Shown here in pieces: positions 1 to 64,000 of a stretch of DNA of 64,000 nt; the first letter of the stretch is position 1; the number at the start of each line of letters is the position of its first letter. The notes beneath the pieces were generated by a model that was given only the letters and a program-made list of their open reading frames with translations, did not search any database and was not told the origin of the DNA. The translations under genes were made by a program, and so were the position numbers. Source of the DNA: Companilactobacillus ginsenosidimutans. Lineage in GTDB: Bacteria > Bacillota > Bacilli > Lactobacillales > Lactobacillaceae. The stretch spans positions 1,550,001-1,614,000 of the forward strand of contig NZ_CP012034.1 of assembly GCF_001050475.1 (NCBI RefSeq), in the 5' to 3' direction.

Positions 1-456
1 CAATTTTTCCATGTTATTCAAAGTAATATTTGTAATAGTATCAGAAATTTCAAAGCCACTTGGATTTGAATGAATAGCATCTTTCCATTCTCTGGCCTCT
101 TTACTAGCGACTTCTGGTGCATCTTCCTTGACTTTGAGTGCCTCCTTCATAAAATCATCAATGGTGGCAGAGAAAATTGAATCCATATTGTTGTTCTCTT
201 CTAGTTCCTTTTTCTCTTTCTTATTTTTCATTTCACGTTCATGTTTAATTTTTGTTTCATGTAAAGTTTTTACAGTACCAGTTCCAACGAACGACAATAT
301 AAGAAAAGGAATGCAAATCATCATTCCCACTTTACCAACACTCTTTAATAAACTTTTATCAATAACCAATCCAACTACTAATACAATGAGAAAACCAGTA
401 AATATCAATAATAAAAATATGCTAACTATAGTTAATACCAAAATCGAATTGTTCAT
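1..456 (-). CDS. Putative two-TM membrane protein, partial at left edge
   Basis: An ATG at 456 follows a GGGGAG ribosome binding site, and the frame stays open for 152 codons to the window edge, so the C-terminus is missing. Residues about 4-33 are a hydrophobic helix (VLTIVSIFLLLIFTGFLIV) and about 44-62 a second one. A strongly charged K/E-rich cytoplasmic-type stretch follows, then a mixed region. Such two-helix proteins with a soluble C-terminal part are common in lactobacilli, often with lipoprotein-like or DUF4352-type tails, but I do not recognise the family. The opposite-strand reading in the same place has no ribosome binding site and is a shadow. Confidence 0.6.
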   Translation of the reverse strand, partial: MNNSILVLTIVSIFLLLIFTGFLIVLVVGLVIDKSLLKSVGKVGMMICIPFLILSFVGTGTVKTLHETKIKHEREMKNKKEKKELEENNNMDSIFSATIDDFMKEALKVKEDAPEVASKEAREWKDAIHSNPSGFEISDTITNITLNNMEKL

Positions 457-670
457 TTAACTCCCCTTAAATTTGTTTTTGTCGTACCATCCCCAATCTA
501 TACAGGTTAACAAATAATAATCAGTTTTAGATAAATGTAATAAAAGCGATAAGTAAATGATGTAAAAATTTTATGGAAATGAAATACCTAAATACATAAT
601 TAATCCAATTCTTCAAACTCTAGGATTGAGCTTGTTTATATGCCTAAATCAAATTCAGTAGAACATAAGA
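457..670. other. Intergenic stretch with no recognisable gene
   Basis: This AT-rich region lies between the start of the partial membrane protein and the yitT terminator. I see no ORF with a ribosome binding site and no RNA gene. It should hold the promoter of the membrane protein gene. Confidence 0.4.
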
Positions 671-718
671 ACACAAAAATAAGCAGCACATAAACCCAAT
701 AAAGTTTATGTACTGCTT
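671..718 (-). terminator. Intrinsic terminator after yitT
   Basis: A near-perfect 15-bp inverted repeat (681-695 with 704-718, one G-T pairing) is followed on the minus strand by ATTTTTGTG. It lies about 75 bases downstream of the yitT stop. Confidence 0.6.
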
Positions 719-793
719 TAGCATTATTTAATATGCAAATTCAACATCTAAAATCCAAAGATACTTAATAAACTGCTATATGTATCCTATCAA

Positions 794-1687
794 CTATTTA
801 TGCAGACTGACATGATATCTTTTTCGTTGATAACTGAATCCTTCACCGATAACTTCACGAGCATCAAATACTGTCACGAAAGCTTTATCATCAACAGATG
901 AAATCAACTGTTTCAATTGTGCAACTTCACGAGGTTGAATTATCAAATAAATAATTTTCTTTTTATCATTCTGATATCCTCCCTCAGCATTCAGATAGGT
1001 AAATCCACGCTCTAAAGTTTTATCAATCACTTGGGCAATCTCTTCGCATTGATCAGAAATAATAAACAATGCTTTGGCACGATTAGGCCCTTCTTGTACT
1101 AGATCAATCATTCTTGCAAGAATAAAACTAACAATTAGGGAATACATAATATGGTAGAAATCAAGGTATGACAAGGATAAGAACAATACTAAGTAATCCA
1201 TAATTAGTATTCCCTTACCTGACGACAATCCAAATTTCATCTGTCCTACACGTGCCATGATATCGCTACCACCCGTGGTCCCGTTGAAGCGGAAAACCAT
1301 TCCAATACCGAGCCCAGATAACACCCCAGCAGCCAGCGACGATAGCAACAAATCATGTTTGAATGGTAATGGAGCAATGACAGATTGATGAGCCCACAGC
1401 AACAGAAATAGTGACAAACAAACAGTCCCATAGAGCGTATAGAACATTGTCCGCTTTCCTAAATATAGGAATCCAATGAATATCAGTGGGATATTGAGGA
1501 TTAAGGTACTTATACCAGGATTAATGTGGAAAAAGAATCGGATAATCAGCGTAATACCACTTAGTCCGCCATCAGCTAGACCATTCGGGATGGAAATCAT
1601 ATCTAGACTAAAGGCATAGATGGCACATCCGATAGTAATCATTAACAGTTCTAAGCTAGTGTTTTTAGTCCACCATTTGAAATTCAT
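794..1687 (-). CDS. YitT family membrane protein (DUF161/DUF2179)
   Basis: About 297 residues. The N-terminal two thirds holds five or six hydrophobic helices, with the YitT-type pattern of an N-terminal WWTKN segment, glycine-rich GLADGGLSGI and GTTGGSDIMA motifs. The C-terminal about 80 residues form a soluble DUF2179 domain (segment ALFIISDQCEEIAQVI). I chose ATG 1687, preceded by AGGGGAGAA at the right spacing, rather than the in-frame ATG ten codons upstream. YitT proteins are widespread in Firmicutes and their transport role is not established. The gene is monocistronic here. Confidence 0.9.
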   Translation of the reverse strand: MNFKWWTKNTSLELLMITIGCAIYAFSLDMISIPNGLADGGLSGITLIIRFFFHINPGISTLILNIPLIFIGFLYLGKRTMFYTLYGTVCLSLFLLLWAHQSVIAPLPFKHDLLLSSLAAGVLSGLGIGMVFRFNGTTGGSDIMARVGQMKFGLSSGKGILIMDYLVLFLSLSYLDFYHIMYSLIVSFILARMIDLVQEGPNRAKALFIISDQCEEIAQVIDKTLERGFTYLNAEGGYQNDKKKIIYLIIQPREVAQLKQLISSVDDKAFVTVFDAREVIGEGFSYQRKRYHVSLHK

Positions 1688-1840
1688 ATTGATTTCTCCC
1701 CTAGAAAAAATAATCATTTATGTAATCCGTAATAAATTACAGTAACTATTTTTAATTATAGTATAAGCAGAGAAGAAATCATTGAATAAGTTGGTCTAAG
1801 TCTATACTTAATCACTAATATTCTCTTCATTAAAGAACTT

Positions 1841-1889
1841 AAAAAGGATCACTAATGCCCGTTTTACCGGCGTACTAATGATCCTTTTT
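1841..1889. terminator. Terminator hairpin, probably bidirectional
   Basis: Arms AAAAAGGATCA... (1841-1861) and ...TGATCCTTTTT (1866-1889) form a long imperfect hairpin with a T-tract on the plus strand and an A-tract before it. It lies just downstream of the minus-strand gene ending at 1900. Confidence 0.65.
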
Positions 1890-1899
1890 CGTCAAGATG

Positions 1900-2367
1900 T
1901 CACCATAAATCGGGATATGGTTGGTGGATACCTTTTTCGTTATAGTAACTGTACATTCCCCAAATTTTATTGCAGATTTCCCAATCCTTACCTTCCCATT
2001 GCTTTCTCTGAGTATTATCTTCCAACGAGACTAGTTCAATCTTTGTCGGTCTCTCGAGTTTATAATCCACTGTTATTTTATCCAGATAGTAGCCTTTTTC
2101 ATACGAAGCAACCCTACCGTTAAAACACACAATATCATTTTCTTCTAAAATGCCTAGTTCTTTAAAACCAAGAGTCAGGTTTAGCCAAAGATGTTCTGCA
2201 ACAATATGTCCTTCAACATTCTCATCAAATAATCTGATATCTTTCAAAATCATCGTTGGTTTCGCATGTCTCTTATTCCTATCGTCATACTTAAAGCCAT
2301 ATTTGATAAATCTTCCACTGTATCTGTGACGCTCATCACTACCGATTGACTTTAATAACGATCTCAT
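1900..2367 (-). CDS. Hypothetical protein, possible OB-like fold
   Basis: 155 residues, start ATG 2367 with a strong GGAGGAGA site. It is soluble and rich in charged and aromatic residues, with no signal peptide. The middle (residues about 35-100) has a beta-rich look (PTMILKDIRLFD, then ENDIVCFNGRV), which resembles small OB-fold or plasmid/phage accessory proteins. This is a weak impression and I assign no function. It lies 47 bases downstream of the DUF4767 lipoprotein gene on the same strand and is probably cotranscribed with it. Confidence 0.6.
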   Translation of the reverse strand: MRSLLKSIGSDERHRYSGRFIKYGFKYDDRNKRHAKPTMILKDIRLFDENVEGHIVAEHLWLNLTLGFKELGILEENDIVCFNGRVASYEKGYYLDKITVDYKLERPTKIELVSLEDNTQRKQWEGKDWEICNKIWGMYSYYNEKGIHQPYPDLW

Positions 2368-2414
2368 ATTCTAATCTCCTCCTGATTTCTCATTTGAATA
2401 AAACAGCTGTGATT

Positions 2415-3392
2415 TTAAAAATCAATGATTAATCCGTTAGCAACTGTTTGAATTAGCTGTTTTTCGTTCGGTGTGGAATACGTCTTATTAACTACTTCCT
2501 GCAAGCTTACCTGATGTTCGATTTGTTTTGCAGAAACGGTAGATTCAGCGTGTTCAGTATCCAACGTCCAATAACGAACATTATTCCCTTCCAACTCAAA
2601 TTCCATCGTTGAGACAGCTGAGCCTTGCCCAATAGCATATTTTTTTCTATCCGTGGTATATAGAGTCATAACTGGTGGGTGCACAAAATCGATATCTGGA
2701 TACACATATTGGTATATCATCACACTTAGTAGTTTTGGATCCTTTGCTGAATCATTTTTATTTTGAAAATTCTTAGCAGTTGCCGACTCCTGATAGCCTA
2801 CACCAGCAATTCTCTCAAAATTAGTTCGCAACGCTGTATTTTTAGTCTCTCCCCATTGAGGATATCCATCCCTTGCTTCATCAACTAAAATAACTGGTTT
2901 TCCATCATGGAAAGCAAAGAAGTATGTTATATGACTTGGTAGTGGCGGAATGTCCCCATCGTAGTTGTACATTGCAACGATGTTGTATTCGTTACTTCCC
3001 AATCCATCATTGCTCCAACCGATTGATACTTTTTTACCATAAAGAACACTTCTTGAGAAATCGGCTGGATATCTTTCACCGACTGATGTTTTCAGTGGAT
3101 GTACACCGTCGTACTTCGTATATTTTTGACCCATTGTCTCTCCCCATTCACCCATGAATGTCTGAAGTTGTCGGTCTTTTGTTTTATTCCATAATGCTGT
3201 AGAAACTTTGCTTCCAGTTGATGATTTCTTATGTACTTTCTCATCAGTTGACGATTTAGAATGCTTACCATCTGCCGCTTCAACGCTGAAATCAAAATCA
3301 GCTTTTGATTCAGCGTGTTTGCTACAGCCTCCTAAAAACAATGCCAATACAAACACTGCAGCTAATACAAATAAACTCCTTGAATGCTCCAT
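2415..3392 (-). CDS. DUF4767 domain lipoprotein
   Basis: About 325 residues. The N-terminus is a lipoprotein signal (hydrophobic LFVLAAVFVLALF, lipobox LGGC with Cys about 23), so the mature protein should be anchored on the outer face of the membrane. A Ser/Lys-rich linker leads to a DUF4767-like domain beginning at ALWNKTKDRQLQTFMGEWG, which is frequent in lactobacillus lipoproteins and has no known function. ATG 3392 is chosen because GGGGG lies 10 bases upstream. An in-frame TTG three codons earlier sits too close to it. Confidence 0.8.
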   Translation of the reverse strand: MEHSRSLFVLAAVFVLALFLGGCSKHAESKADFDFSVEAADGKHSKSSTDEKVHKKSSTGSKVSTALWNKTKDRQLQTFMGEWGETMGQKYTKYDGVHPLKTSVGERYPADFSRSVLYGKKVSIGWSNDGLGSNEYNIVAMYNYDGDIPPLPSHITYFFAFHDGKPVILVDEARDGYPQWGETKNTALRTNFERIAGVGYQESATAKNFQNKNDSAKDPKLLSVMIYQYVYPDIDFVHPPVMTLYTTDRKKYAIGQGSAVSTMEFELEGNNVRYWTLDTEHAESTVSAKQIEHQVSLQEVVNKTYSTPNEKQLIQTVANGLIIDF

Positions 3393-3440
3393 AAATAACA
3401 ATCCCCCAAATTATTTTTTTATCTCATCATCTAAAATTTG

Positions 3441-3486
3441 GTACAAAAAAAGAGCATCAAAACTAACGTGGTAGTTTTGATGCTCT
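3441..3486 (-). terminator. Intrinsic terminator after guaA
   Basis: A perfect 14-bp inverted repeat (3451-3464 with 3473-3486) is followed on the minus strand by seven T residues, 27 bases past the guaA stop. Confidence 0.85.
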
Positions 3487-3512
3487 CTTTCGTGGTAGGT
3501 TCTAATTAAACT

Positions 3513-5063
3513 TTATTCCCACTCAATAGTTGCGGGTGGCTTACTTGTAATGTCGTACACTATACGGTTGACGTGGTCGACTTCGTTTACGATTCTAACA
3601 GATATCTTTTGCAAGACATCCCATGGAATCTTAGCAAAATCGGCTGTCATTCCGTCAATTGAGGTTACGGCTCTAATCCCGACTGTGTAGTCGTAAGTTC
3701 TGCCGTCTCCCATTACACCGACTGAACGGATTCCTGGTAATACTGTAAAGTATTGCCAGATATCTTCTTCTAAGCCGGCTTTTTTGATTTCGTCACGTAG
3801 GATCCAATCTGAATCTCTGACGATTTCTAGTTTTTCTTGTGTAACTGCTCCGATGACACGGATTCCTAGGCCTGGGCCTGGGAATGGTTGACGCCATACT
3901 AGGTCATGTGGAATGCCTAATTTTTCGCCAAGTTCACGTGTTTCATCTTTGAACAATGTACGTAGGGGTTCGATTAACTTGAAGTGCATGTCTTCGGGAA
4001 GTCCACCTACGTTGTGGTGTGATTTGATTGTTTGAGCGGTACTTGTACCACTTTCGATAACGTCTGTGTAAAGTGTTCCTTGTGCTAAAAAGTCGATTCC
4101 TTCAAGCTTTGAAGCTTCGTCGTTAAACACTTGGATGAATTCGTTACCAATGATTTTACGTTTTCTTTCGGGGTCAGTTACGCCATCAAGTTTATCTAAG
4201 AAACGTTTTTGCGCGTCTACTTTGATAATGTTTAGGCCAAACTTACCTTCCAAACTTTCCATAACTTGGTCAGCTTCGTTCTTACGTAGCAAACCGTGGT
4301 CAACGAAAATACTTGTTAGTTGAGTACCAATTGCTTTGTGTAGTAAAACACCAACAACTGATGAGTCAACACCACCAGATAGGGCTAGTAAGACCTTCTT
4401 GTCGCCAACTTCAGCACGGATTTTTTCAATTTGTTGGTCGATGAAATCATCCATAGACCAATTTGCTTCGGCACCACAGACGTCGAAAGCAAATTTCTTC
4501 AAAATGTCTAATCCGAATTCAGTGTTACGAACTTCGGCATGGAATTGAATACCATACATCTTCTTTTCATCATTTGCGATAGATGAAATAGGTGCATTCT
4601 TACTTGTAGCTACAACTTTGAAACCTTCTGGAGCTTTGCGGACTAAGTCACCATGACTCATCCAAACGAATTGATTCTTAGGTAGACCATTGAATAGAAC
4701 AGTTGAATCATCAGTAACTTCAATGTCAGCTTTTCCATATTCACGGTTGTCAGCGGACTCAACATCCCCGCCCAAATTGTAGGACATGAGTTGCATTCCG
4801 TAACAAATACCCAAAATAGGAATTCCTAATTTGTAAATCTCTTGATCAATAGTAAAAGCATCCTTGTCGTAGACGGAGTTTGGTCCACCAGACAAGATAA
4901 TACCCTTAGGATTGATCTCTTTAATTTCAGCCGCAGTAATCGTGTTAGGCATAAGCTCAGAATAAATACCAAAATCACGAATACGACGCGTAATCAATTG
5001 ATTGTATTGACTACCATAATCGATAACAACGATGCCGTCAGCATCAGGCCACTGTTTGCTCAA
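3513..5063 (-). CDS. guaA: GMP synthase (glutamine-hydrolysing)
   Basis: 516 residues, full length for the family. It makes GMP from XMP, glutamine and ATP in the cytoplasm. The N-terminal class I glutamine amidotransferase domain has the nucleophile Cys87 in GICYGMQL and the catalytic His-Glu pair in QFHAEV. The ATP-pyrophosphatase domain carries the P-loop SGGVDSS at about 230, and the C-terminal dimerisation domain ends in the conserved PPATIEWE. The start codon is TTG at 5063, with GGGGA eight bases upstream and no in-frame ATG available, so it is probably genuine. The gene is monocistronic, with its own promoter and terminator. Confidence 0.98.
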
Positions 5064-5095
5064 ATCACAATCCCCTTTTTTTATAAATTTATACT

Positions 5096-5125
5096 ATTGT
5101 ATATGATAATGCGTTTTCAGTACAA
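5096..5125 (-). promoter_or_regulatory. Promoter of guaA
   Basis: On the minus strand TTGTAC (5125-5120) and TACAAT (5101-5096) are separated by 18 bases, about 30 bases upstream of the TTG start. I see no purine riboswitch in the short leader. Confidence 0.5.
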
Positions 5126-5143
5126 CCCTAGAACTCCCAGAAA

Positions 5144-6070
5144 CTAATATTTCCGCAAAAATACCGTATCAATTTGGTGTTTCGACGATTTATGCAAAAT
5201 TAAGTTAGCACGAGAGCGAGTGGGTTCAATATAATTCAGCAAATTAGGATAATTTATATCGTTCCATACATCTTTTGCCATTTGTACGGCGTCATTCCGC
5301 GATATGGTGGTGAATTGATGATAATAACTATTAACATCGTCCTTCGCCATATCGAGTAGCTTAATAAATCGATTCAGGAACCATTCCTCAATATCGTCAG
5401 CGTGTGCGTCAATGAAAATTGAGAAGTCGAAAAAGTCACTGACATAAATGTTGGCGTTTGAAGGCAGCTGCAAAACGTTGATACCTTCAACAATCAAAAT
5501 ATCCGGATTATTAACCTCTTCATATTTACCCGGAATGATGTCATAAATATTGTGCGAGTATAATGGATATTTCACTGGTCCATTATTAGTTTTGACATCA
5601 CTCAGAAATTGGATTAATTTCGGCATATCGTAAGTTTCCGGGAAACCTTTTTTCTCCATTAAACCTTTTTTCTTGAGGACTTTACTGGGATACAAAAAAC
5701 CGTCGGTCGTCATTTGACCCACTACGTATTGCGGGTATGCCCTCTCAAGCATAATCTTCAATAATCTCGCGGTGGTACTTTTACCAACTGCGACTGATCC
5801 TGAAACTCCGATAATGAACGGCACTTTCTTATTTTCATTATTGATAAACTCATTTTTCAACTTGACGAGTTTGCGATAATTTTTCAGATAGACGTGCAAC
5901 AGATGGCGGATTGGTGCATAAATAACCTTGACGTCGTCGATTGAAATTTCGTCGTCTAGTGATTTGATTTTTAACAATTCGGCGTCGGTGATGGCTTGTG
6001 TGTGTTTTTCACCATGGAAATTTTGCCACTCATCGCGAGAAAAATGATAGTAATTTGACAAATCTTGCAT
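5144..6070 (-). CDS. coaA: Type I pantothenate kinase
   Basis: 308 residues, normal length for the type I (prokaryotic) family. It phosphorylates pantothenate with ATP, the first step of coenzyme A synthesis. The Walker A loop GVSGSVAVGKST is at residues about 88-99, followed by the family motifs TTDGFLYP and VEGINVLQ, and the C-terminal region carries the FFDFSIFIDA segment. The start ATG has a weak upstream AGGTCAG. It shares a divergent intergenic region of about 100 bases with the GDSL hydrolase gene. Confidence 0.96.
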   Translation of the reverse strand: MQDLSNYYHFSRDEWQNFHGEKHTQAITDAELLKIKSLDDEISIDDVKVIYAPIRHLLHVYLKNYRKLVKLKNEFINNENKKVPFIIGVSGSVAVGKSTTARLLKIMLERAYPQYVVGQMTTDGFLYPSKVLKKKGLMEKKGFPETYDMPKLIQFLSDVKTNNGPVKYPLYSHNIYDIIPGKYEEVNNPDILIVEGINVLQLPSNANIYVSDFFDFSIFIDAHADDIEEWFLNRFIKLLDMAKDDVNSYYHQFTTISRNDAVQMAKDVWNDINYPNLLNYIEPTRSRANLILHKSSKHQIDTVFLRKY

Positions 6071-6104
6071 ATTTCTGACCTACTTATTGATTGTTAATTA
6101 ACTT

Positions 6105-6133
6105 TTGTTGATTTTCTGGTATTCTAGTATATA
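6105..6133 (+). promoter_or_regulatory. Promoter of the GDSL/GPP34/immunity operon
   Basis: TTGTTG (6105-6110) and TATATA (6128-6133) with a 17-base spacer, about 35 bases upstream of the ATG at 6168. Confidence 0.5.
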
Positions 6134-6167
6134 GTATAGAACATTTTTATAGAGGAACTAATATCAA

Positions 6168-6749
6168 ATGAAAAGAATAGTATTATTTGGCGATTCTATC
6201 ATGGCAGGATACCATGATGGCATGGTTAGCAGTGAGCTAACTAATAGAATTAGACGTGCCTTTCCGGACGACAAGATTATTAATTTGTCTGTACCCGGAT
6301 ACAAGACAAGTAATGCTGTTGCAGTAACGAAGAAAGTTGCTAACGTTAAGCCTGACATTTGTGTGTTGGGCCTTGGTGCTAACGACATTTCGACGGTTGA
6401 CGAGATTAAGCCTGGCAAGTTTGCCGCAAATCTTTCATATATATTGGAAGAAGTTGGCGCTGACAAATCAATCTTGATTTCGCCTCCATATACTAATTGG
6501 CAGAAAAATCCTGACCGCCCTTGGACTCGTCAATTACAATTTGAGCTAGTAACTGAGCATTTGGGTAAACAATACAATTTGCCTTATATTGATTTATTAC
6601 ATAAGATGGCATCTCAAACAAATGTCAATTCTTTGTTGCAAGCTGACGGTCTACACTTCACTAACAAGGGCTACGATTTACTGGAAGATATGTTGGTACC
6701 AAAGATCCAAGGGTCTTTAACTAATCAATCTGCATTAGTTTCCAACTAA
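6168..6749 (+). CDS. SGNH/GDSL-family hydrolase
   Basis: 193 residues, cytoplasmic (no signal peptide). All SGNH blocks are visible: Gly-Asp-Ser at residues 8-10 (LFGDSIMAGY), a conserved Gly in VPGYKTSN, Asn in GLGANDIS, and the Asp-x-x-His pair in ADGLHFTNKG near the C-terminus. This predicts a small esterase or deacylase whose substrate I cannot name. GAGGAA lies upstream of the ATG. It is the first gene of a three-gene plus-strand operon, with the next start 10 bases after its stop. Confidence 0.9.
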   Translation: MKRIVLFGDSIMAGYHDGMVSSELTNRIRRAFPDDKIINLSVPGYKTSNAVAVTKKVANVKPDICVLGLGANDISTVDEIKPGKFAANLSYILEEVGADKSILISPPYTNWQKNPDRPWTRQLQFELVTEHLGKQYNLPYIDLLHKMASQTNVNSLLQADGLHFTNKGYDLLEDMLVPKIQGSLTNQSALVSN

Positions 6750-6759
6750 AGGAGCATTT

Positions 6760-7395
6760 ATGGACTTAAATATCCCTCAAAAGTATTTTATTTTATCATG
6801 TAATGAAAAAGGTAGCGTGCGTATTTTCAAGAATACGCGCCGCCGAGCTTTTTTAGCTGAAGCCTCTTTTTTCGATTTGGCTTTAAACGACGTTATTGAC
6901 CTCACGGATAATAGTGTAATTATCAACAAGCTTCTACCTGATGACAAGGCATATTTGAATGAATTTTTCCAAATCATTAATAAAAATCAAGGTAAGAGTG
7001 TAACTCATGTCTTGCGCGCGATGGCAACTCACGAGCACATTACAAAACAGATCTACAACGAAATTGGTGATTCCTTAGTTGATAAGGTTGATGTCACAAA
7101 AGCTGTAACAGGAGTATTCCGCAAAACTAATAACTACATCCCTAACTACCAAGTTAAGACTGATTTAGTTAAGGAAATGCGCAACGAAATATTGAACGCT
7201 GACAGAATTTCACCGGATACATTTGCTGTTTTATCAACATTATATGGTAATCATGACTTAAAGATATTCTTTACTCCTTTTGAACAAAAACAACTCAAAA
7301 CTAAAATTAAAGAAGCATCTGTCGATCCAACTTATGACAAACTAATTACTTTATCAAAACGCTTAAACATGGTAGTTTTGACCGTTCTAGGATAA
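6760..7395 (+). CDS. GPP34/GOLPH3-like protein (tentative)
   Basis: 211 residues with no signal or membrane helix. The pattern of an N-terminal KYFILSCNEKGS strand, a basic RRRAFLAEASFFDLAL helix, a VIDL strand and a long helical C-terminus resembles bacterial GPP34 (Golgi phosphoprotein 3-like) proteins, which bind acidic lipids in eukaryotes and are uncharacterised in most bacteria. The assignment rests on pattern only. An AAGGAG site precedes the ATG, and the gene is flanked tightly by the hydrolase and the small immunity-like gene. Confidence 0.5.
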   Translation: MDLNIPQKYFILSCNEKGSVRIFKNTRRRAFLAEASFFDLALNDVIDLTDNSVIINKLLPDDKAYLNEFFQIINKNQGKSVTHVLRAMATHEHITKQIYNEIGDSLVDKVDVTKAVTGVFRKTNNYIPNYQVKTDLVKEMRNEILNADRISPDTFAVLSTLYGNHDLKIFFTPFEQKQLKTKIKEASVDPTYDKLITLSKRLNMVVLTVLG

Positions 7396-7415
7396 ATTTG
7401 AAAGAAGTTTTAAAC

Positions 7416-7721
7416 ATGGCTAAAAATGATGAAAAAGTAGAACAAATGTTAGACCAATTGAGCAAAGCTTATTCAGATCCAGAAGTGCAAAAACGTGCCG
7501 ATTTGAAGACAGTTATTTTTAATTCTGCTCAACAATTGGAAAAGAACCGCGACCCTGATTTGACATCTTCTAAGTTGTGCAAGTCATTGACTCTTGCTTA
7601 CTTGGCTGGTAAAGAGGGTTATCCTAAGGCTGCTATTATTTTGTTTAATCAGTTGAAGGGTAAAGAGGTTAAGTATGATGGTGTTGCTTTGGCTTCTTTG
7701 ATGATGCCGGTTTGGTTTTAA
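7416..7721 (+). CDS. Enterocin A immunity-like small protein
   Basis: 101 residues, all-helical in appearance. ATG 7416 is preferred over an upstream in-frame TTG because AAAGAAG sits at proper spacing before it. The sequence (LDQLSKAYSDPEVQKRADLK, ..., LAYLAGKEGYPKAAIILFNQ) has the helix lengths and spacing of the enterocin A/pediocin-type immunity family (EntA_Immun), which protects producers from class IIa bacteriocins. No bacteriocin precursor with a double-glycine leader is visible nearby, so it may be an orphan immunity gene. It is the last gene of the operon. Confidence 0.5.
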   Translation: MAKNDEKVEQMLDQLSKAYSDPEVQKRADLKTVIFNSAQQLEKNRDPDLTSSKLCKSLTLAYLAGKEGYPKAAIILFNQLKGKEVKYDGVALASLMMPVWF

Positions 7722-7745
7722 TGTTTTTTTGGTGGGTAAAGATGA

Positions 7746-7777
7746 AGACATCCTTTTTTGTGGGATGTCTTTTTTTG
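7746..7777 (+). terminator. Intrinsic terminator of the GDSL operon
   Basis: The 8-bp stem AGACATCC/GGATGTCT (7746-7753 with 7763-7770) is followed by a run of seven T. Confidence 0.85.
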
Positions 7778-7814
7778 TTTGTTCTGAGTCGGTGTTAATT
7801 ATTTGGTGGTGGTT

Positions 7815-7990
7815 CACTTCCGTCCTCCGGTAAGTTTCGGCGAGGGCTGGAACGCTGTGACCCGATTTTTAGCTTTTTCACAGCCCGAAAAATCTAAAAA
7901 CTCGGCTTTTGCCTAACCTTGCCCCATGGCAAGCTAACGCAAACTCCACGGCTGAGCCCTCGGCGAAACTTACCTCCGGACTGGGGTGAC
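7815..7990. repeat. Branched inverted-repeat element, family A copy 1
   Basis: A GC-rich non-coding block of about 176 bp fills the 454-base gap between convergent genes. Its outer arms (7829-7848 with 7955-7974) match over 20 bp with one central mismatch. Inside are further stems, for example GCTGTGA with TCACAGC and CTTGCC with GGCAAG, so a single strand would fold as a branched, cloverleaf-like structure. The right boundary reads CTCCGGACTGGGGTG, which matches (inverted) the left boundary of the element near 12.28 kb. No ORF is supported in it. Confidence 0.7.
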
Positions 7991-8175
7991 ATCATCAATC
8001 ACTTTTTTTTGTAAGTGTTGGGGCTCACTGTTTTACTTGTGTCTAGTTATTTTCTGGTTGGATTTGTGTCTTATATTTCAGTTATAAGTGTCTTATAAAC
8101 ATGTTCTAAAAAAATCAAATCCGTACAATCTAAGTCATTAAAATCTGTTTCAGTATCAATTATCAAATCCAATGT

Positions 8176-8508
8176 TTAATCGGGTAAGATCTGAACACTT
8201 TCCAACTTGTTGTCTTTTACGATCATCTTGAATGGGCTTACTCCATTAAAGCCGTTGCCACTTACCTTTAGAGTTACTATCCATTGGTTTGTTCCGTCTT
8301 CTTTTGAGTCTACTATTTCAAATTGGGAATTTTTGCCGATGTTGTCGGTTTGATTCCATTTGGCTATTTCTTTTGGGGTGTGATATTCGGTTCCCCAATC
8401 GTTTAGGACTGCGTTTGGGGTGAATAGGCTGACGAATTTTTCTGAGTCTGCACTATTTGTGTAAGATACGAAATTTTTGATTGCCTCTGGTAGATTATTT
8501 TCTGTCAT
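8176..8508 (-). CDS. SnoaL-like/NTF2-fold protein
   Basis: 110 residues starting with an ATG behind GGAGGG. The opening helix (AIKNFVSYTNSADSEKFVSL), then FTPNAVLND, then alternating beta strands ending in VQILPD, is the layout of SnoaL-like polyketide-cyclase/NTF2-fold proteins, which bind small hydrophobic molecules or act as isomerases. It lies 67 bases downstream of the NmrA-like oxidoreductase and is probably in the same transcript, as such pairs often are. The substrate is unknown. Confidence 0.75.
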   Translation of the reverse strand: MTENNLPEAIKNFVSYTNSADSEKFVSLFTPNAVLNDWGTEYHTPKEIAKWNQTDNIGKNSQFEIVDSKEDGTNQWIVTLKVSGNGFNGVSPFKMIVKDNKLESVQILPD

Positions 8509-8575
8509 TTGAATCCCTCCGTATTGCTTTTTGGTTATATTGAACCACTTATTTTATGGGGCGTCACAACTATTT

Positions 8576-9460
8576 TTATTTGTTATATATTTTTGCGAAT
8601 TCTTTGGCAAAATCGGTTAACTTTGTTGATCCTAATGTTGGATGATTTTTGTGATAATCCGCATAGAATGCATCTAGTTTGTGAGCTGCTCCCATTCTAG
8701 TTATTCCGGTGGCTAGCTCTTCGGAAATACCGGCGTTCATTAAACTTTGGAGTTTCTGTTCATCGGTGATTTCAATCCATTTAACTTTTTTACCGATGGT
8801 GTCTCCTAAAATTTGGGCAACTTCTGCGCCGGTTTTTTCGTCGCTGGCAACGTATTTAACGTTCACACCTGACTTTGGATTTTCCAGTCGTTCCGCGATT
8901 ACTGGGGCGATGTCCTCTGGTGCGACGTATGAATTAACCACATCCCCGGGATAATTGGCATATATGGCGTCGGCACGTTTGATTGTTGTGATGTCACCAA
9001 GTAAGTTGTAATACATCGAAGTTGGTCTAATGTGCGTCACGTTGATTCCTTCAACTTCGTTAATAGCATTCTCGATATTTTGATAAATATGCAAAGTGCC
9101 GACTTCTGGACCCTGGTCGGCCCCGACACTACTGAGATTGATGACGTTTTTAACACCACTATTTCGAATCGCATTCGAATACGTAGCTCCAATAATTTTC
9201 GACAATTGGTTCGGCATCCCCTGCTCATCAGAATGTGCGAACGACATCATCAAGTAGACACCGTCAGCACCCTTAATAGAGTCAGTGAGAAATTTTTCAT
9301 CCAACATGTTGCCAATTTTGGCGTCAGCACCTAGTTGTTCGATACTTGCAGCACGGTTTTTATTACTGCTAATTACAGTCACGTCATGTCCATCAGCGAC
9401 TAATTGTTTGGTTAGTGGTAATCCAATGTGACCTAGAGATCCAGTTAGTACAAATTTCAT
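8576..9460 (-). CDS. NmrA-like NAD(P)-binding oxidoreductase
   Basis: 294 residues with a Rossmann start KFVLTGSLGHIG (the dinucleotide-binding glycine motif) and the NmrA/QOR2-type layout: SSNKNRAASIEQLGAD after the second strand, then GADGVYLMM and NLSSVGADQG. Members reduce quinones or sense NAD(P). ATG 9460 is chosen, with GAGG seven bases upstream, over a TTG four codons earlier. It heads a two-gene unit with the SnoaL-like gene. Confidence 0.85.
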   Translation of the reverse strand: MKFVLTGSLGHIGLPLTKQLVADGHDVTVISSNKNRAASIEQLGADAKIGNMLDEKFLTDSIKGADGVYLMMSFAHSDEQGMPNQLSKIIGATYSNAIRNSGVKNVINLSSVGADQGPEVGTLHIYQNIENAINEVEGINVTHIRPTSMYYNLLGDITTIKRADAIYANYPGDVVNSYVAPEDIAPVIAERLENPKSGVNVKYVASDEKTGAEVAQILGDTIGKKVKWIEITDEQKLQSLMNAGISEELATGITRMGAAHKLDAFYADYHKNHPTLGSTKLTDFAKEFAKIYNK

Positions 9461-9524
9461 AATATACCTCAATAAAATAGCTTTTACGAGTTACATAATA
9501 AAGGTTTGGATTGTTTTTACAAGT

Positions 9525-9568
9525 ACAAAAAAATGGAAGTGACAATATAAAATTGCACTTCCATTTTT
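9525..9568 (-). terminator. Intrinsic terminator after dus
   Basis: 13-bp arms (9529-9541 with 9556-9568) form an AAAAATGGAAGTG/CACTTCCATTTTT hairpin with T-rich ends in both directions. It lies directly at the dus stop. Confidence 0.75.
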
Positions 9569-9569
9569 G

Positions 9570-10571
9570 CTACATATATCCGCCAGCTTCAATTTTTGCA
9601 ATTACTGATCTGGCGTCATCTGTTGTCTTGGTAGACATCAAATCGTTGCGAATCTCAGCGGCATGCTTCATCCCTCGAACGTATACTTTGAAGAATCGTT
9701 GTAAAGGAGCAAAATGTCCGGGAATTCCTTTGGCAACGAACTCGTCGTACAAATCTAGCTGGTACTTCAACAAGCTCAATAGTTCTTCACTTGAATGTTC
9801 ACGGGGTACTTTTTCAAATGCATATGGGTTAGTGAATATTCCACGTCCAATCATAATTCCGTCGACCCCGGGATGTTCGGCAGCTAACTTCATTCCTGCT
9901 TGATAGTCAGCAATGTCACCGTTTATCTGCAATAAGGTATCAGGCGCTAATTCGTCACGCATTTTTACGAGATCATCGATTAATTCATAATGAGCTGGAA
10001 CTTTACTCATTTCTTCTCGAGTACGCATGTGGACAGTCAAAACTGGTGCTTGTTGCTTCAACAAAAATGGAATCCATTCTTTGTATTCGTCGACTTCGCT
10101 ATAACCGATTCGAGTTTTGATCGTGACTGGCAAATCAGTTTTGCGTGCACCATCGATTACTGCTTGAGCGGTGTCAAAGTGGCGAATTAGGTCACTTCCA
10201 CTGTGATTTTTGATGACTGCAATATCTGGGCAGCCCATATTTAAGTCAATTGCTTCGTAACCGTCTTTTTCAACTTCTGCAACGGCTTTGGCAAAATCTT
10301 CTTCGCTATTACCCCAAAGCTGAACGATAGGCTTAGGATTCTCTGCTGGATCGATGAAAAGGCGACCTTTAGTGGTTTTCTTTGCAATTGGGTGTGTGAT
10401 GCTCAGGGCATTAGTAAATTCTGTGTAAAACACATCTGGTGCAGCGGCCTTAGCCACTACTCTGCGGAAAACTGAGCCAGTTACGGCTTCCATTGGTGCC
10501 AAGCTGAAAAATGGGCGATTCTCTGATTTAGCTTTCTCATCAATGCGGTTCCAGTATTCTGAATTAGTCAC
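9570..10571 (-). CDS. tRNA-dihydrouridine synthase
   Basis: 333 residues. An FMN-dependent TIM-barrel enzyme that reduces uridine to dihydrouridine in tRNA D- or V-loops. Visible motifs are the N-terminal SLAPMEAVTGSVFR (FMN binding), the active-site cysteine in NMGCPD, a Lys/Arg pair in TIKTRIGY, the catalytic His in LTVHMRTRE, and the phosphate-binding IMIGRGIFTNPY. The start is GTG at 10571 behind AGGAGA. Lactobacilli carry several Dus paralogues, so I give no subtype symbol. Confidence 0.93.
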   Translation of the reverse strand: MTNSEYWNRIDEKAKSENRPFFSLAPMEAVTGSVFRRVVAKAAAPDVFYTEFTNALSITHPIAKKTTKGRLFIDPAENPKPIVQLWGNSEEDFAKAVAEVEKDGYEAIDLNMGCPDIAVIKNHSGSDLIRHFDTAQAVIDGARKTDLPVTIKTRIGYSEVDEYKEWIPFLLKQQAPVLTVHMRTREEMSKVPAHYELIDDLVKMRDELAPDTLLQINGDIADYQAGMKLAAEHPGVDGIMIGRGIFTNPYAFEKVPREHSSEELLSLLKYQLDLYDEFVAKGIPGHFAPLQRFFKVYVRGMKHAAEIRNDLMSTKTTDDARSVIAKIEAGGYM

Positions 10572-10683
10572 GATTATATCTCCTGTATTTATTTCAATAT
10601 TATAAATATTTATATTTGGATCAAAAATCGGTCATATTTAATGTACAATAATTTTAAATTAGTTCATATTATTGGGGAAAATT

Positions 10684-12120
10684 ATGAAACTTAAGAAATC
10701 ATCTATATTTACGACCATCACGTTTTTATGCGTGTTTATTTATTTTGCTATATTTAGGATATTTCTCATCCCAGTTGGTGATGACTACTTTTGGTATGGA
10801 GATAAAGGCTTATACTTACTGCACCATGCGTTTTACTCAACAGATGCAATTTACGGTGGCAGTACAAACGGTCGTTATCTATCCAACATTTTAGAAATGT
10901 TAATGATGCACAAAATGCCAATTGCCATATTCCTATATGCATTCTTTTGGACACTGGCAATTTGGAGCATTTGGCAACTATTAAAGCGAGAAAAAACTAT
11001 CATACCACTATTACTCGCAATCTCCATCGCCTTCACATTACCATTCGGTTTCAGACAAAATATCTTGCTGTGGAACAACGCATTCATCGTCTATCTGCCA
11101 CCAGTCGCAATCATTTTAACCTACCTAGTTATCTGTAAAAAACTAGGTACTGACAGAAATTCTAAAATTTTAACAGTATTAGCTTTTATCCTAGGATTAA
11201 GTGGCGGACTATTCCTAGAAACCACCACAATTCTACAAATTTTTGTAGGAATCCTCATCGTACTAAACTCACGCAAACACCCACAACCCTATCAAATCGG
11301 ATATCTAGCAGGATCAGTATTATCCACACTAATCATGTTCACCAATCTATCCTACTTCACCAACAACGATTCCAACTACCGACAAACCAGTTATGCACCA
11401 AGCAAAATATGGGAAATGTTCTATAACTTCACCCACTACTGGTTAATTTCGTTCAACCTGCTAATAATTTTCTCCATCTGCATAGCTATTATTTTATTAT
11501 CAATCCGGAAAAATTTAAACAACTATGTAAAATGGATTGAAATAGTTATGAGCATCTTATTCATGTTACATTTCGCCTTTTCAAAATTTTATCTAGCCTA
11601 TTTAAAACCAAGACAAATGTTCCTATTCAAAGGCGGATTAACAGTATTCAATCAAATAGACACAATAATCAGCCTTTGGTTCATCCTATTCCTAGGATTT
11701 TCAATCATAGCTCAGTTTAACAAAAACAAACTAATGTACCTATACTATCTGCTCGCAGGATTCTCATTCGCCCCAATCCTAGTAGTAATGACCCCAATAT
11801 CCTGCCGCCCAGAATTCATACCCTACGTATTCCTATACCTAATAGCCGCAAACTTCATACTATCAACATTCGAAATATACAATTTCAAATTTTTCATACC
11901 AATCATAATACTAGTCCTACTAGGAATAGCCGGAACCTATCAAGTAAAAATGTACGAAAACTACAAAGCCAACCTAGAAAGAGTAAAACAACCAACCTTC
12001 CTAAACGGCACAAAAGCACTAAACAAACACGTCCCCCACAAAGATTTCGTTTTCTACAATGATGATCTATTACAACAAGACGGAAATTATTGGAGAAATT
12101 ATTTGGAACGGCACAAGTAA
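10684..12120 (+). CDS. Polytopic membrane protein, GT-C/DUF6056-like
   Basis: 478 residues with about ten to twelve hydrophobic helices. After the first helix comes an external loop with PVGDDYFWYGDKG and then GRYLSNILEML. An acidic pair in the first external loop is typical of GT-C fold glycosyltransferases and of the related DUF6056 family, so a role in modifying cell-wall or surface polymers is plausible but unproven. ATG 10684 follows GGGGAAA. A TTG four codons earlier is less likely. The C-terminal soluble tail after about residue 430 is short. Codon use is AT-rich with many rare ATA and CTA codons towards the 3' half, unlike its neighbours. Confidence 0.7.
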   Translation: MKLKKSSIFTTITFLCVFIYFAIFRIFLIPVGDDYFWYGDKGLYLLHHAFYSTDAIYGGSTNGRYLSNILEMLMMHKMPIAIFLYAFFWTLAIWSIWQLLKREKTIIPLLLAISIAFTLPFGFRQNILLWNNAFIVYLPPVAIILTYLVICKKLGTDRNSKILTVLAFILGLSGGLFLETTTILQIFVGILIVLNSRKHPQPYQIGYLAGSVLSTLIMFTNLSYFTNNDSNYRQTSYAPSKIWEMFYNFTHYWLISFNLLIIFSICIAIILLSIRKNLNNYVKWIEIVMSILFMLHFAFSKFYLAYLKPRQMFLFKGGLTVFNQIDTIISLWFILFLGFSIIAQFNKNKLMYLYYLLAGFSFAPILVVMTPISCRPEFIPYVFLYLIAANFILSTFEIYNFKFFIPIIILVLLGIAGTYQVKMYENYKANLERVKQPTFLNGTKALNKHVPHKDFVFYNDDLLQQDGNYWRNYLERHK

Positions 12121-12154
12121 GAAAACTATGTCCAATGAATAAGAAGTATAAATA

Positions 12155-12205
12155 AAAAAGGAGCTGTATCACACTTATTTTCCCGTGTGATACAGCTCCT
12201 TTTTC
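12155..12205. terminator. Strong bidirectional terminator
   Basis: A perfect 20-bp inverted repeat (12155-12174 with 12185-12204) with AAAAA and TTTTT flanks lies downstream of the membrane protein gene. Confidence 0.85.
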
Positions 12206-12282
12206 GCTTGTTAGATTATATTATTTAAAAATCCGAATTGGAATAAATGTACCAACACGGACCAGTATTATCGTCAACCACA

Positions 12283-12475
12283 ACCCCAGTCGGAGGGGCT
12301 GAGAATATTGCCTGCAGTGAAAGTGGCGTTATGGCTTTAGCCATTACACCACCGGGCGAGTTTGAAGACTTTCGTGAACTTCGAAAGGCTCCAAACCGAG
12401 GCCAGAGACCGCACTTCGGCTCTGGCCGTCCCGCACAGCAGGCCAATATTCTCAGCCCCGCAGACGGCAATTCAA
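12283..12475. repeat. Branched inverted-repeat element, family A copy 2
   Basis: This non-coding block lies between convergent genes. Its outer arms 12295-12315 and 12438-12459 pair over 21 of 22 positions (one bulged base). Internal stems include ATGGCT/AGCCAT, CTTTCG/CGAAAG and GGCCAGAG/CTCTGGCC. The left boundary CCCCAGTCGGAGG is the inverse of the right boundary of the copy near 7.98 kb, so the two seem to be the same family in opposite orientation, with diverged interiors. Open frames across it lack ribosome binding sites. Confidence 0.65.
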
Positions 12476-12478
12476 AAC

Positions 12479-14788
12479 CTATTCCACAATATAATACTTA
12501 TCCGGAACCCTCTGCAACAGCTGGGACAACTCGCCAATAGCAGTAATAGTAAGCTTATGCATAGCACGAGAAGTAATAGTATAAATCAACTGCTGCTCGT
12601 CCTCATCAAACTTATCCTTAGAAGCATCCCAAACAATAACAGCATCAAACTCCAGTCCCTTAGCCAAGTAAGAAGGAAGCACAATAGTTCCGGCAGCCAA
12701 ACGTTGGTTTTCCGACTTGATCAAAGTAGCAGCGACGCCCTCTTTAACAAGAATCTTTTGCAAAGAATCAGCTTCTTCAAGAGTTTTAGTAATGATGGCG
12801 GTTGTATAATTGTCCTCATCATTTTTATTCAATTGATCCATAACACGGGCAACCGAACCCTTAATACTGTCAGACATAATGACATTAGGTAGGTCACCGT
12901 CACGATTGAATGGCTCAATTTTTTGGCCATTAGTCAAAATTGATTTGGTGTAATTTGTAATTTGTTTGGTTGAACGATATGAATGTGTCAATTGAACAAC
13001 TTTGGTTTCGTCAGCGTTAAACAAGCTTTGAACCTCAGTTAACAGTGTTTGACTGTTCTTCTTCGTGAAAATTGACTGGTTCAAATCACCCAACATCGTG
13101 TATCTTGCACGTGGGAAATTATATTTCAAATATGCCAATTGGAATGGTGTGTAATCTTGAATTTCATCAATGAAGACAAACTTCATATCCAACTCACCAT
13201 GTTTTCCAGAAATCAAATCGTACAAGTACAAGTAAGGTGTGATGTTATTGATAGAAATCGTCTTGTTATTCATACCATCGATGAATTCTTGAACGTAGTC
13301 ATCCCATTGCTTTTCAGTAACATCGTATTTTGCCAAATCAGCAATCTTTGGAACTGCTTGTAAAAAGTGAAGATAGTTGGCAGATACATTAACGAAACGG
13401 AAATGGATAATTTGTTCATAAACTTTTTGCATAGTCTTAGTTACGATTTGACGAGCCAAGAACTTCTGCTCTTGATCGCCGTTTTTGAATTCCTGGTCAG
13501 CCGTACGATACATAGCTTGTAACTCTTCTTGACTCAAGTTTTCGATACGTTCAGAAACCCATTTCGAACGCATTTCGGCACCAATCTTACGATGCAACAT
13601 CTTAACAAGTCGGTCAACAGTCGCATCAAGTCGGTTACCAAGATTATATTGCGGACCGAATCCGTAATAAATCTCAGCAATTTTTTCTTTAGGAATGAAA
13701 ACCTTACCCTTGAACTTCAAGTCACGGAAACTCATTCCACTTTGGTTCAACAAGTTACTATAATTTGTCAGGATTTTGAAAAATTCATTATCTGAGACAA
13801 ACTTAGAAATTTGCTTACGTTTTTGATTATCATCGTGTTCAAATTTTTCAGCCAAAGTCTCAACAGTCAAGTTAGGTAGACGACGAGCAACATATTGAAT
13901 GAAGGTCATCTGAACCATGTTTTGTTCACCCATTTCAGGAAGAACGTCCTTGATATAGTCGTTGAAAAGCATGTTTGGCGAGAACATAACCACTTGGCTT
14001 GATGTCAGATTGCCACGATATCTATATAGAAGATATGCGATACGTTGCAAAATAGCCGAAGTCTTACCAGAGCCGGCAGCACCTTGAACGAACAACAATT
14101 TCGAAGTCGTATCACGGATAATCTTATTTTGCTCAGCTTGAATAGTCTTAACGATACCCTTCATGTGAGTTGAAGATTTCTCGTCCAACACTTCAAGCAA
14201 CATTTGATCTCCAATAGTTTCTTGAGTATCGAAGTAAGAAGTAATCTTACCGTTCTCAATCAAGAATTGACGTTTCAAGAATAGGTCGACCTCTTGGTCA
14301 CCATCTGGAGATTGGTAATGAACCTCACCCAAATTTCCATCGTAATAAATAGAAGAAATTGGAGCACGCCAATCGTAAATCAAGAAGTGATCGTTACTGT
14401 CAGTTAGAGAACTCATCCCAATATAGATAGTCTCACGCTTAGGTTCACCCTTCTCTTGAAAATCCAGACGCGCAAAGTAAGGAGTCTTCTCCAAACGCTT
14501 CAAAATTTCCATACGTTGACGATTTTGTTGCCAACTATTGTTACGCTCGTCAAGCATCTGTTGTTGTTGGTGAATCGACAAGGCAGCATCAAATGAAATC
14601 GCATCGCCATCCATACCAACATGGATATCGTCGAAAGCATTATTGATCACTTCAAGGTCTTGTTCAGCAATATCAATGTGTTCTTGAAGCCTATTTTCAG
14701 TATTTTTAACAAGTTCAATCACCTCATCAAGGTGGTCTTGTTCAATTTTCTTTTCGTCTAAATGTTCTAATTCAGAATTGTTTGCCAT
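12479..14788 (-). CDS. helD: HelD-like RNA polymerase recycling motor ATPase
   Basis: 769 residues, typical of Firmicutes HelD, a UvrD-like superfamily 1 ATPase that removes stalled or inactive RNA polymerase from DNA. The N-terminal about 100 residues form a charged antiparallel coiled coil (polymerase secondary-channel arm). The Walker A GAAGSGKTS is at about 236-244, motif II is FIDEIQDY and motif III MLGDLNQSIF. Motif VI is in the C-terminal third (YTITSRAMHKL). The ATG follows AGAGGT. It is distinguished from PcrA/UvrD by the coiled-coil start and the long insertions. Confidence 0.92.
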   Translation of the reverse strand: MANNSELEHLDEKKIEQDHLDEVIELVKNTENRLQEHIDIAEQDLEVINNAFDDIHVGMDGDAISFDAALSIHQQQQMLDERNNSWQQNRQRMEILKRLEKTPYFARLDFQEKGEPKRETIYIGMSSLTDSNDHFLIYDWRAPISSIYYDGNLGEVHYQSPDGDQEVDLFLKRQFLIENGKITSYFDTQETIGDQMLLEVLDEKSSTHMKGIVKTIQAEQNKIIRDTTSKLLFVQGAAGSGKTSAILQRIAYLLYRYRGNLTSSQVVMFSPNMLFNDYIKDVLPEMGEQNMVQMTFIQYVARRLPNLTVETLAEKFEHDDNQKRKQISKFVSDNEFFKILTNYSNLLNQSGMSFRDLKFKGKVFIPKEKIAEIYYGFGPQYNLGNRLDATVDRLVKMLHRKIGAEMRSKWVSERIENLSQEELQAMYRTADQEFKNGDQEQKFLARQIVTKTMQKVYEQIIHFRFVNVSANYLHFLQAVPKIADLAKYDVTEKQWDDYVQEFIDGMNNKTISINNITPYLYLYDLISGKHGELDMKFVFIDEIQDYTPFQLAYLKYNFPRARYTMLGDLNQSIFTKKNSQTLLTEVQSLFNADETKVVQLTHSYRSTKQITNYTKSILTNGQKIEPFNRDGDLPNVIMSDSIKGSVARVMDQLNKNDEDNYTTAIITKTLEEADSLQKILVKEGVAATLIKSENQRLAAGTIVLPSYLAKGLEFDAVIVWDASKDKFDEDEQQLIYTITSRAMHKLTITAIGELSQLLQRVPDKYYIVE

Positions 14789-14815
14789 AGTTACCTCTTA
14801 AATTTCAGTCATATA

Positions 14816-14844
14816 ATAATAGCATTATTAACATAATTATTCAA
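14816..14844 (-). promoter_or_regulatory. Promoter of helD
   Basis: On the minus strand TTGAAT (14844-14839) and TATTAT (14821-14816) with a 17-base spacer, about 28 bases upstream of the ATG. Confidence 0.6.
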
Positions 14845-15096
14845 AAAATTAACATCAGTTTCATCATCTGTAAAAGCCATGATATAGCGATTTTAAGCAG
14901 TGATAGTGTTTACTATATAATCCACAAGCTTAATCAAAATATCACTATCCTTCAAAAATTTGTTGTTAAAAATTTTACCACCGTAATTAATGAAAGAATG
15001 TTCCAACGGGCAAAAAATTTCTTTCTAAAATTGGCAAAAATTAGTGTCAACCTCAAGAAAGCTCTAAAATCATGTTTTATCACTATGAACATTTGC

Positions 15097-15102
15097 TATA
15101 AT
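15097..15102 (+). promoter_or_regulatory. Extended -10 of the GDSL lipoprotein gene
   Basis: TATAAT preceded by TG (TTGCTATAAT) lies about 33 bases upstream of the ATG, with a poor TTTTAT at the -35 position. The rest of the 14.85-15.09 kb gap is AT-rich and shows no gene. Confidence 0.5.
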
Positions 15103-15134
15103 ATTATTATATTTATATATGTTTGGAAGTTATT

Positions 15135-15932
15135 ATGGGGAAAATGAGTAAAGCACGTTGGCTTTCTCTTTTAGCATTTTTATTGATGTTCGTTTTAGTC
15201 ACCGGATGTTCGTCGAAACAATCAAGTTCGAAACATTCAAGTCCTAAAACTGAGCAGAAGAAAACTGTTAAGAAAACAAAACCAACTAAAAAAACTTTGG
15301 CAACTGAATTAAAAGACTCTCCTAAGAAAACACTAGTCTACTCACCTTTAGGTGATTCATTATCGGTGGGACTATTAGCAGATTCAAAGGAAAATCGTTT
15401 CAGTAGCCAATTTACACGCACTATTGCCAAGGAAACCGGCAAAAAGGTCACCGAGGAGGGCGCTTCGTCTGTTGGCAAAACAGCGACGAATTTTGGTCTC
15501 CCAAATGTGAATACGATTATTGCGCAAAAGCCTGATATCATAACCGTTGAATTTGGAACGAATGATGCGGCAGATGTCACAAATCCTAAGGCCTTACCTG
15601 CATATCAGAATTCAATCCATCAAATCTTGGATCAACTTCAATCGCAAACTAAGGCAAAAATTATTTTGATGACAACCTGGTCTCCTTCTAATGGCGACTA
15701 TGTTCAAAATGACTTACGTTTTGATAAGGTCGTTATTAAAGAGGGGAAAGATCGTAATTTACCAGTGGTCAATTTGTCGAAAATTTGGCAAGGTAATCCG
15801 AATGTGACTGGTTCAACTAATAACACCAGCTACAACGTTTGGGGTAGTAAAGATGACTTTCATCCAAATCAAGCCGGCCACGACCAAATCGCCAAGGCAT
15901 TGACGAAAGTATTGAATCAGGAGATTAAATAA
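15135..15932 (+). CDS. SGNH/GDSL-family lipoprotein
   Basis: About 265 residues. A lipoprotein signal ends in the lipobox VTGC (Cys about 26). A Ser/Lys/Thr-rich spacer follows, then an SGNH hydrolase domain with SPLGDSLSVG, a conserved Gly, VEFGTNDAAD and the C-terminal DDFHPNQAGHD with the catalytic Asp-His. It is predicted to be an extracellular esterase or deacetylase acting on wall glycans or lipids. ATG 15135 is used (GGAAG upstream), but ATG 15144 is also possible. The next gene follows after 10 bases, suggesting coexpression. Confidence 0.87.
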   Translation: MGKMSKARWLSLLAFLLMFVLVTGCSSKQSSSKHSSPKTEQKKTVKKTKPTKKTLATELKDSPKKTLVYSPLGDSLSVGLLADSKENRFSSQFTRTIAKETGKKVTEEGASSVGKTATNFGLPNVNTIIAQKPDIITVEFGTNDAADVTNPKALPAYQNSIHQILDQLQSQTKAKIILMTTWSPSNGDYVQNDLRFDKVVIKEGKDRNLPVVNLSKIWQGNPNVTGSTNNTSYNVWGSKDDFHPNQAGHDQIAKALTKVLNQEIK

Positions 15933-15942
15933 GGGGAAAAAT

Positions 15943-17352
15943 ATGAGTGAAAATTTATTCTGTCCTAATTGTGGGACAAAGATAAGTAGCGACGACGTTT
16001 TCTGTCCGAACTGTGGCTATGGTTTAGCCGAATTCAACAAACAAAGACAACAAGCTGCAGCACAAAATACTTCAGCAGACAATCAAGCAACAAACGAGCA
16101 ACAGTCCGTTCAACCAGACCCAACTGCTCAACCAACTGAGCCAGTTCAAAACCAGCAAACTAGTTCAGCACAAAACCAGCAAGCAGCACCTGTTGATCCT
16201 GCACAACAACAAGGTACTCAACAGTCTGCTCCACAAAATCAACAACCTAATCCGCAACAGAGTCAACAATTCAACCAACAGCCTAACCAACAACAAATGC
16301 AACAACCTGTACAACCTCAACAAAATCAGGCGCAGAATAATCAAGCTAAGCCTTCAAAGAAACCTAGAAGAAAGCATCATCGTGGTTTAGTTTCAATTAT
16401 TGTTATTTTGATAATTTTGGTTGGTGGATACTTCATCGGCTCACAAATGTTCAGCAAATCAAGCCAACTTAGTTCGTTAGCTAACGCGATGAGCAGCGGT
16501 GATACATCTCAGATGTCTGACGCCTCAGTTGATACTAATGGGAAAACAATTTCTAGTAGCGACTTAGAACCACTTAGCGCCCTCTTCCAACAAGATAGCA
16601 GCGCCAAGGACCAAATCAAACGTATCGTGCAAAACGACAACGGTGACGCCAAAGCTGACGATGTCGACGATTCAAACGACAGCGATACTAACTTCAAGGT
16701 CGTTGAAGTTGGTAAATACCTGGGAATGTTCCCTAAGTACAAAGTCCAAATCAAGACTCAACCAATCAACATTGATACTGATGTGAGCGACCCAGAAATC
16801 AAAGTTAACAACAAAACTGTTTCAGCAGCTAAAACTGACGACGGCTACAAAGTCGAAGACCAACTTCCTGGTGTTTACACCGTTCAGGTTAGTGCCGACG
16901 GCAAGTCTAAGTCGAAGAAAATCACCATCCCTCTAGCCGGAAATCCCGAGTTCAAATCAATGAACGTCAACGGAACTAAAGATTCAGACGATGATGACGA
17001 TAACGACGCTGACAGCAATGATGACTCCGACAACTCAAGTTCAAGCAGTCATTCAAGTTCCAGCGACGTTGATGATAACGACGACAGCGATTCAAGTTCT
17101 AGTTCAGCAAGTAAGAGTGATCTATACGGAACATGGACTGATGATGACGGTAATGAGTTCGACTGTTACTCAGACGGAACTTACACATTAGGAGACGACT
17201 CAGGTAGCTGGAAAGTTACTGGACAAACTTCTGACACAATTTCCGTTTACTTCAACAATTCAGGCGGCCAAGGTGGTGGTTGGTCAACAACCTTCACTAT
17301 TAATGGTGACGATTCAATTACCAATTCACAGGGTGCCACATTTACAAAATAA
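15943..17352 (+). CDS. Zinc-ribbon single-pass membrane protein with acidic repeat tail
   Basis: 469 residues. The N-terminal double CPNCG (residues about 7-25) is a cytoplasmic zinc ribbon. It is followed by a long Gln/Asn/Pro-rich linker, a basic KKPRRKHHRG stop and one membrane helix at about 147-167. The outer part has a beta-rich domain (TcaA-like family pattern, DGYKVEDQLPGVYTVQV), then a Ser/Asp-repeat stretch and a C-terminal lipocalin-like beta domain with GTWTDDDGNEF. The layout recalls TcaA/YvbJ-type envelope-stress proteins. The low-complexity linker is prone to length variation between strains. The function is not established. Confidence 0.75.
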   Translation: MSENLFCPNCGTKISSDDVFCPNCGYGLAEFNKQRQQAAAQNTSADNQATNEQQSVQPDPTAQPTEPVQNQQTSSAQNQQAAPVDPAQQQGTQQSAPQNQQPNPQQSQQFNQQPNQQQMQQPVQPQQNQAQNNQAKPSKKPRRKHHRGLVSIIVILIILVGGYFIGSQMFSKSSQLSSLANAMSSGDTSQMSDASVDTNGKTISSSDLEPLSALFQQDSSAKDQIKRIVQNDNGDAKADDVDDSNDSDTNFKVVEVGKYLGMFPKYKVQIKTQPINIDTDVSDPEIKVNNKTVSAAKTDDGYKVEDQLPGVYTVQVSADGKSKSKKITIPLAGNPEFKSMNVNGTKDSDDDDDNDADSNDDSDNSSSSSHSSSSDVDDNDDSDSSSSSASKSDLYGTWTDDDGNEFDCYSDGTYTLGDDSGSWKVTGQTSDTISVYFNNSGGQGGGWSTTFTINGDDSITNSQGATFTK

Positions 17353-17363
17353 AATTAATTTCA

Positions 17364-17396
17364 AATCTCAATCCAATCGGATTGGGATTTTTTTAT
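17364..17396 (+). terminator. Intrinsic terminator
   Basis: AATCTCAATCC/GGATTGGGATT stem (17364-17374 with 17379-17389), followed by a T-run. Confidence 0.8.
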
Positions 17397-17439
17397 TGTG
17401 CTCATCCAATGGTAAACTAGCAACAAAAGGAGAACCGCC

Positions 17440-18228
17440 ATGACAAATCAACCCATCATCGCTGAAAAAATTCTTACCCAGTATAATTGCAAAACACCTG
17501 TCAGTATTGAAGTTTTCTCAACACTGAATTCTACCAACACCTATGCCAAAGAAAACATCGCAAGCTTCTCAAACGAGCATCCCACTTTAATTATTGCCGA
17601 ACATCAAACAGCGGGATATGGCAGGTTTAAACGTGACTTTTATTCTCCAGACAATTCTGGGATTTATTTAACTTTGGTTTTGCCTATAAACGAACATGTG
17701 GACCCAGGACTGTTAACGTTGAGCACAGGATTGTCTGTTGTTGAAACTTTGCAACAACGCTTTCCCACTCAAAACTTCACTCTAAAATGGATCAACGACA
17801 TTCTCCTCGATAAACAAAAATGTGGTGGTATTCTGGCTGAATCACACAGTAATAGTCATGGTGAAATCTCCCATATCATTTTAGGAATTGGACTCAATAT
17901 CAATACTTCACAATTTCCTTCAGAATTAAAAAGTATCGCCAAATCCGCCAGTTCTGACGCTGACATCGATCGAAATAAAATCATCGCCGAATTACTAACT
18001 AATTTCTTCAGGCACTATCAAACTTACCAATCTGGTGATTTTCTACCTGATTATCGCAAAGCTTGCTCCACTCTCGGCAAGAAAGTTGAAATCGTCAACG
18101 GAAATACTGTTACTACCGGCATCGCCCAAGATATCGGCGGAGATGGTTCACTCATACTCCTTGATGACAAAAAAAATCGCCACCTGATTAACAGTGGCGA
18201 AGTTAGAAAAGTTTTTACTAATGAATGA
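17440..18228 (+). CDS. birA: Biotin-[protein] ligase without HTH domain
   Basis: 262 residues. It activates biotin to biotinyl-AMP and attaches it to the carrier lysine. The catalytic core shows AEHQTAGYGRFKRDFYSP (a variant of the GRGRxxR biotin-AMP loop), LKWINDILLD with the active lysine, KCGGIL and the C-terminal SH3-like part. The DNA-binding N-terminus of regulatory BirA is absent, so it should not act as a repressor. Its 3' end overlaps by 11 bases the 3' end of the convergent biotin-carboxylase operon, whose carrier protein is a likely substrate. Confidence 0.93.
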   Translation: MTNQPIIAEKILTQYNCKTPVSIEVFSTLNSTNTYAKENIASFSNEHPTLIIAEHQTAGYGRFKRDFYSPDNSGIYLTLVLPINEHVDPGLLTLSTGLSVVETLQQRFPTQNFTLKWINDILLDKQKCGGILAESHSNSHGEISHIILGIGLNINTSQFPSELKSIAKSASSDADIDRNKIIAELLTNFFRHYQTYQSGDFLPDYRKACSTLGKKVEIVNGNTVTTGIAQDIGGDGSLILLDDKKNRHLINSGEVRKVFTNE

Positions 18229-19450
18229 GCTTGATAACTGCTTCAACGCTGGCGTAGAGCATGAATAGGACTACTAGCCAACCGGTTAAGCTCAAAATCC
18301 ATGGGTGATGATAACTGCCGATGATTTTCTTTTTTCTGGCGGCGATTAGCAAAATTGCTAAGGCTACTGGAAGAATGAAACCATTGATAGCACCAACGAC
18401 AACTAGGATTTTGGCAGGTTGTCCGACAAAGTAGAAAATAACTGCTGAAATTACAATAAAACTAATAACGAATAGCCGATTATACTTGGCTATTTTTTCT
18501 TGGGCAGCGGCTTTTTCCGTATAATTCAAGAATGAAATTGAGGTAAAGGTTGAGCCTAGTGTTGAAGTCATACCTGCGGCGAATAACAAAATACCGAAGA
18601 ACTTATATCCGAAATTACCAGCAGCGTATTTGAAAATAGATGCTGCAGGATTGGCGGGGTCAAGTTTGTAACCCATCGTAACAACCGCCAAACCAGCAAG
18701 GAACAAGAGTATACGAATCAGCGATGCAACACCGATACCAGTAATCGCACCCTCGTTAACGTACTTGAGCTCCTTTTCACCCTTCATGCCACCCTCAATC
18801 AAACGGTGACCACCAGAGAAGGAAATATATCCACCAACAGTACCACCAACGATAGTAACGATTGAGTAGAAATTAATATCCGTTGGCATGAAAGTATGTG
18901 TCACAGCAGCTTTATACGGAACTGACATGACGCAGATTATGTATATCAAAATAGCAATTTTAACAACAGCTAGAACCTGGACTGTATGATCCATGACCGT
19001 CATAGCATTTTTAGCAACAAAGACTGCAATCGCAATACAGGCGGCGATTACGGCACCATTTTCCGGTGATATCCCGAATAGGACATTTAGACCTAATCCG
19101 GCACCACCAATATTACCAATGTTGAACAGTAGACCACCGACGGCAACTAGGAACGACAAGACATAACCTAGTCCTGGCAAGACTTCATTAGCGATGACTT
19201 GCGCACGTTTTCCACTGACAACAATAATTCTCCAGACATTCATTTGAACAATGAAATCAACCACAATACAAATCAAAATTGCGAAGCCGAAGTTGGCTCC
19301 CATTTGACCGGTAAACGTAGCCGTCTGAGTTAAAAATCCTGGTCCAACTGCGGCCATAGCCATTAGGAATGCGGCACCCATAGCTATGGAACGCGATGAA
19401 CGAGGCTTAATCATTTTCTTATCTACAAATTCTGTTTCTTTATTTTTCAT
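18218..19450 (-). CDS. NRAMP-fold transporter, YcsG-like
   Basis: 410 residues, eleven or so membrane helices. It belongs to the NRAMP-related YcsG group. The first helix reads GPGFLTQTATFTG instead of the DPGN metal-binding motif of true Mn/Fe transporters, and helix 6 has GGYISFSGGHR rather than MPH. It therefore probably does not move divalent metals. In Bacillus subtilis ycsG lies in the same ycsF-ycsG-ycsI-kipI-kipA order, so uptake of 5-oxoproline or a related compound is a reasonable inference. It is the last gene of the operon. Confidence 0.85.
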   Translation of the reverse strand: MKNKETEFVDKKMIKPRSSRSIAMGAAFLMAMAAVGPGFLTQTATFTGQMGANFGFAILICIVVDFIVQMNVWRIIVVSGKRAQVIANEVLPGLGYVLSFLVAVGGLLFNIGNIGGAGLGLNVLFGISPENGAVIAACIAIAVFVAKNAMTVMDHTVQVLAVVKIAILIYIICVMSVPYKAAVTHTFMPTDINFYSIVTIVGGTVGGYISFSGGHRLIEGGMKGEKELKYVNEGAITGIGVASLIRILLFLAGLAVVTMGYKLDPANPAASIFKYAAGNFGYKFFGILLFAAGMTSTLGSTFTSISFLNYTEKAAAQEKIAKYNRLFVISFIVISAVIFYFVGQPAKILVVVGAINGFILPVALAILLIAARKKKIIGSYHHPWILSLTGWLVVLFMLYASVEAVIKLIH

Positions 19451-19474
19451 AGGCTATTTTACCTTTTTTAAATT

Positions 19475-20224
19475 TTAAAACGGTTTAATTTCAATTCCGG
19501 CACTAGTTAAAGTGCTTCTTAACTCTTCAACAATTGCTAAAGCAGCTTTATTGTCACCATGGACACAAATTGAGTCGGGCTTTAGAGCAATCTTACTGCC
19601 GTCTAAGGCGATGATCTCTTCGTTTTGAATCATTAGCTTAACTCGCTGTGCAACTTCTTTAGGGTCCTTAATTACGGCATTTGGAAGACTTCTACTTACG
19701 AGCGTTCCATCTGCGTTGTAATTACGGTCACCAAATGCTTCTTGAGCATAGGGAATCCCAACTTCTTTAGCAGCTGAGATCAGTTCACTATTGGCCAATC
19801 CATAAATTGGCAGTTCTGGATCAACTTGTTTGATACCTTCACAAATTGCGACGGCCAAGTCATGATCCTTTGCGGCCATATTATAAAGAGCACCGTGTGG
19901 CTTTACGTGTTGAAGTTTCTTATTAGTGGTAAAAGCTAATAGTGCTCCAACTTGATAAGTCACCATATTCTTAACTTCTTCAGGCAACATATCCATCTTG
20001 CGACGACCGAATCCTTGTAAGTCTGGAAAGCCCGGATGAGCGCCGACACCAACGCCAGCTTTTTCAGCAAGTTGAACTGTCTTAGCCATTACATCTGGGT
20101 CTCCTGCGTGATATCCACAGGCAATATTTACTGAACTAACTAATGGAATAATCTCAGAGTCACGACCCAAACTATATCGTCCAAAACTTTCTCCTAAATC
20201 ACTATTCATATCAATTTTCGTCAT
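19475..20224 (-). CDS. pxpA: LamB/YcsF family protein, 5-oxoprolinase subunit A
   Basis: 249 residues, family length. The highly conserved start DMNSDLGESFGRY and NIACGYHAGDP, then HPGFPDLQGFGRR and KPHGALYN, identify LamB/YcsF. With PxpB and PxpC, PxpA opens the 5-oxoproline (pyroglutamate) ring at the cost of ATP. The ATG has GGGGG upstream. The gene lies between DUF1445 and the transporter in a tight minus-strand operon (gaps of 10-24 bases). Confidence 0.94.
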   Translation of the reverse strand: MTKIDMNSDLGESFGRYSLGRDSEIIPLVSSVNIACGYHAGDPDVMAKTVQLAEKAGVGVGAHPGFPDLQGFGRRKMDMLPEEVKNMVTYQVGALLAFTTNKKLQHVKPHGALYNMAAKDHDLAVAICEGIKQVDPELPIYGLANSELISAAKEVGIPYAQEAFGDRNYNADGTLVSRSLPNAVIKDPKEVAQRVKLMIQNEEIIALDGSKIALKPDSICVHGDNKAALAIVEELRSTLTSAGIEIKPF

Positions 20225-20234
20225 GATTGACCCC

Positions 20235-21032
20235 CTATAAATATTTCAAAGCTGTATTTTTCACGTCAGTCACTAACATGTGACCAGGTGAATGAGTGAT
20301 GACAAAATCTGGTTTTGTCTGCATGATGACGTTTTGTGGAGTAACACCACATGGCCAAAAGACTGGCACTTCGCCATCTTTAATCGTGACAGCATCCCCA
20401 TAATCAGGATGAGCAAGGGCAGTAATTCCAATGTGTTCAGGATTACCAATTTGGATTGGAGCACCGTGAACTTTTGGCATGGAATTAGTAACTTTGACTG
20501 CTTCAATCACTTGATCTTCTGGGATTGGTCGCATGGAAACGACCATGTTTCCGTGGAACTGACCCGCCGATTTCAAAGGTATATTGGTGTCATACATCGG
20601 CACGTTGACACCTTCAGTAATATTTCTAACTTCAATTCCAGCCGCAATCATCTCGGATTCGAATGAGAAACTACAGCCGATAATGAATGAGACTAAATCG
20701 TCTCGCCAAACGTCATCCACGTCAGTAACCTCATCAGTTAGGACGCCTTTTTTATAAATTCGATATTTGGGAAAATCCCTGGCGATATCTACATCCGTTG
20801 CCATCTCTGTTAGCTTTTTACTACCAACATCACTGACCTCAAGAACTGGGCAAGGTTTAGGATTTCGTTGCGTAAACAATAAGAAATCGTATGCTAAATC
20901 TTTTGGCAAAATAACTAAGTTGGCTTGCGTATATCCTGGTGCCAAGCCACTAGTGTTGTCAGTGTATTTACCTTCTCGAATTAGTCGACGTAATTCGACT
21001 GGAGAAAGTGATTTAATATCATCTGATGCCAT
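20235..21032 (-). CDS. DUF1445 putative hydro-lyase, YcsI-like
   Basis: 265 residues. Characteristic segments are SPVELRRLIREGKYT near the start, GLAPGYTQANLVILP, the cysteine in FIIGCSFSFE, and FWPCGVTPQ and HSPGHMLVTD near the end. The family has no proven reaction in bacteria. A related domain occurs in the eukaryotic mitochondrial D-glutamate cyclase, which interconverts D-glutamate and 5-oxo-D-proline and would fit this operon. The ATG follows GGAGG. Confidence 0.88.
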   Translation of the reverse strand: MASDDIKSLSPVELRRLIREGKYTDNTSGLAPGYTQANLVILPKDLAYDFLLFTQRNPKPCPVLEVSDVGSKKLTEMATDVDIARDFPKYRIYKKGVLTDEVTDVDDVWRDDLVSFIIGCSFSFESEMIAAGIEVRNITEGVNVPMYDTNIPLKSAGQFHGNMVVSMRPIPEDQVIEAVKVTNSMPKVHGAPIQIGNPEHIGITALAHPDYGDAVTIKDGEVPVFWPCGVTPQNVIMQTKPDFVITHSPGHMLVTDVKNTALKYL

Positions 21033-21046
21033 ATGAAAGCCTCCAA

Positions 21047-22366
21047 CTATTTGGTGGCTAACCTATCTAACCAACCAATATCAGTATTATTAATTTTGTA
21101 ATCAGGTTCATCGATAACTTGTGTTAGGAAATCTAAATTCGTGTTAATTCCGGCAATGACTGTTTCATCAAGTGCTTCGGCCATTTGACGTATAGCCGTC
21201 TCACGGTCTGGAGCAAAGGAAATAACTTTAGCAATCATTGAATCGTAATTAGATGGAACAAAGTAACCTTGATATAAGGCACTATCTGTTCTGATTCCGT
21301 GTCCTGCAGGTAAGTGTAAAGCAACAATCTTACCGGCAGTTTTCGCGTTAATCCGACATTCCAAAGCAAAGTTATGCTTTGAAATTTCTGCGAATGGAAT
21401 TGGTTCACCTTGAGCAATTTTTATTTGCAGATCGACTAAGTCGACATCACTAGTTAATTCGGTGATGGGATGTTCAACTTGAACCCGAGTGTTCATTTCC
21501 ATGAAGTAAAAATGTTCTGGTCCATCGAACAAAAATTCCATCGTCCCTAAGCCTTCATAATTGATGTCTTCGGCAGCCTTCACGGAAACTGCATACATCT
21601 CTTGGCGAGTTTTTTCATCCAAAGTACTTGCGGGTGCTTCTTCTATCACCTTTTGGTGGCGCTGTTGCAAACTGCAATCACGCTCACCGATAGCAATGGC
21701 ATTGCCGAATTGATCGGCCGCAATTTGAACTTCGATGTGTCTAGGATGTGGCAGAAATTTTTCAAGATACATGTGGCCGTCTCCAAAAGCACTCTGAGCC
21801 TCTGCTTGAGCGAGGTCGAATTGGTTTTCAAAGTCGGCGACTGATTCAATAACTCGCATTCCTTTACCGCCACCACCAGCACTAGCTTTTAGCATGACTG
21901 GATAACCAATCTTTTCGGCGGCCTGTTTTGCGTCCTCAAAGTTTAAAAAATCTGATTCCGAACCGGGAATTACCGGTACCCCGGCTTTAATCATTGTTTC
22001 TCTAGCGGCTGCTTTTTCACCCATGATTGAAATCACTTTTGAACTGGGACCAACGAATTTGATTCCTTGGTCTTCACACAATTTGGCAAAATCAGCATTT
22101 TCTGATAAAAATCCATATCCTGGATGAATTGAATCAGCGTGTGTTATTTGAGCCGCAGCGATAATGCTATCTTGATTCAAATAACTATCTTCCGGATTTG
22201 GTCCCCCAATACAGATAGCTTCGTCGGCCATCGCCACATGCATGGCATTTTTATCGGCGGTCGAATAGACGGCGACGCTCAGGATATTCAAAAGTTTGCA
22301 GGCACGAATAATTCTGACAGCTATTTCGCCACGATTGGCGATCAACATTTTTTTCAACTGCCTCAC
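21047..22366 (-). CDS. Biotin carboxylase (AccC-like)
   Basis: 439 residues. It carboxylates the biotin of a carrier protein using ATP and bicarbonate. Visible motifs are KMLIANRGEIAVR at the start, HPGYGFLSENA, the ATP-grasp glycine loop ASAGGGGKGMRV, and EMNTRVQVEHPITE near the active site. The start is uncertain: GTG 22366, TTG 22357 or ATG 22348, and I keep the longest. It sits within the KipI/KipA-PxpA operon rather than with accA/accD, so I give no fatty-acid symbol. It may serve a separate carboxylase. Confidence 0.9.
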   Translation of the reverse strand: MRQLKKMLIANRGEIAVRIIRACKLLNILSVAVYSTADKNAMHVAMADEAICIGGPNPEDSYLNQDSIIAAAQITHADSIHPGYGFLSENADFAKLCEDQGIKFVGPSSKVISIMGEKAAARETMIKAGVPVIPGSESDFLNFEDAKQAAEKIGYPVMLKASAGGGGKGMRVIESVADFENQFDLAQAEAQSAFGDGHMYLEKFLPHPRHIEVQIAADQFGNAIAIGERDCSLQQRHQKVIEEAPASTLDEKTRQEMYAVSVKAAEDINYEGLGTMEFLFDGPEHFYFMEMNTRVQVEHPITELTSDVDLVDLQIKIAQGEPIPFAEISKHNFALECRINAKTAGKIVALHLPAGHGIRTDSALYQGYFVPSNYDSMIAKVISFAPDRETAIRQMAEALDETVIAGINTNLDFLTQVIDEPDYKINNTDIGWLDRLATK

Positions 22367-22367
22367 C

Positions 22368-22775
22368 TCAATCTTTCAATGTAAATAGTGGTTGGTCGAA
22401 CTCTACTGCTTCGCCATTTGTGACTAATACTTTGTCGATAGTGCCGGTTAAATCGGTTTTGACTTCATTCATCATTTTCATTGCTTCGATGATTCCGACT
22501 GCTTGGCCTTGTTCGACTTTATCGCCAGGTTTTACAAGCGGATCTTTGTCAGGTTGCTCGGATGTGTAGAAGGTCCCAACGAATGGTGCATTGATTGTTT
22601 TGACATCGGATTCGGCTGCGGCAGTTTGATTGACCACTGGAAATGTTGCCGGTTCAGCATGCACGGTGATATCTTTTTCGAGTACGATGTGACCTAGCTT
22701 GTCGTCTATCTCAAGATGACTCAAATTTGAATTGTTTAAAATCTCAACTAATTCCTTAACTCTGTCTAATTCCAT
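22368..22775 (-). CDS. Biotin carboxyl carrier protein (AccB-like)
   Basis: 135 residues. An N-terminal helical segment (ELDRVKELVEILNNSNLSHL) is joined by a flexible linker to a C-terminal biotinyl domain with the modification site EAMKMMNEV. A GGAGGA site precedes the ATG. It ends one base before the carboxylase start. The carrier should be biotinylated by the ligase encoded at the other end of this cluster. Confidence 0.92.
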   Translation of the reverse strand: MELDRVKELVEILNNSNLSHLEIDDKLGHIVLEKDITVHAEPATFPVVNQTAAAESDVKTINAPFVGTFYTSEQPDKDPLVKPGDKVEQGQAVGIIEAMKMMNEVKTDLTGTIDKVLVTNGEAVEFDQPLFTLKD

Positions 22776-22788
22776 CTAGCGATTCCTC

Positions 22789-23805
22789 CTATTTATTGCT
22801 GCGTATCAAGCGTTCTATTTCAATTGAATTGCGTCTAATTGGACCAATTGGTTCAACATAGCGATTGGCATACCATTTTTCATATGTATCATTAATAATT
22901 CGTTGTTGTTCAACTAATTTATCGGTAGCGGTTTGAATGTCAGTTTCGACAAATTTAAAATTAACTCCCGATTTCATTTGAACAAATTTATTCAAATCAG
23001 CACGAATGACAGTTCCAATAACCGGATAACCACCAGTAGTTTGACGGTCAGCCAGCAACACAATAGGACTGCCATCCCGAGTTATTTGGACGTTTCCGAA
23101 AACTGTTCCTTCGGAGAGGAGGCTTTTAGCCGGCACATCCAAAGGTTGTCCGGTCAGGCGATATCCCATTCGATCCATTTGCTCAGATATCTGATATTTC
23201 TGACTAACAAACTGTTTTTGAGCTTGTTCTGAAAACATGTTCCAGTGCGGACCTTTAACGAAATGAACTGTGGTTGAAGTTTGGAAGTCGACCTTAATTT
23301 TTCTAGCTTGAAGACTTGGCATAACAACACTGTCACGAATTGGAATGTTGTCGTTGGTAGCTAATGTCCGACCGTCGATTCCACCCATCTGTGTTCTGAG
23401 TGTAGTTGAACGACTATCCAACACCGGCTGACTAATCACGCCACCGTTTGAGAAAGCTAAGTAGCCATAATTTCCAGACGTCATCTGTCCTATTTCCAAA
23501 ATTGATCCAGCTTGAACCTCAACAACTTCATTTTGCTTGATCGGTTGTTGATTCAATTTAGCATCCACATGTCCGCCAGTAATGGCGATGAATGAATCAC
23601 AATTAAATTTCAACGTTGGTCCAACTAAGACAAATTCTAGTGAAGCTGAATTTTTATGATTATTAACTAGCAAATTAGCTAACTTATAGCTAAATTTATC
23701 CATGGCTCCAGATTCTGGAAATCCTTCAATTTGATGTCCAGGTCTGCCAAGGTCTTGCACGGTGGTCGACAATCCTGGTTTGATTACTTTGACAAAATTA
23801 GCCAT
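22789..23805 (-). CDS. pxpC: KipA/PxpC, allophanate hydrolase subunit 2 family
   Basis: 338 residues. AHS2 motifs are present: VIKPGLSTTVQDLGRPGHQ at the start, GFPESGAMDKFSY, NLLVNN, and VLLADRQTTGGYP. ATG 23805 has GGAGG upstream and overlaps the end of pxpB by 8 bases (coupled translation). The same fold forms part of the carboxyltransferase module of urea carboxylase. In this operon it may act as a 5-oxoprolinase subunit, as a carboxyltransferase, or as both. Confidence 0.93.
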   Translation of the reverse strand: MANFVKVIKPGLSTTVQDLGRPGHQIEGFPESGAMDKFSYKLANLLVNNHKNSASLEFVLVGPTLKFNCDSFIAITGGHVDAKLNQQPIKQNEVVEVQAGSILEIGQMTSGNYGYLAFSNGGVISQPVLDSRSTTLRTQMGGIDGRTLATNDNIPIRDSVVMPSLQARKIKVDFQTSTTVHFVKGPHWNMFSEQAQKQFVSQKYQISEQMDRMGYRLTGQPLDVPAKSLLSEGTVFGNVQITRDGSPIVLLADRQTTGGYPVIGTVIRADLNKFVQMKSGVNFKFVETDIQTATDKLVEQQRIINDTYEKWYANRYVEPIGPIRRNSIEIERLIRSNK

Positions 23806-24532
23806 CGTTGCGACCTCCTTCGGTAATGACATTTAATTCATATTCACCATTAGCATCAGCTTTTTGAATATCAGCATATTCTTGTTCTGAAATTTGTTTG
23901 AAGCGGATATAATTTCCTGATTGATATTTCAAAACTGGGTTAGCTGGATCATACAGTTTAACTGGGGTCCGACCAATCAAGCGCCACCCGCCAGGAGACT
24001 CAACTGGATACATCCCCGTTTGAGCACCGGCAATCCCGACACTTCCAGGAGCTATTTTTTTACGTGGAACTTCAAGTCTTGGCATGGCAATTTGTTCAGG
24101 AACTGAACCCATATATGCAAACCCGGGTAAAAATCCCATCATATATATGAAGTAATCAGTGCTCGTGTGCATTTTGATCAATTCATCTACACTAACTTTG
24201 GCAAAATCAGCGACGTCTTGTAAATCAGGACCGAAGTCTTGGTTATAACAAACGGGCAGCTCAATAATTGTTCTGCCCGTAGTCGTTTGATCATTTGAAT
24301 TTGAGATAATCTCATCAATTTGATTGACCAAGTCGTTATACGATGTAAGATCAAAGTCAAAATTGATTGTCAAAGTATGATAAGCAGGAATGACACCTGT
24401 TACACCAACTGCATTGTCTGCAATCAGTTCACGAGCAACAGATTGGATTAATTTATTTTCTTCAACATTTATTTGTTCCGGAAATTCGACTACTAGCGAC
24501 TGCTCGCTAATTTGAAAATAAGTGTAATCCAT
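23798..24532 (-). CDS. pxpB: KipI/PxpB, allophanate hydrolase subunit 1 family
   Basis: 244 residues with the AHS1 motifs VEFPEQINVEENKLIQ at the N-terminus, LPVCYNQDFGPDL in the middle, FLPGFAYMGSVPE, and GSVGIAGAQTGMYPVESPGGW. KipI was first described as an inhibitor of sporulation kinase KinA. This host type does not sporulate, so the 5-oxoprolinase/carboxyltransferase role is the sensible one. It is the first gene of the seven-gene operon, with a GGAGGA site before the ATG. Confidence 0.93.
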   Translation of the reverse strand: MDYTYFQISEQSLVVEFPEQINVEENKLIQSVARELIADNAVGVTGVIPAYHTLTINFDFDLTSYNDLVNQIDEIISNSNDQTTTGRTIIELPVCYNQDFGPDLQDVADFAKVSVDELIKMHTSTDYFIYMMGFLPGFAYMGSVPEQIAMPRLEVPRKKIAPGSVGIAGAQTGMYPVESPGGWRLIGRTPVKLYDPANPVLKYQSGNYIRFKQISEQEYADIQKADANGEYELNVITEGGRNDG

Positions 24533-24571
24533 AAATAATGTCCTCCATGAAATTAGAAATAAATTAAATTA

Positions 24572-24600
24572 ATTGTAATGGTTATTGTATCTTCAAGCAA
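24572..24600 (-). promoter_or_regulatory. Promoter of the pxpBC-carboxylase operon
   Basis: TTGCTT (24600-24595) and TACAAT (24577-24572) on the minus strand with an exact 17-base spacer, about 40 bases before the pxpB ATG. Confidence 0.6.
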
Positions 24601-24723
24601 ATTACCATTCCTGTATAAATTGAACTTTACTACCATAAAAGCAATTAAACAAACATTTATGACTAAGTTTGTTTTATAAGAATTTTATAATGATTTTCGA
24701 TTTTTAATTAGAAGAAATTTGGT

Positions 24724-24746
24724 TTAACTTTGTTTAACAAAGTTAA
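24724..24746. promoter_or_regulatory. Perfect palindrome, candidate operator
   Basis: 11-bp arms (24724-24734 and 24736-24746) flank one base: TTAACTTTGTT, T, AACAAAGTTAA. It lies about 125 bases upstream of the pxpB promoter. The length and symmetry suit a dimeric regulator, but no regulator gene of this operon is adjacent. Confidence 0.4.
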
Positions 24747-24793
24747 TTGGCGATTTTACTTAATAATACAAAGATTGTGATTGATTAGACGCA

Positions 24794-24838
24794 AAAATCC
24801 TCGATAATCTTATTGGTTGATTATCCAGGATTTTTTTA
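24794..24838 (+). terminator. Hairpin with T-run, unassigned
   Basis: Imperfect stem (24794-24810 with 24820-24836) followed on the plus strand by seven T. No plus-strand gene is visible upstream, so either a small RNA ends here or the hairpin serves the minus strand poorly. Confidence 0.5.
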
Positions 24839-24952
24839 TTTGATTTAATTTTTGATTTTTGTATATAACATTTGGTATATTCGGTATACTTTTTGTTGGG
24901 TGGAGATTGGTTTTAATGGTTGCTTTCTGCGGATTACAGATATGTAGATACG

Positions 24953-25047
24953 TTTAGTGCTTTCGCTTTACTGATTTATAGCGGAAACGCTAAAAAACAA
25001 ACTGGACACTGCGTGTAAGCTGGACAAAGCTGCGGGGCGTTACGCAC
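24953..25047. repeat. Degenerate hairpin repeat, family B partial copy
   Basis: A hairpin at 24953-24994 (TTTAGTGCTTTCGCT with AGCGGAAACGCTAAA) is followed at 25018-25047 by a sequence matching, with few changes, the inner part of the full element at 25181-25211 (shared core GCTGCGGGG and GTTACGCACC). It looks like a decayed or truncated copy. The whole 24.84-25.27 kb stretch has no gene. Confidence 0.5.
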
Positions 25048-25140
25048 CTGTATTTGATTTTTGGGGTAACTTGCAATCGGTGGGTTTTGTGTTGAACGAC
25101 TTTTTGGGGATGATTTTAGTTTCCTTGTTCACTTTTATGT

Positions 25141-25268
25141 ATCCGAAACGCGCAAAAAAGCACTGAGGTAGAGGTCCTAAGTCGGACAGAGCTGCGGGGG
25201 TGTTACGCACCCCACTCCGCTATGTCGCGCCTTACGACTCTACCTCAAGAGCGTGCTTTTTTGCGCTC
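25141..25268. repeat. Long hairpin element, family B full copy
   Basis: Outer arms GCGCAAAAAAGCA (25150-25162) and TGCTTTTTTGCGC (25254-25266) pair perfectly. A second pair GAGGTAGAG (25165-25173) with CTCTACCTC (25238-25246) and an inner GGGGTG/CACCCC stem complete a long hairpin. It abuts the 3' end of tetR and could also work as that gene's transcript end. Confidence 0.6.
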
Positions 25269-25831
25269 TATATAAAGGTTTTGAGTCCAGATCTGTCTAG
25301 TCTCATCAAACAATCCTTAAACTCAGCTTTTTTAAACAAAATATCTCCACGGTCATACAACCTAAACAGCATTAGTGTGTTTCTGACGACGAAGTTTGCG
25401 CTGATTAGGGCGTCTGGGTGGGTTATGTGGAAGGCTTTTTCTATTGCGTCTGTGAAGCCTTTTGTTACTTTGTTTTCTACTTTTCTGGACATGAAGCTGT
25501 ATTCATCTGACGTTAGGATGAAGGTGTAGAAGTCTCTGGATTGGTCGAAGAAGTCGAATAGGGCATCGAAAGTTTCTCCGGGATCGAATACATTGTCGGT
25601 GTATTTTTGTTCCGTGATTATTTTTAGCAATTCGTCTGAAAGCTCATTGACGAATGTGTCCAAAAAATCATCTATTGAATCGTAGTGTAAATAGAAGGTT
25701 TTTCGATTAATTCCGGCTTTTTCTGTAAGTTTTTTGACAGTTATTTCGTGATAACTGTTTGTCTTAGATAAAGCTCTAAAGGCATCTTTAAGCGCTTTAT
25801 CAGTTCTGAGTACTCGCTTATCAACTACCAT
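25268..25831 (-). CDS. TetR-family transcriptional regulator
   Basis: 187 residues. The N-terminal HTH (ITVKKLTEKAGINRKTFYLH) is typical of TetR proteins, and the C-terminal part is an all-helical effector domain resembling TetR_C_8-type proteins. It is divergent from the YhgE/Pip gene, and a palindrome at that gene's start site is the likely operator. The effector is unknown. Confidence 0.9.
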   Translation of the reverse strand: MVVDKRVLRTDKALKDAFRALSKTNSYHEITVKKLTEKAGINRKTFYLHYDSIDDFLDTFVNELSDELLKIITEQKYTDNVFDPGETFDALFDFFDQSRDFYTFILTSDEYSFMSRKVENKVTKGFTDAIEKAFHITHPDALISANFVVRNTLMLFRLYDRGDILFKKAEFKDCLMRLDRSGLKTFI

Positions 25832-25896
25832 GATTTAATTCTTACCTCAATTCGTGAAAAATATTGTCTTACTTACCACTTTTTTAATTTCTGTGG

Positions 25897-25925
25897 TTGA
25901 AATTACTATCTATACCTTATATTAT
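25897..25925 (+). promoter_or_regulatory. Promoter of the YhgE/Pip gene
   Basis: TTGAAA (25897-25902) and TATTAT (25920-25925) with a 17-base spacer. Confidence 0.65.
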
Positions 25926-25929
25926 CATT

Positions 25930-25948
25930 AATACACACAATGTGTATT
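25930..25948. promoter_or_regulatory. Candidate TetR operator
   Basis: AATACACA (25930-25937) and TGTGTATT (25941-25948) around three bases, overlapping the expected transcription start of the YhgE/Pip gene. This is the classic position for steric repression by the divergently encoded TetR protein. Confidence 0.6.
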
Positions 25949-25977
25949 ATGAAATTTTAGAAAAAGAGGAATTATAA

Positions 25978-28530
25978 ATGATTCGTGCAGAATGGGATTA
26001 CCTTAAGAAGCACAAATTCATGACAATCGTCCTTATTGCGATTATCTTTATTCCTTCTATATATGCGGTAACATTTTTGAAATCTATGTGGGATCCGTAT
26101 GGTGAACTGGAAAATATTCCGGTAGCCGTGGTCAACGAGGACCGTTCGACTACATATCAAGGAACCAAGTTGGCAGTTGGGAAAGACCTAGCAACCAACT
26201 TAAAGAAGTCATCAGCAATGGACTTCACAGTCTTGAATTCGAAAAAGCAAGCCAAAGACGGCTTGAATAATGGAAAATACTTTATGGTCATTACCATACC
26301 AAAAGATTTTTCCAAAAACGCTACAACCTTGTTGAATAAGAAACCAGAGAAAATGGTTTTGCATTATGAAACCAGTGCCGGTCATAACTACGTAGCCTCC
26401 AAAATGACCAGCTCGGCTGCACAGTCAGCGGCAAATAGTGTTTCTCAACAAGTAACCAAAACTTACTCGAAAACGATGTTCTCTTCTATTAAAAAGTTAA
26501 GCAAGGGAATGTCAGACGCCGCCTCTGGTAGTAAAAAATTAGGTGACGGAACGACCAAGTTAGTGTCAGCTAACGACACGATGACGACTGGATTAGACCA
26601 ACTGGCATCGAGCACCCTAACTTTCGCCAATGGAGCAACAACCTTGAATAATGGGTTGAGCACATACATTAGTGGCGTTTCATCCGCCGCATCCGGAAGT
26701 CAAACTTTGGCAACTGGATTGCAGACGTTAAACGGAAGTACATCTACCCTAGCTAGTGGTGTTGGACAGTTAGCCAATGGTAGTGGCACGTTGGCATCTG
26801 GTGTACAAAGTTACACTAATGGCGTCAGCTCACTAAATTCCGGAGCTTCATCGTTAAGTTCCGGAACTAGTCAACTTGCAAGCGGTGCTGGAACTCTGGC
26901 AACCAATGCGGATACTTTGAATTCAGGCTTAGGTCAAATTTATCAAGCTAGTAATGAATTGACTCAACAATTGAAGCAAATCGGCAATGGTAGCACTAGT
27001 TCTGGTCAACTGAACCAAGTTAGTGGTTCAATCGACAACTTGCAAGGACAACTTGATAGTAGCAATTCATCTTCAGTTGCTGCTATCAAAGCAGATTTAG
27101 CTACTCTTCAACAAGAGATCGACAATCAAAGTCAAAATTCTAACTCAGCTTTGAAAGAAAAGCTTTCTGCCACGGCTGACCAGCAAGGATTAACTGAGGA
27201 TCAAAAAGCTGCAATGCTTGCGGCTGTTGACAGTTCTGACTCTGGTTCGAGTGATAACTCAGCCTTGAAGAGTTCCGCAAATGCTTTAAGTGCAGACTTG
27301 AATAATTTGGCAACACCAAGTGCTACAGTTAGTTCTTCTGATTTAACTACTGTCATCCAACAGTTAGCTAACGCATCAGAACAATTAACTGGTCAAATTC
27401 AAACTGCATCGAATGGAATGGGACAGTTATCAACTGGAATTAGTAGCTTGCAAGCAAATAGCAATCAACTTGCTTCAGGTGCAAATCAAATTTCAGCTGG
27501 TACAGTTCAATTGATGAACAACAATGCTACTTTAAATAATGGCGCAAGTTCTCTAAACAGTGGATTGAATTCACTGAATGGACAAGTGCCAACACTTACA
27601 GGTGGCATTGCTCAATTGAGTGACGGGGCCAACCAATTAAATTCTGGTCTCTCACAACTTGATGCTAATGGTGCTACTATTACTTCAGGTGCTGGTCAAT
27701 TGGCTAGTGGTGCAACGCAAATCAATAGCGGTGCTCAACAACTTCAATCAGGATCCTCACAAATGGGAACTGGTTTGAATCAATTGAGTGACGGAACAAC
27801 TGATTTAACCACATCGCTTGCTAACGGTGCCAAAGAGTCAAAAGTTAACCCTACTAAGTTAACTTATGACCAAGTAGCACAACCAACAACTACAAAACAC
27901 ACCGAACGTGATGATGCTCCAAATAACGGTACTGGTATGGCTCCATATATGATTTCCGTATCACTATTCGTTGGAGCACTGGCATTTAACCTGATGTTCG
28001 ACTTGTACACACCTAGAAAATACCCACACAGTGCTATGGGTTGGTGGGCAAGTAAAGCATCCCTCAAAACAGGTTTTGCCTTGTTTGAAAGTCTCTTGAT
28101 CTACTTGCTACTTACAACGATTGACGGACTTGCACCAGTTCATCCGTTCGCAACATTATTGATGATATTCTTGACCGGAACTACTTTCATGGAGATAGTT
28201 TCGTGGTTGAATTTAGTCGCAGGAAAAGTAGGATCCTTCATAAGTATGATTCTCCTAGTTCTCCAATTGGGTGGTTCCGCCGGGACTTACCCAATTCAGT
28301 TATCAAACGGTTTCTTCAATGCCATCCATCCATGGCTACCTATGTCTTATTCAGTAGACGGGTTTAGAGATACCTTGATGACCGGCAATTCATCCTGGCC
28401 GGAATTGTTAATATTATTCGCAATCACATTAGTCTTTATGGGATTGACAATGTTGTTCTACCTTAGAAGAAAATCACGTATCAAAGAGATGGACTTCCAC
28501 GAAGAACAAGCTGAACATTCAATCGTTTAG
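25978..28530 (+). CDS. YhgE/Pip-family ABC-2-type membrane protein
   Basis: 850 residues. It starts with MIRAEWDYLKKHKFM and one membrane helix, followed by the conserved PVAVVNEDRS. The large external region (about 190-630) is built of Ser/Gly/Ala-rich heptad-like repeats (ASGAxxLNSGLxxL pattern) that should form a long coiled coil. The C-terminus has about five helices. Homologues include phage infection protein Pip of Lactococcus and the EsaA/YueB phage receptors. The natural function is unclear and may be export or envelope maintenance. It is probably repressed by the divergent TetR. Confidence 0.9.
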   Translation: MIRAEWDYLKKHKFMTIVLIAIIFIPSIYAVTFLKSMWDPYGELENIPVAVVNEDRSTTYQGTKLAVGKDLATNLKKSSAMDFTVLNSKKQAKDGLNNGKYFMVITIPKDFSKNATTLLNKKPEKMVLHYETSAGHNYVASKMTSSAAQSAANSVSQQVTKTYSKTMFSSIKKLSKGMSDAASGSKKLGDGTTKLVSANDTMTTGLDQLASSTLTFANGATTLNNGLSTYISGVSSAASGSQTLATGLQTLNGSTSTLASGVGQLANGSGTLASGVQSYTNGVSSLNSGASSLSSGTSQLASGAGTLATNADTLNSGLGQIYQASNELTQQLKQIGNGSTSSGQLNQVSGSIDNLQGQLDSSNSSSVAAIKADLATLQQEIDNQSQNSNSALKEKLSATADQQGLTEDQKAAMLAAVDSSDSGSSDNSALKSSANALSADLNNLATPSATVSSSDLTTVIQQLANASEQLTGQIQTASNGMGQLSTGISSLQANSNQLASGANQISAGTVQLMNNNATLNNGASSLNSGLNSLNGQVPTLTGGIAQLSDGANQLNSGLSQLDANGATITSGAGQLASGATQINSGAQQLQSGSSQMGTGLNQLSDGTTDLTTSLANGAKESKVNPTKLTYDQVAQPTTTKHTERDDAPNNGTGMAPYMISVSLFVGALAFNLMFDLYTPRKYPHSAMGWWASKASLKTGFALFESLLIYLLLTTIDGLAPVHPFATLLMIFLTGTTFMEIVSWLNLVAGKVGSFISMILLVLQLGGSAGTYPIQLSNGFFNAIHPWLPMSYSVDGFRDTLMTGNSSWPELLILFAITLVFMGLTMLFYLRRKSRIKEMDFHEEQAEHSIV

Positions 28531-28589
28531 CCTGTTCTATCCTCCCCTACATATAAGAGTTGGTGTGCTTACCAACCCATAGGGCAACA

Positions 28590-28644
28590 TTCAAAAAAAT
28601 GGATTCGATCAAATCATTACGATTTGTATCGGATCCATTTTTTT
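28590..28644. terminator. Bidirectional terminator
   Basis: A long hairpin (AAAATGGAT...ATCCATTTTT, arms about 28594-28614 and 28620-28642) between convergent genes. Its right arm touches the stop codon of the ABC ATPase gene. Confidence 0.75.
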
Positions 28645-29398
28645 ATTCCGTGACACCAAAATTCAATTTATCTTGAATTTCACGTCTAAATTGTAAAAAT
28701 TCATCACTAGTCCGATTTCTCGGAAATTCCAATGGATTTGTCACAATCTCTTTGATACGACCAGGACGAGGTGTCATAACAATAATACGTGTACCCAGAT
28801 AGATAGCTTCATCAATATCGTGAGTAACTAAAATCATCGTAGTTTTAGTCTGTTGCCAGACCCGTTGAATGACATCTTGAACATCCGCACGAGTGAAAGC
28901 GTCTAAGGCTCCCATTGGTTCATCCAAAAGCAATAATTCAGGTTTCAAAACAATTGATCTAGCTAATGCGGCCCGTTGAGCCATACCACCGGAAACCTGA
29001 TGAGGATAAGCGTTTTCAAATCCCTTCAAACCCATCAATTCAATATATTGATTAACCAACTTTTTATCATAATTGTGGCCGTCGACGGCTTTTAAACCTG
29101 AGCTAATATTTTCTTTGATCGTCTCCCATGGAAATAAACTACCATGTTGGAAAACATAGCCTCTTGAAACATCAGGTTCTGTAATCAATTTATCATCGAC
29201 CGTAACCTGACCTTGTTCTGGTGTATCCAAGCCTGAAATCAATCGCAACAATGTCGTCTTACCACATCCAGAAGGACCAATTATGGAAATGAATTCACCA
29301 GATTCAACGTTAAAGTTGATATCTTCTAGGACATTGATTCGTTGTCCATTGTTATCATGTAAAATTCGATTTACATTATCTATCGTAAGTTGAGCCAT
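28643..29398 (-). CDS. ABC transporter ATPase, SsuB/TauB-like
   Basis: 251 residues. Walker A GPSGCGKTT at about 40, Q-loop FQHGSLFPW, signature VSGGMAQRAALAR, Walker B LLLLDEPMGALD and the switch histidine in LVTHDIDEA. It energises import by the permease and binding protein encoded upstream in the same operon. A GGAGGT site precedes the ATG. Similar to nitrate/sulfonate/taurine transporter ATPases. Confidence 0.92.
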   Translation of the reverse strand: MAQLTIDNVNRILHDNNGQRINVLEDINFNVESGEFISIIGPSGCGKTTLLRLISGLDTPEQGQVTVDDKLITEPDVSRGYVFQHGSLFPWETIKENISSGLKAVDGHNYDKKLVNQYIELMGLKGFENAYPHQVSGGMAQRAALARSIVLKPELLLLDEPMGALDAFTRADVQDVIQRVWQQTKTTMILVTHDIDEAIYLGTRIIVMTPRPGRIKEIVTNPLEFPRNRTSDEFLQFRREIQDKLNFGVTE

Positions 29399-29408
29399 AA
29401 TTTACCTC

Positions 29409-30428
29409 CTAATTAGTCCCTTGGCGCCAGCGCAAACTGTACTCTTGAATTTTTGTGATCAAACTGAAAATAACTGAGAATAGCACCGCCATAATAACGA
29501 TAGCCGCATACACTTGGGTGTAGTTCCCAACACCTTTTGCCCAGTTGATGTACCAACCAAGGCCTACTTTTGCGCCGATCATTTCTGAAATAACCAGCAT
29601 TGTAAATGACAGTCCCATAGCCGTGTATATACCAATGAAGATATTTGGCAAAGCTCCAGGAATGACCACTTTACGTATAATTTGTGACTCCGAAAATCCT
29701 AAAGTTTTGGCGGATTCAAAATAATCTACCGATATACTCTGAACACCACCAATAGTCATAAATGCTACCGGAAACCAAACAGAGAAAGCTATTAGAAAAA
29801 TTTCTGCCATATAACTAGTTGGAAAAATCACCATCGTTAACGGCATCCAGGCTGCTGCTGGAATAATACCGATAACTTTCAAAAATGGGAATGACCAGTA
29901 ATTAAACTGACGATATCTTCCCATGAATAGACCTAAAACCACTCCAATCAATGTTCCAATGATGAAACTAATCAACCAGAGACCGAGAGATGACCAAGTC
30001 GATGCCCACAATAATGCATGATCTGTCTGGATTTGGTCTAAAACTTGCGAGAAGCTAACGAAAAATGGTAGTTTGATAATCGCAAACTTTTCCGTCAATA
30101 AATCTTGAATAATCAGTAACAACCCCAATGAAGCGTTGAGTTGAGCAAAATGCCCACTGTACAATCTAATTTTTCCGTGAATAACTGCTCCTAAAGCATA
30201 GACGACTAATAAATAAACGAAGTATGCCGCAAGGAAAACTTTGTATGCGCCATTATTGACAAATTCCTGTGACGGCACGACTTGATTCTCAATATAAGCT
30301 GCCACAATAGTAACTAAACTGACAATATTCCAACTGCTTCGCCAGGGCTTCCAATACTTAGTTTCCGTTACTTCTTCTTCAGCTAATTTTTGTGGTTGCT
30401 TATTAGTTGATGTAGCTGTATCTGCCAT
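29409..30428 (-). CDS. ABC transporter permease, SsuC-like
   Basis: About 339 residues. An N-terminal extension with two or three extra helices precedes the binding-protein-dependent permease domain. The EAA-type loop is at ESAKTLGFSESQIIRKVVIPGALP. The extension makes it longer than typical SsuC (about 260). ATG 30428 is preferred because AGGTGGG then has proper spacing. It is the middle gene of the three-gene importer operon. Confidence 0.88.
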   Translation of the reverse strand: MADTATSTNKQPQKLAEEEVTETKYWKPWRSSWNIVSLVTIVAAYIENQVVPSQEFVNNGAYKVFLAAYFVYLLVVYALGAVIHGKIRLYSGHFAQLNASLGLLLIIQDLLTEKFAIIKLPFFVSFSQVLDQIQTDHALLWASTWSSLGLWLISFIIGTLIGVVLGLFMGRYRQFNYWSFPFLKVIGIIPAAAWMPLTMVIFPTSYMAEIFLIAFSVWFPVAFMTIGGVQSISVDYFESAKTLGFSESQIIRKVVIPGALPNIFIGIYTAMGLSFTMLVISEMIGAKVGLGWYINWAKGVGNYTQVYAAIVIMAVLFSVIFSLITKIQEYSLRWRQGTN

Positions 30429-30439
30429 TTCCATCCCAC

Positions 30440-31486
30440 CTACTCACTCAATTTTGGATCCCAATATGCTTGCTTAAGTAATTGAGAATTCTTAGTATCC
30501 TTCTTCAAATAACCAGCTTTTTTAAGTTGGGAAATATAATAATTCAAATCTTGTTTACCTTGAGATACGTTCAAATGAAAATGTTCATCCTTAATGATTT
30601 GAGTTACATTTTTCTGATTAATAAACTTAGTTTTAGAAACATAGCCTTTAGTAAGTTCGATCTTGGCAGTTTCTTCAGGATGCTTGTTGATCCATTCAGC
30701 AGCTTCTTGATAAGACTTGGCAATAGCTTTTGCCTTGGCTGGATTAGATTGAATTAAACGATTTGAGATATAAAGATAACAGCATGAGCCCATTTTCTTC
30801 ATTCCCATGGCAGCCATTTTGTCGCTACCAGTTGAATTATTATTATCGATAATTGCTTTAAAACCACTTTCTTGTTGAGCTTGGTAAGCATATGGATCAA
30901 CGGTACCAATGGCATCAACTTCACCCTTTTCAGCGGCTTTTGCCAATAAATCAGTACTAAATACTTTCCAAGTAACATCCTTTTTAGGATCTAATCCTGC
31001 ATGAGTCAAAGCAATAGATGTTACATATTGAGGCGTTGAACCTTGAGCCGGAATACCAATAGTCTTACCTTTCAAATCTTTGACGCTAGTAATGTTTGAA
31101 CCCTTTGGAACAAGTAATTTGATACATCCCTGATGGATACCGCCGACAGCTTTAATTTGTGCACCATTTTGAATTGCTGGTAAATATTGAAAATCACCAT
31201 TTTGAGCATCATATTTACCACTAGCAAATCCAGCTTCCAAATCACTAATATCGCGCGGATTAGCAACTAAGTCCGCCTTCAAACCATTTTTCTTAAAAAA
31301 TCCTTTTTCATAAGCAATGTAATTAGGCGCATTACATACCGAACCATCTTTGGCCGGAACTGTAATTGAACCGTACTTATAATCCTTACTTGTGGCACTC
31401 TTACTTGAATTGTTGCTACAACCTACTAATACAAATGTAATAGCCAGCACACCAACAATTAACCCAATAAATTTTTTAATCTTCAT
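30440..31486 (-). CDS. ABC transporter substrate-binding lipoprotein, SsuA/NMT1-like
   Basis: 348 residues. A lipoprotein signal with lipobox VLVGC (Cys about 24) precedes a type II periplasmic-binding-protein fold of the SsuA/TauA/NMT1 group (GSVCNAPNYIAYEKGFFKKN, PRDISDLEAGFASGKYDA, GKTIGIPAQGSTPQYV). Ligands in this group are sulfonates, taurine, nitrate or thiamine precursors. The T-box upstream ties the operon to sulfur amino-acid starvation, which favours a sulfur-containing ligand. ATG 31486 follows GGGGGG. Confidence 0.9.
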   Translation of the reverse strand: MKIKKFIGLIVGVLAITFVLVGCSNNSSKSATSKDYKYGSITVPAKDGSVCNAPNYIAYEKGFFKKNGLKADLVANPRDISDLEAGFASGKYDAQNGDFQYLPAIQNGAQIKAVGGIHQGCIKLLVPKGSNITSVKDLKGKTIGIPAQGSTPQYVTSIALTHAGLDPKKDVTWKVFSTDLLAKAAEKGEVDAIGTVDPYAYQAQQESGFKAIIDNNNSTGSDKMAAMGMKKMGSCCYLYISNRLIQSNPAKAKAIAKSYQEAAEWINKHPEETAKIELTKGYVSKTKFINQKNVTQIIKDEHFHLNVSQGKQDLNYYISQLKKAGYLKKDTKNSQLLKQAYWDPKLSE

Positions 31487-31504
31487 CCTCAAATCCCCCC
31501 AGTA

Positions 31505-31735
31505 ATTTTGAAACAAAAAAACGCCCACTGTCACAATGACAAAGGACGTTCTCACGTGTTACCACCTTTATTCGAGCACCTCTCACGAGGCACTCCTCAA
31601 TAAGAAAAAATTCTTCACCCGATAACGGCGGCAACCGACGCATTAATGCATATCAATTTGCGAACCATATTCAGTAATCACTAATCGTCGATTCTCAACA
31701 AACACGACTCTCTGTGTAGTAGTAAATTACTTACT
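31505..31735 (-). promoter_or_regulatory. T-box riboswitch of the SsuABC-like operon
   Basis: On the minus strand the T-box core GGTGGTAACACG lies at 31566-31555. It is followed by ACGTCC and a terminator (AACGTCC...GGGCGTT plus T7) at about 31550-31514. The upstream part (31725-31570) has room for stem I, and a candidate methionine specifier ATG is at 31668-31666. The leader begins directly after the stop of the neighbouring cystathionine lyase/synthase gene, so readthrough from that gene also enters it. Confidence 0.85.
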
Positions 31736-32902
31736 CAAACGCAAAACTATTTTATTAGCTAAAAGTTGTTCAAATCCGCAAGCTAAATCGCTGATCAAGT
31801 CCTTGGGATCTTCGATTCCTACTGACAAACGTAAAAGCTGGTGACTAATACCTGCAGCTTTCAAATCTTTTTCTGACAATTCAGCGTGGCTCATCTTATA
31901 AGGAACCTCAACCAAACTCTCCACAGCACCAAGGCTTACAGCGAGTTGAATTATCCTCAGCCCCTCAACAAACTTTGTCGCATCAAAATCGTCACGAATT
32001 TCAAAGGAAACAATGCCACCATATCCGTTCGTTTCATCTTCAGCAATTTCGTGGTCGAGACTACCTTCGATTCCCGGATAATAAATTTTTGAAACCTCGG
32101 GACGACTCTGCAAGAACTTAACAATCTTTGCTGCGTTGCTCAAATGTCGGTCCATTCTGACCCCCAAAGTTTGAATCCCACGACGAACCAAATTGGAATC
32201 TTCTGGAGAAAGTACAGCACCAATACTATTTTGGTTAAAGTAAATTTTCTCAGCAATCTTTGGATCCTTGGCAACGGCCACTCCAGCGCAGACGTCGGAA
32301 TGTCCGGACAAGTATTTCGTTGCTGAATGAATAACTACGTCAGCCCCCAAATCCAAAGGTCTCTGCAAGTATGGTGTTAAGAAAGTGTTGTCAACAATTG
32401 TCAGCAAGCCATGCTGCTTGGCAATTTTAGAAACATCTTTAACGCTGGTTACTTTCAATAATGGATTGGTAAAACTTTCGAAGTAAATTGCCTTGGTATT
32501 AGGTTGAATTGCTTGTTCAACTTCTTCCAAATTCTGGGTATCTACTTCAGTAAATTTCAAATCCCAACGTTTGAAAAATTCGTTAACCAATCTGAATGTT
32601 CCACCATAAATTTCTTTACCAATGATGATGTGATCGCCGGCTTTAAAAATTGAAAGCACAGCGTGAATTGCCGCAATTCCTGAAGAAAAGGCAAATCCAC
32701 GGACGCCATTTTCAAGCAACGCAACTTGCTCCTCCAAATAATTTCTTGTTGGATTACCAGAGCGTTCGTAATCGTAATCAACTTTGGCACCAACTTTTGG
32801 ATAAATGTAAGTTGATGAATTATATATCGGCACATTAACAGCACCTGTATTATTGTCATGTTGTGGTTTTCCGTGAACCAACTTTGTATCAAATTCAGTC
32901 AT
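31727..32902 (-). CDS. Cystathionine gamma-synthase/lyase, PLP-dependent
   Basis: 391 residues, the usual length of the Cys/Met-metabolism PLP family. The start is ATG 32902 with AGGAGGA. Longer in-frame readings run back through the T-box and are not real. The PLP lysine is in HSATKYLSGHSD, with YERSGNPTRNYLE near the N-terminus and SSGIAAIHAVL for cofactor phosphate binding. Sequence alone does not separate cystathionine gamma-synthase (metB), gamma-lyase (mccB) and related activities. The T-box supports a methionine or cysteine role. Confidence 0.93.
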   Translation of the reverse strand: MTEFDTKLVHGKPQHDNNTGAVNVPIYNSSTYIYPKVGAKVDYDYERSGNPTRNYLEEQVALLENGVRGFAFSSGIAAIHAVLSIFKAGDHIIIGKEIYGGTFRLVNEFFKRWDLKFTEVDTQNLEEVEQAIQPNTKAIYFESFTNPLLKVTSVKDVSKIAKQHGLLTIVDNTFLTPYLQRPLDLGADVVIHSATKYLSGHSDVCAGVAVAKDPKIAEKIYFNQNSIGAVLSPEDSNLVRRGIQTLGVRMDRHLSNAAKIVKFLQSRPEVSKIYYPGIEGSLDHEIAEDETNGYGGIVSFEIRDDFDATKFVEGLRIIQLAVSLGAVESLVEVPYKMSHAELSEKDLKAAGISHQLLRLSVGIEDPKDLISDLACGFEQLLANKIVLRLSK

Positions 32903-32924
32903 AAGAATTTTCCTCCTCTTCTTG

Positions 32925-33205
32925 AACAAAAAAGTCGCCCCCGCACAGAATTCATCTGTACAGGGACGACTATTAATCGTGTTACCACCCAAATTCGTGT
33001 TAATGTTGCCACTAACGCCTCTAAGGCACAAACATGCCCGGGATTTTATCGTGTTCCCCACGTACCTCAAGCTTGCACTATTGGTAATTGCTCGGAGCTC
33101 ATGTTCGGAAAACTTTTAAGTCCACTCTTTCACTAACAGTGGTCGCTATCCAACTCTAATAATTTTCTTACTCTTCTCGTCAACACAAGTTATTTAATTG
33201 ACACA
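32925..33205 (-). promoter_or_regulatory. T-box riboswitch of the cystathionine lyase/synthase gene
   Basis: The minus-strand core TGGGTGGTAACACG lies at 32991-32978, followed by CGTCCCTG and a terminator hairpin (GTCGTCCC...GGGGCGAC then T6) at about 32969-32928. In stem I a CCACT/AGTGG helix is visible, and the 3' strand reads GAACATGAGC, giving ATG (33102-33100) as candidate Met specifier. Uncharged tRNA would stabilise the antiterminator and allow transcription. Confidence 0.88.
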
Positions 33206-33234
33206 AATATACGAGTCCTTCGATTGATTGTCAA
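33206..33234 (-). promoter_or_regulatory. Promoter of the T-box-controlled lyase gene
   Basis: Consensus TTGACA (33234-33229) and TATATT (33211-33206) with a 17-base spacer on the minus strand, just ahead of the T-box leader. Confidence 0.75.
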
Positions 33235-33268
33235 CACCGTTTTCTAATTTAATTTTAATAAAGTGAAT

Positions 33269-33424
33269 TTATTTTTCTCTCTCCGAATATAGTTTTCTTC
33301 GAGCTTCACGTGCTTCGGCGTTAAGGGCTCTACGCTCTTCTTCAGTAACAACGTGTACTTGTCCGTGCCACAACCGATTATTTTCAGCTATAAGAGCATC
33401 TAATTCCTTCGCGTCTTTATTCAT
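33269..33424 (-). CDS. Short ENNRL-family protein A1
   Basis: 51 residues, not long enough for ordinary ORF cut-offs. Its core KELDALIAENNRLWHGQVHV and following TEEE helix are nearly the same as in the upstream neighbour A2 and recognisably shared with B1 and B2 (34.7-35.2 kb). The ATG overlaps the end of A2 (GAATGAATAA), which implies translational coupling. It is highly charged, probably helical, with no signal peptide. The function is unknown. Confidence 0.7.
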   Translation of the reverse strand: MNKDAKELDALIAENNRLWHGQVHVVTEEERRALNAEAREARRKLYSEREK

Positions 33425-33584
33425 TCCATTTGGCTTTCTGTCTCAAATGTAATTTCCACTTTTCCTCTCGGACTTCTTCAGCAAGTATTTTCATTTCTTC
33501 TTTAGTTGCTACATGGATTTCACCATGCCAGAGTCGGTTATTTTCCGCTATCAATGCGTCTAACTCTTTCATATCATTATTCAT
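33417..33584 (-). CDS. Short ENNRL-family protein A2
   Basis: 55 residues, ATG 33584 behind GGGAGG. The core MKELDALIAENNRLWHGEIH aligns with A1 at nearly every position over 25 residues, so the two are tandem duplicates. A basic C-terminal tail (RQKAKW) follows a glutamate-rich helix. It overlaps A1 by 8 bases. The function is unknown. Conservation of the core across four copies in 2 kb argues that these are real proteins. Confidence 0.72.
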   Translation of the reverse strand: MNNDMKELDALIAENNRLWHGEIHVATKEEMKILAEEVREEKWKLHLRQKAKWNE

Positions 33585-33605
33585 CGAAACTTGCCTCCCG
33601 ACATT

Positions 33606-34028
33606 TCATTCTCCACAAATTTTTCGAATCGTCTTCACGGAAATATTCTCGTGATAATTCTGGTCAATATACTCATGAACCAACTTACAGTCAGTCCCAA
33701 ATTTTTTCTTTAGTGAACTAATAAAGCCTCTAGCTTCATCAGTTAAATTAGAATTTCTTGACTCACTCACACGAAATTTGCCACTAAACTTATTTTGAGC
33801 ATGCTCTGCCGCAAGTTCAGCTTTCTTATCTTCCAGCAAATTTCTCAATTGAGAATTCTCATTTTGCAATTCTTCAACCGTATCTTCAAGATTTCCAATT
33901 CTTAAAATAAATTCTCCGACGACAGACTGATATTTTTTCACCTTATCAGAGTAATGTTGGTTATTTATTTTTAAATTTTCATATGTCAGCGCTGAAATAA
34001 TTACTGAATCGGCACTTAATTGAAACAC
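33606..34028 (-). CDS. Coiled-coil hypothetical protein, possibly the 3' part of a split gene
   Basis: 140 residues from a GTG at 34028 that has no ribosome binding site. Residues about 40-75 form a coiled coil (LEDTVEELQNENSQLRNLLE). The C-terminus (TDEARGFISSLKKKFG to ISVKTIRKICGE) looks like a small helix-turn-helix. The frame is open further upstream to the TAG that ends the nuclease-like ORF at 34146, and the 39 intervening codons are protein-like. It may be a separate gene with an unusual start, or the remainder of a larger, interrupted gene. Confidence 0.5.
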   Translation of the reverse strand: MFQLSADSVIISALTYENLKINNQHYSDKVKKYQSVVGEFILRIGNLEDTVEELQNENSQLRNLLEDKKAELAAEHAQNKFSGKFRVSESRNSNLTDEARGFISSLKKKFGTDCKLVHEYIDQNYHENISVKTIRKICGE

Positions 34029-34145
34029 ATTGGAGAGTTGTTTATATTTCTTGATACATTTGGTTGTTTCTACCTCATCAACGATATCAGATCTACGATA
34101 GGGCTGTCCTGAAAAATAACCTCGAGAGTGTTTAGTATAGTTGGC

Positions 34146-34517
34146 CTATGTTCCAGTTTTACTATCCTTCACATCCAAAATAAATTTCTCAAGTATCTCT
34201 TCAACTCGTTCAAAATCTCCATAGTGAATTACTAACAAGGGAACATTGTACTGCTTACAATAGAGAATCCGCGCTTGTCCATTTTTAGAAACTCGATTCC
34301 AGGCATCCATGGCCTCTGGAGTCTTGTTGATTGGAGCGTAATGCTGTGACCCATTATATTCAACTATTGCTTGAGACCCACCAATATCCAAAGCAAAGTC
34401 AACCGGTAAGAACGAACTATCATTTGGCGATTTTAAATCCTTAAAAATTTTTTCTCTAACGAATGAAATCTTTTTGCGAATTAAAATACTATTAACTAGA
34501 TCCTCTCCCTTGGACAT
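34146..34517 (-). CDS. PD-(D/E)XK-like (Vsr/DUF559-type) endonuclease domain protein
   Basis: 123 residues. The layout GE at residues 4-5, LPVDFAL with Asp40, then AIVEYNGSQHY with Glu53 and the QHY triplet is that of very-short-patch-repair-like or homing-endonuclease-like nucleases found in phages and mobile genes. The C-terminal ARILYCKQYNVPLLVIHYGD is the typical last strand pair. ATG 34517 is used, and a TTG three codons upstream is nearer to the GGAGA. It is followed in frame by the coiled-coil ORF after one TAG. Confidence 0.65.
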   Translation of the reverse strand: MSKGEDLVNSILIRKKISFVREKIFKDLKSPNDSSFLPVDFALDIGGSQAIVEYNGSQHYAPINKTPEAMDAWNRVSKNGQARILYCKQYNVPLLVIHYGDFERVEEILEKFILDVKDSKTGT

Positions 34518-34662
34518 AACGAACAATCGTCTCCTTAAAAAACATCTTATTTATTAATATTTTAACTACTGTTTTAAGGTAAAACCACGAGTAAACGTTT
34601 CAATGAAAAAGACTATATTTTTGATGTAATTGTTCATATTTAAACTAATTTATATTAAATAC

Positions 34663-34869
34663 TTATGATTTCCATTTACTTTTGAATTCTTTTACTATTC
34701 GTGCATTTTCTTCTTTGTGCTCTTCTTTATGTTTTTTAATTGCGTCAATTGATCTTTGCCTTTCCTCAGGGGTCTCCTCATGTGGCGGATATTTTAACAT
34801 CAATCGATTATTCTCGTCGATCAATTCATCCAAATCCATATTTTCATAATCTAATTTACGTTCACTCAT
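34663..34869 (-). CDS. Short ENNRL-family protein B2
   Basis: 68 residues. The first 35 residues (core LDELIDENNRLMLKYPPHEE) are identical to B1. The rest is a charged helix that has diverged. ATG 34869 is chosen by analogy with B1. It is a recent tandem duplicate of B1, since flanking non-coding sequence (TGTAATTGTTCATATTTA near 34.63 and 34.94 kb) is duplicated too. Confidence 0.75.
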   Translation of the reverse strand: MSERKLDYENMDLDELIDENNRLMLKYPPHEETPEERQRSIDAIKKHKEEHKEENARIVKEFKSKWKS

Positions 34870-34972
34870 TCTCGACATTTCCAATATTAAAATCGGCATT
34901 TTAAAGTGATACCACACTCAGCAGTTTTCCGTGTAATTGTTCATATTTATCTTAAATGAAAAGAAATAATCA

Positions 34973-35188
34973 CTAACATTTCTTATTAAATTTGTTTTCA
35001 GCGTATTCTTTCATAATCCTTGCTGTTTCTTCTTTGTGTGCTTCTCTGTATTTATTCAATTCTTTCACGAATCTTTCCTTTTCCTCTGGTGTCTCTTCAT
35101 GTGGTGGATACTTTAACATTAATCGATTATTCTCGTCGATCAATTCATCCAAATCCATATTTTCATAATCTAATTTACGTTCACTCAT
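34973..35188 (-). CDS. Short ENNRL-family protein B1
   Basis: 71 residues, ATG 35188 with GGGAG nine bases upstream. The start region overlaps the 3' end of the GNAT-like gene by 8 bases, so translation is probably coupled. The sequence is a charged N-terminus, the ENNRL core, PPHEETPEE, then a long helix rich in Lys and Glu. It shares the core with A1 and A2, with H and T-x-E-E following at the same spacing. There is no signal peptide, and the function is unknown. Confidence 0.78.
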   Translation of the reverse strand: MSERKLDYENMDLDELIDENNRLMLKYPPHEETPEEKERFVKELNKYREAHKEETARIMKEYAENKFNKKC

Positions 35189-35684
35189 TCTCGACATCTC
35201 CCAAATATTTATTTACTAGCCATTTACTTGTCACTGAATTTAAAATCATATAGCCATTAGGCAAAGTTTCTGCTCTTAAATGTGAAGAGTAATAATCTCG
35301 AAGGTTTGTCTTTGGCATAAACCTAACATACCCTTGACCACCATTATCAACACTTGCTCTAGCCGCAATGGCGAATAGGTGTCCACCAACTCCATCTAAA
35401 CCGTTACCGTGACCTATGTTTTTCGGAGCAGATTCAACTAATTTCACTTTTACAAAACCATCATCAATCTCAAAACAAATGAGTCCTTGAATTTGGTCTG
35501 ATCCAACTGTCGATAATTGGATAATGCTATTTTCTGGCCTATTTTCCATTTCCCAATCAAATCTCCAGCCTAATTTCTTCAACCGTTTTGAAAATTGAAT
35601 ATTTACCGATATTTCCTTGTAATATGTTTTATATCGTTGACCTGTACTTGAATCTTCCAAACAATCCGTCAACTTGTCTATCAA
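35181..35684 (-). CDS. GNAT-like acetyltransferase-domain protein, start uncertain
   Basis: 167 residues. The segment GVGGHLFAIAARASVDNGGQGYVRFMP (about residues 95-121), followed by KTNLRDYYSSHLRAE, resembles the acetyl-CoA binding loop, helix and last strands of GNAT proteins. The start drawn is TTG 35684 with no good ribosome binding site. The frame is open about 34 codons further upstream without an ATG, so the 5' end may be truncated or use a rare start. It heads the run of short ENNRL proteins. Confidence 0.55.
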   Translation of the reverse strand: MIDKLTDCLEDSSTGQRYKTYYKEISVNIQFSKRLKKLGWRFDWEMENRPENSIIQLSTVGSDQIQGLICFEIDDGFVKVKLVESAPKNIGHGNGLDGVGGHLFAIAARASVDNGGQGYVRFMPKTNLRDYYSSHLRAETLPNGYMILNSVTSKWLVNKYLGDVENE

Positions 35685-35724
35685 AATATCTACTTCATTG
35701 TTTTGATTATTGATAACGACTTTA

Positions 35725-35767
35725 TCCTCGTAATTTCTATTTAATTTGATACTAGAAATTACGAGGA
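35725..35767. repeat. Perfect 15-bp inverted repeat upstream of the GNAT-like gene
   Basis: TCCTCGTAATTTCTA (35725-35739) and its exact complement (35753-35767) around 13 bases. Neither side has a T-run, so it is probably not a terminator. It could be an operator for this accessory operon or the trace of an insertion. Confidence 0.55.
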
Positions 35768-35933
35768 ATATTCAAAAAAATCTTCTATCTTTCAAAATAA
35801 GAATCAATTGGTCTACCTACATCTATAACACATACCAGACCCCATTACTTCAAAACAACAAAATGAGTGCTCCACCATGCCACATTCGTTCTCCTATGCC
35901 CGATACCAGTCAATCTCAAATCATTTTGACTCA

Positions 35934-35976
35934 AAAAAATAAGCTCGATTTCCATTTAGAAATCGAGCTTATTTTA
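35934..35976 (-). terminator. Terminator of the HMA-Dps-Crp operon
   Basis: AAAATAAGCTCGATTT and its complement (35936-35951 with 35960-35975), followed on the minus strand by six T. Confidence 0.8.
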
Positions 35977-35981
35977 TATTT

Positions 35982-36665
35982 CTATATCAACATGGCTAAT
36001 CCATCTGAATCGAGGATTTTTACTTTTAATCCTTTATTTTCTAACAGATTGTCGTCGGCCATCTTGGTTAATTTCCGGCTAATTGTTTCAGGCGTTGTGC
36101 CTAAATAGGTCGCAATGTCTTTCTTCTTTAAGGGGAGTGTAAATCGTTCTTCATCGAGTCCGGCACTTGTTTCTAACAAGTAATTGGCGAGCCGGCTTTC
36201 AACACTGGCAGTCGTTACCTCAGTGTTTTGTTGCTCGAGTTGTGTGATTCGTTGTCCGAAAGCATTTACCATGTTGACTGCTAACTCAGGGGAAGTTTTC
36301 ATCAACTTTTGGAAGTCGTTTCGGGAAATTGAACAGACATCGGTATCCATTAACGTTTGGGCAAAACTATTACGTTCGTCGTTTTCGAATAGTGCTGCCT
36401 CTCCGTCAAAATCGCCTGTTTGGAGAATCCGAATCATTTGTTCCTTACCGTTTGCAGCAATCTGGAAAACTTTTGCCTGTCCATGAGCAATGATCATCAA
36501 TGAGTCTGCGTTGTCACCGGCATGGTATAAGAATTCACCACTCTTATAGTGATGCTCAGAAACAATTTCTGCCAATGTGGCAATATCGCGTTCTGGTAAT
36601 GATTGAAAAATTGTAACAAGTGACAAACAGTCTTCATCTGTGTGTTCGTGGGCTAGTTTTACCAT
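35982..36665 (-). CDS. Crp/Fnr-family transcriptional regulator
   Basis: 227 residues. The N-terminal cyclic-nucleotide-binding-type beta roll has SGEFLYHAGDNADSLMIIAHG and GDFDGEAALFEND. A dimerisation helix follows, then a C-terminal winged HTH (KKDIATYLGTTPETISRKLTKM) whose recognition helix has the E-x-x-S-R pattern of FNR-like proteins. No FNR-type Fe-S cysteine cluster is visible, only single Cys at about 13 and in TDVCSIS. It is cotranscribed with Dps and the HMA protein, and two matching boxes upstream of this operon and the ATPase suggest autoregulation. Confidence 0.92.
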   Translation of the reverse strand: MVKLAHEHTDEDCLSLVTIFQSLPERDIATLAEIVSEHHYKSGEFLYHAGDNADSLMIIAHGQAKVFQIAANGKEQMIRILQTGDFDGEAALFENDERNSFAQTLMDTDVCSISRNDFQKLMKTSPELAVNMVNAFGQRITQLEQQNTEVTTASVESRLANYLLETSAGLDEERFTLPLKKKDIATYLGTTPETISRKLTKMADDNLLENKGLKVKILDSDGLAMLI

Positions 36666-36690
36666 AGTGATTGCTCCTTATTGTAAAAAT

Positions 36691-37251
36691 TTAATCTTCG
36701 TCATCGTCATCTTCGTCGTCTTCAAGTCCTTCAGTAGCAGTTTTGCCAAGAAGTGCTTGATAGATACGGATTTGGTGATTATTCCAGCCATATAAATCAA
36801 TCAATAATTTGTTGAAAGCTGGACGGCCTTCTTTTTCAGCCAATTTAATTGCACGTGTCACAAACATATTATCAGTTACGAAATCATCAACAACCGTTTG
36901 AAGCATTTCGTCTGCGTCGAGATATTTGTTCTCACCGTGTTCTTCCAACATAGTATATTCTTTATACTCGTCAGTTGTCGAAGATGGAATCTCACCTTCA
37001 TCTAATAGTTGCTCAGCAATCTTCTCATACCAGTCATAGTTTTCAAAAATTGTTTGTCCGATTACTGCTTTATAACTTTCAGCATTTGGGCCTTTCACGA
37101 ACCATTCAATTTGGTGCAATTTCATATTCATAATCATACGATTTGATAAAACATGATTAGTCATTGCTCCAGCTGTTGGTGTGTGGTGGTCAATATCGAC
37201 TTGTTTTTGTTCTGCTTGAAACTTTGCTTCAATAGTTGCTTGTTCTGACAT
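36691..37251 (-). CDS. Dps-family ferritin-like protein with acidic tail
   Basis: 186 residues. The ferritin-like four-helix layout includes LHQIEWFVKGPNAESYKAVIG (ferroxidase-side histidine region) and a C-terminal helix NHQIRIYQALLG. Dps proteins oxidise and store iron using peroxide and protect DNA. The C-terminus ends in an unusual run of Asp and Glu (LEDDEDDDDED) instead of the basic tail used by some Dps for DNA binding. The ATG overlaps the HMA gene's stop (TAATG). Confidence 0.85.
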   Translation of the reverse strand: MSEQATIEAKFQAEQKQVDIDHHTPTAGAMTNHVLSNRMIMNMKLHQIEWFVKGPNAESYKAVIGQTIFENYDWYEKIAEQLLDEGEIPSSTTDEYKEYTMLEEHGENKYLDADEMLQTVVDDFVTDNMFVTRAIKLAEKEGRPAFNKLLIDLYGWNNHQIRIYQALLGKTATEGLEDDEDDDDED

Positions 37252-37481
37252 TATGCAGCCTCCTTAACTTTGATCTTCTTAACTTCGTATCCTAATTCAG
37301 TAATAACTTTTCCTAATTGGTCAGCTGAAACTTTGCTTTCATCAAAGTCAGCCTTTACTTTACCAGCATTGAACAAAACCTTGACGTCAGAAACACCGTC
37401 TTGATTTTGAACTGCCTTTTGAATTTTTGTCATACATGATGGGCATGTTAATTCGCCTAATTGTAAAATTGCTTTTGCCAT
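37251..37481 (-). CDS. Heavy-metal-associated (HMA) domain protein, CopZ-like
   Basis: 76 residues, one ferredoxin-like HMA domain with the metal site LTCPSCMTKI (CxxC). It is probably a metallochaperone or stand-alone sensor domain for the nearby P-type ATPase, which lacks its own N-terminal HMA domain. It is the first gene of the HMA-dps-crp operon, with an AAGGAGG site. The metal cannot be named from sequence. Confidence 0.9.
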   Translation of the reverse strand: MAKAILQLGELTCPSCMTKIQKAVQNQDGVSDVKVLFNAGKVKADFDESKVSADQLGKVITELGYEVKKIKVKEAA

Positions 37482-37510
37482 AATTTGTTTCCTCCTTAAT
37501 CGTTAAACCT

Positions 37511-37552
37511 ATCATAGTACCTATTTGCGAGTTTTAAATTGATCTATGTCAA
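37511..37552 (-). promoter_or_regulatory. FNR/CRP-like box and -10 of the HMA-dps-crp operon
   Basis: On the minus strand TTGACATAGATCAA (37552-37539) is followed after 22 bases by TATGAT (37516-37511). The box centre is then at -41.5, the classic class II activator position. The palindrome matches TTGAT-N4-ATCAA with one change. Confidence 0.72.
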
Positions 37553-37563
37553 GAAAATCAAAT

Positions 37564-39414
37564 TTATCTTAATAATCTCATCGCATTAAAGATAACTACT
37601 AAAATACTTGCTTCGTGAACGAACATTCCACTTGCCATTTGGATTATTCCAACTAACAAACCTAATAGAAGTAAAGCAACTGTTCCAACAGCAATGGTGA
37701 TGTTTTCTTTAGTATTGGCAACTGTTTTCTTGGCTAAAATATATGCATGTGCAAGTGATTTGAAACTTGATTTTACCAAGACAATATCAGCTGTATCGAT
37801 GGCAACGTCAGTACCTGTTCCCATTCCGATACCAATATCAGCTGTGGCAAGTGATGGACTATCATTAATTCCGTCACCAACGAAGGCTACATTTCTACCT
37901 TCAGCTTTAAATTGTTTAACAAATTCAACTTTTTGTTCAGGTAGTAATTCAGCATGAACTTCATCGATTGGTAGTTTTTCTGCAACTCGTTGAGCAGCCA
38001 ATCTGTTATCACCAGTTAACATTACAATCTTTGTCATACCGGCTTTCTTAAGTGCTGTGAGTCCTTCAAATGCATCTGGTCTTAACTCATCATTAACACC
38101 AACAATTAATCTAATTTCTTTGTTAATTGCCATCATAACGATTGAATCTCCGTCGTCTAATCTGGCATCGATTGCTGCTCTGTTTTCTGGAGTAATTTCC
38201 ACTCCATTATTTTGCATCAATCTTTCATTACCAACTAAAATTTCTTGTGAATCGTCTGAACCAACCATTCCTTGGCCTTTTACAGTATCAAGCTCTGGGA
38301 TCTTTGGCAAATCTTTGATTCCTTCATTAGAAACGTATTTTGTAATGGCACGTCCTAATGGGTGATCTGAATTGCTTTCAACGGCTGATAAGATTGCCAT
38401 GTCAGCATTCTTGTCAGTTCCGAATGAATCCATTTTTGAAACAGTCATCTTACCAGTTGTTAATGTACCAGTTTTATCCAAAACAAGTGTATCAACGTGT
38501 GAAAAGCTATTTACCGCATTTCCACCTTTCATCAAAATACCGTTTTTAGCACCGTTACCAATTCCGGCAACGTTTGAAACTGGAGCACCAATGACCAAGG
38601 CACCAGGGCATCCAAGAACTAGGACAGTGATGGCTAACTCAAAATTCTGAGTAAAAATCCAAACTAGAATTCCGATTACTAAAACAGCGGGAGTGTAATA
38701 TGTAGCAAACTTATCAATAAATCTAGCAGCAGGAGACTGGCTATCTTGAGCCTCTTCAACGAGTTCAATAATTTTACCAAAAGTTGTATCTTCACCAACT
38801 GTCGAAGTTTCGACCGTGATTGTTCCATTATCAATTAGTGATCCAGCGAAAACTGAATCGCCGTCTTCTTTTTCAACTGGAGCAGACTCACCCGTAATAG
38901 AAGCTTCATTAACGTATCCAGTTCCGTCAACGATTTTTCCATCAACAGGAATTTGTCCACCGGGTTTAACCACAACGTGGTCTCCGGCGTCTAAGTCGTC
39001 AATATCTACAGTCGAAATATTTCCTTCATCATCTATTAATTCGGCTTGTGTTGGTGCCATTTGAGTCAAATCTTTAACAGAGGAACGTGTCTTTTGTAAT
39101 GTTCTCTGTTCCAAATAATTTCCGAATAGGAATAAGAAAGTAACAACGGCTGATTCTATATATTCACCGATTATGAAAGCTCCGATAACAGCGATTGTTA
39201 CTAACAGGTCAATACTGATGACCTTATTCTTTAAAGCTGAGAATGCGTGAATTGCGATCGGAATAGCACCTAAGATACTGGCAATAATCATTAAGATGTT
39301 AGCAACCAGTTCAATTTTAACTAAATATGTAAAGAACAAACTAGCAACAATTAAGATACCAATAACAGCAGTTAATTGATTTTGATGTTTTTGTAACCAT
39401 ATATTAAATTTCAT
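37564..39414 (-). CDS. P1B-type heavy-metal-translocating ATPase
   Basis: 616 residues, about eight helices, no N-terminal metal-binding domain. The actuator motif is ASITGESAPV, the phosphorylation site Asp313 in LDKTGTLTTG, and the HP motif SDHPLGRAI. MLTGDNRLAA and VGDGINDSPSLA mark the nucleotide and hinge regions. The helix-6 motif is CPGALVIG (Cys269) instead of the usual CPC, CPH or SPC, so the substrate metal is not clear. The gene is transcribed separately from the HMA operon but under a matching promoter box. Confidence 0.93.
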   Translation of the reverse strand: MKFNIWLQKHQNQLTAVIGILIVASLFFTYLVKIELVANILMIIASILGAIPIAIHAFSALKNKVISIDLLVTIAVIGAFIIGEYIESAVVTFLFLFGNYLEQRTLQKTRSSVKDLTQMAPTQAELIDDEGNISTVDIDDLDAGDHVVVKPGGQIPVDGKIVDGTGYVNEASITGESAPVEKEDGDSVFAGSLIDNGTITVETSTVGEDTTFGKIIELVEEAQDSQSPAARFIDKFATYYTPAVLVIGILVWIFTQNFELAITVLVLGCPGALVIGAPVSNVAGIGNGAKNGILMKGGNAVNSFSHVDTLVLDKTGTLTTGKMTVSKMDSFGTDKNADMAILSAVESNSDHPLGRAITKYVSNEGIKDLPKIPELDTVKGQGMVGSDDSQEILVGNERLMQNNGVEITPENRAAIDARLDDGDSIVMMAINKEIRLIVGVNDELRPDAFEGLTALKKAGMTKIVMLTGDNRLAAQRVAEKLPIDEVHAELLPEQKVEFVKQFKAEGRNVAFVGDGINDSPSLATADIGIGMGTGTDVAIDTADIVLVKSSFKSLAHAYILAKKTVANTKENITIAVGTVALLLLGLLVGIIQMASGMFVHEASILVVIFNAMRLLR

Positions 39415-39445
39415 GTTTTTGTTCCCCTTTCAACTTACAAATCAC

Positions 39446-39487
39446 ATTGTATGGGGTTTTGAGGTAAATAAAATTGACGCTCATCAA
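39446..39487 (-). promoter_or_regulatory. FNR/CRP-like box and -10 of the P-type ATPase gene
   Basis: TTGATGAGCGTCAA (39487-39474) and TACAAT (39451-39446) are separated by exactly 22 bases on the minus strand, the same geometry as the box upstream of the HMA operon. Confidence 0.72.
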
Positions 39488-39628
39488 GTTTTTAAATTAA
39501 TTTAGTAATTTTTTTTATAATTATCTTTCACATCTAAAAAGAGGCCGAAACCATTATAATAATAGGGATAAAACTAATTCGATCTAATTTTGGCACTCGA
39601 TATTTTCATGAAAATTTGTTTTGAGCTG

Positions 39629-39657
39629 TTGCAACCTCATAATTCCTGTGCTATTGT
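39629..39657 (+). promoter_or_regulatory. Promoter of the shikimate operon
   Basis: TTGCAA (39629-39634) and TATTGT (39652-39657) with a 17-base spacer and an extended TG before the -10. Transcription should begin near 39664, giving a leader of about 360 bases. Confidence 0.6.
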
Positions 39658-39704
39658 ATATGAAAATTAGAAATTAATTAAATTTATGAAAGCAGGACTA
39701 AGAA

Positions 39705-39776
39705 ATGAAATTGTCAGCTAAACAAAACACGTTAAGCATATCATCTTCATGGTATTACTACTTTATCAACGAGTGA
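39705..39776 (+). CDS. Aromatic leader peptide of the shikimate operon
   Basis: A 23-codon ORF with AGGA seven bases before the ATG. Residues 16-20 are Trp-Tyr-Tyr-Tyr-Phe, preceded by a run of Ser. Such a cluster of codons for the end products of the downstream operon is the hallmark of ribosome-mediated attenuation. The peptide-coding RNA (39725-39735 and 39758-39767) pairs with downstream segments (39826-39836 and 39812-39821), so a ribosome stalled at the aromatic codons would prevent this folding. It is short and lies outside usual ORF calls. Confidence 0.82.
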   Translation: MKLSAKQNTLSISSSWYYYFINE

Positions 39777-39861
39777 TCGCGACCTTCGGGTGTGTCGGTC
39801 ACGGCACATTCGATAAAGTAGCCTTTTAACGTGTTTACTTGATCGAGTGATTATAAAAATT

Positions 39862-39948
39862 ACACTTGGTTGAGTAGGACAATTTTTCATTGACTGTTTA
39901 TTAGCGGTCGACCAAGTGTATTCCAACACTTGATCGACCGCTTTTTTC
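39862..39948 (+). terminator. Attenuator: terminator and competing antiterminator
   Basis: Terminator arms 39904-39919 and 39926-39941 (GCGGTCGACCAAGTGT with a matching 3' arm) are followed by six T. An upstream segment ACACTTGGT (39862-39870) is exactly complementary to ACCAAGTGT (39911-39919) in the terminator's 5' arm, so the two structures exclude each other. This lies between the leader peptide and aroC. Confidence 0.8.
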
Positions 39949-39950
39949 AT

Positions 39951-39977
39951 ACCAAGAAGTGCTTCGCACTTCTTGGT
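39951..39977 (+). other. Hairpin after the attenuator
   Basis: ACCAAGAAGTGC and GCACTTCTTGGT form a perfect stem with a three-base loop between the attenuator and aroC. It is not followed by a T-run. It may protect the 5' end of the readthrough mRNA or assist folding. Confidence 0.55.
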
Positions 39978-40026
39978 AACAAAAGAATAAATATAAAAAA
40001 TACTAAAACCAAAGAGGGAATTTTCA

Positions 40027-41205
40027 ATGAAATACATGACAGCAGGAGAAAGCCACGGACCAGAGGAAATCGCAATTATAGAGGGTATCCCATCGGGATT
40101 ACACATTTCCGAAGAAGACATCAATAAAGAATTAGCTCGTCGCCAACATGGTTATGGACGTGGTCAACGCCAAGTCATTGAAAGCGACACAGTCAAATTT
40201 CTTTCTGGAGTTAGACATCAAGAAACACTGGGCTCGCCAATTACATTGAACGTTCACAACGACGATCATAACCACTGGGCCAGCATCATGGCACCTAACG
40301 ACGTTGAGACTGATGAAAATTCAGTTAGAAAAGTAATGAGACCTAGACCAGGACATGCCGACTTAGTCGGTGGCATGAAGTATCGCCACTTCAAGGATTT
40401 AAGAAATGTCTTGGAACGATCGTCAGCTAGAGAAACAGTCATGAGAGTGGCAGTTGGAGCAGTCGCAAAACAACTACTAAAAGAAATAGACATCGATGTT
40501 CATGGATTTGTTTTAAACATCGGTTCAGCAAAAACTAACTTAGATAAATTAGAGAATTTTAAGAAACTAGATGACATTCGCCAAGTATCTGAAAGTTTCC
40601 CAACTAGAACCTTAGATGAGGAAACCGACAAGAAAATGCAAGCAGTTATCGACCAAGCTAAAAAAGAAGGAAACACTGTTGGAGGCACTGTTCAAGTTTT
40701 CGCCACAGGAGTTCCTGCAGGACTTGGCTCTTATGTAACTGCCGACGACAAACTTGATGCAAAAATCGCCAGAGCAATTGTTGGAATCAATGCCTTTAAG
40801 GGAGTTGATTTCGGAGGCGGATTTAACAACGCTGAGAAATTTGGAAGTCAGGTAATGGACGAAATCTTTTGGTCAGAGGACAAAGGATTCTATCGAGGCT
40901 CAGACAACCTTGGTGGATTCGAAGGTGGAATGACAACCGGTGAAATGATTGCTGTAAGAGGCGTTGTCAAACCAATTCCTACCTTATATCGTCCAATGCA
41001 TTCCGTTGATATTGATACGCACGAAGAACACAAAGCAAGTATTGAAAGATCAGACACAACGGCAGTTACCGCCGCAGCCGTAATTGCCGAAAGTATGGTA
41101 GCAATCGAAATTGCCAAAGCAATCTTAGACAAGTTCGATAGCGACAACTTAGGAAGATTAAAAGAACAACTAAAAGCTTACAAAGAAGAAATCAAAGAAT
41201 TCTAA
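40027..41205 (+). CDS. aroC: Chorismate synthase
   Basis: 392 residues, normal length. It makes chorismate from EPSP with reduced FMN. Signature regions include the start MKYMTAGESHGP, RRQHGYGRGQR, GVRHQETLGSPI and RPRPGHADLVGGMKY, and DNLGGFEGGMTTGE near the end. The ATG follows AGAGGG. It is the first structural gene of the eight-gene aromatic operon, although it is the last step of the common pathway. Confidence 0.97.
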   Translation: MKYMTAGESHGPEEIAIIEGIPSGLHISEEDINKELARRQHGYGRGQRQVIESDTVKFLSGVRHQETLGSPITLNVHNDDHNHWASIMAPNDVETDENSVRKVMRPRPGHADLVGGMKYRHFKDLRNVLERSSARETVMRVAVGAVAKQLLKEIDIDVHGFVLNIGSAKTNLDKLENFKKLDDIRQVSESFPTRTLDEETDKKMQAVIDQAKKEGNTVGGTVQVFATGVPAGLGSYVTADDKLDAKIARAIVGINAFKGVDFGGGFNNAEKFGSQVMDEIFWSEDKGFYRGSDNLGGFEGGMTTGEMIAVRGVVKPIPTLYRPMHSVDIDTHEEHKASIERSDTTAVTAAAVIAESMVAIEIAKAILDKFDSDNLGRLKEQLKAYKEEIKEF

Positions 41206-41218
41206 AGGAGAAATTATT

Positions 41219-43189
41219 ATGGATGAAGATACGAGAAATATACATGCTTTAAAAATGTTAGCTGTTGAAGCTATCTCAAACGCAAATTCTGGTCACCCCG
41301 GAATCGTTCTCAGTGTGGCACCTATGCTTTACACATTAGCCACAAGACATTTAGTCGTTGATCCCGAAACTCCAGATTGGATTAATCGTGACAGATTAGT
41401 TCTCTCAGCTGGACATGGTTCAGCACTGCTATACAGTCACCTTCATCTATCAGGATTCGATTTAAGTATGGATGATTTGAAACGATTCAGACAACGTGGT
41501 TCACGTACACCAGGACATCCCGAATTTGGTGCAACACCTGGTGTTGATGCAACTACTGGACCAATTGGACAAGGCGTTGGTATGGCCGTTGGTATGGCTG
41601 TCGCTCAAAAGAGACTAGAGGCAAAATTTGGTAACTTGATGGATCACTTCACATTCGCAATTGTCGGTGATGGTGATTTAATGGAAGGAATTTCTCACGA
41701 AGCTGCTGAATTTGCTGGTATCAATAATCTAAATAAACTAGTCGTGTTATACGATTCAAACGATGTTTCATTGGATGGACCAACTAGTCGCTCATTCAAA
41801 ACTAATCAAAGAGATCGTTTCGCAGCATACGGCTTCGATACCTTCCTAGTTGAAGATGGTGATGACATCGACGCAATCGATGAAGCAATCACTAAAGCAA
41901 AGGCTTCACCAAATCCAGCATTCATCGAAATCAGAACTATCATTGGTGAAGGTGCTCCTAACCAAGGAACCAACAAAATTCACGGCGCCCCACTAAATGA
42001 CGATGCTCTACAAGTATTGGAAGACAATCTAGACTGGCATGAAGCTCCATTCACAGTTCCTGACGACGTAACAACTTCCTTCCGGGAAAAAGTTTTCGAC
42101 CGGGGCCATGCAGCACATGTCGCTTGGGGTAAAGAATTAGCTGAATCTTCACAAAAGGCTGAAATCCTCCACGACTTCGAAGTTCCTGTTTCAGTTGATG
42201 GAACAAAATTAACTACTTTCAAACCTGGCGAAAAAGATGCTGGTAGAAAAGTTGGTCACACTGCTATGAACGACATCGCCAAACAAGTTCCAAACTTAAT
42301 TGGTGGAGCTGCCGACCTTGCTTCCTCAACTAAAACAGAAATTGAAGATGGCGGAACTTTCTCAGCCGACAATCCAACTGGTAAAAACATCCCCTTCGGT
42401 GTTCACGAATTCGGAATGAGTACAATCATGAATGGTATCGCCCTACACGGTGGTTTGAAAGTCTTCGGTTCAACTTTCGCAGTTTTCTCAGATTACTTAA
42501 AAGCTGGTATTAGATTGAGTGCTTTGCAAAAACTTCCTGTTATCTACATCTTCACTCACGACTCAATCGCCGTTGGACAAGATGGACCAACTCATCAACC
42601 TATCGAGCAACTTTCTGGACTTCAAAGCATCCCTAACCTAAATGTTGTTAGACCAGGAAGTCCTAATGAAATTGTTTCTGCTTGGAAGATGGCTATCGAA
42701 TCAACTAATCGCCCAACCGTAATGTTCTTGAGCCGTCAAGACATTCAAGAATTGCCAGCTGACAACTCAGCTACATTGCTAGAAAAACGTGGTGGCTACG
42801 TTGCTAACTTTGAAAAAGGTAACTTGTCAGCAATCCTTCTTGCTACTGGTACCGAACTAGAATTAGCTAAAGCTGCACAAAAAGAACTAGAAAAAGACAA
42901 TATCTTTGCTAGAGTTGTATCTATGCCGGATCAAGCTAAGTTCTTGCAACAAGATATTTTATACCGTGAAAGTGTTCTTCCTAACAACCAACGCCGCCGC
43001 ATCGCTATCGAAATGGCTTCACCACTTGGCTGGGCAAATGTTGTTGGCCTTGATGGCAAGATCATTGGAACTGAAACTTTCGGTGAATCAGCTAAACCTG
43101 ATGAAGTTATCGAAGACTTCGACTTCACAGTTGATAACGTAGTTTCATCAGTTAAGAATTTACTCTTCAAAATGGAAAAGGTGGGATAA
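41219..43189 (+). CDS. tkt: Transketolase
   Basis: 656 residues. A thiamine-diphosphate enzyme that can supply erythrose 4-phosphate, a DAHP synthase substrate, which explains its place in this operon. Motifs: SGHPGIVLS, the TPP-binding GDGDLMEGISHEA with the later N, HGAPL, DLASSTKT, and FGVHEFGMSTIMNGIALHG. HDSIAVGQDGPTHQPIEQL carries the active-site histidines. An AAGGAG site precedes the ATG. A second transketolase or phosphoketolase elsewhere is likely in such hosts. Confidence 0.95.
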   Translation: MDEDTRNIHALKMLAVEAISNANSGHPGIVLSVAPMLYTLATRHLVVDPETPDWINRDRLVLSAGHGSALLYSHLHLSGFDLSMDDLKRFRQRGSRTPGHPEFGATPGVDATTGPIGQGVGMAVGMAVAQKRLEAKFGNLMDHFTFAIVGDGDLMEGISHEAAEFAGINNLNKLVVLYDSNDVSLDGPTSRSFKTNQRDRFAAYGFDTFLVEDGDDIDAIDEAITKAKASPNPAFIEIRTIIGEGAPNQGTNKIHGAPLNDDALQVLEDNLDWHEAPFTVPDDVTTSFREKVFDRGHAAHVAWGKELAESSQKAEILHDFEVPVSVDGTKLTTFKPGEKDAGRKVGHTAMNDIAKQVPNLIGGAADLASSTKTEIEDGGTFSADNPTGKNIPFGVHEFGMSTIMNGIALHGGLKVFGSTFAVFSDYLKAGIRLSALQKLPVIYIFTHDSIAVGQDGPTHQPIEQLSGLQSIPNLNVVRPGSPNEIVSAWKMAIESTNRPTVMFLSRQDIQELPADNSATLLEKRGGYVANFEKGNLSAILLATGTELELAKAAQKELEKDNIFARVVSMPDQAKFLQQDILYRESVLPNNQRRRIAIEMASPLGWANVVGLDGKIIGTETFGESAKPDEVIEDFDFTVDNVVSSVKNLLFKMEKVG

Positions 43190-43190
43190 C

Positions 43191-43994
43191 ATGCCAAAAG
43201 CTTTATACGGGTTAATCGGCTACCCTGCACTGCATTCTAAATCACCACGAATGCAAAATGCCGCTATGGAAAATTTAAATATTGATGCAATGTACAAAGC
43301 TTTTGAATTCGCACCTACAAAAATGGATGAAGAAATCAAGAAACTTAAATTACGTAACATCCAAGGTTTTAACGTCACCATGCCATATAAAAAGGCCATC
43401 ATCAACTACTTAGATGAGGTCGATCCAATTGCCGCAAAACTCCAATCAGTAAATACCGTTAAACGTATCAACGGCAAGTGGGTCGGAACTTCAACTGATG
43501 GTGCTGGCTTCTGGCACACAATTAAGAATGATCCTAAAAAAGTTGTTCTAATCGGAACTGGCGGTGCCGCACGAGCAATTATCGCTAGTAAACCTGACAA
43601 CATTGAATTAAAAGTTTTCAATCGCAACTCACAACGATTTTCTGGCCACGCTCAACAAATGCAAGAATTGTTTGGGATTGAACTTAAAAAACTATCTGAT
43701 ATTGAACAAGATCTAGGTGATACTGATTTAATCATCAATGCCACTAACGCTGGAATGCGTGACAATGAAAGCGTCCTTAGCCAAGAAAACTTTTTACAGG
43801 CAAAGAGTTCTTGTCACGTGATTGATATTATTTACCGAGATTTCCCAACTAGATTCATGGAAAACGCTAGAAATGCCGGATTGACTGCTGAAAATGGATT
43901 AAACATGCTAATAGCCCAAGGCGTGCTTAGCTTTCAAATCTGGTTTGGACAAACTGCACCTGAACAACTTATGACCGAAATGGTTCACAACTAA
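43191..43994 (+). CDS. aroE: Shikimate dehydrogenase
   Basis: 267 residues. It reduces 3-dehydroshikimate with NADPH. The substrate lobe has GYPALHSKSPRMQNAA (with the conserved Ser-x-Ser variant SKSP), the catalytic Lys in NVTMPYKKAI, and Asn/Asp in STDGAGFW. The NADP lobe has LIGTGGAARAI, and the C-terminus has GLNMLIAQGVLSFQIW. The start is one base after the tkt stop (ATAACATG), so translation is coupled. Confidence 0.94.
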   Translation: MPKALYGLIGYPALHSKSPRMQNAAMENLNIDAMYKAFEFAPTKMDEEIKKLKLRNIQGFNVTMPYKKAIINYLDEVDPIAAKLQSVNTVKRINGKWVGTSTDGAGFWHTIKNDPKKVVLIGTGGAARAIIASKPDNIELKVFNRNSQRFSGHAQQMQELFGIELKKLSDIEQDLGDTDLIINATNAGMRDNESVLSQENFLQAKSSCHVIDIIYRDFPTRFMENARNAGLTAENGLNMLIAQGVLSFQIWFGQTAPEQLMTEMVHN

Positions 43995-44018
43995 ACTAAA
44001 ACAAAAAGAGGAATAATA

Positions 44019-45011
44019 ATGATTATCGAATTAAAGAATGTAGAAGACGCTAACAAAGTAATGGAACAAGCTAATGCTAAGAAATTGGAACATGTTTTCC
44101 AACATAACAATCGTGTCGGATTTGTTGACCAAAATGCTTTAGGTGACGTACCTTTCGAAATTGATAATGTTGAACAAGTAATTACTGAGCACCCTGCCGC
44201 AATTCAAGCAAGTCGACTTTTCCACCCAGAAAATACTGTTATCAAAACTGAACATAGTGTAATTGGTGACGGAGGATTCGCATTAATCGCTGGTCCTGAC
44301 TCAATTGAATCAGCTGAACATGTTCTCTTAATGGGTAAAGATGTTCAAGAATCTGGTGCTACATTGCTACGTGGTGGTTCATTCAAACCTCGTACAAACC
44401 CATACAGTTTCCAAGGTCTTGGCGAAGAAGGACTCAAATGGCACCGTGAAGCTGCCGATAAATTAGGCATGGACATGGTTACTGAGATCATGGATACCAG
44501 AGACCTAGAAATGATCGACAAATACACTGATATGTTCCAAATTGGTACACGTAACATGCAAAACTTTGCTTTGTTAAAAGCTGTTGGTAAAACTAACAAA
44601 CCAGTTGTTCTAAAGCGTGGTATGTCAGCTACGATTGACGACTTATTGAACGCATCTGAATACATTGCTGCCGGTGGTAACCATCAAATTATCTTGATGG
44701 AACGTGGAATTAGAACTTTCGACAACAAATACACTCGTAATACATTCGATGTTTCTGCTATCCCTGTTTTGAAAGACTTAACTCACTACCCAGTAATCGG
44801 TGACCCATCTCACGCTGCTGGTGTTACTAAATTTGTTGAACCAATTGGTCTTGCTGCGGCCGCTGCTGGTGCTGACGGTTTGATGGTTGAAATCCACAAC
44901 CACCCTAAGGAAGCCTTCGTTGATGGTAAACAAGCTCTAACTCCAGCACAATTTGATCATCTAGCAAAAGTTGCTACAGACATCCACAATCTAGTGAAAG
45001 AAGAAAAATAA
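44019..45011 (+). CDS. DAHP synthase, type I-beta, with Asp in place of the metal-binding Cys
   Basis: 330 residues. It joins PEP and erythrose 4-phosphate, the first step of the shikimate pathway. The N-terminal about 75 residues form the ferredoxin-like regulatory domain of the Thermotoga-type enzyme, and a TIM barrel follows. The usual AGPCS motif reads AGPDSIES (Asp94), while the other expected metal ligands are present (His in GDPSHAAG, Glu in MVEIHNHP, Asp in VDGKQAL). The KPRTNPYSFQGLG loop is intact. It is coupled to aroB, which starts at the next base. Confidence 0.92.
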   Translation: MIIELKNVEDANKVMEQANAKKLEHVFQHNNRVGFVDQNALGDVPFEIDNVEQVITEHPAAIQASRLFHPENTVIKTEHSVIGDGGFALIAGPDSIESAEHVLLMGKDVQESGATLLRGGSFKPRTNPYSFQGLGEEGLKWHREAADKLGMDMVTEIMDTRDLEMIDKYTDMFQIGTRNMQNFALLKAVGKTNKPVVLKRGMSATIDDLLNASEYIAAGGNHQIILMERGIRTFDNKYTRNTFDVSAIPVLKDLTHYPVIGDPSHAAGVTKFVEPIGLAAAAAGADGLMVEIHNHPKEAFVDGKQALTPAQFDHLAKVATDIHNLVKEEK

Positions 45012-46082
45012 ATGATTACCGTAACTCTACCTACTAAAAAGTATGACGTGAAAATTGAAATGGGACTTGGCCGCAAAATTGGTGAGACCGTTAAAGAGGT
45101 TTGGTCAAAACGAAAAGTCATCGTGGTTACTGATGAACAAGTTGGCGACTTATACCTTCATACAACAATTAATGAATTGAAAAAAGCTGATTTTGACGTC
45201 ATAACCGCAACCGTACCCGTTGGCGAAAAATCGAAAAGTTTAAAGTTTGTCGGTGAAATCATCGAAACCATGGCAGACAACGGATTCACCCGCGGTGACG
45301 GTGTAATTGCACTAGGTGGTGGAGTTGTCGGTGATTTGTCCGGAACCGTCGCAAGTTTGTACATGCGTGGTATCGCCTTTATCCAAATTGCTACCTCATT
45401 GACTGCTATGGTTGACTCAAGCGTCGGTGGTAAAACCGCCGTTAATCTTGGCAAAGTCAAAAACATCATCGGATCCTTCTACCAACCAGATTTAGTTATC
45501 ATCGATCCAATCTTCTTGAATAGCTTATCTGAACGCAATCTTGTCGAAGGATACGGCGAAGTTGTTAAGTGCAGTGCCCTCGAAGGTGGCGACTTTTTCG
45601 ACCTGACTGGAAAAATTAATAAAGTGGACGATATTTTATCAAACGCACCCGATTTAATTGAACGGTCAGTCAATTTCAAAGCCAATGTGGTCATGAAAGA
45701 TGAAAAAGAAAGCAACCTCCGTCGAATTTTAAACTTCGGTCATACATTAGGACATGCCATCGAGCTTCTCGCTGACGGAAAATTAATGCATGGTGAAGCC
45801 GTTGCAATTGGTATGGTGACTATTTCCCAATGTTTCGAAAAAACTGGTGTCACACCCGCTTCTGTGACCTCAGCAATTCAAACAAGATTGGAATCTGTTG
45901 GATTACCAACATCATCTAATCTAATCGGTACAGATGCGTTTTTCGACCATCTCAAAAACGACAAAAAAAATGACCACGGAACATTGAATCTTGTAGCACT
46001 CAAAAACATCGGAGAACCTATCATTGTCCCAACTAAGTTAACTGAAATGCCTGAATTTGTTTCAGGACTAACAGTTAAATAA
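45012..46082 (+). CDS. aroB: 3-dehydroquinate synthase
   Basis: 356 residues. An NAD- and metal-dependent enzyme converting DAHP to 3-dehydroquinate. Motifs: GEKSKSLKFVGEI, the NAD loop GGGVVGDLSGTVASLYMRG, SSVGGKTAVN, the metal-site Glu in EGYGEVVKC, and the histidines of NFGHTLGHAIELL and LMHGEAVAIGM. The ATG immediately follows the DAHP synthase stop, and AAAGAAG inside that gene is the ribosome site. Confidence 0.96.
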   Translation: MITVTLPTKKYDVKIEMGLGRKIGETVKEVWSKRKVIVVTDEQVGDLYLHTTINELKKADFDVITATVPVGEKSKSLKFVGEIIETMADNGFTRGDGVIALGGGVVGDLSGTVASLYMRGIAFIQIATSLTAMVDSSVGGKTAVNLGKVKNIIGSFYQPDLVIIDPIFLNSLSERNLVEGYGEVVKCSALEGGDFFDLTGKINKVDDILSNAPDLIERSVNFKANVVMKDEKESNLRRILNFGHTLGHAIELLADGKLMHGEAVAIGMVTISQCFEKTGVTPASVTSAIQTRLESVGLPTSSNLIGTDAFFDHLKNDKKNDHGTLNLVALKNIGEPIIVPTKLTEMPEFVSGLTVK

Positions 46083-46103
46083 CCAAATCCTAAGGAGATC
46101 AAA

Positions 46104-47393
46104 ATGAAACAACTACCAACAACAGCCAATGGACTACACGGAAGTGTCGTAGTTCCCGGAGATAAAAGTATTTCACATCGTGCCATGATGTTTGGAGCTA
46201 TGGCAACCGGAACGACAAAAGTTTTACGACGTTTAGACTCTGCTGATGTCTCTAGTACGATTAGTGTTTTGAAATCCTTAGGAGCAAAAATAACCGAAAA
46301 AGATAACAACATCACCGAAGTTGTTGGAACCGGTGTTGCTGGTTTGAAAAGCCCCAATCAGCCATTAGACATGGGAAACTCGGGTACCTCTACCCGACTT
46401 TTAACCGGACTAATTACTGGTGCAGGTTTGAACGCCACGATTACCGGCGATAGCAGCCTTTCAACTCGTCCGATGGATCGAGTAACTGTACCTTTATCCG
46501 AAATCGGAGGTACTTTTACTTCCGACCATGGTCATTTGCCATTAACAATTGAGGCGTCAAAATTAGACACTGAGATTCATCAAACTTTGAAAGTAGGTTC
46601 AGCTCAAGTTAAAAGTGCCATCCTCTTGGCAGGCTTAGCTGCTGGATCAGATACATTCGTCACTGATTCCTTCCATACTCGAAATCATACCGAACAAATG
46701 CTTCCAAAATTTGGTGTAAAAGTTGAGACTTCTGGCGACACGATTCACATCCCCGCCAATCAAAAATTGCAGGCAACTGAAATCGAGGTCCCTGGTGATA
46801 TTTCATCAGCAGCCTACTGGCTAGTAGCCGGTCTCATTACTCCTAATAGTAAATTGACCATCAAAAACGTCGGGGTTAATCCCACTCGTATCGGCATCAT
46901 CAAAGTTCTTCAAGATATGGGTGGAGACATTACCATCGATACGAAAACTGATTTCGGTGAACCAATTGCTGATATTACCGTTAAAACTAGCCAACTTCAT
47001 GGAGTCGAAGTTGGCGGTGACATCATTCCTTCCTTAATTGATGAAATCCCCGTAATCGTTTTAGCTGCTACTCAAGCAACTGGCAAAACAGTTATCAAAG
47101 ATGCCGCCGAATTAAAAGTTAAGGAAACCAATCGAATTGACACGGTTCAAGAAGAATTAAATAAGCTAGGTGCAAATGTAATTCCAACAGACGACGGATT
47201 TATTATTGATGGTCCCGCAAAGCTTGCCAGTAGCGGAGTTCACGTTTCTGGACACGGAGATCACCGAATTGCGATGATGCTATCTATTGCAGCCTTGGTC
47301 ACCAATGGTACTATTACTTTAGATGATGATGAGAGTGTAAAAATCTCATATCCAACATTTTTCAATAACTTGGAAGGACTCGTAAAATCATGA
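46104..47393 (+). CDS. aroA: EPSP synthase (3-phosphoshikimate 1-carboxyvinyltransferase)
   Basis: 429 residues. PGDKSISHRAMM at about 15-26, the MGNSGTSTRLLTGL PEP/glyphosate loop, RPMDRV, and RIDTVQEELNKLGA and HGDHRIAMML near the C-terminus mark the family. The loop reads GNSGTSTR, where the glyphosate-tolerant class II pattern has GNAGTA, so the class should be checked before predicting sensitivity. The gene overlaps tyrA by 4 bases (ATGA). Confidence 0.96.
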   Translation: MKQLPTTANGLHGSVVVPGDKSISHRAMMFGAMATGTTKVLRRLDSADVSSTISVLKSLGAKITEKDNNITEVVGTGVAGLKSPNQPLDMGNSGTSTRLLTGLITGAGLNATITGDSSLSTRPMDRVTVPLSEIGGTFTSDHGHLPLTIEASKLDTEIHQTLKVGSAQVKSAILLAGLAAGSDTFVTDSFHTRNHTEQMLPKFGVKVETSGDTIHIPANQKLQATEIEVPGDISSAAYWLVAGLITPNSKLTIKNVGVNPTRIGIIKVLQDMGGDITIDTKTDFGEPIADITVKTSQLHGVEVGGDIIPSLIDEIPVIVLAATQATGKTVIKDAAELKVKETNRIDTVQEELNKLGANVIPTDDGFIIDGPAKLASSGVHVSGHGDHRIAMMLSIAALVTNGTITLDDDESVKISYPTFFNNLEGLVKS

Positions 47394-48232
47394 CAAAAGT
47401 AATCGTAGATGGCCTTGGCTCAATGGGAAGCTCATTAGCCGAAAAATTAGAAGACAATAACTATTATGTTGTTGGTATCGATGATAATCCCTCAACAACT
47501 AGAATTGCCCTCTCTGAAAATGTAATTAATGAAGTTGGTACTTGGAATGAAAAAACTGCTCAAGATGCTGACTTAATCATTTTGTGTACTCCAGTTTCTG
47601 TAATTATTAAGCAATTGGATGCATTGAAAAAAATGAATTTAAGCGAAAACACAATTGTTATGGATATCGGTTCGACTAAGGGTGAAATTCTCCAAGCAGC
47701 CAAAGGACTACCTAACTTCATTGGTGGACACCCAATGATTGGTACAGAGAGAAAAGGTATCGTCGGTCGTGATAAAAACATGTTCAAAGGCACTCCATTT
47801 TTCTTAATTGGTGACACTAGTTTGGCAGAGAAAGTTACAAACCTTTTGGCCCCATTGGAATCTGACTTCCAACAATTATCTGCTGATGAACACGACAATT
47901 TAACTGCTGCTATTAGTGCTTTGCCTCACCTTGTGGCTTATGCTCTGACTGATTCCGTTGATAAAATGCTTCCTGATAACAAATTGAACTGGCAAAATCG
48001 TGTTGCTGGTGGCTTTTCTGATACAACTAGAATTGCAAAATCTAACCCTAGTCTCTGGACTGACATTATTGTTTCTAATAAAGAACAAATTTTGGCTGGT
48101 TTGGATGACATGATTCAAACTCTTTCTGACTATCGTGAGGATCTCGCAAACGACGACAATGAAGGTTTAAATAAGAAAATATCTAAAGCTCAAGAAATTA
48201 GAAAAAAGGTAGGTGAGTCTGAAAATGGCTGA
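47390..48232 (+). CDS. tyrA: Prephenate dehydrogenase
   Basis: 280 residues. It oxidatively decarboxylates prephenate to 4-hydroxyphenylpyruvate, leading to tyrosine. A Rossmann start (VIVDGLGSMGSSLAEKL), LCTPVSV, DIGSTKGEI, and the substrate-binding GGHPMIGTERKGI with its conserved His are visible, then a helical dimerisation domain (LPHLVAYALTDS). There is no ACT domain, so no direct amino-acid feedback is expected. It overlaps the next gene by 8 bases. Confidence 0.93.
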   Translation: MTKVIVDGLGSMGSSLAEKLEDNNYYVVGIDDNPSTTRIALSENVINEVGTWNEKTAQDADLIILCTPVSVIIKQLDALKKMNLSENTIVMDIGSTKGEILQAAKGLPNFIGGHPMIGTERKGIVGRDKNMFKGTPFFLIGDTSLAEKVTNLLAPLESDFQQLSADEHDNLTAAISALPHLVAYALTDSVDKMLPDNKLNWQNRVAGGFSDTTRIAKSNPSLWTDIIVSNKEQILAGLDDMIQTLSDYREDLANDDNEGLNKKISKAQEIRKKVGESENG

Positions 48233-49007
48233 CACTGTTATGTTAATTGGCTTCATGGGCGCTGGCAAAACGACTGTTGGACAACAACTCGCCCAAGCTA
48301 CTAATCAGAAATTTTTAGATTTAGACGATGAATTCGTCAAAGAAACTGGATCTTCCATTAATGATTTTATGAACGCAAATGGTGAAAGTGGTTTCCGTAA
48401 AATGGAAACTAAGATTCTCGAAAATCGCCTTGCTAGTCCCGGTGTTATCAGTACTGGTGGTGGAATTATTGAATCTGACACTAACCGTCAAGTTATCAAA
48501 GACAGTGGTGCAACGGTTATTTTCTTGCAGGCCGATTTTGCAACTATTTTGCAACGTTTGTCTTCTGACACTGACCGTCCCCTACTCCGTCAACTTTCGA
48601 TGAAAGAATTGACTGACCGTTGGGAATTCCGCCAACCTCTTTATAATGAGGTGGCTAATGCTGTGATTATGACTAACGGTAAGAGTCCTAACAAAATCGT
48701 TCATGAACTAACTAATATGCTTTCTTTGGAAGATGATTCATTAGTCTCTTTAAGAAGTGAGATTGACAGTCTCGATCGTCAAATTCTAAAGCTGATTTCT
48801 GAGCGAGTTAATGTTGTCAAAGAGGTCGCTGCGGTTAAGAAGCTAAATGGCATTTCAGTGGTTCAACCTAATCGGATGGACCAAATCAGACAAGAACTCA
48901 AAGAAGAGTTCCAAACTGATCCTAATATTTCAGATGAGCTGATTGATGATTTAGTAAGTCTCCTTACTCAAACAGCAATAAATAAAGAACAAGATATAGT
49001 AAAGTAG
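48225..49007 (+). CDS. Bifunctional shikimate kinase-chorismate mutase fusion
   Basis: 260 residues, longer than the usual shikimate kinase (about 170). Residues 1-165 are the kinase: P-loop GFMGAGKTT at 9-17, Asp-x-Asp in LDLDDEF, substrate Arg in FRKME, GGG at 78-80, lid RDRP-like DTDRPLL. Residues about 172-250 are an AroQ-type helical chorismate mutase (SLRSEIDSLDRQILKLISER, then VKEVAAVKK). ATG 48225 follows AGGTGAG. It ends the operon and pairs two non-consecutive steps, one before and one after chorismate. Confidence 0.9.
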   Translation: MADTVMLIGFMGAGKTTVGQQLAQATNQKFLDLDDEFVKETGSSINDFMNANGESGFRKMETKILENRLASPGVISTGGGIIESDTNRQVIKDSGATVIFLQADFATILQRLSSDTDRPLLRQLSMKELTDRWEFRQPLYNEVANAVIMTNGKSPNKIVHELTNMLSLEDDSLVSLRSEIDSLDRQILKLISERVNVVKEVAAVKKLNGISVVQPNRMDQIRQELKEEFQTDPNISDELIDDLVSLLTQTAINKEQDIVK

Positions 49008-49033
49008 TGTAACGGCGTTGCACTACTTTTTTG
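49003..49033 (+). terminator. Terminator of the aromatic operon
   Basis: AGTAGTG/CACTACT stem (49003-49009 with 49021-49027) with an inner AAC/GTT pair, then six T. The stop codon of the fusion gene lies within it. Confidence 0.75.
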
Positions 49034-49102
49034 TATATGTAAAAGGCTTTTGGCAGACTTACATTAACTATGAGTGCTTAATTAGAACTGAGGAGAGATT
49101 CA

Positions 49103-49669
49103 ATGCATATCGGAAAAAACATTTCTCAACTACGACAAAACAATCACTGGTCCCAGGATGATTTAGCTGACAAATTAAAGGTTAGTCGCCAGACCATCTC
49201 AAATTGGGAAACTGGTCGAACTTATCCTGACATTACTAGTTTGACAATGCTATCTGATATCTTTGAAATCTCTCTAGATGATCTAATTAAGGAGGATATT
49301 CCACTGATGAAAAACAAAATCAAGCAAACTCAAATATGTTGGCTAGGCTTTGGCATCATCGGAATCATGATTTTAACCTACGCATGTCTCTTAGTATTGA
49401 AATGGTCAGTTCCTATTGGTTCATTATTAGTTGGCGCCACCACAGTGTTTGGGCTATACATTATCTTCAAATTTATGAAAGTCACCAATACTGCTAATTT
49501 GAAGACATTCAAACAAGTTATAAGTTACGTCGCTGGAAAACCTATTGAATCAGCCAAACAAAGCAAATCAAAAGTTATTGTTCAGTCTATCATTGGCGCT
49601 ATTATCGGACTCGGAATTGGCGCAGTATTAGTTTGGTTAATCTTCCACTTTGTTTTACACGTTCTTTAA
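49103..49669 (+). CDS. XRE-family regulator with membrane domain
   Basis: 188 residues. The N-terminal XRE helix-turn-helix (ISQLRQNNHWSQDDLADKLK, then VSRQTISNWETGRTYPD) is followed by about four hydrophobic segments from residue 80 on, so it is a membrane-tethered DNA-binding protein. Such proteins are common in lactobacilli as local regulators of stress or bacteriocin traits. The ligand and targets are unknown. The ATG has GAGGAGA upstream. Confidence 0.85.
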   Translation: MHIGKNISQLRQNNHWSQDDLADKLKVSRQTISNWETGRTYPDITSLTMLSDIFEISLDDLIKEDIPLMKNKIKQTQICWLGFGIIGIMILTYACLLVLKWSVPIGSLLVGATTVFGLYIIFKFMKVTNTANLKTFKQVISYVAGKPIESAKQSKSKVIVQSIIGAIIGLGIGAVLVWLIFHFVLHVL

Positions 49670-49691
49670 TTTTTGAAAAGAGGTAAAACTC

Positions 49692-49850
49692 ATGGCTGGA
49701 TTAGAGGACAAAGATTATTTATTACGGCAATATAGCCAAATGGCGAAAGCTCTTGCCAGCATGTTAGGAAAAGATGGAGCACAACAATTAGTTCATTTTG
49801 AAATTACACAATCAGAAACCAAAAAATCACCTGCCAAAAACGGCAAGTGA
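49692..49850 (+). CDS. Small DUF6483-like protein
   Basis: 52 residues with AGAGG before the ATG. The N-terminal half (LEDKDYLLRQYSQMAKALAS) resembles the DYLMRMI-x-QMAKALA pattern of short DUF6483-type lactobacillus proteins. The C-terminal codons form the 5' arm of a terminator hairpin. It is probably cotranscribed with the XRE membrane protein. The function is unknown. Confidence 0.6.
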   Translation: MAGLEDKDYLLRQYSQMAKALASMLGKDGAQQLVHFEITQSETKKSPAKNGK

Positions 49851-49858
49851 TTTTTTTA
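49822..49858. terminator. Bidirectional terminator between convergent transcripts
   Basis: AAATCACCTGCC and GGCAAGTGATTT arms with one mismatch, A-tract before and T-tract after. It serves the small protein gene and, on the other strand, phoU, whose stop touches it. Confidence 0.75.
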
Positions 49859-50569
49859 GTTTTCATCGTTGTCTTCATCAATCAATTGATTGATTAATTC
49901 GTCATTATGTTTACCTTGATTTAGTTCTGTTAATTCTCCAGTGGAGCTATAAACAGTCCATTCAGCAAGATTCACAATGTGGTCGCCAATTCGTTCGAGC
50001 ATTCGATCAACCATCAAATAACTAGATCCAGTGTTAGCGTGTAAAACATCACTTTGCATAGCATTAGTTATTAAAGTTCTGGTTGTAATATACTGCTTAT
50101 CGACTTTTAAGTCTTCCTTAGCAACATCTCTGGCAGCTTCTTGATCATTTCTAACGTAAGAGTCCAAAGCTTGTTCTAACATGGTTCGAATTTTTGCAGT
50201 GATATCCGCAATTCGTTTTTCAACAATCGGTAATCGACCATTTTTGTCCACACGAATTGTCTCTTGGGCGATACTAACAGCATGATCACCAATTCGTTCC
50301 AAGTCTGAACTAGCTTTTAAAATAACCATGATAACTCGTAGATCCGTTGCCACTGGTTGTTGCAAAGCAATAAAATCAAAAGCTTCTTTTTCGAGACTGA
50401 CTTCCTCTCTATTAGTGTTTTGGTCATTTTCAATTACTTCCTTAGCCAATTTTTTATCATGGGTCGTAAACGCCTTGGTAGCTTGATAAATTTGTTCGCT
50501 GGTATTAATTCCCATTTGCATGAATTGATCATGTAACTGAGCCAATTCACTTGATAATAGCTTACGCAT
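49856..50569 (-). CDS. phoU: Phosphate-specific transport regulator PhoU
   Basis: 237 residues, two repeated three-helix PhoU domains. The metal-binding E/DxxxD motifs are seen in SSDLERIGDHAVSIA and in VDRMLERIGDHIVNLA. It links the Pst transporter to phosphate signalling and limits uptake. It is the last gene of pstSCAB-phoU. A GGAGGA site precedes the ATG. Confidence 0.95.
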   Translation of the reverse strand: MRKLLSSELAQLHDQFMQMGINTSEQIYQATKAFTTHDKKLAKEVIENDQNTNREEVSLEKEAFDFIALQQPVATDLRVIMVILKASSDLERIGDHAVSIAQETIRVDKNGRLPIVEKRIADITAKIRTMLEQALDSYVRNDQEAARDVAKEDLKVDKQYITTRTLITNAMQSDVLHANTGSSYLMVDRMLERIGDHIVNLAEWTVYSSTGELTELNQGKHNDELINQLIDEDNDEN

Positions 50570-50606
50570 TTATTGTCCTCCGGTTCTGGATCCATCATTT
50601 TTTGGC

Positions 50607-51401
50607 CTAACCAAAATCACCAGATAAATAATCAGAAGTGGCTGGCATTGATGGATCGTTAAATAATTTTGTTGTCTTATCGTATTCTACAACGTGACCT
50701 AAGTGGAAAAACGCAGTGTAATCACTGATACGAGTGGCTTGTGCCATACTGTGAGTAACAATGATAATTGTATATTTCTTCTTAAGTGCCTTAACAGTTT
50801 CTTCAATCTTCAGTGTAGAAATAGGATCTAAGGCACTGGCCGGTTCATCAAGTAAAAGAATTTCTGGTCGCATAGCAATTGAACGAGCAATACATAAACG
50901 TTGTTGCTGTCCACCCGAAAGGGCCAAAGCACTCTTACTTAATTCATCTTTTACTTCATCCCACAAAGCTGCTTCTTTCAAACTACTTTCAAGTCGTTCT
51001 TCCAAAACATTCTTATCGTGGATTCCGTTACTTTGTAAGCCAAACAAGATATTTTCTTTAATAGATTTAGCAAATGGATTTGGCATTTGAAATACCATTC
51101 CAATTTGCTTTCTTACTTCGTACACATTAACTTTTTTAGCATTGATGTCAGTATCTTTGTACATAATTTTTCCATCAACACGGGCCAATTTGTCATTCAT
51201 ACGATTTAGACATCTAAGATATGTAGATTTACCTGATCCAGATGCCCCAATCAATGAAGTAACTTGATTTTTTGCAAACTGAAGATTTGCGTCAAAGATG
51301 GCATGGCTATTACCATAGTAAACTTGTAGATTTTCTGATGAGATTTCAATTTCATCGCTAACCTTCGCAATGGAATTTTCTTCAAGATTGTATGTTTTCA
51401 T
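50607..51401 (-). CDS. pstB: Phosphate ABC transporter ATPase PstB
   Basis: 264 residues. Walker A GASGSGKST, the PstB-typical GMVFQMPNPFAKSI Q-loop, signature LSGGQQQRLCIARSIA, Walker B ILLLDEPASALDPIS, and the THSMAQA switch. It drives phosphate import through PstCA. There is a single copy here, whereas many lactobacilli have pstB1 and pstB2. Confidence 0.96.
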   Translation of the reverse strand: MKTYNLEENSIAKVSDEIEISSENLQVYYGNSHAIFDANLQFAKNQVTSLIGASGSGKSTYLRCLNRMNDKLARVDGKIMYKDTDINAKKVNVYEVRKQIGMVFQMPNPFAKSIKENILFGLQSNGIHDKNVLEERLESSLKEAALWDEVKDELSKSALALSGGQQQRLCIARSIAMRPEILLLDEPASALDPISTLKIEETVKALKKKYTIIIVTHSMAQATRISDYTAFFHLGHVVEYDKTTKLFNDPSMPATSDYLSGDFG

Positions 51402-51408
51402 AATATGC

Positions 51409-52296
51409 CTACCTCGTCGCTGTCATCTTCTTGTATAGCCAATTTCCAATGAATCTGGCCCCTAAATTGAATGCTAAAATTACGATAATTAATACGGCAG
51501 ATGATGCACTTGAGATTAAGTGCGCATCTGGTGTAACACTCTCGGTGTTCAGTTTCCAAATGTGAACAGCCAATGTTTCAGCTGGACGCATCGGATTCAA
51601 AAAGCTTGATGGATCAAATAAATTCCAGTTTCCATAATCTACAGTTGGCGCACTTTGACCAGCAGTATAAATTAAAGCTGCGGCTTCACCAAAGACACGT
51701 CCAGCACTTAAGATAACACCAGTCAAAATACCAGGTAATCCAACTGGTAAGATAATCTTAGTGATAGTTCTCCAATCAGAAAGTCCAAGAGACATCCCTG
51801 CTTGTTTTTGTAAATTTGAAACACTGTTAAGAGATTCTTCGATACTTCTTGTCAAAAGTGGCAAGTTGAAAAATGTTAATGCAATGGCACCAGATAAAAT
51901 TGAGAAACTTAGTTTTAATTGAATAACTAAGAACAAGTAACCGAATAAACCAACAACAACTGAAGGTAGCGAACTTAAAACTTCGATTGTTGTTCTAATC
52001 AAACTAGTAAACCAGTCGTCTGGAGCATACTCAGCTAAATAAATACCTGATCCCAATGCAATTGGGAACGAAATTAATAAGGTTAAAACCAGTAGATAAA
52101 GTGAGTTAAAAAGTTGATCACGGATACCACCACCTGAGCTAAAAGCCTGAGCAGATGATGTTAGGAAATGCCAAGAAATGTTTGGAACACCATTCCATAG
52201 AATATATCCAATAAGAAACAACAGAATTAAAACAACGATACCTACTAATCCGTAGATGACACCTGTTGCGATATTATTTGTACGTTTAGGATTCAT
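51409..52296 (-). CDS. pstA: Phosphate ABC transporter permease PstA
   Basis: 295 residues with six membrane helices. The permease loop is seen in KQAGMSLGLSDWRTITKIILP, with GRVFGEAAALIYTAG nearby. Its start overlaps the pstC stop by 4 bases, which implies coupled translation. Confidence 0.94.
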   Translation of the reverse strand: MNPKRTNNIATGVIYGLVGIVVLILLFLIGYILWNGVPNISWHFLTSSAQAFSSGGGIRDQLFNSLYLLVLTLLISFPIALGSGIYLAEYAPDDWFTSLIRTTIEVLSSLPSVVVGLFGYLFLVIQLKLSFSILSGAIALTFFNLPLLTRSIEESLNSVSNLQKQAGMSLGLSDWRTITKIILPVGLPGILTGVILSAGRVFGEAAALIYTAGQSAPTVDYGNWNLFDPSSFLNPMRPAETLAVHIWKLNTESVTPDAHLISSASSAVLIIVILAFNLGARFIGNWLYKKMTATR

Positions 52297-53216
52297 TTTT
52301 TAATACTGCCTTTCTTACCAATAAATCTAACTAATAAGTTGAAGAATAGTGACATGAATAAGAGAATCAATGCTAATGACCAAAGTGCGTTATTTGGCAA
52401 TGTTCCCATTACTGTATTTCCAACATCTGTGGTTAATTTACTAGTCAAAGTTGATGCGGGTGATACTAGGTTTTTCGGCATCAAGATTGCATTACCGATA
52501 ACCATTTGAACAGCTAAAGCTTCACCAAAAGCACGTGCCATACCAAAAATTACGGCCGTCAAGATACCTGGTGCAGCAGTTCTTAAAATAACTTTGTAAA
52601 TTGTTTGCCAGCGGTTGGCTCCAAGTGCCAATGAAGCTTGACGATAACTCATTGGTACAGCTTTTAAGCTATCAACTGATAATGATGTAATAGTTGGTAA
52701 AACCATAACGAAAAGTACGATTGTACCAGCTAAAATACCGAAACCTGTTCCACCAAACATATGTCTAATGATTGGTACAACAACAGATAAACCAATAAAA
52801 CCATAAACAACCGATGGAATACCTACTAGTAACTCAATAACCGGTTGTAAATATTTTGTTCCCTTTTTTCCAGCAATTTCGGACATAAAGATGGCCATTC
52901 CTAAAGCAAAAGGAGTTGCAATGATTGCTGATAAAACTGTAACTGCAAACGAAGTTACAATCATTGGCAAAGCGCCAACTTCTGGATTTCCATGTGCATC
53001 AACTGCGCCAGGATTCCAATTAGAACCTGTCAAAAATCCCCATAAATTAACATGATTTTGCGTAAAAGTTGCTATACCACGTGAAGTAATAAAATACAAA
53101 ATACAAACTACTAATGCGATGATCATACCTATACATACGTAGCAAATAGCTCGACCGAAATGGTCTTCACGGGTTGCTTTTGACTTAGATAGCAACCTGT
53201 TTTGAATCTCTTTCAT
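52293..53216 (-). CDS. pstC: Phosphate ABC transporter permease PstC
   Basis: 307 residues, six helices. Conserved regions: GIPSVVYGFIGLSVVVP, the EAA loop YRQASLALGANRWQTIYKVIL, and GMARAFGEALAVQMVIGN. ATG 53216 with GGAGG is used; a longer in-frame reading starts inside the upstream terminator and is discarded. Confidence 0.94.
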   Translation of the reverse strand: MKEIQNRLLSKSKATREDHFGRAICYVCIGMIIALVVCILYFITSRGIATFTQNHVNLWGFLTGSNWNPGAVDAHGNPEVGALPMIVTSFAVTVLSAIIATPFALGMAIFMSEIAGKKGTKYLQPVIELLVGIPSVVYGFIGLSVVVPIIRHMFGGTGFGILAGTIVLFVMVLPTITSLSVDSLKAVPMSYRQASLALGANRWQTIYKVILRTAAPGILTAVIFGMARAFGEALAVQMVIGNAILMPKNLVSPASTLTSKLTTDVGNTVMGTLPNNALWSLALILLFMSLFFNLLVRFIGKKGSIKK

Positions 53217-53237
53217 TCGAATCCTCCAAATTTTTAT

Positions 53238-53299
53238 ACAAAAAAAAACTTCGACCAACTAGTTTGACAAAATCTCCCCACTAATTTGGTCAAAGTTTT
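53238..53299 (-). terminator. Attenuating terminator between pstS and pstC
   Basis: Long imperfect stem (53280-53299 with 53245-53263) followed on the minus strand by a T-run. Within the operon it should reduce pstCAB-phoU relative to pstS, which is needed in excess as binding protein. Confidence 0.7.
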
Positions 53300-53319
53300 A
53301 ATTATACAAAGTGTTGTTA

Positions 53320-54225
53320 TTACTTATCAGTAATGGCACCCTTTGCATCTTTTTGAACTTTCATATTGTGAATACTGATGTAACCCATTTTCTTAACTAA
53401 TGTATCTTGAACATCTTTAGAATCCATGTATTTCAAGAAATCAGCAGTAGCTGCGTTAGCTTTGCCCTTTGTGTACATGTGTTCATATGACCAGATCTTC
53501 CATTTGTTTGATTCAACGTTCTCATCAGTTGCTTTAACCTTGTCAATTGACAATGGTTTGATTGAATCATTTAGATATGAAAATGCTAAGTAACTAATTG
53601 CTCCTGGTGTTGATGAAACAATCTTTTGAACTGTACCATTTGAATCTTGTTCTTGTGACTTAACTGCCTTGTCACCCTTCAATACTGCATCTTCGAATGT
53701 TGCACGAGTACCTGAACCTTCAGCACGGTTGATAACAGTAATCTTTTCGTCTTTACCGCCAACTTCTTTCCAGTTAGTAATCTTACCTGTGAAGATGTCT
53801 TTCAATTGAGCCATTGATACGTTATCAACACCAGCATCTTTGTTAACAACTGGAGCCATACCAACAACAGCAACCTTGTGGTCTACTAATTTAGAAGCAT
53901 CAATACCTTGCTTTGATTCAGCAAAGATATCTGAGTTACCAAGTTGAACTGCGCCATCTTGAACTTGGCTAAGACCAGTACCTGATCCTCCACCTTGAAC
54001 AGTGATGGTAATCTTCTTGTTATCGTTTTGGAATTGTCCAGCAGCCTTTTCAACTAATGGTTGAAGAGCAGTTGAACCAACAGCAGTAATCTTACCTGTG
54101 TGATCACTAGCACTTGAACTTCCGTTTGTCTTAGTTGATGTGGCGTTGTTTGAACCACAACCAGCAAGAACAGCACCAACGGCACCTAACATTAATAAAG
54201 TTGAGAAAATATGTCTCTTTTTCAT
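53320..54225 (-). CDS. pstS: Phosphate-binding lipoprotein PstS
   Basis: 301 residues. Lipoprotein signal with lipobox VLAGC (Cys about 23), Ser/Thr spacer, then the phosphate-binding fold with GSTALQPL, QGGGSGTGLSQVQDG, INRAEGSGTRATFED and the C-terminal strands. An AAGGAG site precedes the ATG. It is the first gene of the operon, directly downstream of the PHO box. Confidence 0.96.
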   Translation of the reverse strand: MKKRHIFSTLLMLGAVGAVLAGCGSNNATSTKTNGSSSASDHTGKITAVGSTALQPLVEKAAGQFQNDNKKITITVQGGGSGTGLSQVQDGAVQLGNSDIFAESKQGIDASKLVDHKVAVVGMAPVVNKDAGVDNVSMAQLKDIFTGKITNWKEVGGKDEKITVINRAEGSGTRATFEDAVLKGDKAVKSQEQDSNGTVQKIVSSTPGAISYLAFSYLNDSIKPLSIDKVKATDENVESNKWKIWSYEHMYTKGKANAATADFLKYMDSKDVQDTLVKKMGYISIHNMKVQKDAKGAITDK

Positions 54226-54278
54226 AAATAGGACTCCTTACGTATATTAATTAGCTTCATAGCCAATCTTTAAGTCTG

Positions 54279-54337
54279 CTTATACTGTACTTGTTGAACG
54301 TAAATTTTATATAAAGCAAATGTAAATAACGTGTAAA
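54279..54337 (-). promoter_or_regulatory. PHO box (four direct repeats) and -10 of pstS
   Basis: On the minus strand TTTACA (54337), TTTACA (54326), TTTATA (54315) and TTTACG (54304) begin exactly 11 bases apart. This matches the PhoP box arrangement of TT(A/T/C)ACA repeats with 5-base spacers. TATAAG (54284-54279) follows 14 bases after the last repeat. Confidence 0.82.
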
Positions 54338-54457
54338 TTTTGTGTTACAGAATTCCGCAAATTTATAAATCATAATACATAAATATTTGTATTTTTTCAT
54401 ACTCAGAAACAATGCTTTCTCGGTTCCCAAAAAAAGACAGTTACCCCGCCTACTTGT

Positions 54458-54463
54458 TATACT
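54458..54463 (+). promoter_or_regulatory. Extended -10 of the response-regulator gene
   Basis: TATACT with TG one base upstream (TGTTATACT) and no good -35, about 50 bases before the coding start. Confidence 0.45.
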
Positions 54464-54517
54464 TTCCTTAGTCAACGGATTCAAAATTTCCAAAATCTGT
54501 GGAGGTTAAATGAATAA

Positions 54518-55267
54518 ATGAAACCCTTAGTTCTTCTGAGTAATAACTTATCATTATTCATTGAAATAAATCGCCATTGCAATGACCAAGGCTGGTTTAT
54601 TAGCAACATGACTGATCCCCGCAAAACTATAGACCTCGTACAAGACGAAGAAGTATCAGGCGTAATTTGGGATTTATCAGCAGCACCATTGAAGCAATAT
54701 ATCAAACAACTTAAATTAATCAGAAAAGATATTGACGGACCTATCATTGTTTTTGCTCCAGTAGAAAATCATGAAGAAAGATTAACTTGCTATAGTCTTA
54801 ATCTCGATGCTTACTTAATTGAACCACTTGACTACGTTGAATTAATGGCAAGATTAAAACAGCTTTTATGGGTTTACAATCGCACATCTGCGGTTGACGA
54901 TATTGATTCAGTTACAATTACACCAAGTCGCAAGGAACACGCATCAGTGAAATGTGACAAGTTAGAAATAGATTTTAAACAATATAGAGTAACCAATGGC
55001 GGCGTAGATTTAGGGCTTACTCCAAAGGAATTTAGTTTACTGTGGTACTTAATGAAACATCGTGGACAAGTATTAAGTCGTGATCAACTATTAGAAGGTG
55101 TCTGGGGATACGATACAATTGGCTCTTCACGTATTATTGATATTCACATAAGTCACCTTAGAGACAAGCTAGAGGCTAATCCGCAAGACCCAACTTGGAT
55201 TAAGACAGTTCGAGGATTTGGGTATATCTTGGATAACTCTTATCCATTAATTGCTGAGAGTGTATGA
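54518..55267 (+). CDS. OmpR-family response regulator with degenerate receiver
   Basis: 249 residues. The C-terminal winged helix is canonical (LGLTPKEFSLLWYLMKHRGQV, SSRIIDIHISHLRDKLE, IKTVRGFGYIL). The N-terminal receiver lacks the usual acidic pair (LVLLSNNLSL in place of LVVDDE); only an Asp in VIWDLSA is near the phosphorylation position. No histidine kinase is adjacent. Its position divergent from pstS makes it a candidate controller of the phosphate operon. The GGAGG is 12 bases from this ATG. Confidence 0.88.
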   Translation: MKPLVLLSNNLSLFIEINRHCNDQGWFISNMTDPRKTIDLVQDEEVSGVIWDLSAAPLKQYIKQLKLIRKDIDGPIIVFAPVENHEERLTCYSLNLDAYLIEPLDYVELMARLKQLLWVYNRTSAVDDIDSVTITPSRKEHASVKCDKLEIDFKQYRVTNGGVDLGLTPKEFSLLWYLMKHRGQVLSRDQLLEGVWGYDTIGSSRIIDIHISHLRDKLEANPQDPTWIKTVRGFGYILDNSYPLIAESV

Positions 55268-55310
55268 AAAAAGGAATCACCTGAATTTAAATTCAAGTGG
55301 TTCCTTTTTA
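55262..55310. terminator. Bidirectional terminator
   Basis: Hairpin of AAAAAGGAATCAC...GTGGTTCCTTTTT type (arms about 55268-55287 and 55290-55309) between convergent genes, touching both stop codons. Confidence 0.8.
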
Positions 55311-55580
55311 TTCTTCTTCGTTATATCTAGTTACAGAAATCAGTGAAACCAAGCTACCAGGATAATGCTTTTGGATTTCAGTCAAGCTGGATGATGGTGG
55401 CAAATGGTCTTCGCCATCAAGTAACAACTTCAACAGGATCCCAGCGTTGAGCTTTGCCTCATGGAGATTTACTCCGTATGTATTTGCTGCTGATAAATCT
55501 GGAAAATTAACATGAAATAACTCTTTATCGTCGAATCTTGCTTTATGCATTACAGCGGGATAAGTCAATCGTTCAATCAT
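55308..55580 (-). CDS. HicB-like antitoxin-family protein, orphan
   Basis: 90 residues. The HicB N-terminal layout is visible: ERLTYPAVMHKARFDD, then LFHVNFPDLSAANTYG and LHEAKLNAGILLKLLL, with a variable tail. HicB normally neutralises the HicA RNase, but I find no HicA-sized basic ORF on either side. It may be a solitary HicB-fold protein, frequent in lactobacilli. ATG 55580 has GGAG eight bases upstream. Confidence 0.75.
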   Translation of the reverse strand: MIERLTYPAVMHKARFDDKELFHVNFPDLSAANTYGVNLHEAKLNAGILLKLLLDGEDHLPPSSSLTEIQKHYPGSLVSLISVTRYNEEE

Positions 55581-55685
55581 TAATATCACTCCAAATATTC
55601 AGTAATTATTATAATTAGTAATTACATTATTTATACACCCGAATATAGGAGTAATAATTTTGATATAGAAAAGCTTTTTTTGCTA

Positions 55686-55724
55686 AAAATAAAAAAAGCG
55701 ACATTTCCAAAAGGAAATATCGCT
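55686..55724 (-). terminator. Terminator of the LPQTG protein gene
   Basis: AGCGACATTTCC/GGAAATATCGCT stem (55697-55708 with 55713-55724), followed on the minus strand by seven T. Confidence 0.8.
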
Positions 55725-55729
55725 AATTG

Positions 55730-57037
55730 TTAGGCTTTAAAACCGTTTGTCTTTTTGAATAAAATAACACTCATTGAAGCAACAGCTAAACCAATTACTG
55801 TTAAGATAACTGAATTTGATGTATTACCAGTTTGTGGCAATGTACTGTTACTTGTTGAAGGGTTAGCAGCTGTTGCTGAACCCGTTGTACCTGTTGGCCA
55901 GTTTTGAGTTGAGCCATAAGTTGATGATCCAGAACCAGCACCATTATTGGCAGCTACGTTACTTGAAGCAGCAACACCAGATGAAGTAGCGCCAAATTTG
56001 AAGTTAACACTTTCATCTGAATTGAATCCAAGGTTTGAAACATCAATAGACATTGCACAAGGAATCAAGCTGTCTAATGCCTTCATACTGCTAATATTAA
56101 AACTGAAGTCCATAAAGTTTTTACCATCTTGACTGTAAGTCTTCTTGTCAGGATTAATTGAACCACCATTAATTGAATTAATAGTTACAGGTTCTGTACC
56201 AAATGTTGTTAGATAAGTCATAGTCATAGTAACTTTGTATGTACCATCACCATTTGGAGTAACTTTAGATTTTCCAGTGAAGAATTGTGTAGAAACAGAT
56301 TCACCTTGTGACGCATCAGCTTTCAAAACTTGATAAGGAATGTCTTGTTCTTGTGCAGTTGCTGCATTGGAATCAGTTGTAACAGGATCCCCAATGACAA
56401 CTTGTGATCCAGAGTTATCTGTTGAAGTATCCGGAGTAGTTGTATCAGTTCCTGTTGGGTCCTTAATAATAGGATCCGCTGGTTTTGTTACAGGTGCATC
56501 TGTATCTGTTGAATCAGACGTATTTGCTGAAGTGTCTGGTTTTAAAGTGCTAGTGTCAAAGACAAAATCAGCAGTTGGCTTCATCAATCCTAGACCAAGA
56601 ACTTTGATTTGCATTTGACTATTCATTTTTGTATTCAAATCAGAAAGACTGTTAATGTTGAAACTAACATCCATATAATTTGAACCATCTTTAGGATATT
56701 TAGCTGAATCAGTAACTTGTTGTCCGTTCATCGTTTGAATATCTACTGATGCAATTGCAGGAACTTCAACTGGTAAAGTAACTTTATAAGTTCCATCTCC
56801 ATTTGGAGTTACTGTAGCTGTTTTCGTAAAGTATTTGCTTGAAACTGAAGGATTGTTTGTTCCAGTTTTCAAAACTTTATAAGAAATAGTTTGTGCCTGT
56901 TCATCCGTAGTTGCGGCTTTAGCCGTTTGAGTTGTTGTGATTTGTGGTAGTATCCCGTTACTTGCCACTGTGGCTGGAACGAATGCTGCCCCGAGCATCA
57001 TTCCGATGGCTAATAACTTAACAATGCTTTTTTTCAT
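55730..57037 (-). CDS. LPQTG-anchored surface protein with two NEAT-like domains
   Basis: 435 residues. A signal peptide (about 1-42, ending AKAATTDEQ), NEAT-like domain 1 at about 48-165, a Thr/Asp/Pro-rich linker, NEAT-like domain 2 at about 225-345, a Ser/Gly/Thr-rich wall-spanning stretch, and the sortase signal LPQTG with hydrophobic helix and basic tail. Both domains have the repeated ...YFT..., VTPNGDGTYKVT and D-F-SFNI segments of NEAT folds. The YxxxY haem motif near the domain ends is missing (there are no tyrosines in GLMKPTADFVFD or SNLGFNSDESVNFKF), so haem binding is doubtful. Confidence 0.82.
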   Translation of the reverse strand: MKKSIVKLLAIGMMLGAAFVPATVASNGILPQITTTQTAKAATTDEQAQTISYKVLKTGTNNPSVSSKYFTKTATVTPNGDGTYKVTLPVEVPAIASVDIQTMNGQQVTDSAKYPKDGSNYMDVSFNINSLSDLNTKMNSQMQIKVLGLGLMKPTADFVFDTSTLKPDTSANTSDSTDTDAPVTKPADPIIKDPTGTDTTTPDTSTDNSGSQVVIGDPVTTDSNAATAQEQDIPYQVLKADASQGESVSTQFFTGKSKVTPNGDGTYKVTMTMTYLTTFGTEPVTINSINGGSINPDKKTYSQDGKNFMDFSFNISSMKALDSLIPCAMSIDVSNLGFNSDESVNFKFGATSSGVAASSNVAANNGAGSGSSTYGSTQNWPTGTTGSATAANPSTSNSTLPQTGNTSNSVILTVIGLAVASMSVILFKKTNGFKA

Positions 57038-57077
57038 TGTAATGCCCCCTCAATATATACGTTAATAATATCATATA

Positions 57078-57106
57078 TTCATATAATATACTTACCTATT
57101 TATCAA
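57078..57106 (-). promoter_or_regulatory. Possible promoter of the LPQTG protein gene
   Basis: TTGATA (57106-57101) and TATGAA (57083-57078) with a 17-base spacer on the minus strand. Confidence 0.4.
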
Positions 57107-57148
57107 TTCGTCATATATGATAAATTGAGTTTTACTTTATTAATAATT

Positions 57149-57176
57149 TTGAAAGTCGAAAGCATAGTAATATACT
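57149..57176 (+). promoter_or_regulatory. Promoter of the iminopeptidase gene
   Basis: TTGAAA (57149-57154) and TATACT (57171-57176) with a 16-base spacer, about 35 bases before the ATG. Confidence 0.55.
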
Positions 57177-57210
57177 ATATATATTCAATTTTTTCAGGAG
57201 GAAAATCCTT

Positions 57211-58116
57211 ATGAAGCAAGGCACAACAATCATTACTTTAGATAATGGTTATCACTTATGGACTAACACACAAGGACACGGAGACATTCAACTCCTTTGT
57301 TTACACGGTGGACCCGGCGGAAATCACGAATACTGGGAAAATTTTGGCGAGGAACTTGCTGATTTAGGCGTTCAAGTTTCAATGTATGACCAACTTGGAT
57401 CATGGTATTCAGACCAACCTGATTACAGCGACCCTGAAATTGCCGAAAAATATTTATCATATGACTATTTCTTAGACGAAGTTGAAGAAGTTCGTCAAAA
57501 ATTAGGTTTAGACAATTTTTACTTAATTGGTCAATCATGGGGTGGCGCTTTGGTTCAAATGTACGCTGCTAAATACGGTGATCACCTTAAAGGTGCCATC
57601 ATCTCAAGTATGGTCGATGAAATCCAAGATTACGTTGTAAGTATCAACCAATGTAGACTCGACGCACTTGGCCCAGAGAAAGTTAAGTACATGGAGAAAA
57701 AAGAGGCCGAAAACGACCTTGATGACGCCACTTATCAAAGTTACGTTGATATTCTAAATGCTGAATATATCGACCGTAAACAGCCAGAAGCTATCAGACA
57801 TTTGATTCCAACAATGGCAACTGATGTTTATGGAGCATTCCAAGGTAACAACGAGTTCGTTATAACAGGAAAACTCAAAGATTGGCACTTTAGAAAACAC
57901 CTAAAGGAAATCACAGTTCCAACTTTGATTACATTCGGTGAACACGAAACAATGCCAATCTCAACTGCAAAAATCATGCAAAAAGAAATTCCACATGCCA
58001 GACTAGTAACAACACCAAACGGTGGACACCACCACATGATCGATAACGCACCCGTTTACTTCGATCACTTAAAGACATTTATTAAAGACGTTGAAAACAA
58101 TAATTTCAACGACTAA
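57211..58116 (+). CDS. pepI: Proline iminopeptidase, alpha/beta hydrolase
   Basis: 301 residues. It removes N-terminal proline from peptides in the cytoplasm, part of the LAB peptidolytic system. The oxyanion HGGPGGNHEYW, nucleophile elbow GQSWGG, the acidic residue region TFGEHETMP and the catalytic His in GGHHHMIDN are all visible. The AGGAGG site is strong. It is a single gene with its own terminator. Confidence 0.92.
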   Translation: MKQGTTIITLDNGYHLWTNTQGHGDIQLLCLHGGPGGNHEYWENFGEELADLGVQVSMYDQLGSWYSDQPDYSDPEIAEKYLSYDYFLDEVEEVRQKLGLDNFYLIGQSWGGALVQMYAAKYGDHLKGAIISSMVDEIQDYVVSINQCRLDALGPEKVKYMEKKEAENDLDDATYQSYVDILNAEYIDRKQPEAIRHLIPTMATDVYGAFQGNNEFVITGKLKDWHFRKHLKEITVPTLITFGEHETMPISTAKIMQKEIPHARLVTTPNGGHHHMIDNAPVYFDHLKTFIKDVENNNFND

Positions 58117-58135
58117 TAAAATATAAGCAAAATAA

Positions 58136-58175
58136 ATATGGTCGAAAGCTATAACAGCTCTCGACCATATTTTTG
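58136..58175 (+). terminator. Terminator of pepI
   Basis: ATATGGTCGAAAGCT and AGCTCTCGACCATAT arms (58136-58150 with 58156-58170) with one mismatch, then five T. Confidence 0.8.
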
Positions 58176-58192
58176 TATCAAGATTCTAAGAT

Positions 58193-59035
58193 TTAATTTC
58201 CAATTCGACTTGTCCCATCATCATAATTCAATGTAACTCCCGATTGAACGTTGAAAATATAAACATTAAAACGAATTGCATCGTTTCCAATCGATTGGGC
58301 TTCCATATGAACACCACGGGCTAACAGCTCGTTACCTCTAAAAATAGGTGTTATACGATATCTGACATATCGGTTTTGGTTACCCTTCAAATAATATGCA
58401 ACATCCATTTCGTGAGCCTGCATTTCAGGACTGTTCAATGAAGCAGTTCCGGTCATCAAGTTCTTAGGATTATTGTTTTGACCAGTAAATTGGTATCCAA
58501 TTAAATGACTGCGGTTATACAGCCATCCGGATTTAGTTTTCTTATTGTGCCAGCCAGTTGGATTAACGAAAAGTCTTTCCCTCTTAGCGTGCGGCATCAA
58601 CGATTTGTTCAACATTGCGTTCGCACCAGTAACTCGGTTCAATTTATCCAAGTCACTGTATTTTTGCCAGGCACCCTTTGATGTACTTAAATCTTTTTGA
58701 TCAAACTTAGGAGTGTTTCCATTAACAATGATTTCTTGCGTACCCGAGTAATTTAGGCTGGCCAAGTTTTCATTGGATGAAGTATTTGAATGGTCGTTCT
58801 TGTACTGTTTGTTACTGTGTTTACTAATATATTTCTGATTACTGGCAATCTTGTCCTCTTTGGACTTGATTGTCTTTTTTAATTTCTTATTAGATTTAAT
58901 TAATTTCTGAGCTTTTTGCTGGAAACTGCTGCTTTGGACATTTTCTTTAGCAGTCGCAACTGTTTGCGTGCTTGGACCAACTACCAATACTAAGCCCAAT
59001 ATTAGAATTACAAATAACTTCAAATATTTTCTCAT
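58193..59035 (-). CDS. Secreted DNA/RNA non-specific endonuclease
   Basis: 280 residues. A signal peptide (MRKYLKLFVILILGLVLV) is followed by a Lys-rich helical segment of about 60 residues and a beta-beta-alpha metal nuclease domain with LYNRSHLIGYQF, the histidine and asparagine block of EndA/streptodornase-type enzymes (NRSH in place of DRGH), NPKNLMTGT and the C-terminal ARGVHMEAQSI. It should degrade extracellular nucleic acid for nutrition or defence. Its ATG shares one base with the stop of the upstream membrane protein (TAATG). Confidence 0.88.
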   Translation of the reverse strand: MRKYLKLFVILILGLVLVVGPSTQTVATAKENVQSSSFQQKAQKLIKSNKKLKKTIKSKEDKIASNQKYISKHSNKQYKNDHSNTSSNENLASLNYSGTQEIIVNGNTPKFDQKDLSTSKGAWQKYSDLDKLNRVTGANAMLNKSLMPHAKRERLFVNPTGWHNKKTKSGWLYNRSHLIGYQFTGQNNNPKNLMTGTASLNSPEMQAHEMDVAYYLKGNQNRYVRYRITPIFRGNELLARGVHMEAQSIGNDAIRFNVYIFNVQSGVTLNYDDGTSRIGN

Positions 59036-59607
59036 TATTGTCTAGCCTTCCTATATCCAGCATTTTGAGCTTCTTGTTCAGTTTGGAAATAAACGGCATT
59101 TCTGGATTTCATAGAATATCCACGTTGACCCGGCATGTGATAAACGTGGGAATTCACATTGCCGACAATTCGGTGATCATCCCCCGTAATCATGTCATTA
59201 CCAGATTTGCCAGATTTTTTCGAGGAAGAAGTTGAATCCTCATGTGCATCTTCAGCCGCAAACTCATTAGTTACTTGTTTGTCACCAGATTTGTTGTCGG
59301 ATTCTTGAGATGAAAGTTTTTTCTTCTGAGCATTAGTGTCTTTCAACACCTTATCCAGTTTCTTATCCTTGGCAACTAACTCTTTGTGCTCTTTTTGAGC
59401 AGCTTTATACTGTTTGCCAGTGATCATTTCTGTCTTTGCGGCATCCGTTTCGGTTGAATGCTTGGGACTAGAAATATATGGACCAACTGCAATTAAAGCA
59501 GCAATGGCCACCATGACTAAAAATGCAATGTCACTCTTACTCATTCTTCGGGTGAAAAATTTTACAATTCCCCAAATAATTGAAATCAAAATTATTAACC
59601 CTATCAT
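59035..59607 (-). CDS. Membrane protein with degenerate Ada-like Zn-binding C-terminus
   Basis: About 190 residues. Two hydrophobic helices (residues about 1-18 and 25-43) lead to a Lys/Glu coiled coil and a Ser-rich linker. The C-terminal about 45 residues (IVGNVNSHVYHMPGQRGYS, then VYFQTEQEAQNAGYRKA) follow the Ada-type metal-binding domain but lack its cysteines. Domains of this kind are often attached to secreted nucleases, and here it is encoded directly upstream of one with overlapping codons. ATG 59607 has AGAGGAGA upstream. Confidence 0.75.
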   Translation of the reverse strand: MIGLIILISIIWGIVKFFTRRMSKSDIAFLVMVAIAALIAVGPYISSPKHSTETDAAKTEMITGKQYKAAQKEHKELVAKDKKLDKVLKDTNAQKKKLSSQESDNKSGDKQVTNEFAAEDAHEDSTSSSKKSGKSGNDMITGDDHRIVGNVNSHVYHMPGQRGYSMKSRNAVYFQTEQEAQNAGYRKARQ

Positions 59608-59670
59608 GTGTTCTCCTCTATTCATTTTTAAAAGTTGAACTCAGCTTTAATAGTACAAAAAATTGAGCAA

Positions 59671-59696
59671 GAAAAAAAGGCTTGGTAACAAGCCTT
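59671..59696 (-). terminator. Terminator of the flavodoxin transcript
   Basis: AAGGCTTG/CAAGCCTT perfect stem with a 4-base loop, then seven T on the minus strand. Confidence 0.82.
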
Positions 59697-59699
59697 ATC

Positions 59700-60143
59700 C
59701 TAATTTAATGATTTCAAAACGTAGTCAGCTAGTTGATCCACACGCTTCAAGTCGTCTTCATCCGGTTCTTGATTTATTTTTACTGAGTCAGCAGCCTGGT
59801 CACCATTGCTCGAATTCAGTTGCATGGTGAAATAATCAACTGCACGTCCGAAATGAATATGAGTTTTGGAACTTGATCCAGCAACCGCAAATTCAGTTCC
59901 TTCTAAATCAACATCCTTCAAATCTTCAAAGAAATCTTGAGCTTCGTCGGGTAGGTCACCATCATGGTAAGTGTACGTAACCACAATCACAGCATCATAA
60001 TCAGGTAAACTGTATGCATCGCCATCGACCAATTGTTCCAAAGTTACATCCTGATTCTTCTGCTTCAAATAGCTTTCAAGATGCTTAGCAATCTTCTCGT
60101 TGTGTCCAGTCATACTTGTGTAAGAAATTAATATATTACTCAT
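59700..60143 (-). CDS. Flavodoxin
   Basis: 147 residues. The FMN phosphate loop SYTSMTGHNEKIA is at the N-terminus, with VVTYTYHDGDLPDEAQDF and AGSSSKTHIHFGRAVDYF forming the other isoalloxazine contacts. It is an electron carrier. The C-terminal LADYVLKSLN helix completes the fold. ATG 60143 is chosen (GGTGA upstream) over one five codons earlier. It lies 8 bases after the NmrA-like gene and is probably cotranscribed. Confidence 0.9.
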   Translation of the reverse strand: MSNILISYTSMTGHNEKIAKHLESYLKQKNQDVTLEQLVDGDAYSLPDYDAVIVVTYTYHDGDLPDEAQDFFEDLKDVDLEGTEFAVAGSSSKTHIHFGRAVDYFTMQLNSSNGDQAADSVKINQEPDEDDLKRVDQLADYVLKSLN

Positions 60144-60151
60144 TGAGTCAC

Positions 60152-60772
60152 CTACCATCTAACGCTAATACGTTCATTTTTATGTGCAATTTTTTCAATC
60201 TCATCAACCATAGCAATCGCATAATCAGCGTAACTAATTTCACTATTACCAGTCTTATCGAAGGTCAATTCTTCGCCGGCAAGAACATACTTACCAGTTT
60301 TTTCACCTTCAAAATCAAAATTTGCTGCGGGACTAATATAAGTCCAATTTATATCGCTCTTTTTCAAAATATTCAGAGCATTACCCATTTCTTCACTCAA
60401 TGGCTTAACTGCAGCCGGAAATTCTTCCGTTTGATACAGTTGTTTTGAATGTTCTGGATCTAAGTATAATGATCCAGCTCCTCCAACTACCAACAATCGA
60501 GTATCCACACCTTTAAAAATATCTATCAAATGTTCAGTTGATGGAACATACTCCTTAACTTTTGGTCCGAAGAACCCTAAGGCATCAACCACGGCATCAA
60601 ATGATTTAATATCATCCTTTGTTAAATCATAGACATCCTTAACGATGTATTTTTCAGTTTGAGCTTTTGAGGCATCACGTACAATCGACGTGACATCAAT
60701 TCCACGGCCAACGGCCTCTTTAACAATCATCGAACCTTGTTTACCATTTGCGCCAATTACAGCAATTTTCAT
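60152..60772 (-). CDS. NAD(P)H-binding protein, NmrA/SDR-like
   Basis: 206 residues with a Rossmann start KIAVIGANGKQGSMIV, then RGIDVTSIVRDASK, VVDALGFFGP, and NWTYISPAANFDFEGEKTGKY, a pattern of atypical short-chain reductases (YwnB/BLVRB-like). ATG 60772 follows GGAGGT. It shares a transcript with flavodoxin, which suggests a redox role. The substrate is unknown. Confidence 0.88.
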   Translation of the reverse strand: MKIAVIGANGKQGSMIVKEAVGRGIDVTSIVRDASKAQTEKYIVKDVYDLTKDDIKSFDAVVDALGFFGPKVKEYVPSTEHLIDIFKGVDTRLLVVGGAGSLYLDPEHSKQLYQTEEFPAAVKPLSEEMGNALNILKKSDINWTYISPAANFDFEGEKTGKYVLAGEELTFDKTGNSEISYADYAIAMVDEIEKIAHKNERISVRW

Positions 60773-60835
60773 AATAAAGTACCTCCGTATAACGATTAGT
60801 GTACACAAAGATTAAATTTATTGTGTGAAATTAGT

Positions 60836-61981
60836 TTATAGATTATTTGAATTTCCCAATCCTTCAATCCAGAAACTATCTTGAATTTGGTCAAGCAAAG
60901 TTACCAATTGCTGTGTTTCTTCAACATCGTGCACACGCAAAATTCGACCACCTTCAAGGTACATCGCCGCTTCCGTCACCAAAGTCATTGGCAAACGGTC
61001 ATCCTTAGCAATACCAAGTAAGTCACCGAAAAAGCCTTTTCGAGAAATTGCCACCATCATCGGACGTTGCAAATCATTAAATTGATCCAAGTTACGAATC
61101 ATTGAATAATCCTGAGCACCATGAACAACCTTCGAGTAACCAATTCCCTGATCAATCGCAATACGGTCCGCATCAATACCAGCAGACACCAACTCACCGA
61201 TATTTTCTTCAAAAAATTCGTGCATCCCTTTGGTCAAATTCTTGTACTCATGACCACGGCTACTGTGCATAGTTAATAATCCAGCATTAGTACCAGCCAT
61301 TAATTTGAGTTTGTCCGGATTATCGACAAAAGCATTAACATCATTAATAATCGAAACACCTTCCGCTAATGCAGCTTCCATAACCGGTAATTTATAAGTA
61401 TCGATAGCAATATTTGTATCTGGAAAATATTTTTTTATATCTTGAATCAAAGGAATCGTACGCTCTATTTCAGTTTCGGGTGAAACCTCCGTAAAACCAG
61501 GTCTAGTCGTCTGACCATTGACCTCAATTACATCGGCACCATTTTCCAACATATCTTCAACGTGTTTTAACAAAACGTCGGAACCTTGATAATATCCACC
61601 ATCATAAAATGAGTCGGGAGTATTATTCATAATTCCATAAATCATTGCCGTATTAGTTAAGTCATAACGATAATCACCAGTTTTCCAAATCATTTTGTGC
61701 GCATCAAAAATTTGTTCTAGCTGGGATTTGTCAGTGTTGAAAAATTTATTCCAAATCTTGATCAATTGTTGAAATGCACGCAAATTAATCATCGCTGTAA
61801 ACTTACCAGCATCTAGTTGCCCAAAACTGTCCAACTGAGCAATAAGATCAGACAATTTATTGCCATCTGATTCCGATAATTCAGTGAATTCTACTATTAT
61901 CAATTGTTGTTCTTTAGTAATTTTCAATAAAGCTTGAGCATTAAAATCAGTTGAGTTAGTAGCAAGTTCTTGAATTTTCAT
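60836..61981 (-). CDS. folP: Dihydropteroate synthase with N-terminal extension
   Basis: 381 residues, about 110 longer than the typical enzyme. The synthase barrel begins at YGIMNNTPDSFYDGG (about residue 118), then the DHPP-binding NGQTTRPGF, INDVNAF, MHSSRGHEY and the C-terminal RVHDVEET. It condenses DHPPP with p-aminobenzoate. The N-terminal extension is an alpha/beta segment seen in some LAB FolP proteins, function unclear. It is the last gene of the folate cluster, one base after the rdgB homologue. Confidence 0.92.
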   Translation of the reverse strand: MKIQELATNSTDFNAQALLKITKEQQLIIVEFTELSESDGNKLSDLIAQLDSFGQLDAGKFTAMINLRAFQQLIKIWNKFFNTDKSQLEQIFDAHKMIWKTGDYRYDLTNTAMIYGIMNNTPDSFYDGGYYQGSDVLLKHVEDMLENGADVIEVNGQTTRPGFTEVSPETEIERTIPLIQDIKKYFPDTNIAIDTYKLPVMEAALAEGVSIINDVNAFVDNPDKLKLMAGTNAGLLTMHSSRGHEYKNLTKGMHEFFEENIGELVSAGIDADRIAIDQGIGYSKVVHGAQDYSMIRNLDQFNDLQRPMMVAISRKGFFGDLLGIAKDDRLPMTLVTEAAMYLEGGRILRVHDVEETQQLVTLLDQIQDSFWIEGLGNSNNL

Positions 61982-61982
61982 A

Positions 61983-62570
61983 TTAACCTCTAATTTTTTC
62001 CATCAAATTTTTTGCGGCCAAGCCACGATGTGTCAGGGGAATACGTTCTTCGTCAGGTAATTCAGCCAGGGTCTTACCCAAATCTGGTAAGTAAAAGATT
62101 TTATCAAAGCCACTGGAATACTCACCTTTATCCTCAGTTGAAATTCGACCAGTAACTTCACCCTTAGCTGTAATGATTTTTCCTTCTTGATCAATCGCTG
62201 CCAAATAGGTGATCATTCTAGCAGTACGTTCTTCTTCAGGAACATCCTTCATTAACTCCAATAAAGTTTTGTTATCACTGCGAGTTGGATCTTTATGAAG
62301 GTCACGCTTAGTAGTTACACCCAAAGCAGTTGGTAACGCTGGAATCTCAATCCCACTATCATCACCAATTACCGGACGTAAAATTTTATTTGATAAAAAT
62401 TCAGCCTTATGAACCGCATTATTTTCATAGCTATCAGTACTTTCCTCTGGAAATTTAACAGCTTCAAAATAGTCGGTATACTGAGCAGTTTCAAGGCCAA
62501 AGAATTCTAAATCTTTTTGTAAATCAACTGCTTTGAGCGGGTTATTTGATGCAATTAACCATTTCGTCAA
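61983..62570 (-). CDS. RdgB/HAM1-family nucleoside-triphosphate pyrophosphatase in the folate cluster
   Basis: 195 residues. SNNPLKAVDL at the start, ENNAVHKAEFLS, VIGDDSGIEIPAL and SSGFDKIFYLP, and LTHRGLAAKNL near the end are the family blocks. Usually it hydrolyses ITP and XTP. Its place between folC and folP suggests a role in removing pyrophosphate from dihydroneopterin triphosphate, a step lacking an obvious gene here. The start is TTG 62570 with AGGAG eight bases before it. A second, housekeeping RdgB should exist elsewhere. Confidence 0.9.
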   Translation of the reverse strand: MTKWLIASNNPLKAVDLQKDLEFFGLETAQYTDYFEAVKFPEESTDSYENNAVHKAEFLSNKILRPVIGDDSGIEIPALPTALGVTTKRDLHKDPTRSDNKTLLELMKDVPEEERTARMITYLAAIDQEGKIITAKGEVTGRISTEDKGEYSSGFDKIFYLPDLGKTLAELPDEERIPLTHRGLAAKNLMEKIRG

Positions 62571-62581
62571 TTGGAAACTCC

Positions 62582-63910
62582 TTACTTCTCAAACCAAATT
62601 GGTCGGATTTTATTAATTAAGTAAAACGAACCAGTGAATATCAACAAACTATTATTTTCAGCTTGCAACTTACGCGCAGACTCAACAGCCTGCTTAATTG
62701 AGTCAGTCAAAATCAGTCGGTCGTCCACACTCTTAGGACTATCCGAGAAAGTTTTCATCAAGTCGGTTGCAGCCAAGTGGCGCTTATCATTGTCTGGACT
62801 AGTAATGATAAAAGTCGCCGGCAAATCTAATAATCGATCAACACATTTTTGATACTGTTTATCTGCTAGAAATCCCACCACAAAAACCAAATCATCAGTC
62901 GAATTGATTTTTTCTAAACTATCAACTAAGCCATTGATGGCGTTAATATTGTGTGCACCATCAATCAAAACAGGTGGCGTTTTTTGAATCAGTTCCATTC
63001 GGCCCGGCAATGTCACTTCTTGAAGCATCCTTTGTAAATTCTCTAAAGTGATCTTCCTACCTGAGTTCTGATTAAAAACGGCAACCCAATTCAAAACATT
63101 TTGCAAATTAGTAATTTGATACAATCCACCCAAGTTAAAGTATTGGTCAGATAATTTCTTATCCTCAAAATACAAGCTAATGATTGAGTGAGTTAAATCT
63201 TCTTCATCCAATAAAACTGTATTCTGACTAGAATTATAGAGTCGGACATTTTGCCGGTCTGCCTCATTTTGTAAAATATGAATCACTTTTGGTGACTGTT
63301 TGGGATAACTAATTACCGTCATGCCTGGCTTGATAATTTTTGACTTAGTCGTCGCAATTTCTTCAATCGTTGAACCGAGGATATTCATGTGGTCCATCGC
63401 AATCTTCGTGAAAATGGCGTACTTAACATTGCGGGTAGCATTAGTAGCGTCAAACTCACCACCAAGCCCACACTCATAAACTACGTAATTTACATGTTTT
63501 TTTGCGAAAAAAATTGTCGAAATCAAGTACCAGGTTTCAAACATTGAGAAATCAGCTTGAGTTAGATTAATTTTCTCAAAAGCAACTACCAAATCTTGGT
63601 AGCATTCAATAAAATCCGTATAAGAAATCAATTCACCATTTAGTTGAATCTGTTCGCGGTCATCATACATCGGTGGACTAGAAAATAGACCCACGTCGAA
63701 ATCAGCGCCAGTCAAAAGATGCCGAATCATCGTCGAAGTCGAACCCTTACCGTTAGTACCGCAAATATGGATCGTTTCAAATTCCATATCTGGTGAGCCG
63801 GCAGCCGCCAAAACTTCTTGTAACAGCGGAATTCTTGAACCGGTATCTTTATATTTCATTACATCAGGTATCTGTGAAATTATCTTATCGAACTGAATTT
63901 TTTCAGTCAT
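62582..63910 (-). CDS. folC: Folylpolyglutamate/dihydrofolate synthase
   Basis: 442 residues. P-loop HICGTNGKGSTSTM at about 45-58, the omega loop FSSPPMYDDREQI, the metal-binding LGGEFDATN, KIAMDHMNILG, and the C-terminal ligase domain with VLIDGAHNINAINGL. It adds glutamate to dihydropteroate and folates. The ATG follows GGAGA. It lies 11 bases after the folE stop. Confidence 0.95.
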   Translation of the reverse strand: MTEKIQFDKIISQIPDVMKYKDTGSRIPLLQEVLAAAGSPDMEFETIHICGTNGKGSTSTMIRHLLTGADFDVGLFSSPPMYDDREQIQLNGELISYTDFIECYQDLVVAFEKINLTQADFSMFETWYLISTIFFAKKHVNYVVYECGLGGEFDATNATRNVKYAIFTKIAMDHMNILGSTIEEIATTKSKIIKPGMTVISYPKQSPKVIHILQNEADRQNVRLYNSSQNTVLLDEEDLTHSIISLYFEDKKLSDQYFNLGGLYQITNLQNVLNWVAVFNQNSGRKITLENLQRMLQEVTLPGRMELIQKTPPVLIDGAHNINAINGLVDSLEKINSTDDLVFVVGFLADKQYQKCVDRLLDLPATFIITSPDNDKRHLAATDLMKTFSDSPKSVDDRLILTDSIKQAVESARKLQAENNSLLIFTGSFYLINKIRPIWFEK

Positions 63911-63921
63911 CGCAAGATCTC

Positions 63922-64000
63922 CTAGTTATATTTAATTTCCTCAAGAAATTCCATCTTTTTGTCTCGATCACGGAAAACTCCGCTGTAAAACGTGGTAGTA
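63922..64000 (-). CDS. folE: GTP cyclohydrolase I, C-terminal fragment
   Basis: Only the last 25 codons are in the window. The end TFYSGVFRDRDKKMEFLEEI matches the conserved C-terminus of GTP cyclohydrolase I (a TSxxxGxFR-x-EFL pattern). The first folate-pathway enzyme is expected at this position in LAB clusters, sometimes fused to folK. Confidence 0.7.
   Translation of the reverse strand, partial: TTTFYSGVFRDRDKKMEFLEEIKYN

What the first reader, a model, noticed from the sequence alone, without database searches (positions are those of the whole stretch)
39629..40026. Leader peptide with a Trp-Tyr-Tyr-Tyr-Phe run and attenuator controlling the whole shikimate operon
Between a consensus promoter and aroC there is a 23-codon ORF with its own ribosome site whose codons 16-20 encode Trp, three Tyr and Phe. 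Downstream lie a long hairpin that includes the peptide-coding RNA, a segment (39862-39870) complementary to the terminator's 5' arm, and a strong terminator (39904-39941 plus T6). This is the architecture of ribosome-mediated attenuation as in trp and phe operons of Proteobacteria. In Firmicutes aromatic genes are more often controlled by TRAP, T-boxes or repressors, so a triple-aromatic leader over the common pathway is unusual. How stalling switches the two structures I cannot resolve by eye.
Basis: partly seen in the sequence, partly recalled or inferred. Interest (0 to 1): 0.82.

Follow-up and report, generated by a model that had tools for sequence, protein, structure and literature searches.

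The report
Ribosome-sensing switch before aromatic-amino-acid operon
In front of the genes that make the shared precursor of tryptophan, tyrosine and phenylalanine, this lactic acid bacterium carries a tiny leader gene rich in exactly those amino acids, whose translation very probably decides, through a chain of competing RNA hairpins, whether the genes are transcribed.

Summary
A 23-codon ORF (39705-39776; codons 16-20 Trp-Tyr-Tyr-Tyr-Phe) precedes a strong terminator and an eight-gene shikimate/tyrosine operon in a Companilactobacillus genome. I found the same RNA, always with an aromatic-rich leader peptide and before shikimate genes, in 32 Lactobacillaceae genomes (9 Companilactobacillus, 18 of 19 Leuconostoc, 5 others). 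No Rfam match reached a gathering score.

Proposed mechanism: a relay. S (at or just after the leader stop codon) pairs with I unless a ribosome sits on the stop codon. S:I frees B for C; B:C frees D for E; D:E blocks terminator E:F. A ribosome at the stop covers S, so I:B, C:D and E:F form. In 31 of 31 sequences the S:I hairpin is lost within 0-2 codons after the last aromatic codon. All six relay helices fit own-species partners better than cross-species ones (p 5e-5, phylogeny uncorrected).

Against: nothing is tested experimentally; equilibrium folding of the window leader predicts the terminator at every ribosome position tried; a kinetic heuristic gave the full relay for Companilactobacillus and Periweissella but never for Leuconostoc.

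Verdict: real ribosome-mediated attenuator; new variant of a known kind.

The parts
39629..39657 (+). promoter-like site, TTGCAA (39629-39634), 17 nt, TATTGT (39652-39657), TG upstream of the -10
   Evidence: sequence; same place in relatives; not listed by the consensus scan
39691..39697 (+). AGCAGGA, likely ribosome-binding site of the leader ORF
   Evidence: sequence; inference
39705..39776 (+). leader peptide ORF MKLSAKQNTLSISSSWYYYFINE*; regulatory codons 39750-39764
   Evidence: aromatic-rich leader in all 32 genomes with the RNA
39726..39736 (+). O5, early leader codons, pairs with O3 (39825-39835), 11 pairs
   Evidence: fold; own versus cross-species p 5e-5, 16 sequences; weak in Periweissella (-1.3 kcal/mol)
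39758..39767 (+). A, last aromatic codons, pairs with the 3' half of B (39812-39821) when no ribosome is there
   Evidence: fold; own versus cross-species p 5e-5
39773..39784 (+). S, overlaps the leader stop codon; pairs with I
   Evidence: fold; S:I hairpin in 31 of 31 sequences
39788..39802 (+). I; 39789-39802 pairs with S, 39788-39797 pairs with 39802-39811 of B
   Evidence: covariation of I:B
39802..39821 (+). B; 39807-39819 pairs with C (39837-39849), 12 of 13 pairs
   Evidence: B:C kept in 97.8% of cells of 26 distinct sequences
39825..39835 (+). O3, partner of O5
39836..39849 (+). C; pairs with B or with D
39863..39876 (+). D; pairs with C or, as antiterminator, with E (39863-39873 with 39908-39918)
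39904..39919 (+). E, 5' arm of the terminator
39926..39947 (+). F, 3' arm of the terminator (39926-39941) and T6 (39942-39947)
   Evidence: stem -24.0 kcal/mol
40027..41205 (+). aroC, chorismate synthase, first gene of the operon
   Evidence: PF01264, E 1.5e-113
41219..49007 (+). rest of the operon: tkt, aroE, DAHP synthase, aroB, aroA, tyrA, shikimate kinase fused to chorismate mutase
   Evidence: Pfam; ORFs overlapping or at most 24 bases apart

Best explanation
A ribosome-mediated transcription attenuator for the shikimate/tyrosine operon. Shown by sequence and comparison: an aromatic-rich leader ORF, a terminator before the first gene, and a chain of overlapping, mutually exclusive helices S:I, I:B, B:C, C:D, D:E, E:F kept in distant relatives. 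Inferred: (1) when charged Trp-, Tyr- or Phe-tRNA is short, the ribosome stalls on the aromatic codons. S, at or just after the stop codon, stays free and pairs with I as soon as I is made; A is covered, so B is free and pairs with C; D then pairs with E; the terminator E:F cannot form and the operon is transcribed. (2) With enough aromatic amino acids the ribosome reaches the stop codon and covers S; I pairs with B, C with D, E with F, and transcription stops. (3) Without translation, A:B and O5:O3 lock B in most sequences, again giving termination. In Leuconostoc the C:D hairpin is itself followed by a T-rich tract and may act as a first terminator ahead of E:F. Steps 1-3 are model, not experiment.
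For: 32 genomes carry the RNA with an aromatic leader, before shikimate genes. In Companilactobacillus the nine genomes with AroC are the nine with the RNA, of 36. In 31 of 31 sequences examined S:I is -8.0 to -22.5 kcal/mol with the ribosome on early aromatic codons, at most -2.6 with it on the stop, and falls below half within 0-2 codons after the last aromatic codon. Six relay helices: own-species pairing better than permuted, p 5e-5 each, 16 sequences; A:B and O5:O3 likewise. Both exclusive structures kept on 21 Leuconostoc-side sequences: 97.1% and 98.3% of cells paired against 22-43% when slid; wider set of 26 distinct sequences: I:B + C:D 99.1%, 43 double-change cells against 12.8 in shuffles; B:C 97.8%, 22 against 7.3. 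Kinetic heuristic: S:I formed before D in 27 of 32 stalled runs and 0 of 16 stop runs; E:F in 16 of 16 stop runs.
Against: No transcript or starvation data. Equilibrium folding of the window leader gives C:D and E:F at all ribosome positions tried, D:E zero. At equilibrium before D, S:I clearly wins at some aromatic codon in 12 of 31 sequences, is partial in 8 and absent in 11 (my grouping); with the ribosome on the stop, B:C is not zero in many. Full relay (B:C and D:E, no E:F) in only 10 of 32 stalled runs (window 2, L003 4, L061 4), never in the 16 Leuconostoc runs, where C:D displaced B:C; L005 gave it but not. Without a ribosome B:C still forms in 5 of 31. Some non-neighbour control pairs also pass (C:E p 0.00025, S:D p 0.0076; 6 of 8 do not); within 12 Leuconostoc-side sequences I:B is not significant (p 0.15). 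Phylogeny is not corrected. AT-side double changes on the Leuconostoc alignment are few: 2 pairs, 4 cells.
Confidence: 0.8

Rival explanations
1. A plain ribosome-mediated attenuator without the S-I-B relay: the stalled ribosome simply covers the aromatic-codon arm A, and B:C, D:E form by some simpler route (his-like six-segment logic, recalled).
For: A:B is present and specific to each species; the ribosome on aromatic codons covers A by position. B:C, C:D, D:E, E:F are all conserved.
Against: Without S:I the inner hairpin I:B holds B even when A is covered (B:C 0.0). S:I is present in 31 of 31 and lost exactly near the end of the aromatic run, which this reading leaves unexplained.
Confidence: 0.12
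2. A metabolite- or tRNA-sensing element (riboswitch or T-box-like) or a protein-bound leader (TRAP-like), the ORF being incidental.
For: The I:B hairpin is highly conserved in sequence; T-boxes abound in this genome.
Against: No Rfam family reached its gathering score in the window; at relaxed thresholds no T-box or known leader matched. The aromatic codons, their frame and their distance to S are kept in all genomes found. TRAP sites were not tested.
Confidence: 0.04
3. The leader peptide itself acts in trans, or the ORF only raises translation of the first gene, and the terminator is constitutive.
For: Leader ORFs with other roles are in print (titles and start of abstracts only: PMC7298713 and PMC4833913).
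Against: The N-terminal half of the peptide differs strongly between genera while the aromatic run, its codon position against S and all helices are kept.
Confidence: 0.03

Closest known systems
his and trp operon attenuators of Proteobacteria (architecture recalled; general logic in passages of PMC9413887)
   Same: leader peptide with runs of the codons for the operon's own products; alternating hairpins; terminator versus antiterminator
   Different: here a further segment S at or just after the leader stop codon must be left FREE by the stalled ribosome, and the ribosome on the stop codon is the off signal through covering S; seven relay segments plus two clamp helices; no sequence similarity reported by Rfam models
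uORFC-13-1 motif of Acholeplasma, upstream of aroF (PMC8632094, section 26 read)
   Same: uORF with Phe codon(s) before a terminator at a shikimate gene
   Different: described for Acholeplasma and environmental sequences only, at aroF only, at least one Phe codon; not compared here by sequence or model, so relation not tested
Leader-peptide attenuators of Firmicutes: his operons and hisS paralogues (passages, PMC9413887 and PMC2965389); leucine-rich attenuator peptide of Staphylococcus aureus (search listing and start of abstract, PMC5794164)
   Same: ribosome-sensing control by leader peptide in Gram-positive bacteria
   Different: other amino acids, other operons; none of the passages seen describes an aromatic leader in Lactobacillaceae
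T-box control of tyrosine biosynthesis in the Bacillus cereus group (passage, PMC2494555)
   Same: same pathway, amino-acid starvation, antitermination
   Different: senses tRNA directly; no T-box match here

Membership tests
Ribosome-mediated (leader-peptide) transcription attenuator | short ORF with a run of codons for the amino acids that the operon makes | tested here: met
   W-Y-Y-Y-F in the window; W, Y and F all present in 30 of the 31 sequences listed for analysis (L005 lacks W)
Ribosome-mediated (leader-peptide) transcription attenuator | intrinsic terminator between leader ORF and first structural gene | tested here: met
   39904-39947, -24.0 kcal/mol, T6; terminators located in the relatives, two of them (L092, L096) set by hand
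Ribosome-mediated (leader-peptide) transcription attenuator | conserved antiterminator exclusive with the terminator | tested here: met
   D:E, 95.2% of cells paired on 21 Leuconostoc-side sequences; own versus cross p 5e-5
Ribosome-mediated (leader-peptide) transcription attenuator | position of the stalled ribosome decides the fold | tested here: inconclusive
   S:I lost 0-2 codons after the aromatic run in 31 of 31; full relay in 10 of 32 simulated stalls; equilibrium folds of the window do not switch
Ribosome-mediated (leader-peptide) transcription attenuator | read-through rises on starvation for the cognate amino acid | not testable with these tools
   needs an experiment
T-box riboswitch (RF00230) | match to the covariance model | tested here: not met
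   no match in 39600-40030 at E <= 10 or in the window at gathering
Known Rfam leaders | match to any Rfam 15 family at gathering score | tested here: not met
   0 in the window; relatives L003, L005, L006, L023 only sub-threshold hits, L055, L096, L097, L098 none at E <= 0.5
uORFC-13-1 (Acholeplasma aroF) | match to its consensus | not tested
   only the text of section 26 was read
TRAP-bound leader | repeated GAG/UAG triplets | not tested
   -

The most novel reading that the evidence does not exclude
An unnamed family of Lactobacillaceae attenuators in which the ribosome is read out by occlusion of a segment at the leader stop codon: seven overlapping RNA segments (S, I, B, C, D, E, F) form a domino relay that carries the signal over about 150 nt to the terminator, the aromatic codons double as the 5' arm of a no-translation lock, and Leuconostoc uses the middle hairpin as an additional terminator.
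Probability: 0.6. Interest if true: 0.65.

Novelty: new variant of a known kind. Interest (0 to 1): 0.58.

Why it matters
It would add a common-pathway, three-amino-acid sensor of the leader-peptide type to a group where T-boxes are the usual device, give a name-worthy RNA family for the genus Leuconostoc and relatives used in food fermentation, and offer a natural example of a long RNA relay whose two exclusive states are both visible in sequence comparison. It also makes a clean prediction: moving or deleting S should uncouple stalling from read-through.

Tried and rejected
Equilibrium folding with ribosome masks did not show a switch in the window; this led to looking at partial transcripts, where S:I appeared. 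My first model (B freed simply by covering A) was dropped because I:B holds B. Weak model hits without an aromatic leader were dropped as chance: G014:C6 and G030:C39 (L059, L060; E 0.001 and 0.005) and G117:C1:216017 and G364:C388 (L100, L101; E 0.004). L085 (G364) was left out of the 31-sequence analysis as a near copy of L083; L002, L043, L058 and L088 were also left out of alignment A6 as near duplicates. Weissella (three genomes), Periweissella fabaria and an Enterococcus were checked upstream of their aro genes: no R3 match at E <= 1 and no short ORF with four aromatic residues in a row. Literature: searches listed no paper that I could see to describe an aromatic leader peptide in Lactobacillaceae; the library is open-access papers only, lists were cut at 15-25 entries, and I opened five papers (passages of four, passages and one section of PMC8632094). 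TRAP sites, internal promoters and the tree of the operon were not tested.

Full report
WHERE IT IS. The window is bases 1550001-1614000 of a 2.59 Mb single-contig genome. Upstream, on the other strand, lies a P-type ATPase gene (37564-39414); downstream the operon aroC (40027), tkt, aroE, DAHP synthase, aroB, aroA, tyrA and shikimate kinase fused to chorismate mutase (to 49007), by Pfam, with genes overlapping or at most 24 bases apart. No dehydroquinate dehydratase is among the eight proteins scanned.

THE OBSERVATION. The leader folds far better than shuffles (z -7.4). The promoter matches 8 of 12 consensus bases plus TG and was not listed by the scan, but is found at the same place in relatives.

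RELATIVES. AroC of the window found 34 loci. Six Companilactobacillus and Periweissella beninensis had a short aromatic ORF in the 500 bases before aroC (for L005 and L006 the run is YYLFY and YYWFY); genus search gave AroC in 9 of 36 genomes, adding L036 and L043. A covariance model of the core (I to D, no peptide; R1, 10 sequences) found 10 of 397 family genomes at E <= 0.01, four of them Leuconostoc with leader ...NNSYYYFWFM* before tkt-aroE-DAHP synthase-aroB-aroC (genes of relatives named by eye from translations). Model R2 (14 sequences) found 28 of 397 family genomes at E <= 0.001, in 6 of 40 genera, 18 of 19 Leuconostoc and 1 of 5 Periweissella genomes. With the nine Companilactobacillus this makes 32 genomes; every one has an aromatic leader. 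Model R3 (27 sequences) over 395 genomes of the order found only 7, all in this family, 3 of 80 genera; large searches use stricter filters, so absence is not proven. AroC itself is in 203 of 397 family genomes and 19 of 19 Leuconostoc, so the RNA belongs to some lineages, not to the pathway as such.

THE HELICES. Folding the RNA downstream of a stalled ribosome in pieces showed a hairpin not visible in the full fold: S (39773-39784, overlapping the stop codon) with I (39789-39802). Between ribosome leading edge (taken as 12 bases past the first base of the A-site codon, a recalled figure) and the end of I, all 31 sequences form S:I, -8.0 to -22.5 kcal/mol on early aromatic codons, and at most -2.6 with the A site on the stop codon; it falls below half within 0-2 codons after the last aromatic codon. 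Sequence differs: GUGAUCG:CGGUCAC-type in the window, CUGGUCG:CGAUCAG in L005, CCAUG:CAUGG in Periweissella, AACCG-U-CGC:GCG-U-CGGUU in Leuconostoc.

COVARIATION. For 16 representative sequences, own-species duplexes beat permuted ones for S:I, I:B, B:C, C:D, D:E, E:F (p 5e-5 each; own better than mean cross in 13, 13, 15, 16, 12 and 16 of 16). Of eight non-neighbour controls six show nothing, but C:E (p 0.00025) and S:D (p 0.0076) do. On 12 Leuconostoc-side sequences alone p is 0.004, 0.15, 0.034, 0.030, 0.035 and 5e-5. A:B and O5:O3 also pass on 16 sequences. On the alignment of 21 Leuconostoc-side sequences the antitermination set (S:I, B:C, D:E) is paired in 97.1% of cells and the termination set (I:B, C:D, E:F) in 98.3%, slid controls 22-43%; double changes are 2 pairs/4 cells and 13 pairs/35 cells. 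On 26 distinct sequences of both sides I:B + C:D reach 99.1% with 43 double-change cells (shuffles 12.8), B:C 97.8% with 22 (shuffles 7.3). These controls do not correct for relatedness.

DYNAMICS, FOR AND AGAINST. Equilibrium folds of the whole window leader give C:D and E:F at every ribosome position tried. On partial transcripts ending just past C, S:I with B:C dominates at some aromatic codon in 12 of 31 sequences, partly in 8, not in 11; S:I is zero on the stop codon in all 31, though B:C is then not zero in many (grouping mine). A home-made Kinwalker-like heuristic on eight sequences: before D is made, S:I holds in 27 of 32 stalled runs and 0 of 16 stop runs; at the end E:F forms in 16 of 16 stop runs, the full relay with D:E in 10 of 32 stalled runs (window 2 of 4, L003 4 of 4, Periweissella 4 of 4, others none), E:F in 6 of 32, neither in 16. 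In all 16 Leuconostoc stalled runs C:D replaced B:C. Two earlier runs differed in detail: L003, L005 and L061 switched fully, window, L055 and L083 did not; the window did in 1 of 9 stalled settings. The heuristic ignores polymerase lag and contact with the ribosome. Without a ribosome, B is locked (B:C at most 0.8 expected pairs) in 26 of 31 and free in 5 (L003, L005, L006, L043, L061), so the no-translation state is not uniform.

LEUCONOSTOC VARIANT. There the C:D hairpin runs into a T-rich tract such as GACTTTTTATTTT, so it may terminate by itself; B:C would then be its antiterminator. This is inference from sequence.

KNOWN OR NEW. No Rfam family reached gathering (relaxed searches). Closest in print, from what I saw: a Phe-coding uORF before aroF in Acholeplasma (PMC8632094), his leader attenuators in Firmicutes (PMC9413887, PMC2965389). 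The logic resembles trp/his attenuation (recalled) with an added stop-codon segment. I file it as a ribosome-mediated attenuator by anatomy, with the defining starvation response untested, and as a new variant.

Noticed in passing
window 31540-31752 and 32960-33193 (-): Two T-box matches below the cut-off (72.6 and 68.2 bits, cut-off 93) among 28 in this genome; genes they precede were not examined.
   Followed up: no
window 39950-39978: Perfect 13-bp hairpin with a 3-base loop right after the terminator, inside the aroC 5' UTR, no T tract; its core occurs once in the window, something similar in L003, absent from the aligned L001, L002, L004, L036.
   Followed up: partly
window 48213-49007: Shikimate kinase fused to a type II chorismate mutase (PF01202 and PF01817).
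   Followed up: no
window 40027-41205 and relatives: AroC occurs in only 9 of 36 Companilactobacillus genomes and is 74-77% identical to that of Leuconostoc but mostly 53-66% to that of many other family genera listed; the operon and its RNA may have been acquired together by transfer. No tree was made.
   Followed up: partly
G089, G119, G168 (genus g19, Periweissella): Two AroC copies per genome, none with the RNA by model R2.
   Followed up: no
L124 4445-4550 (-): Rfam trpB motif (RF04312, 61.9 bits) in an Enterococcus stretch, ahead of a transporter-like gene, not of the aro genes.
   Followed up: no
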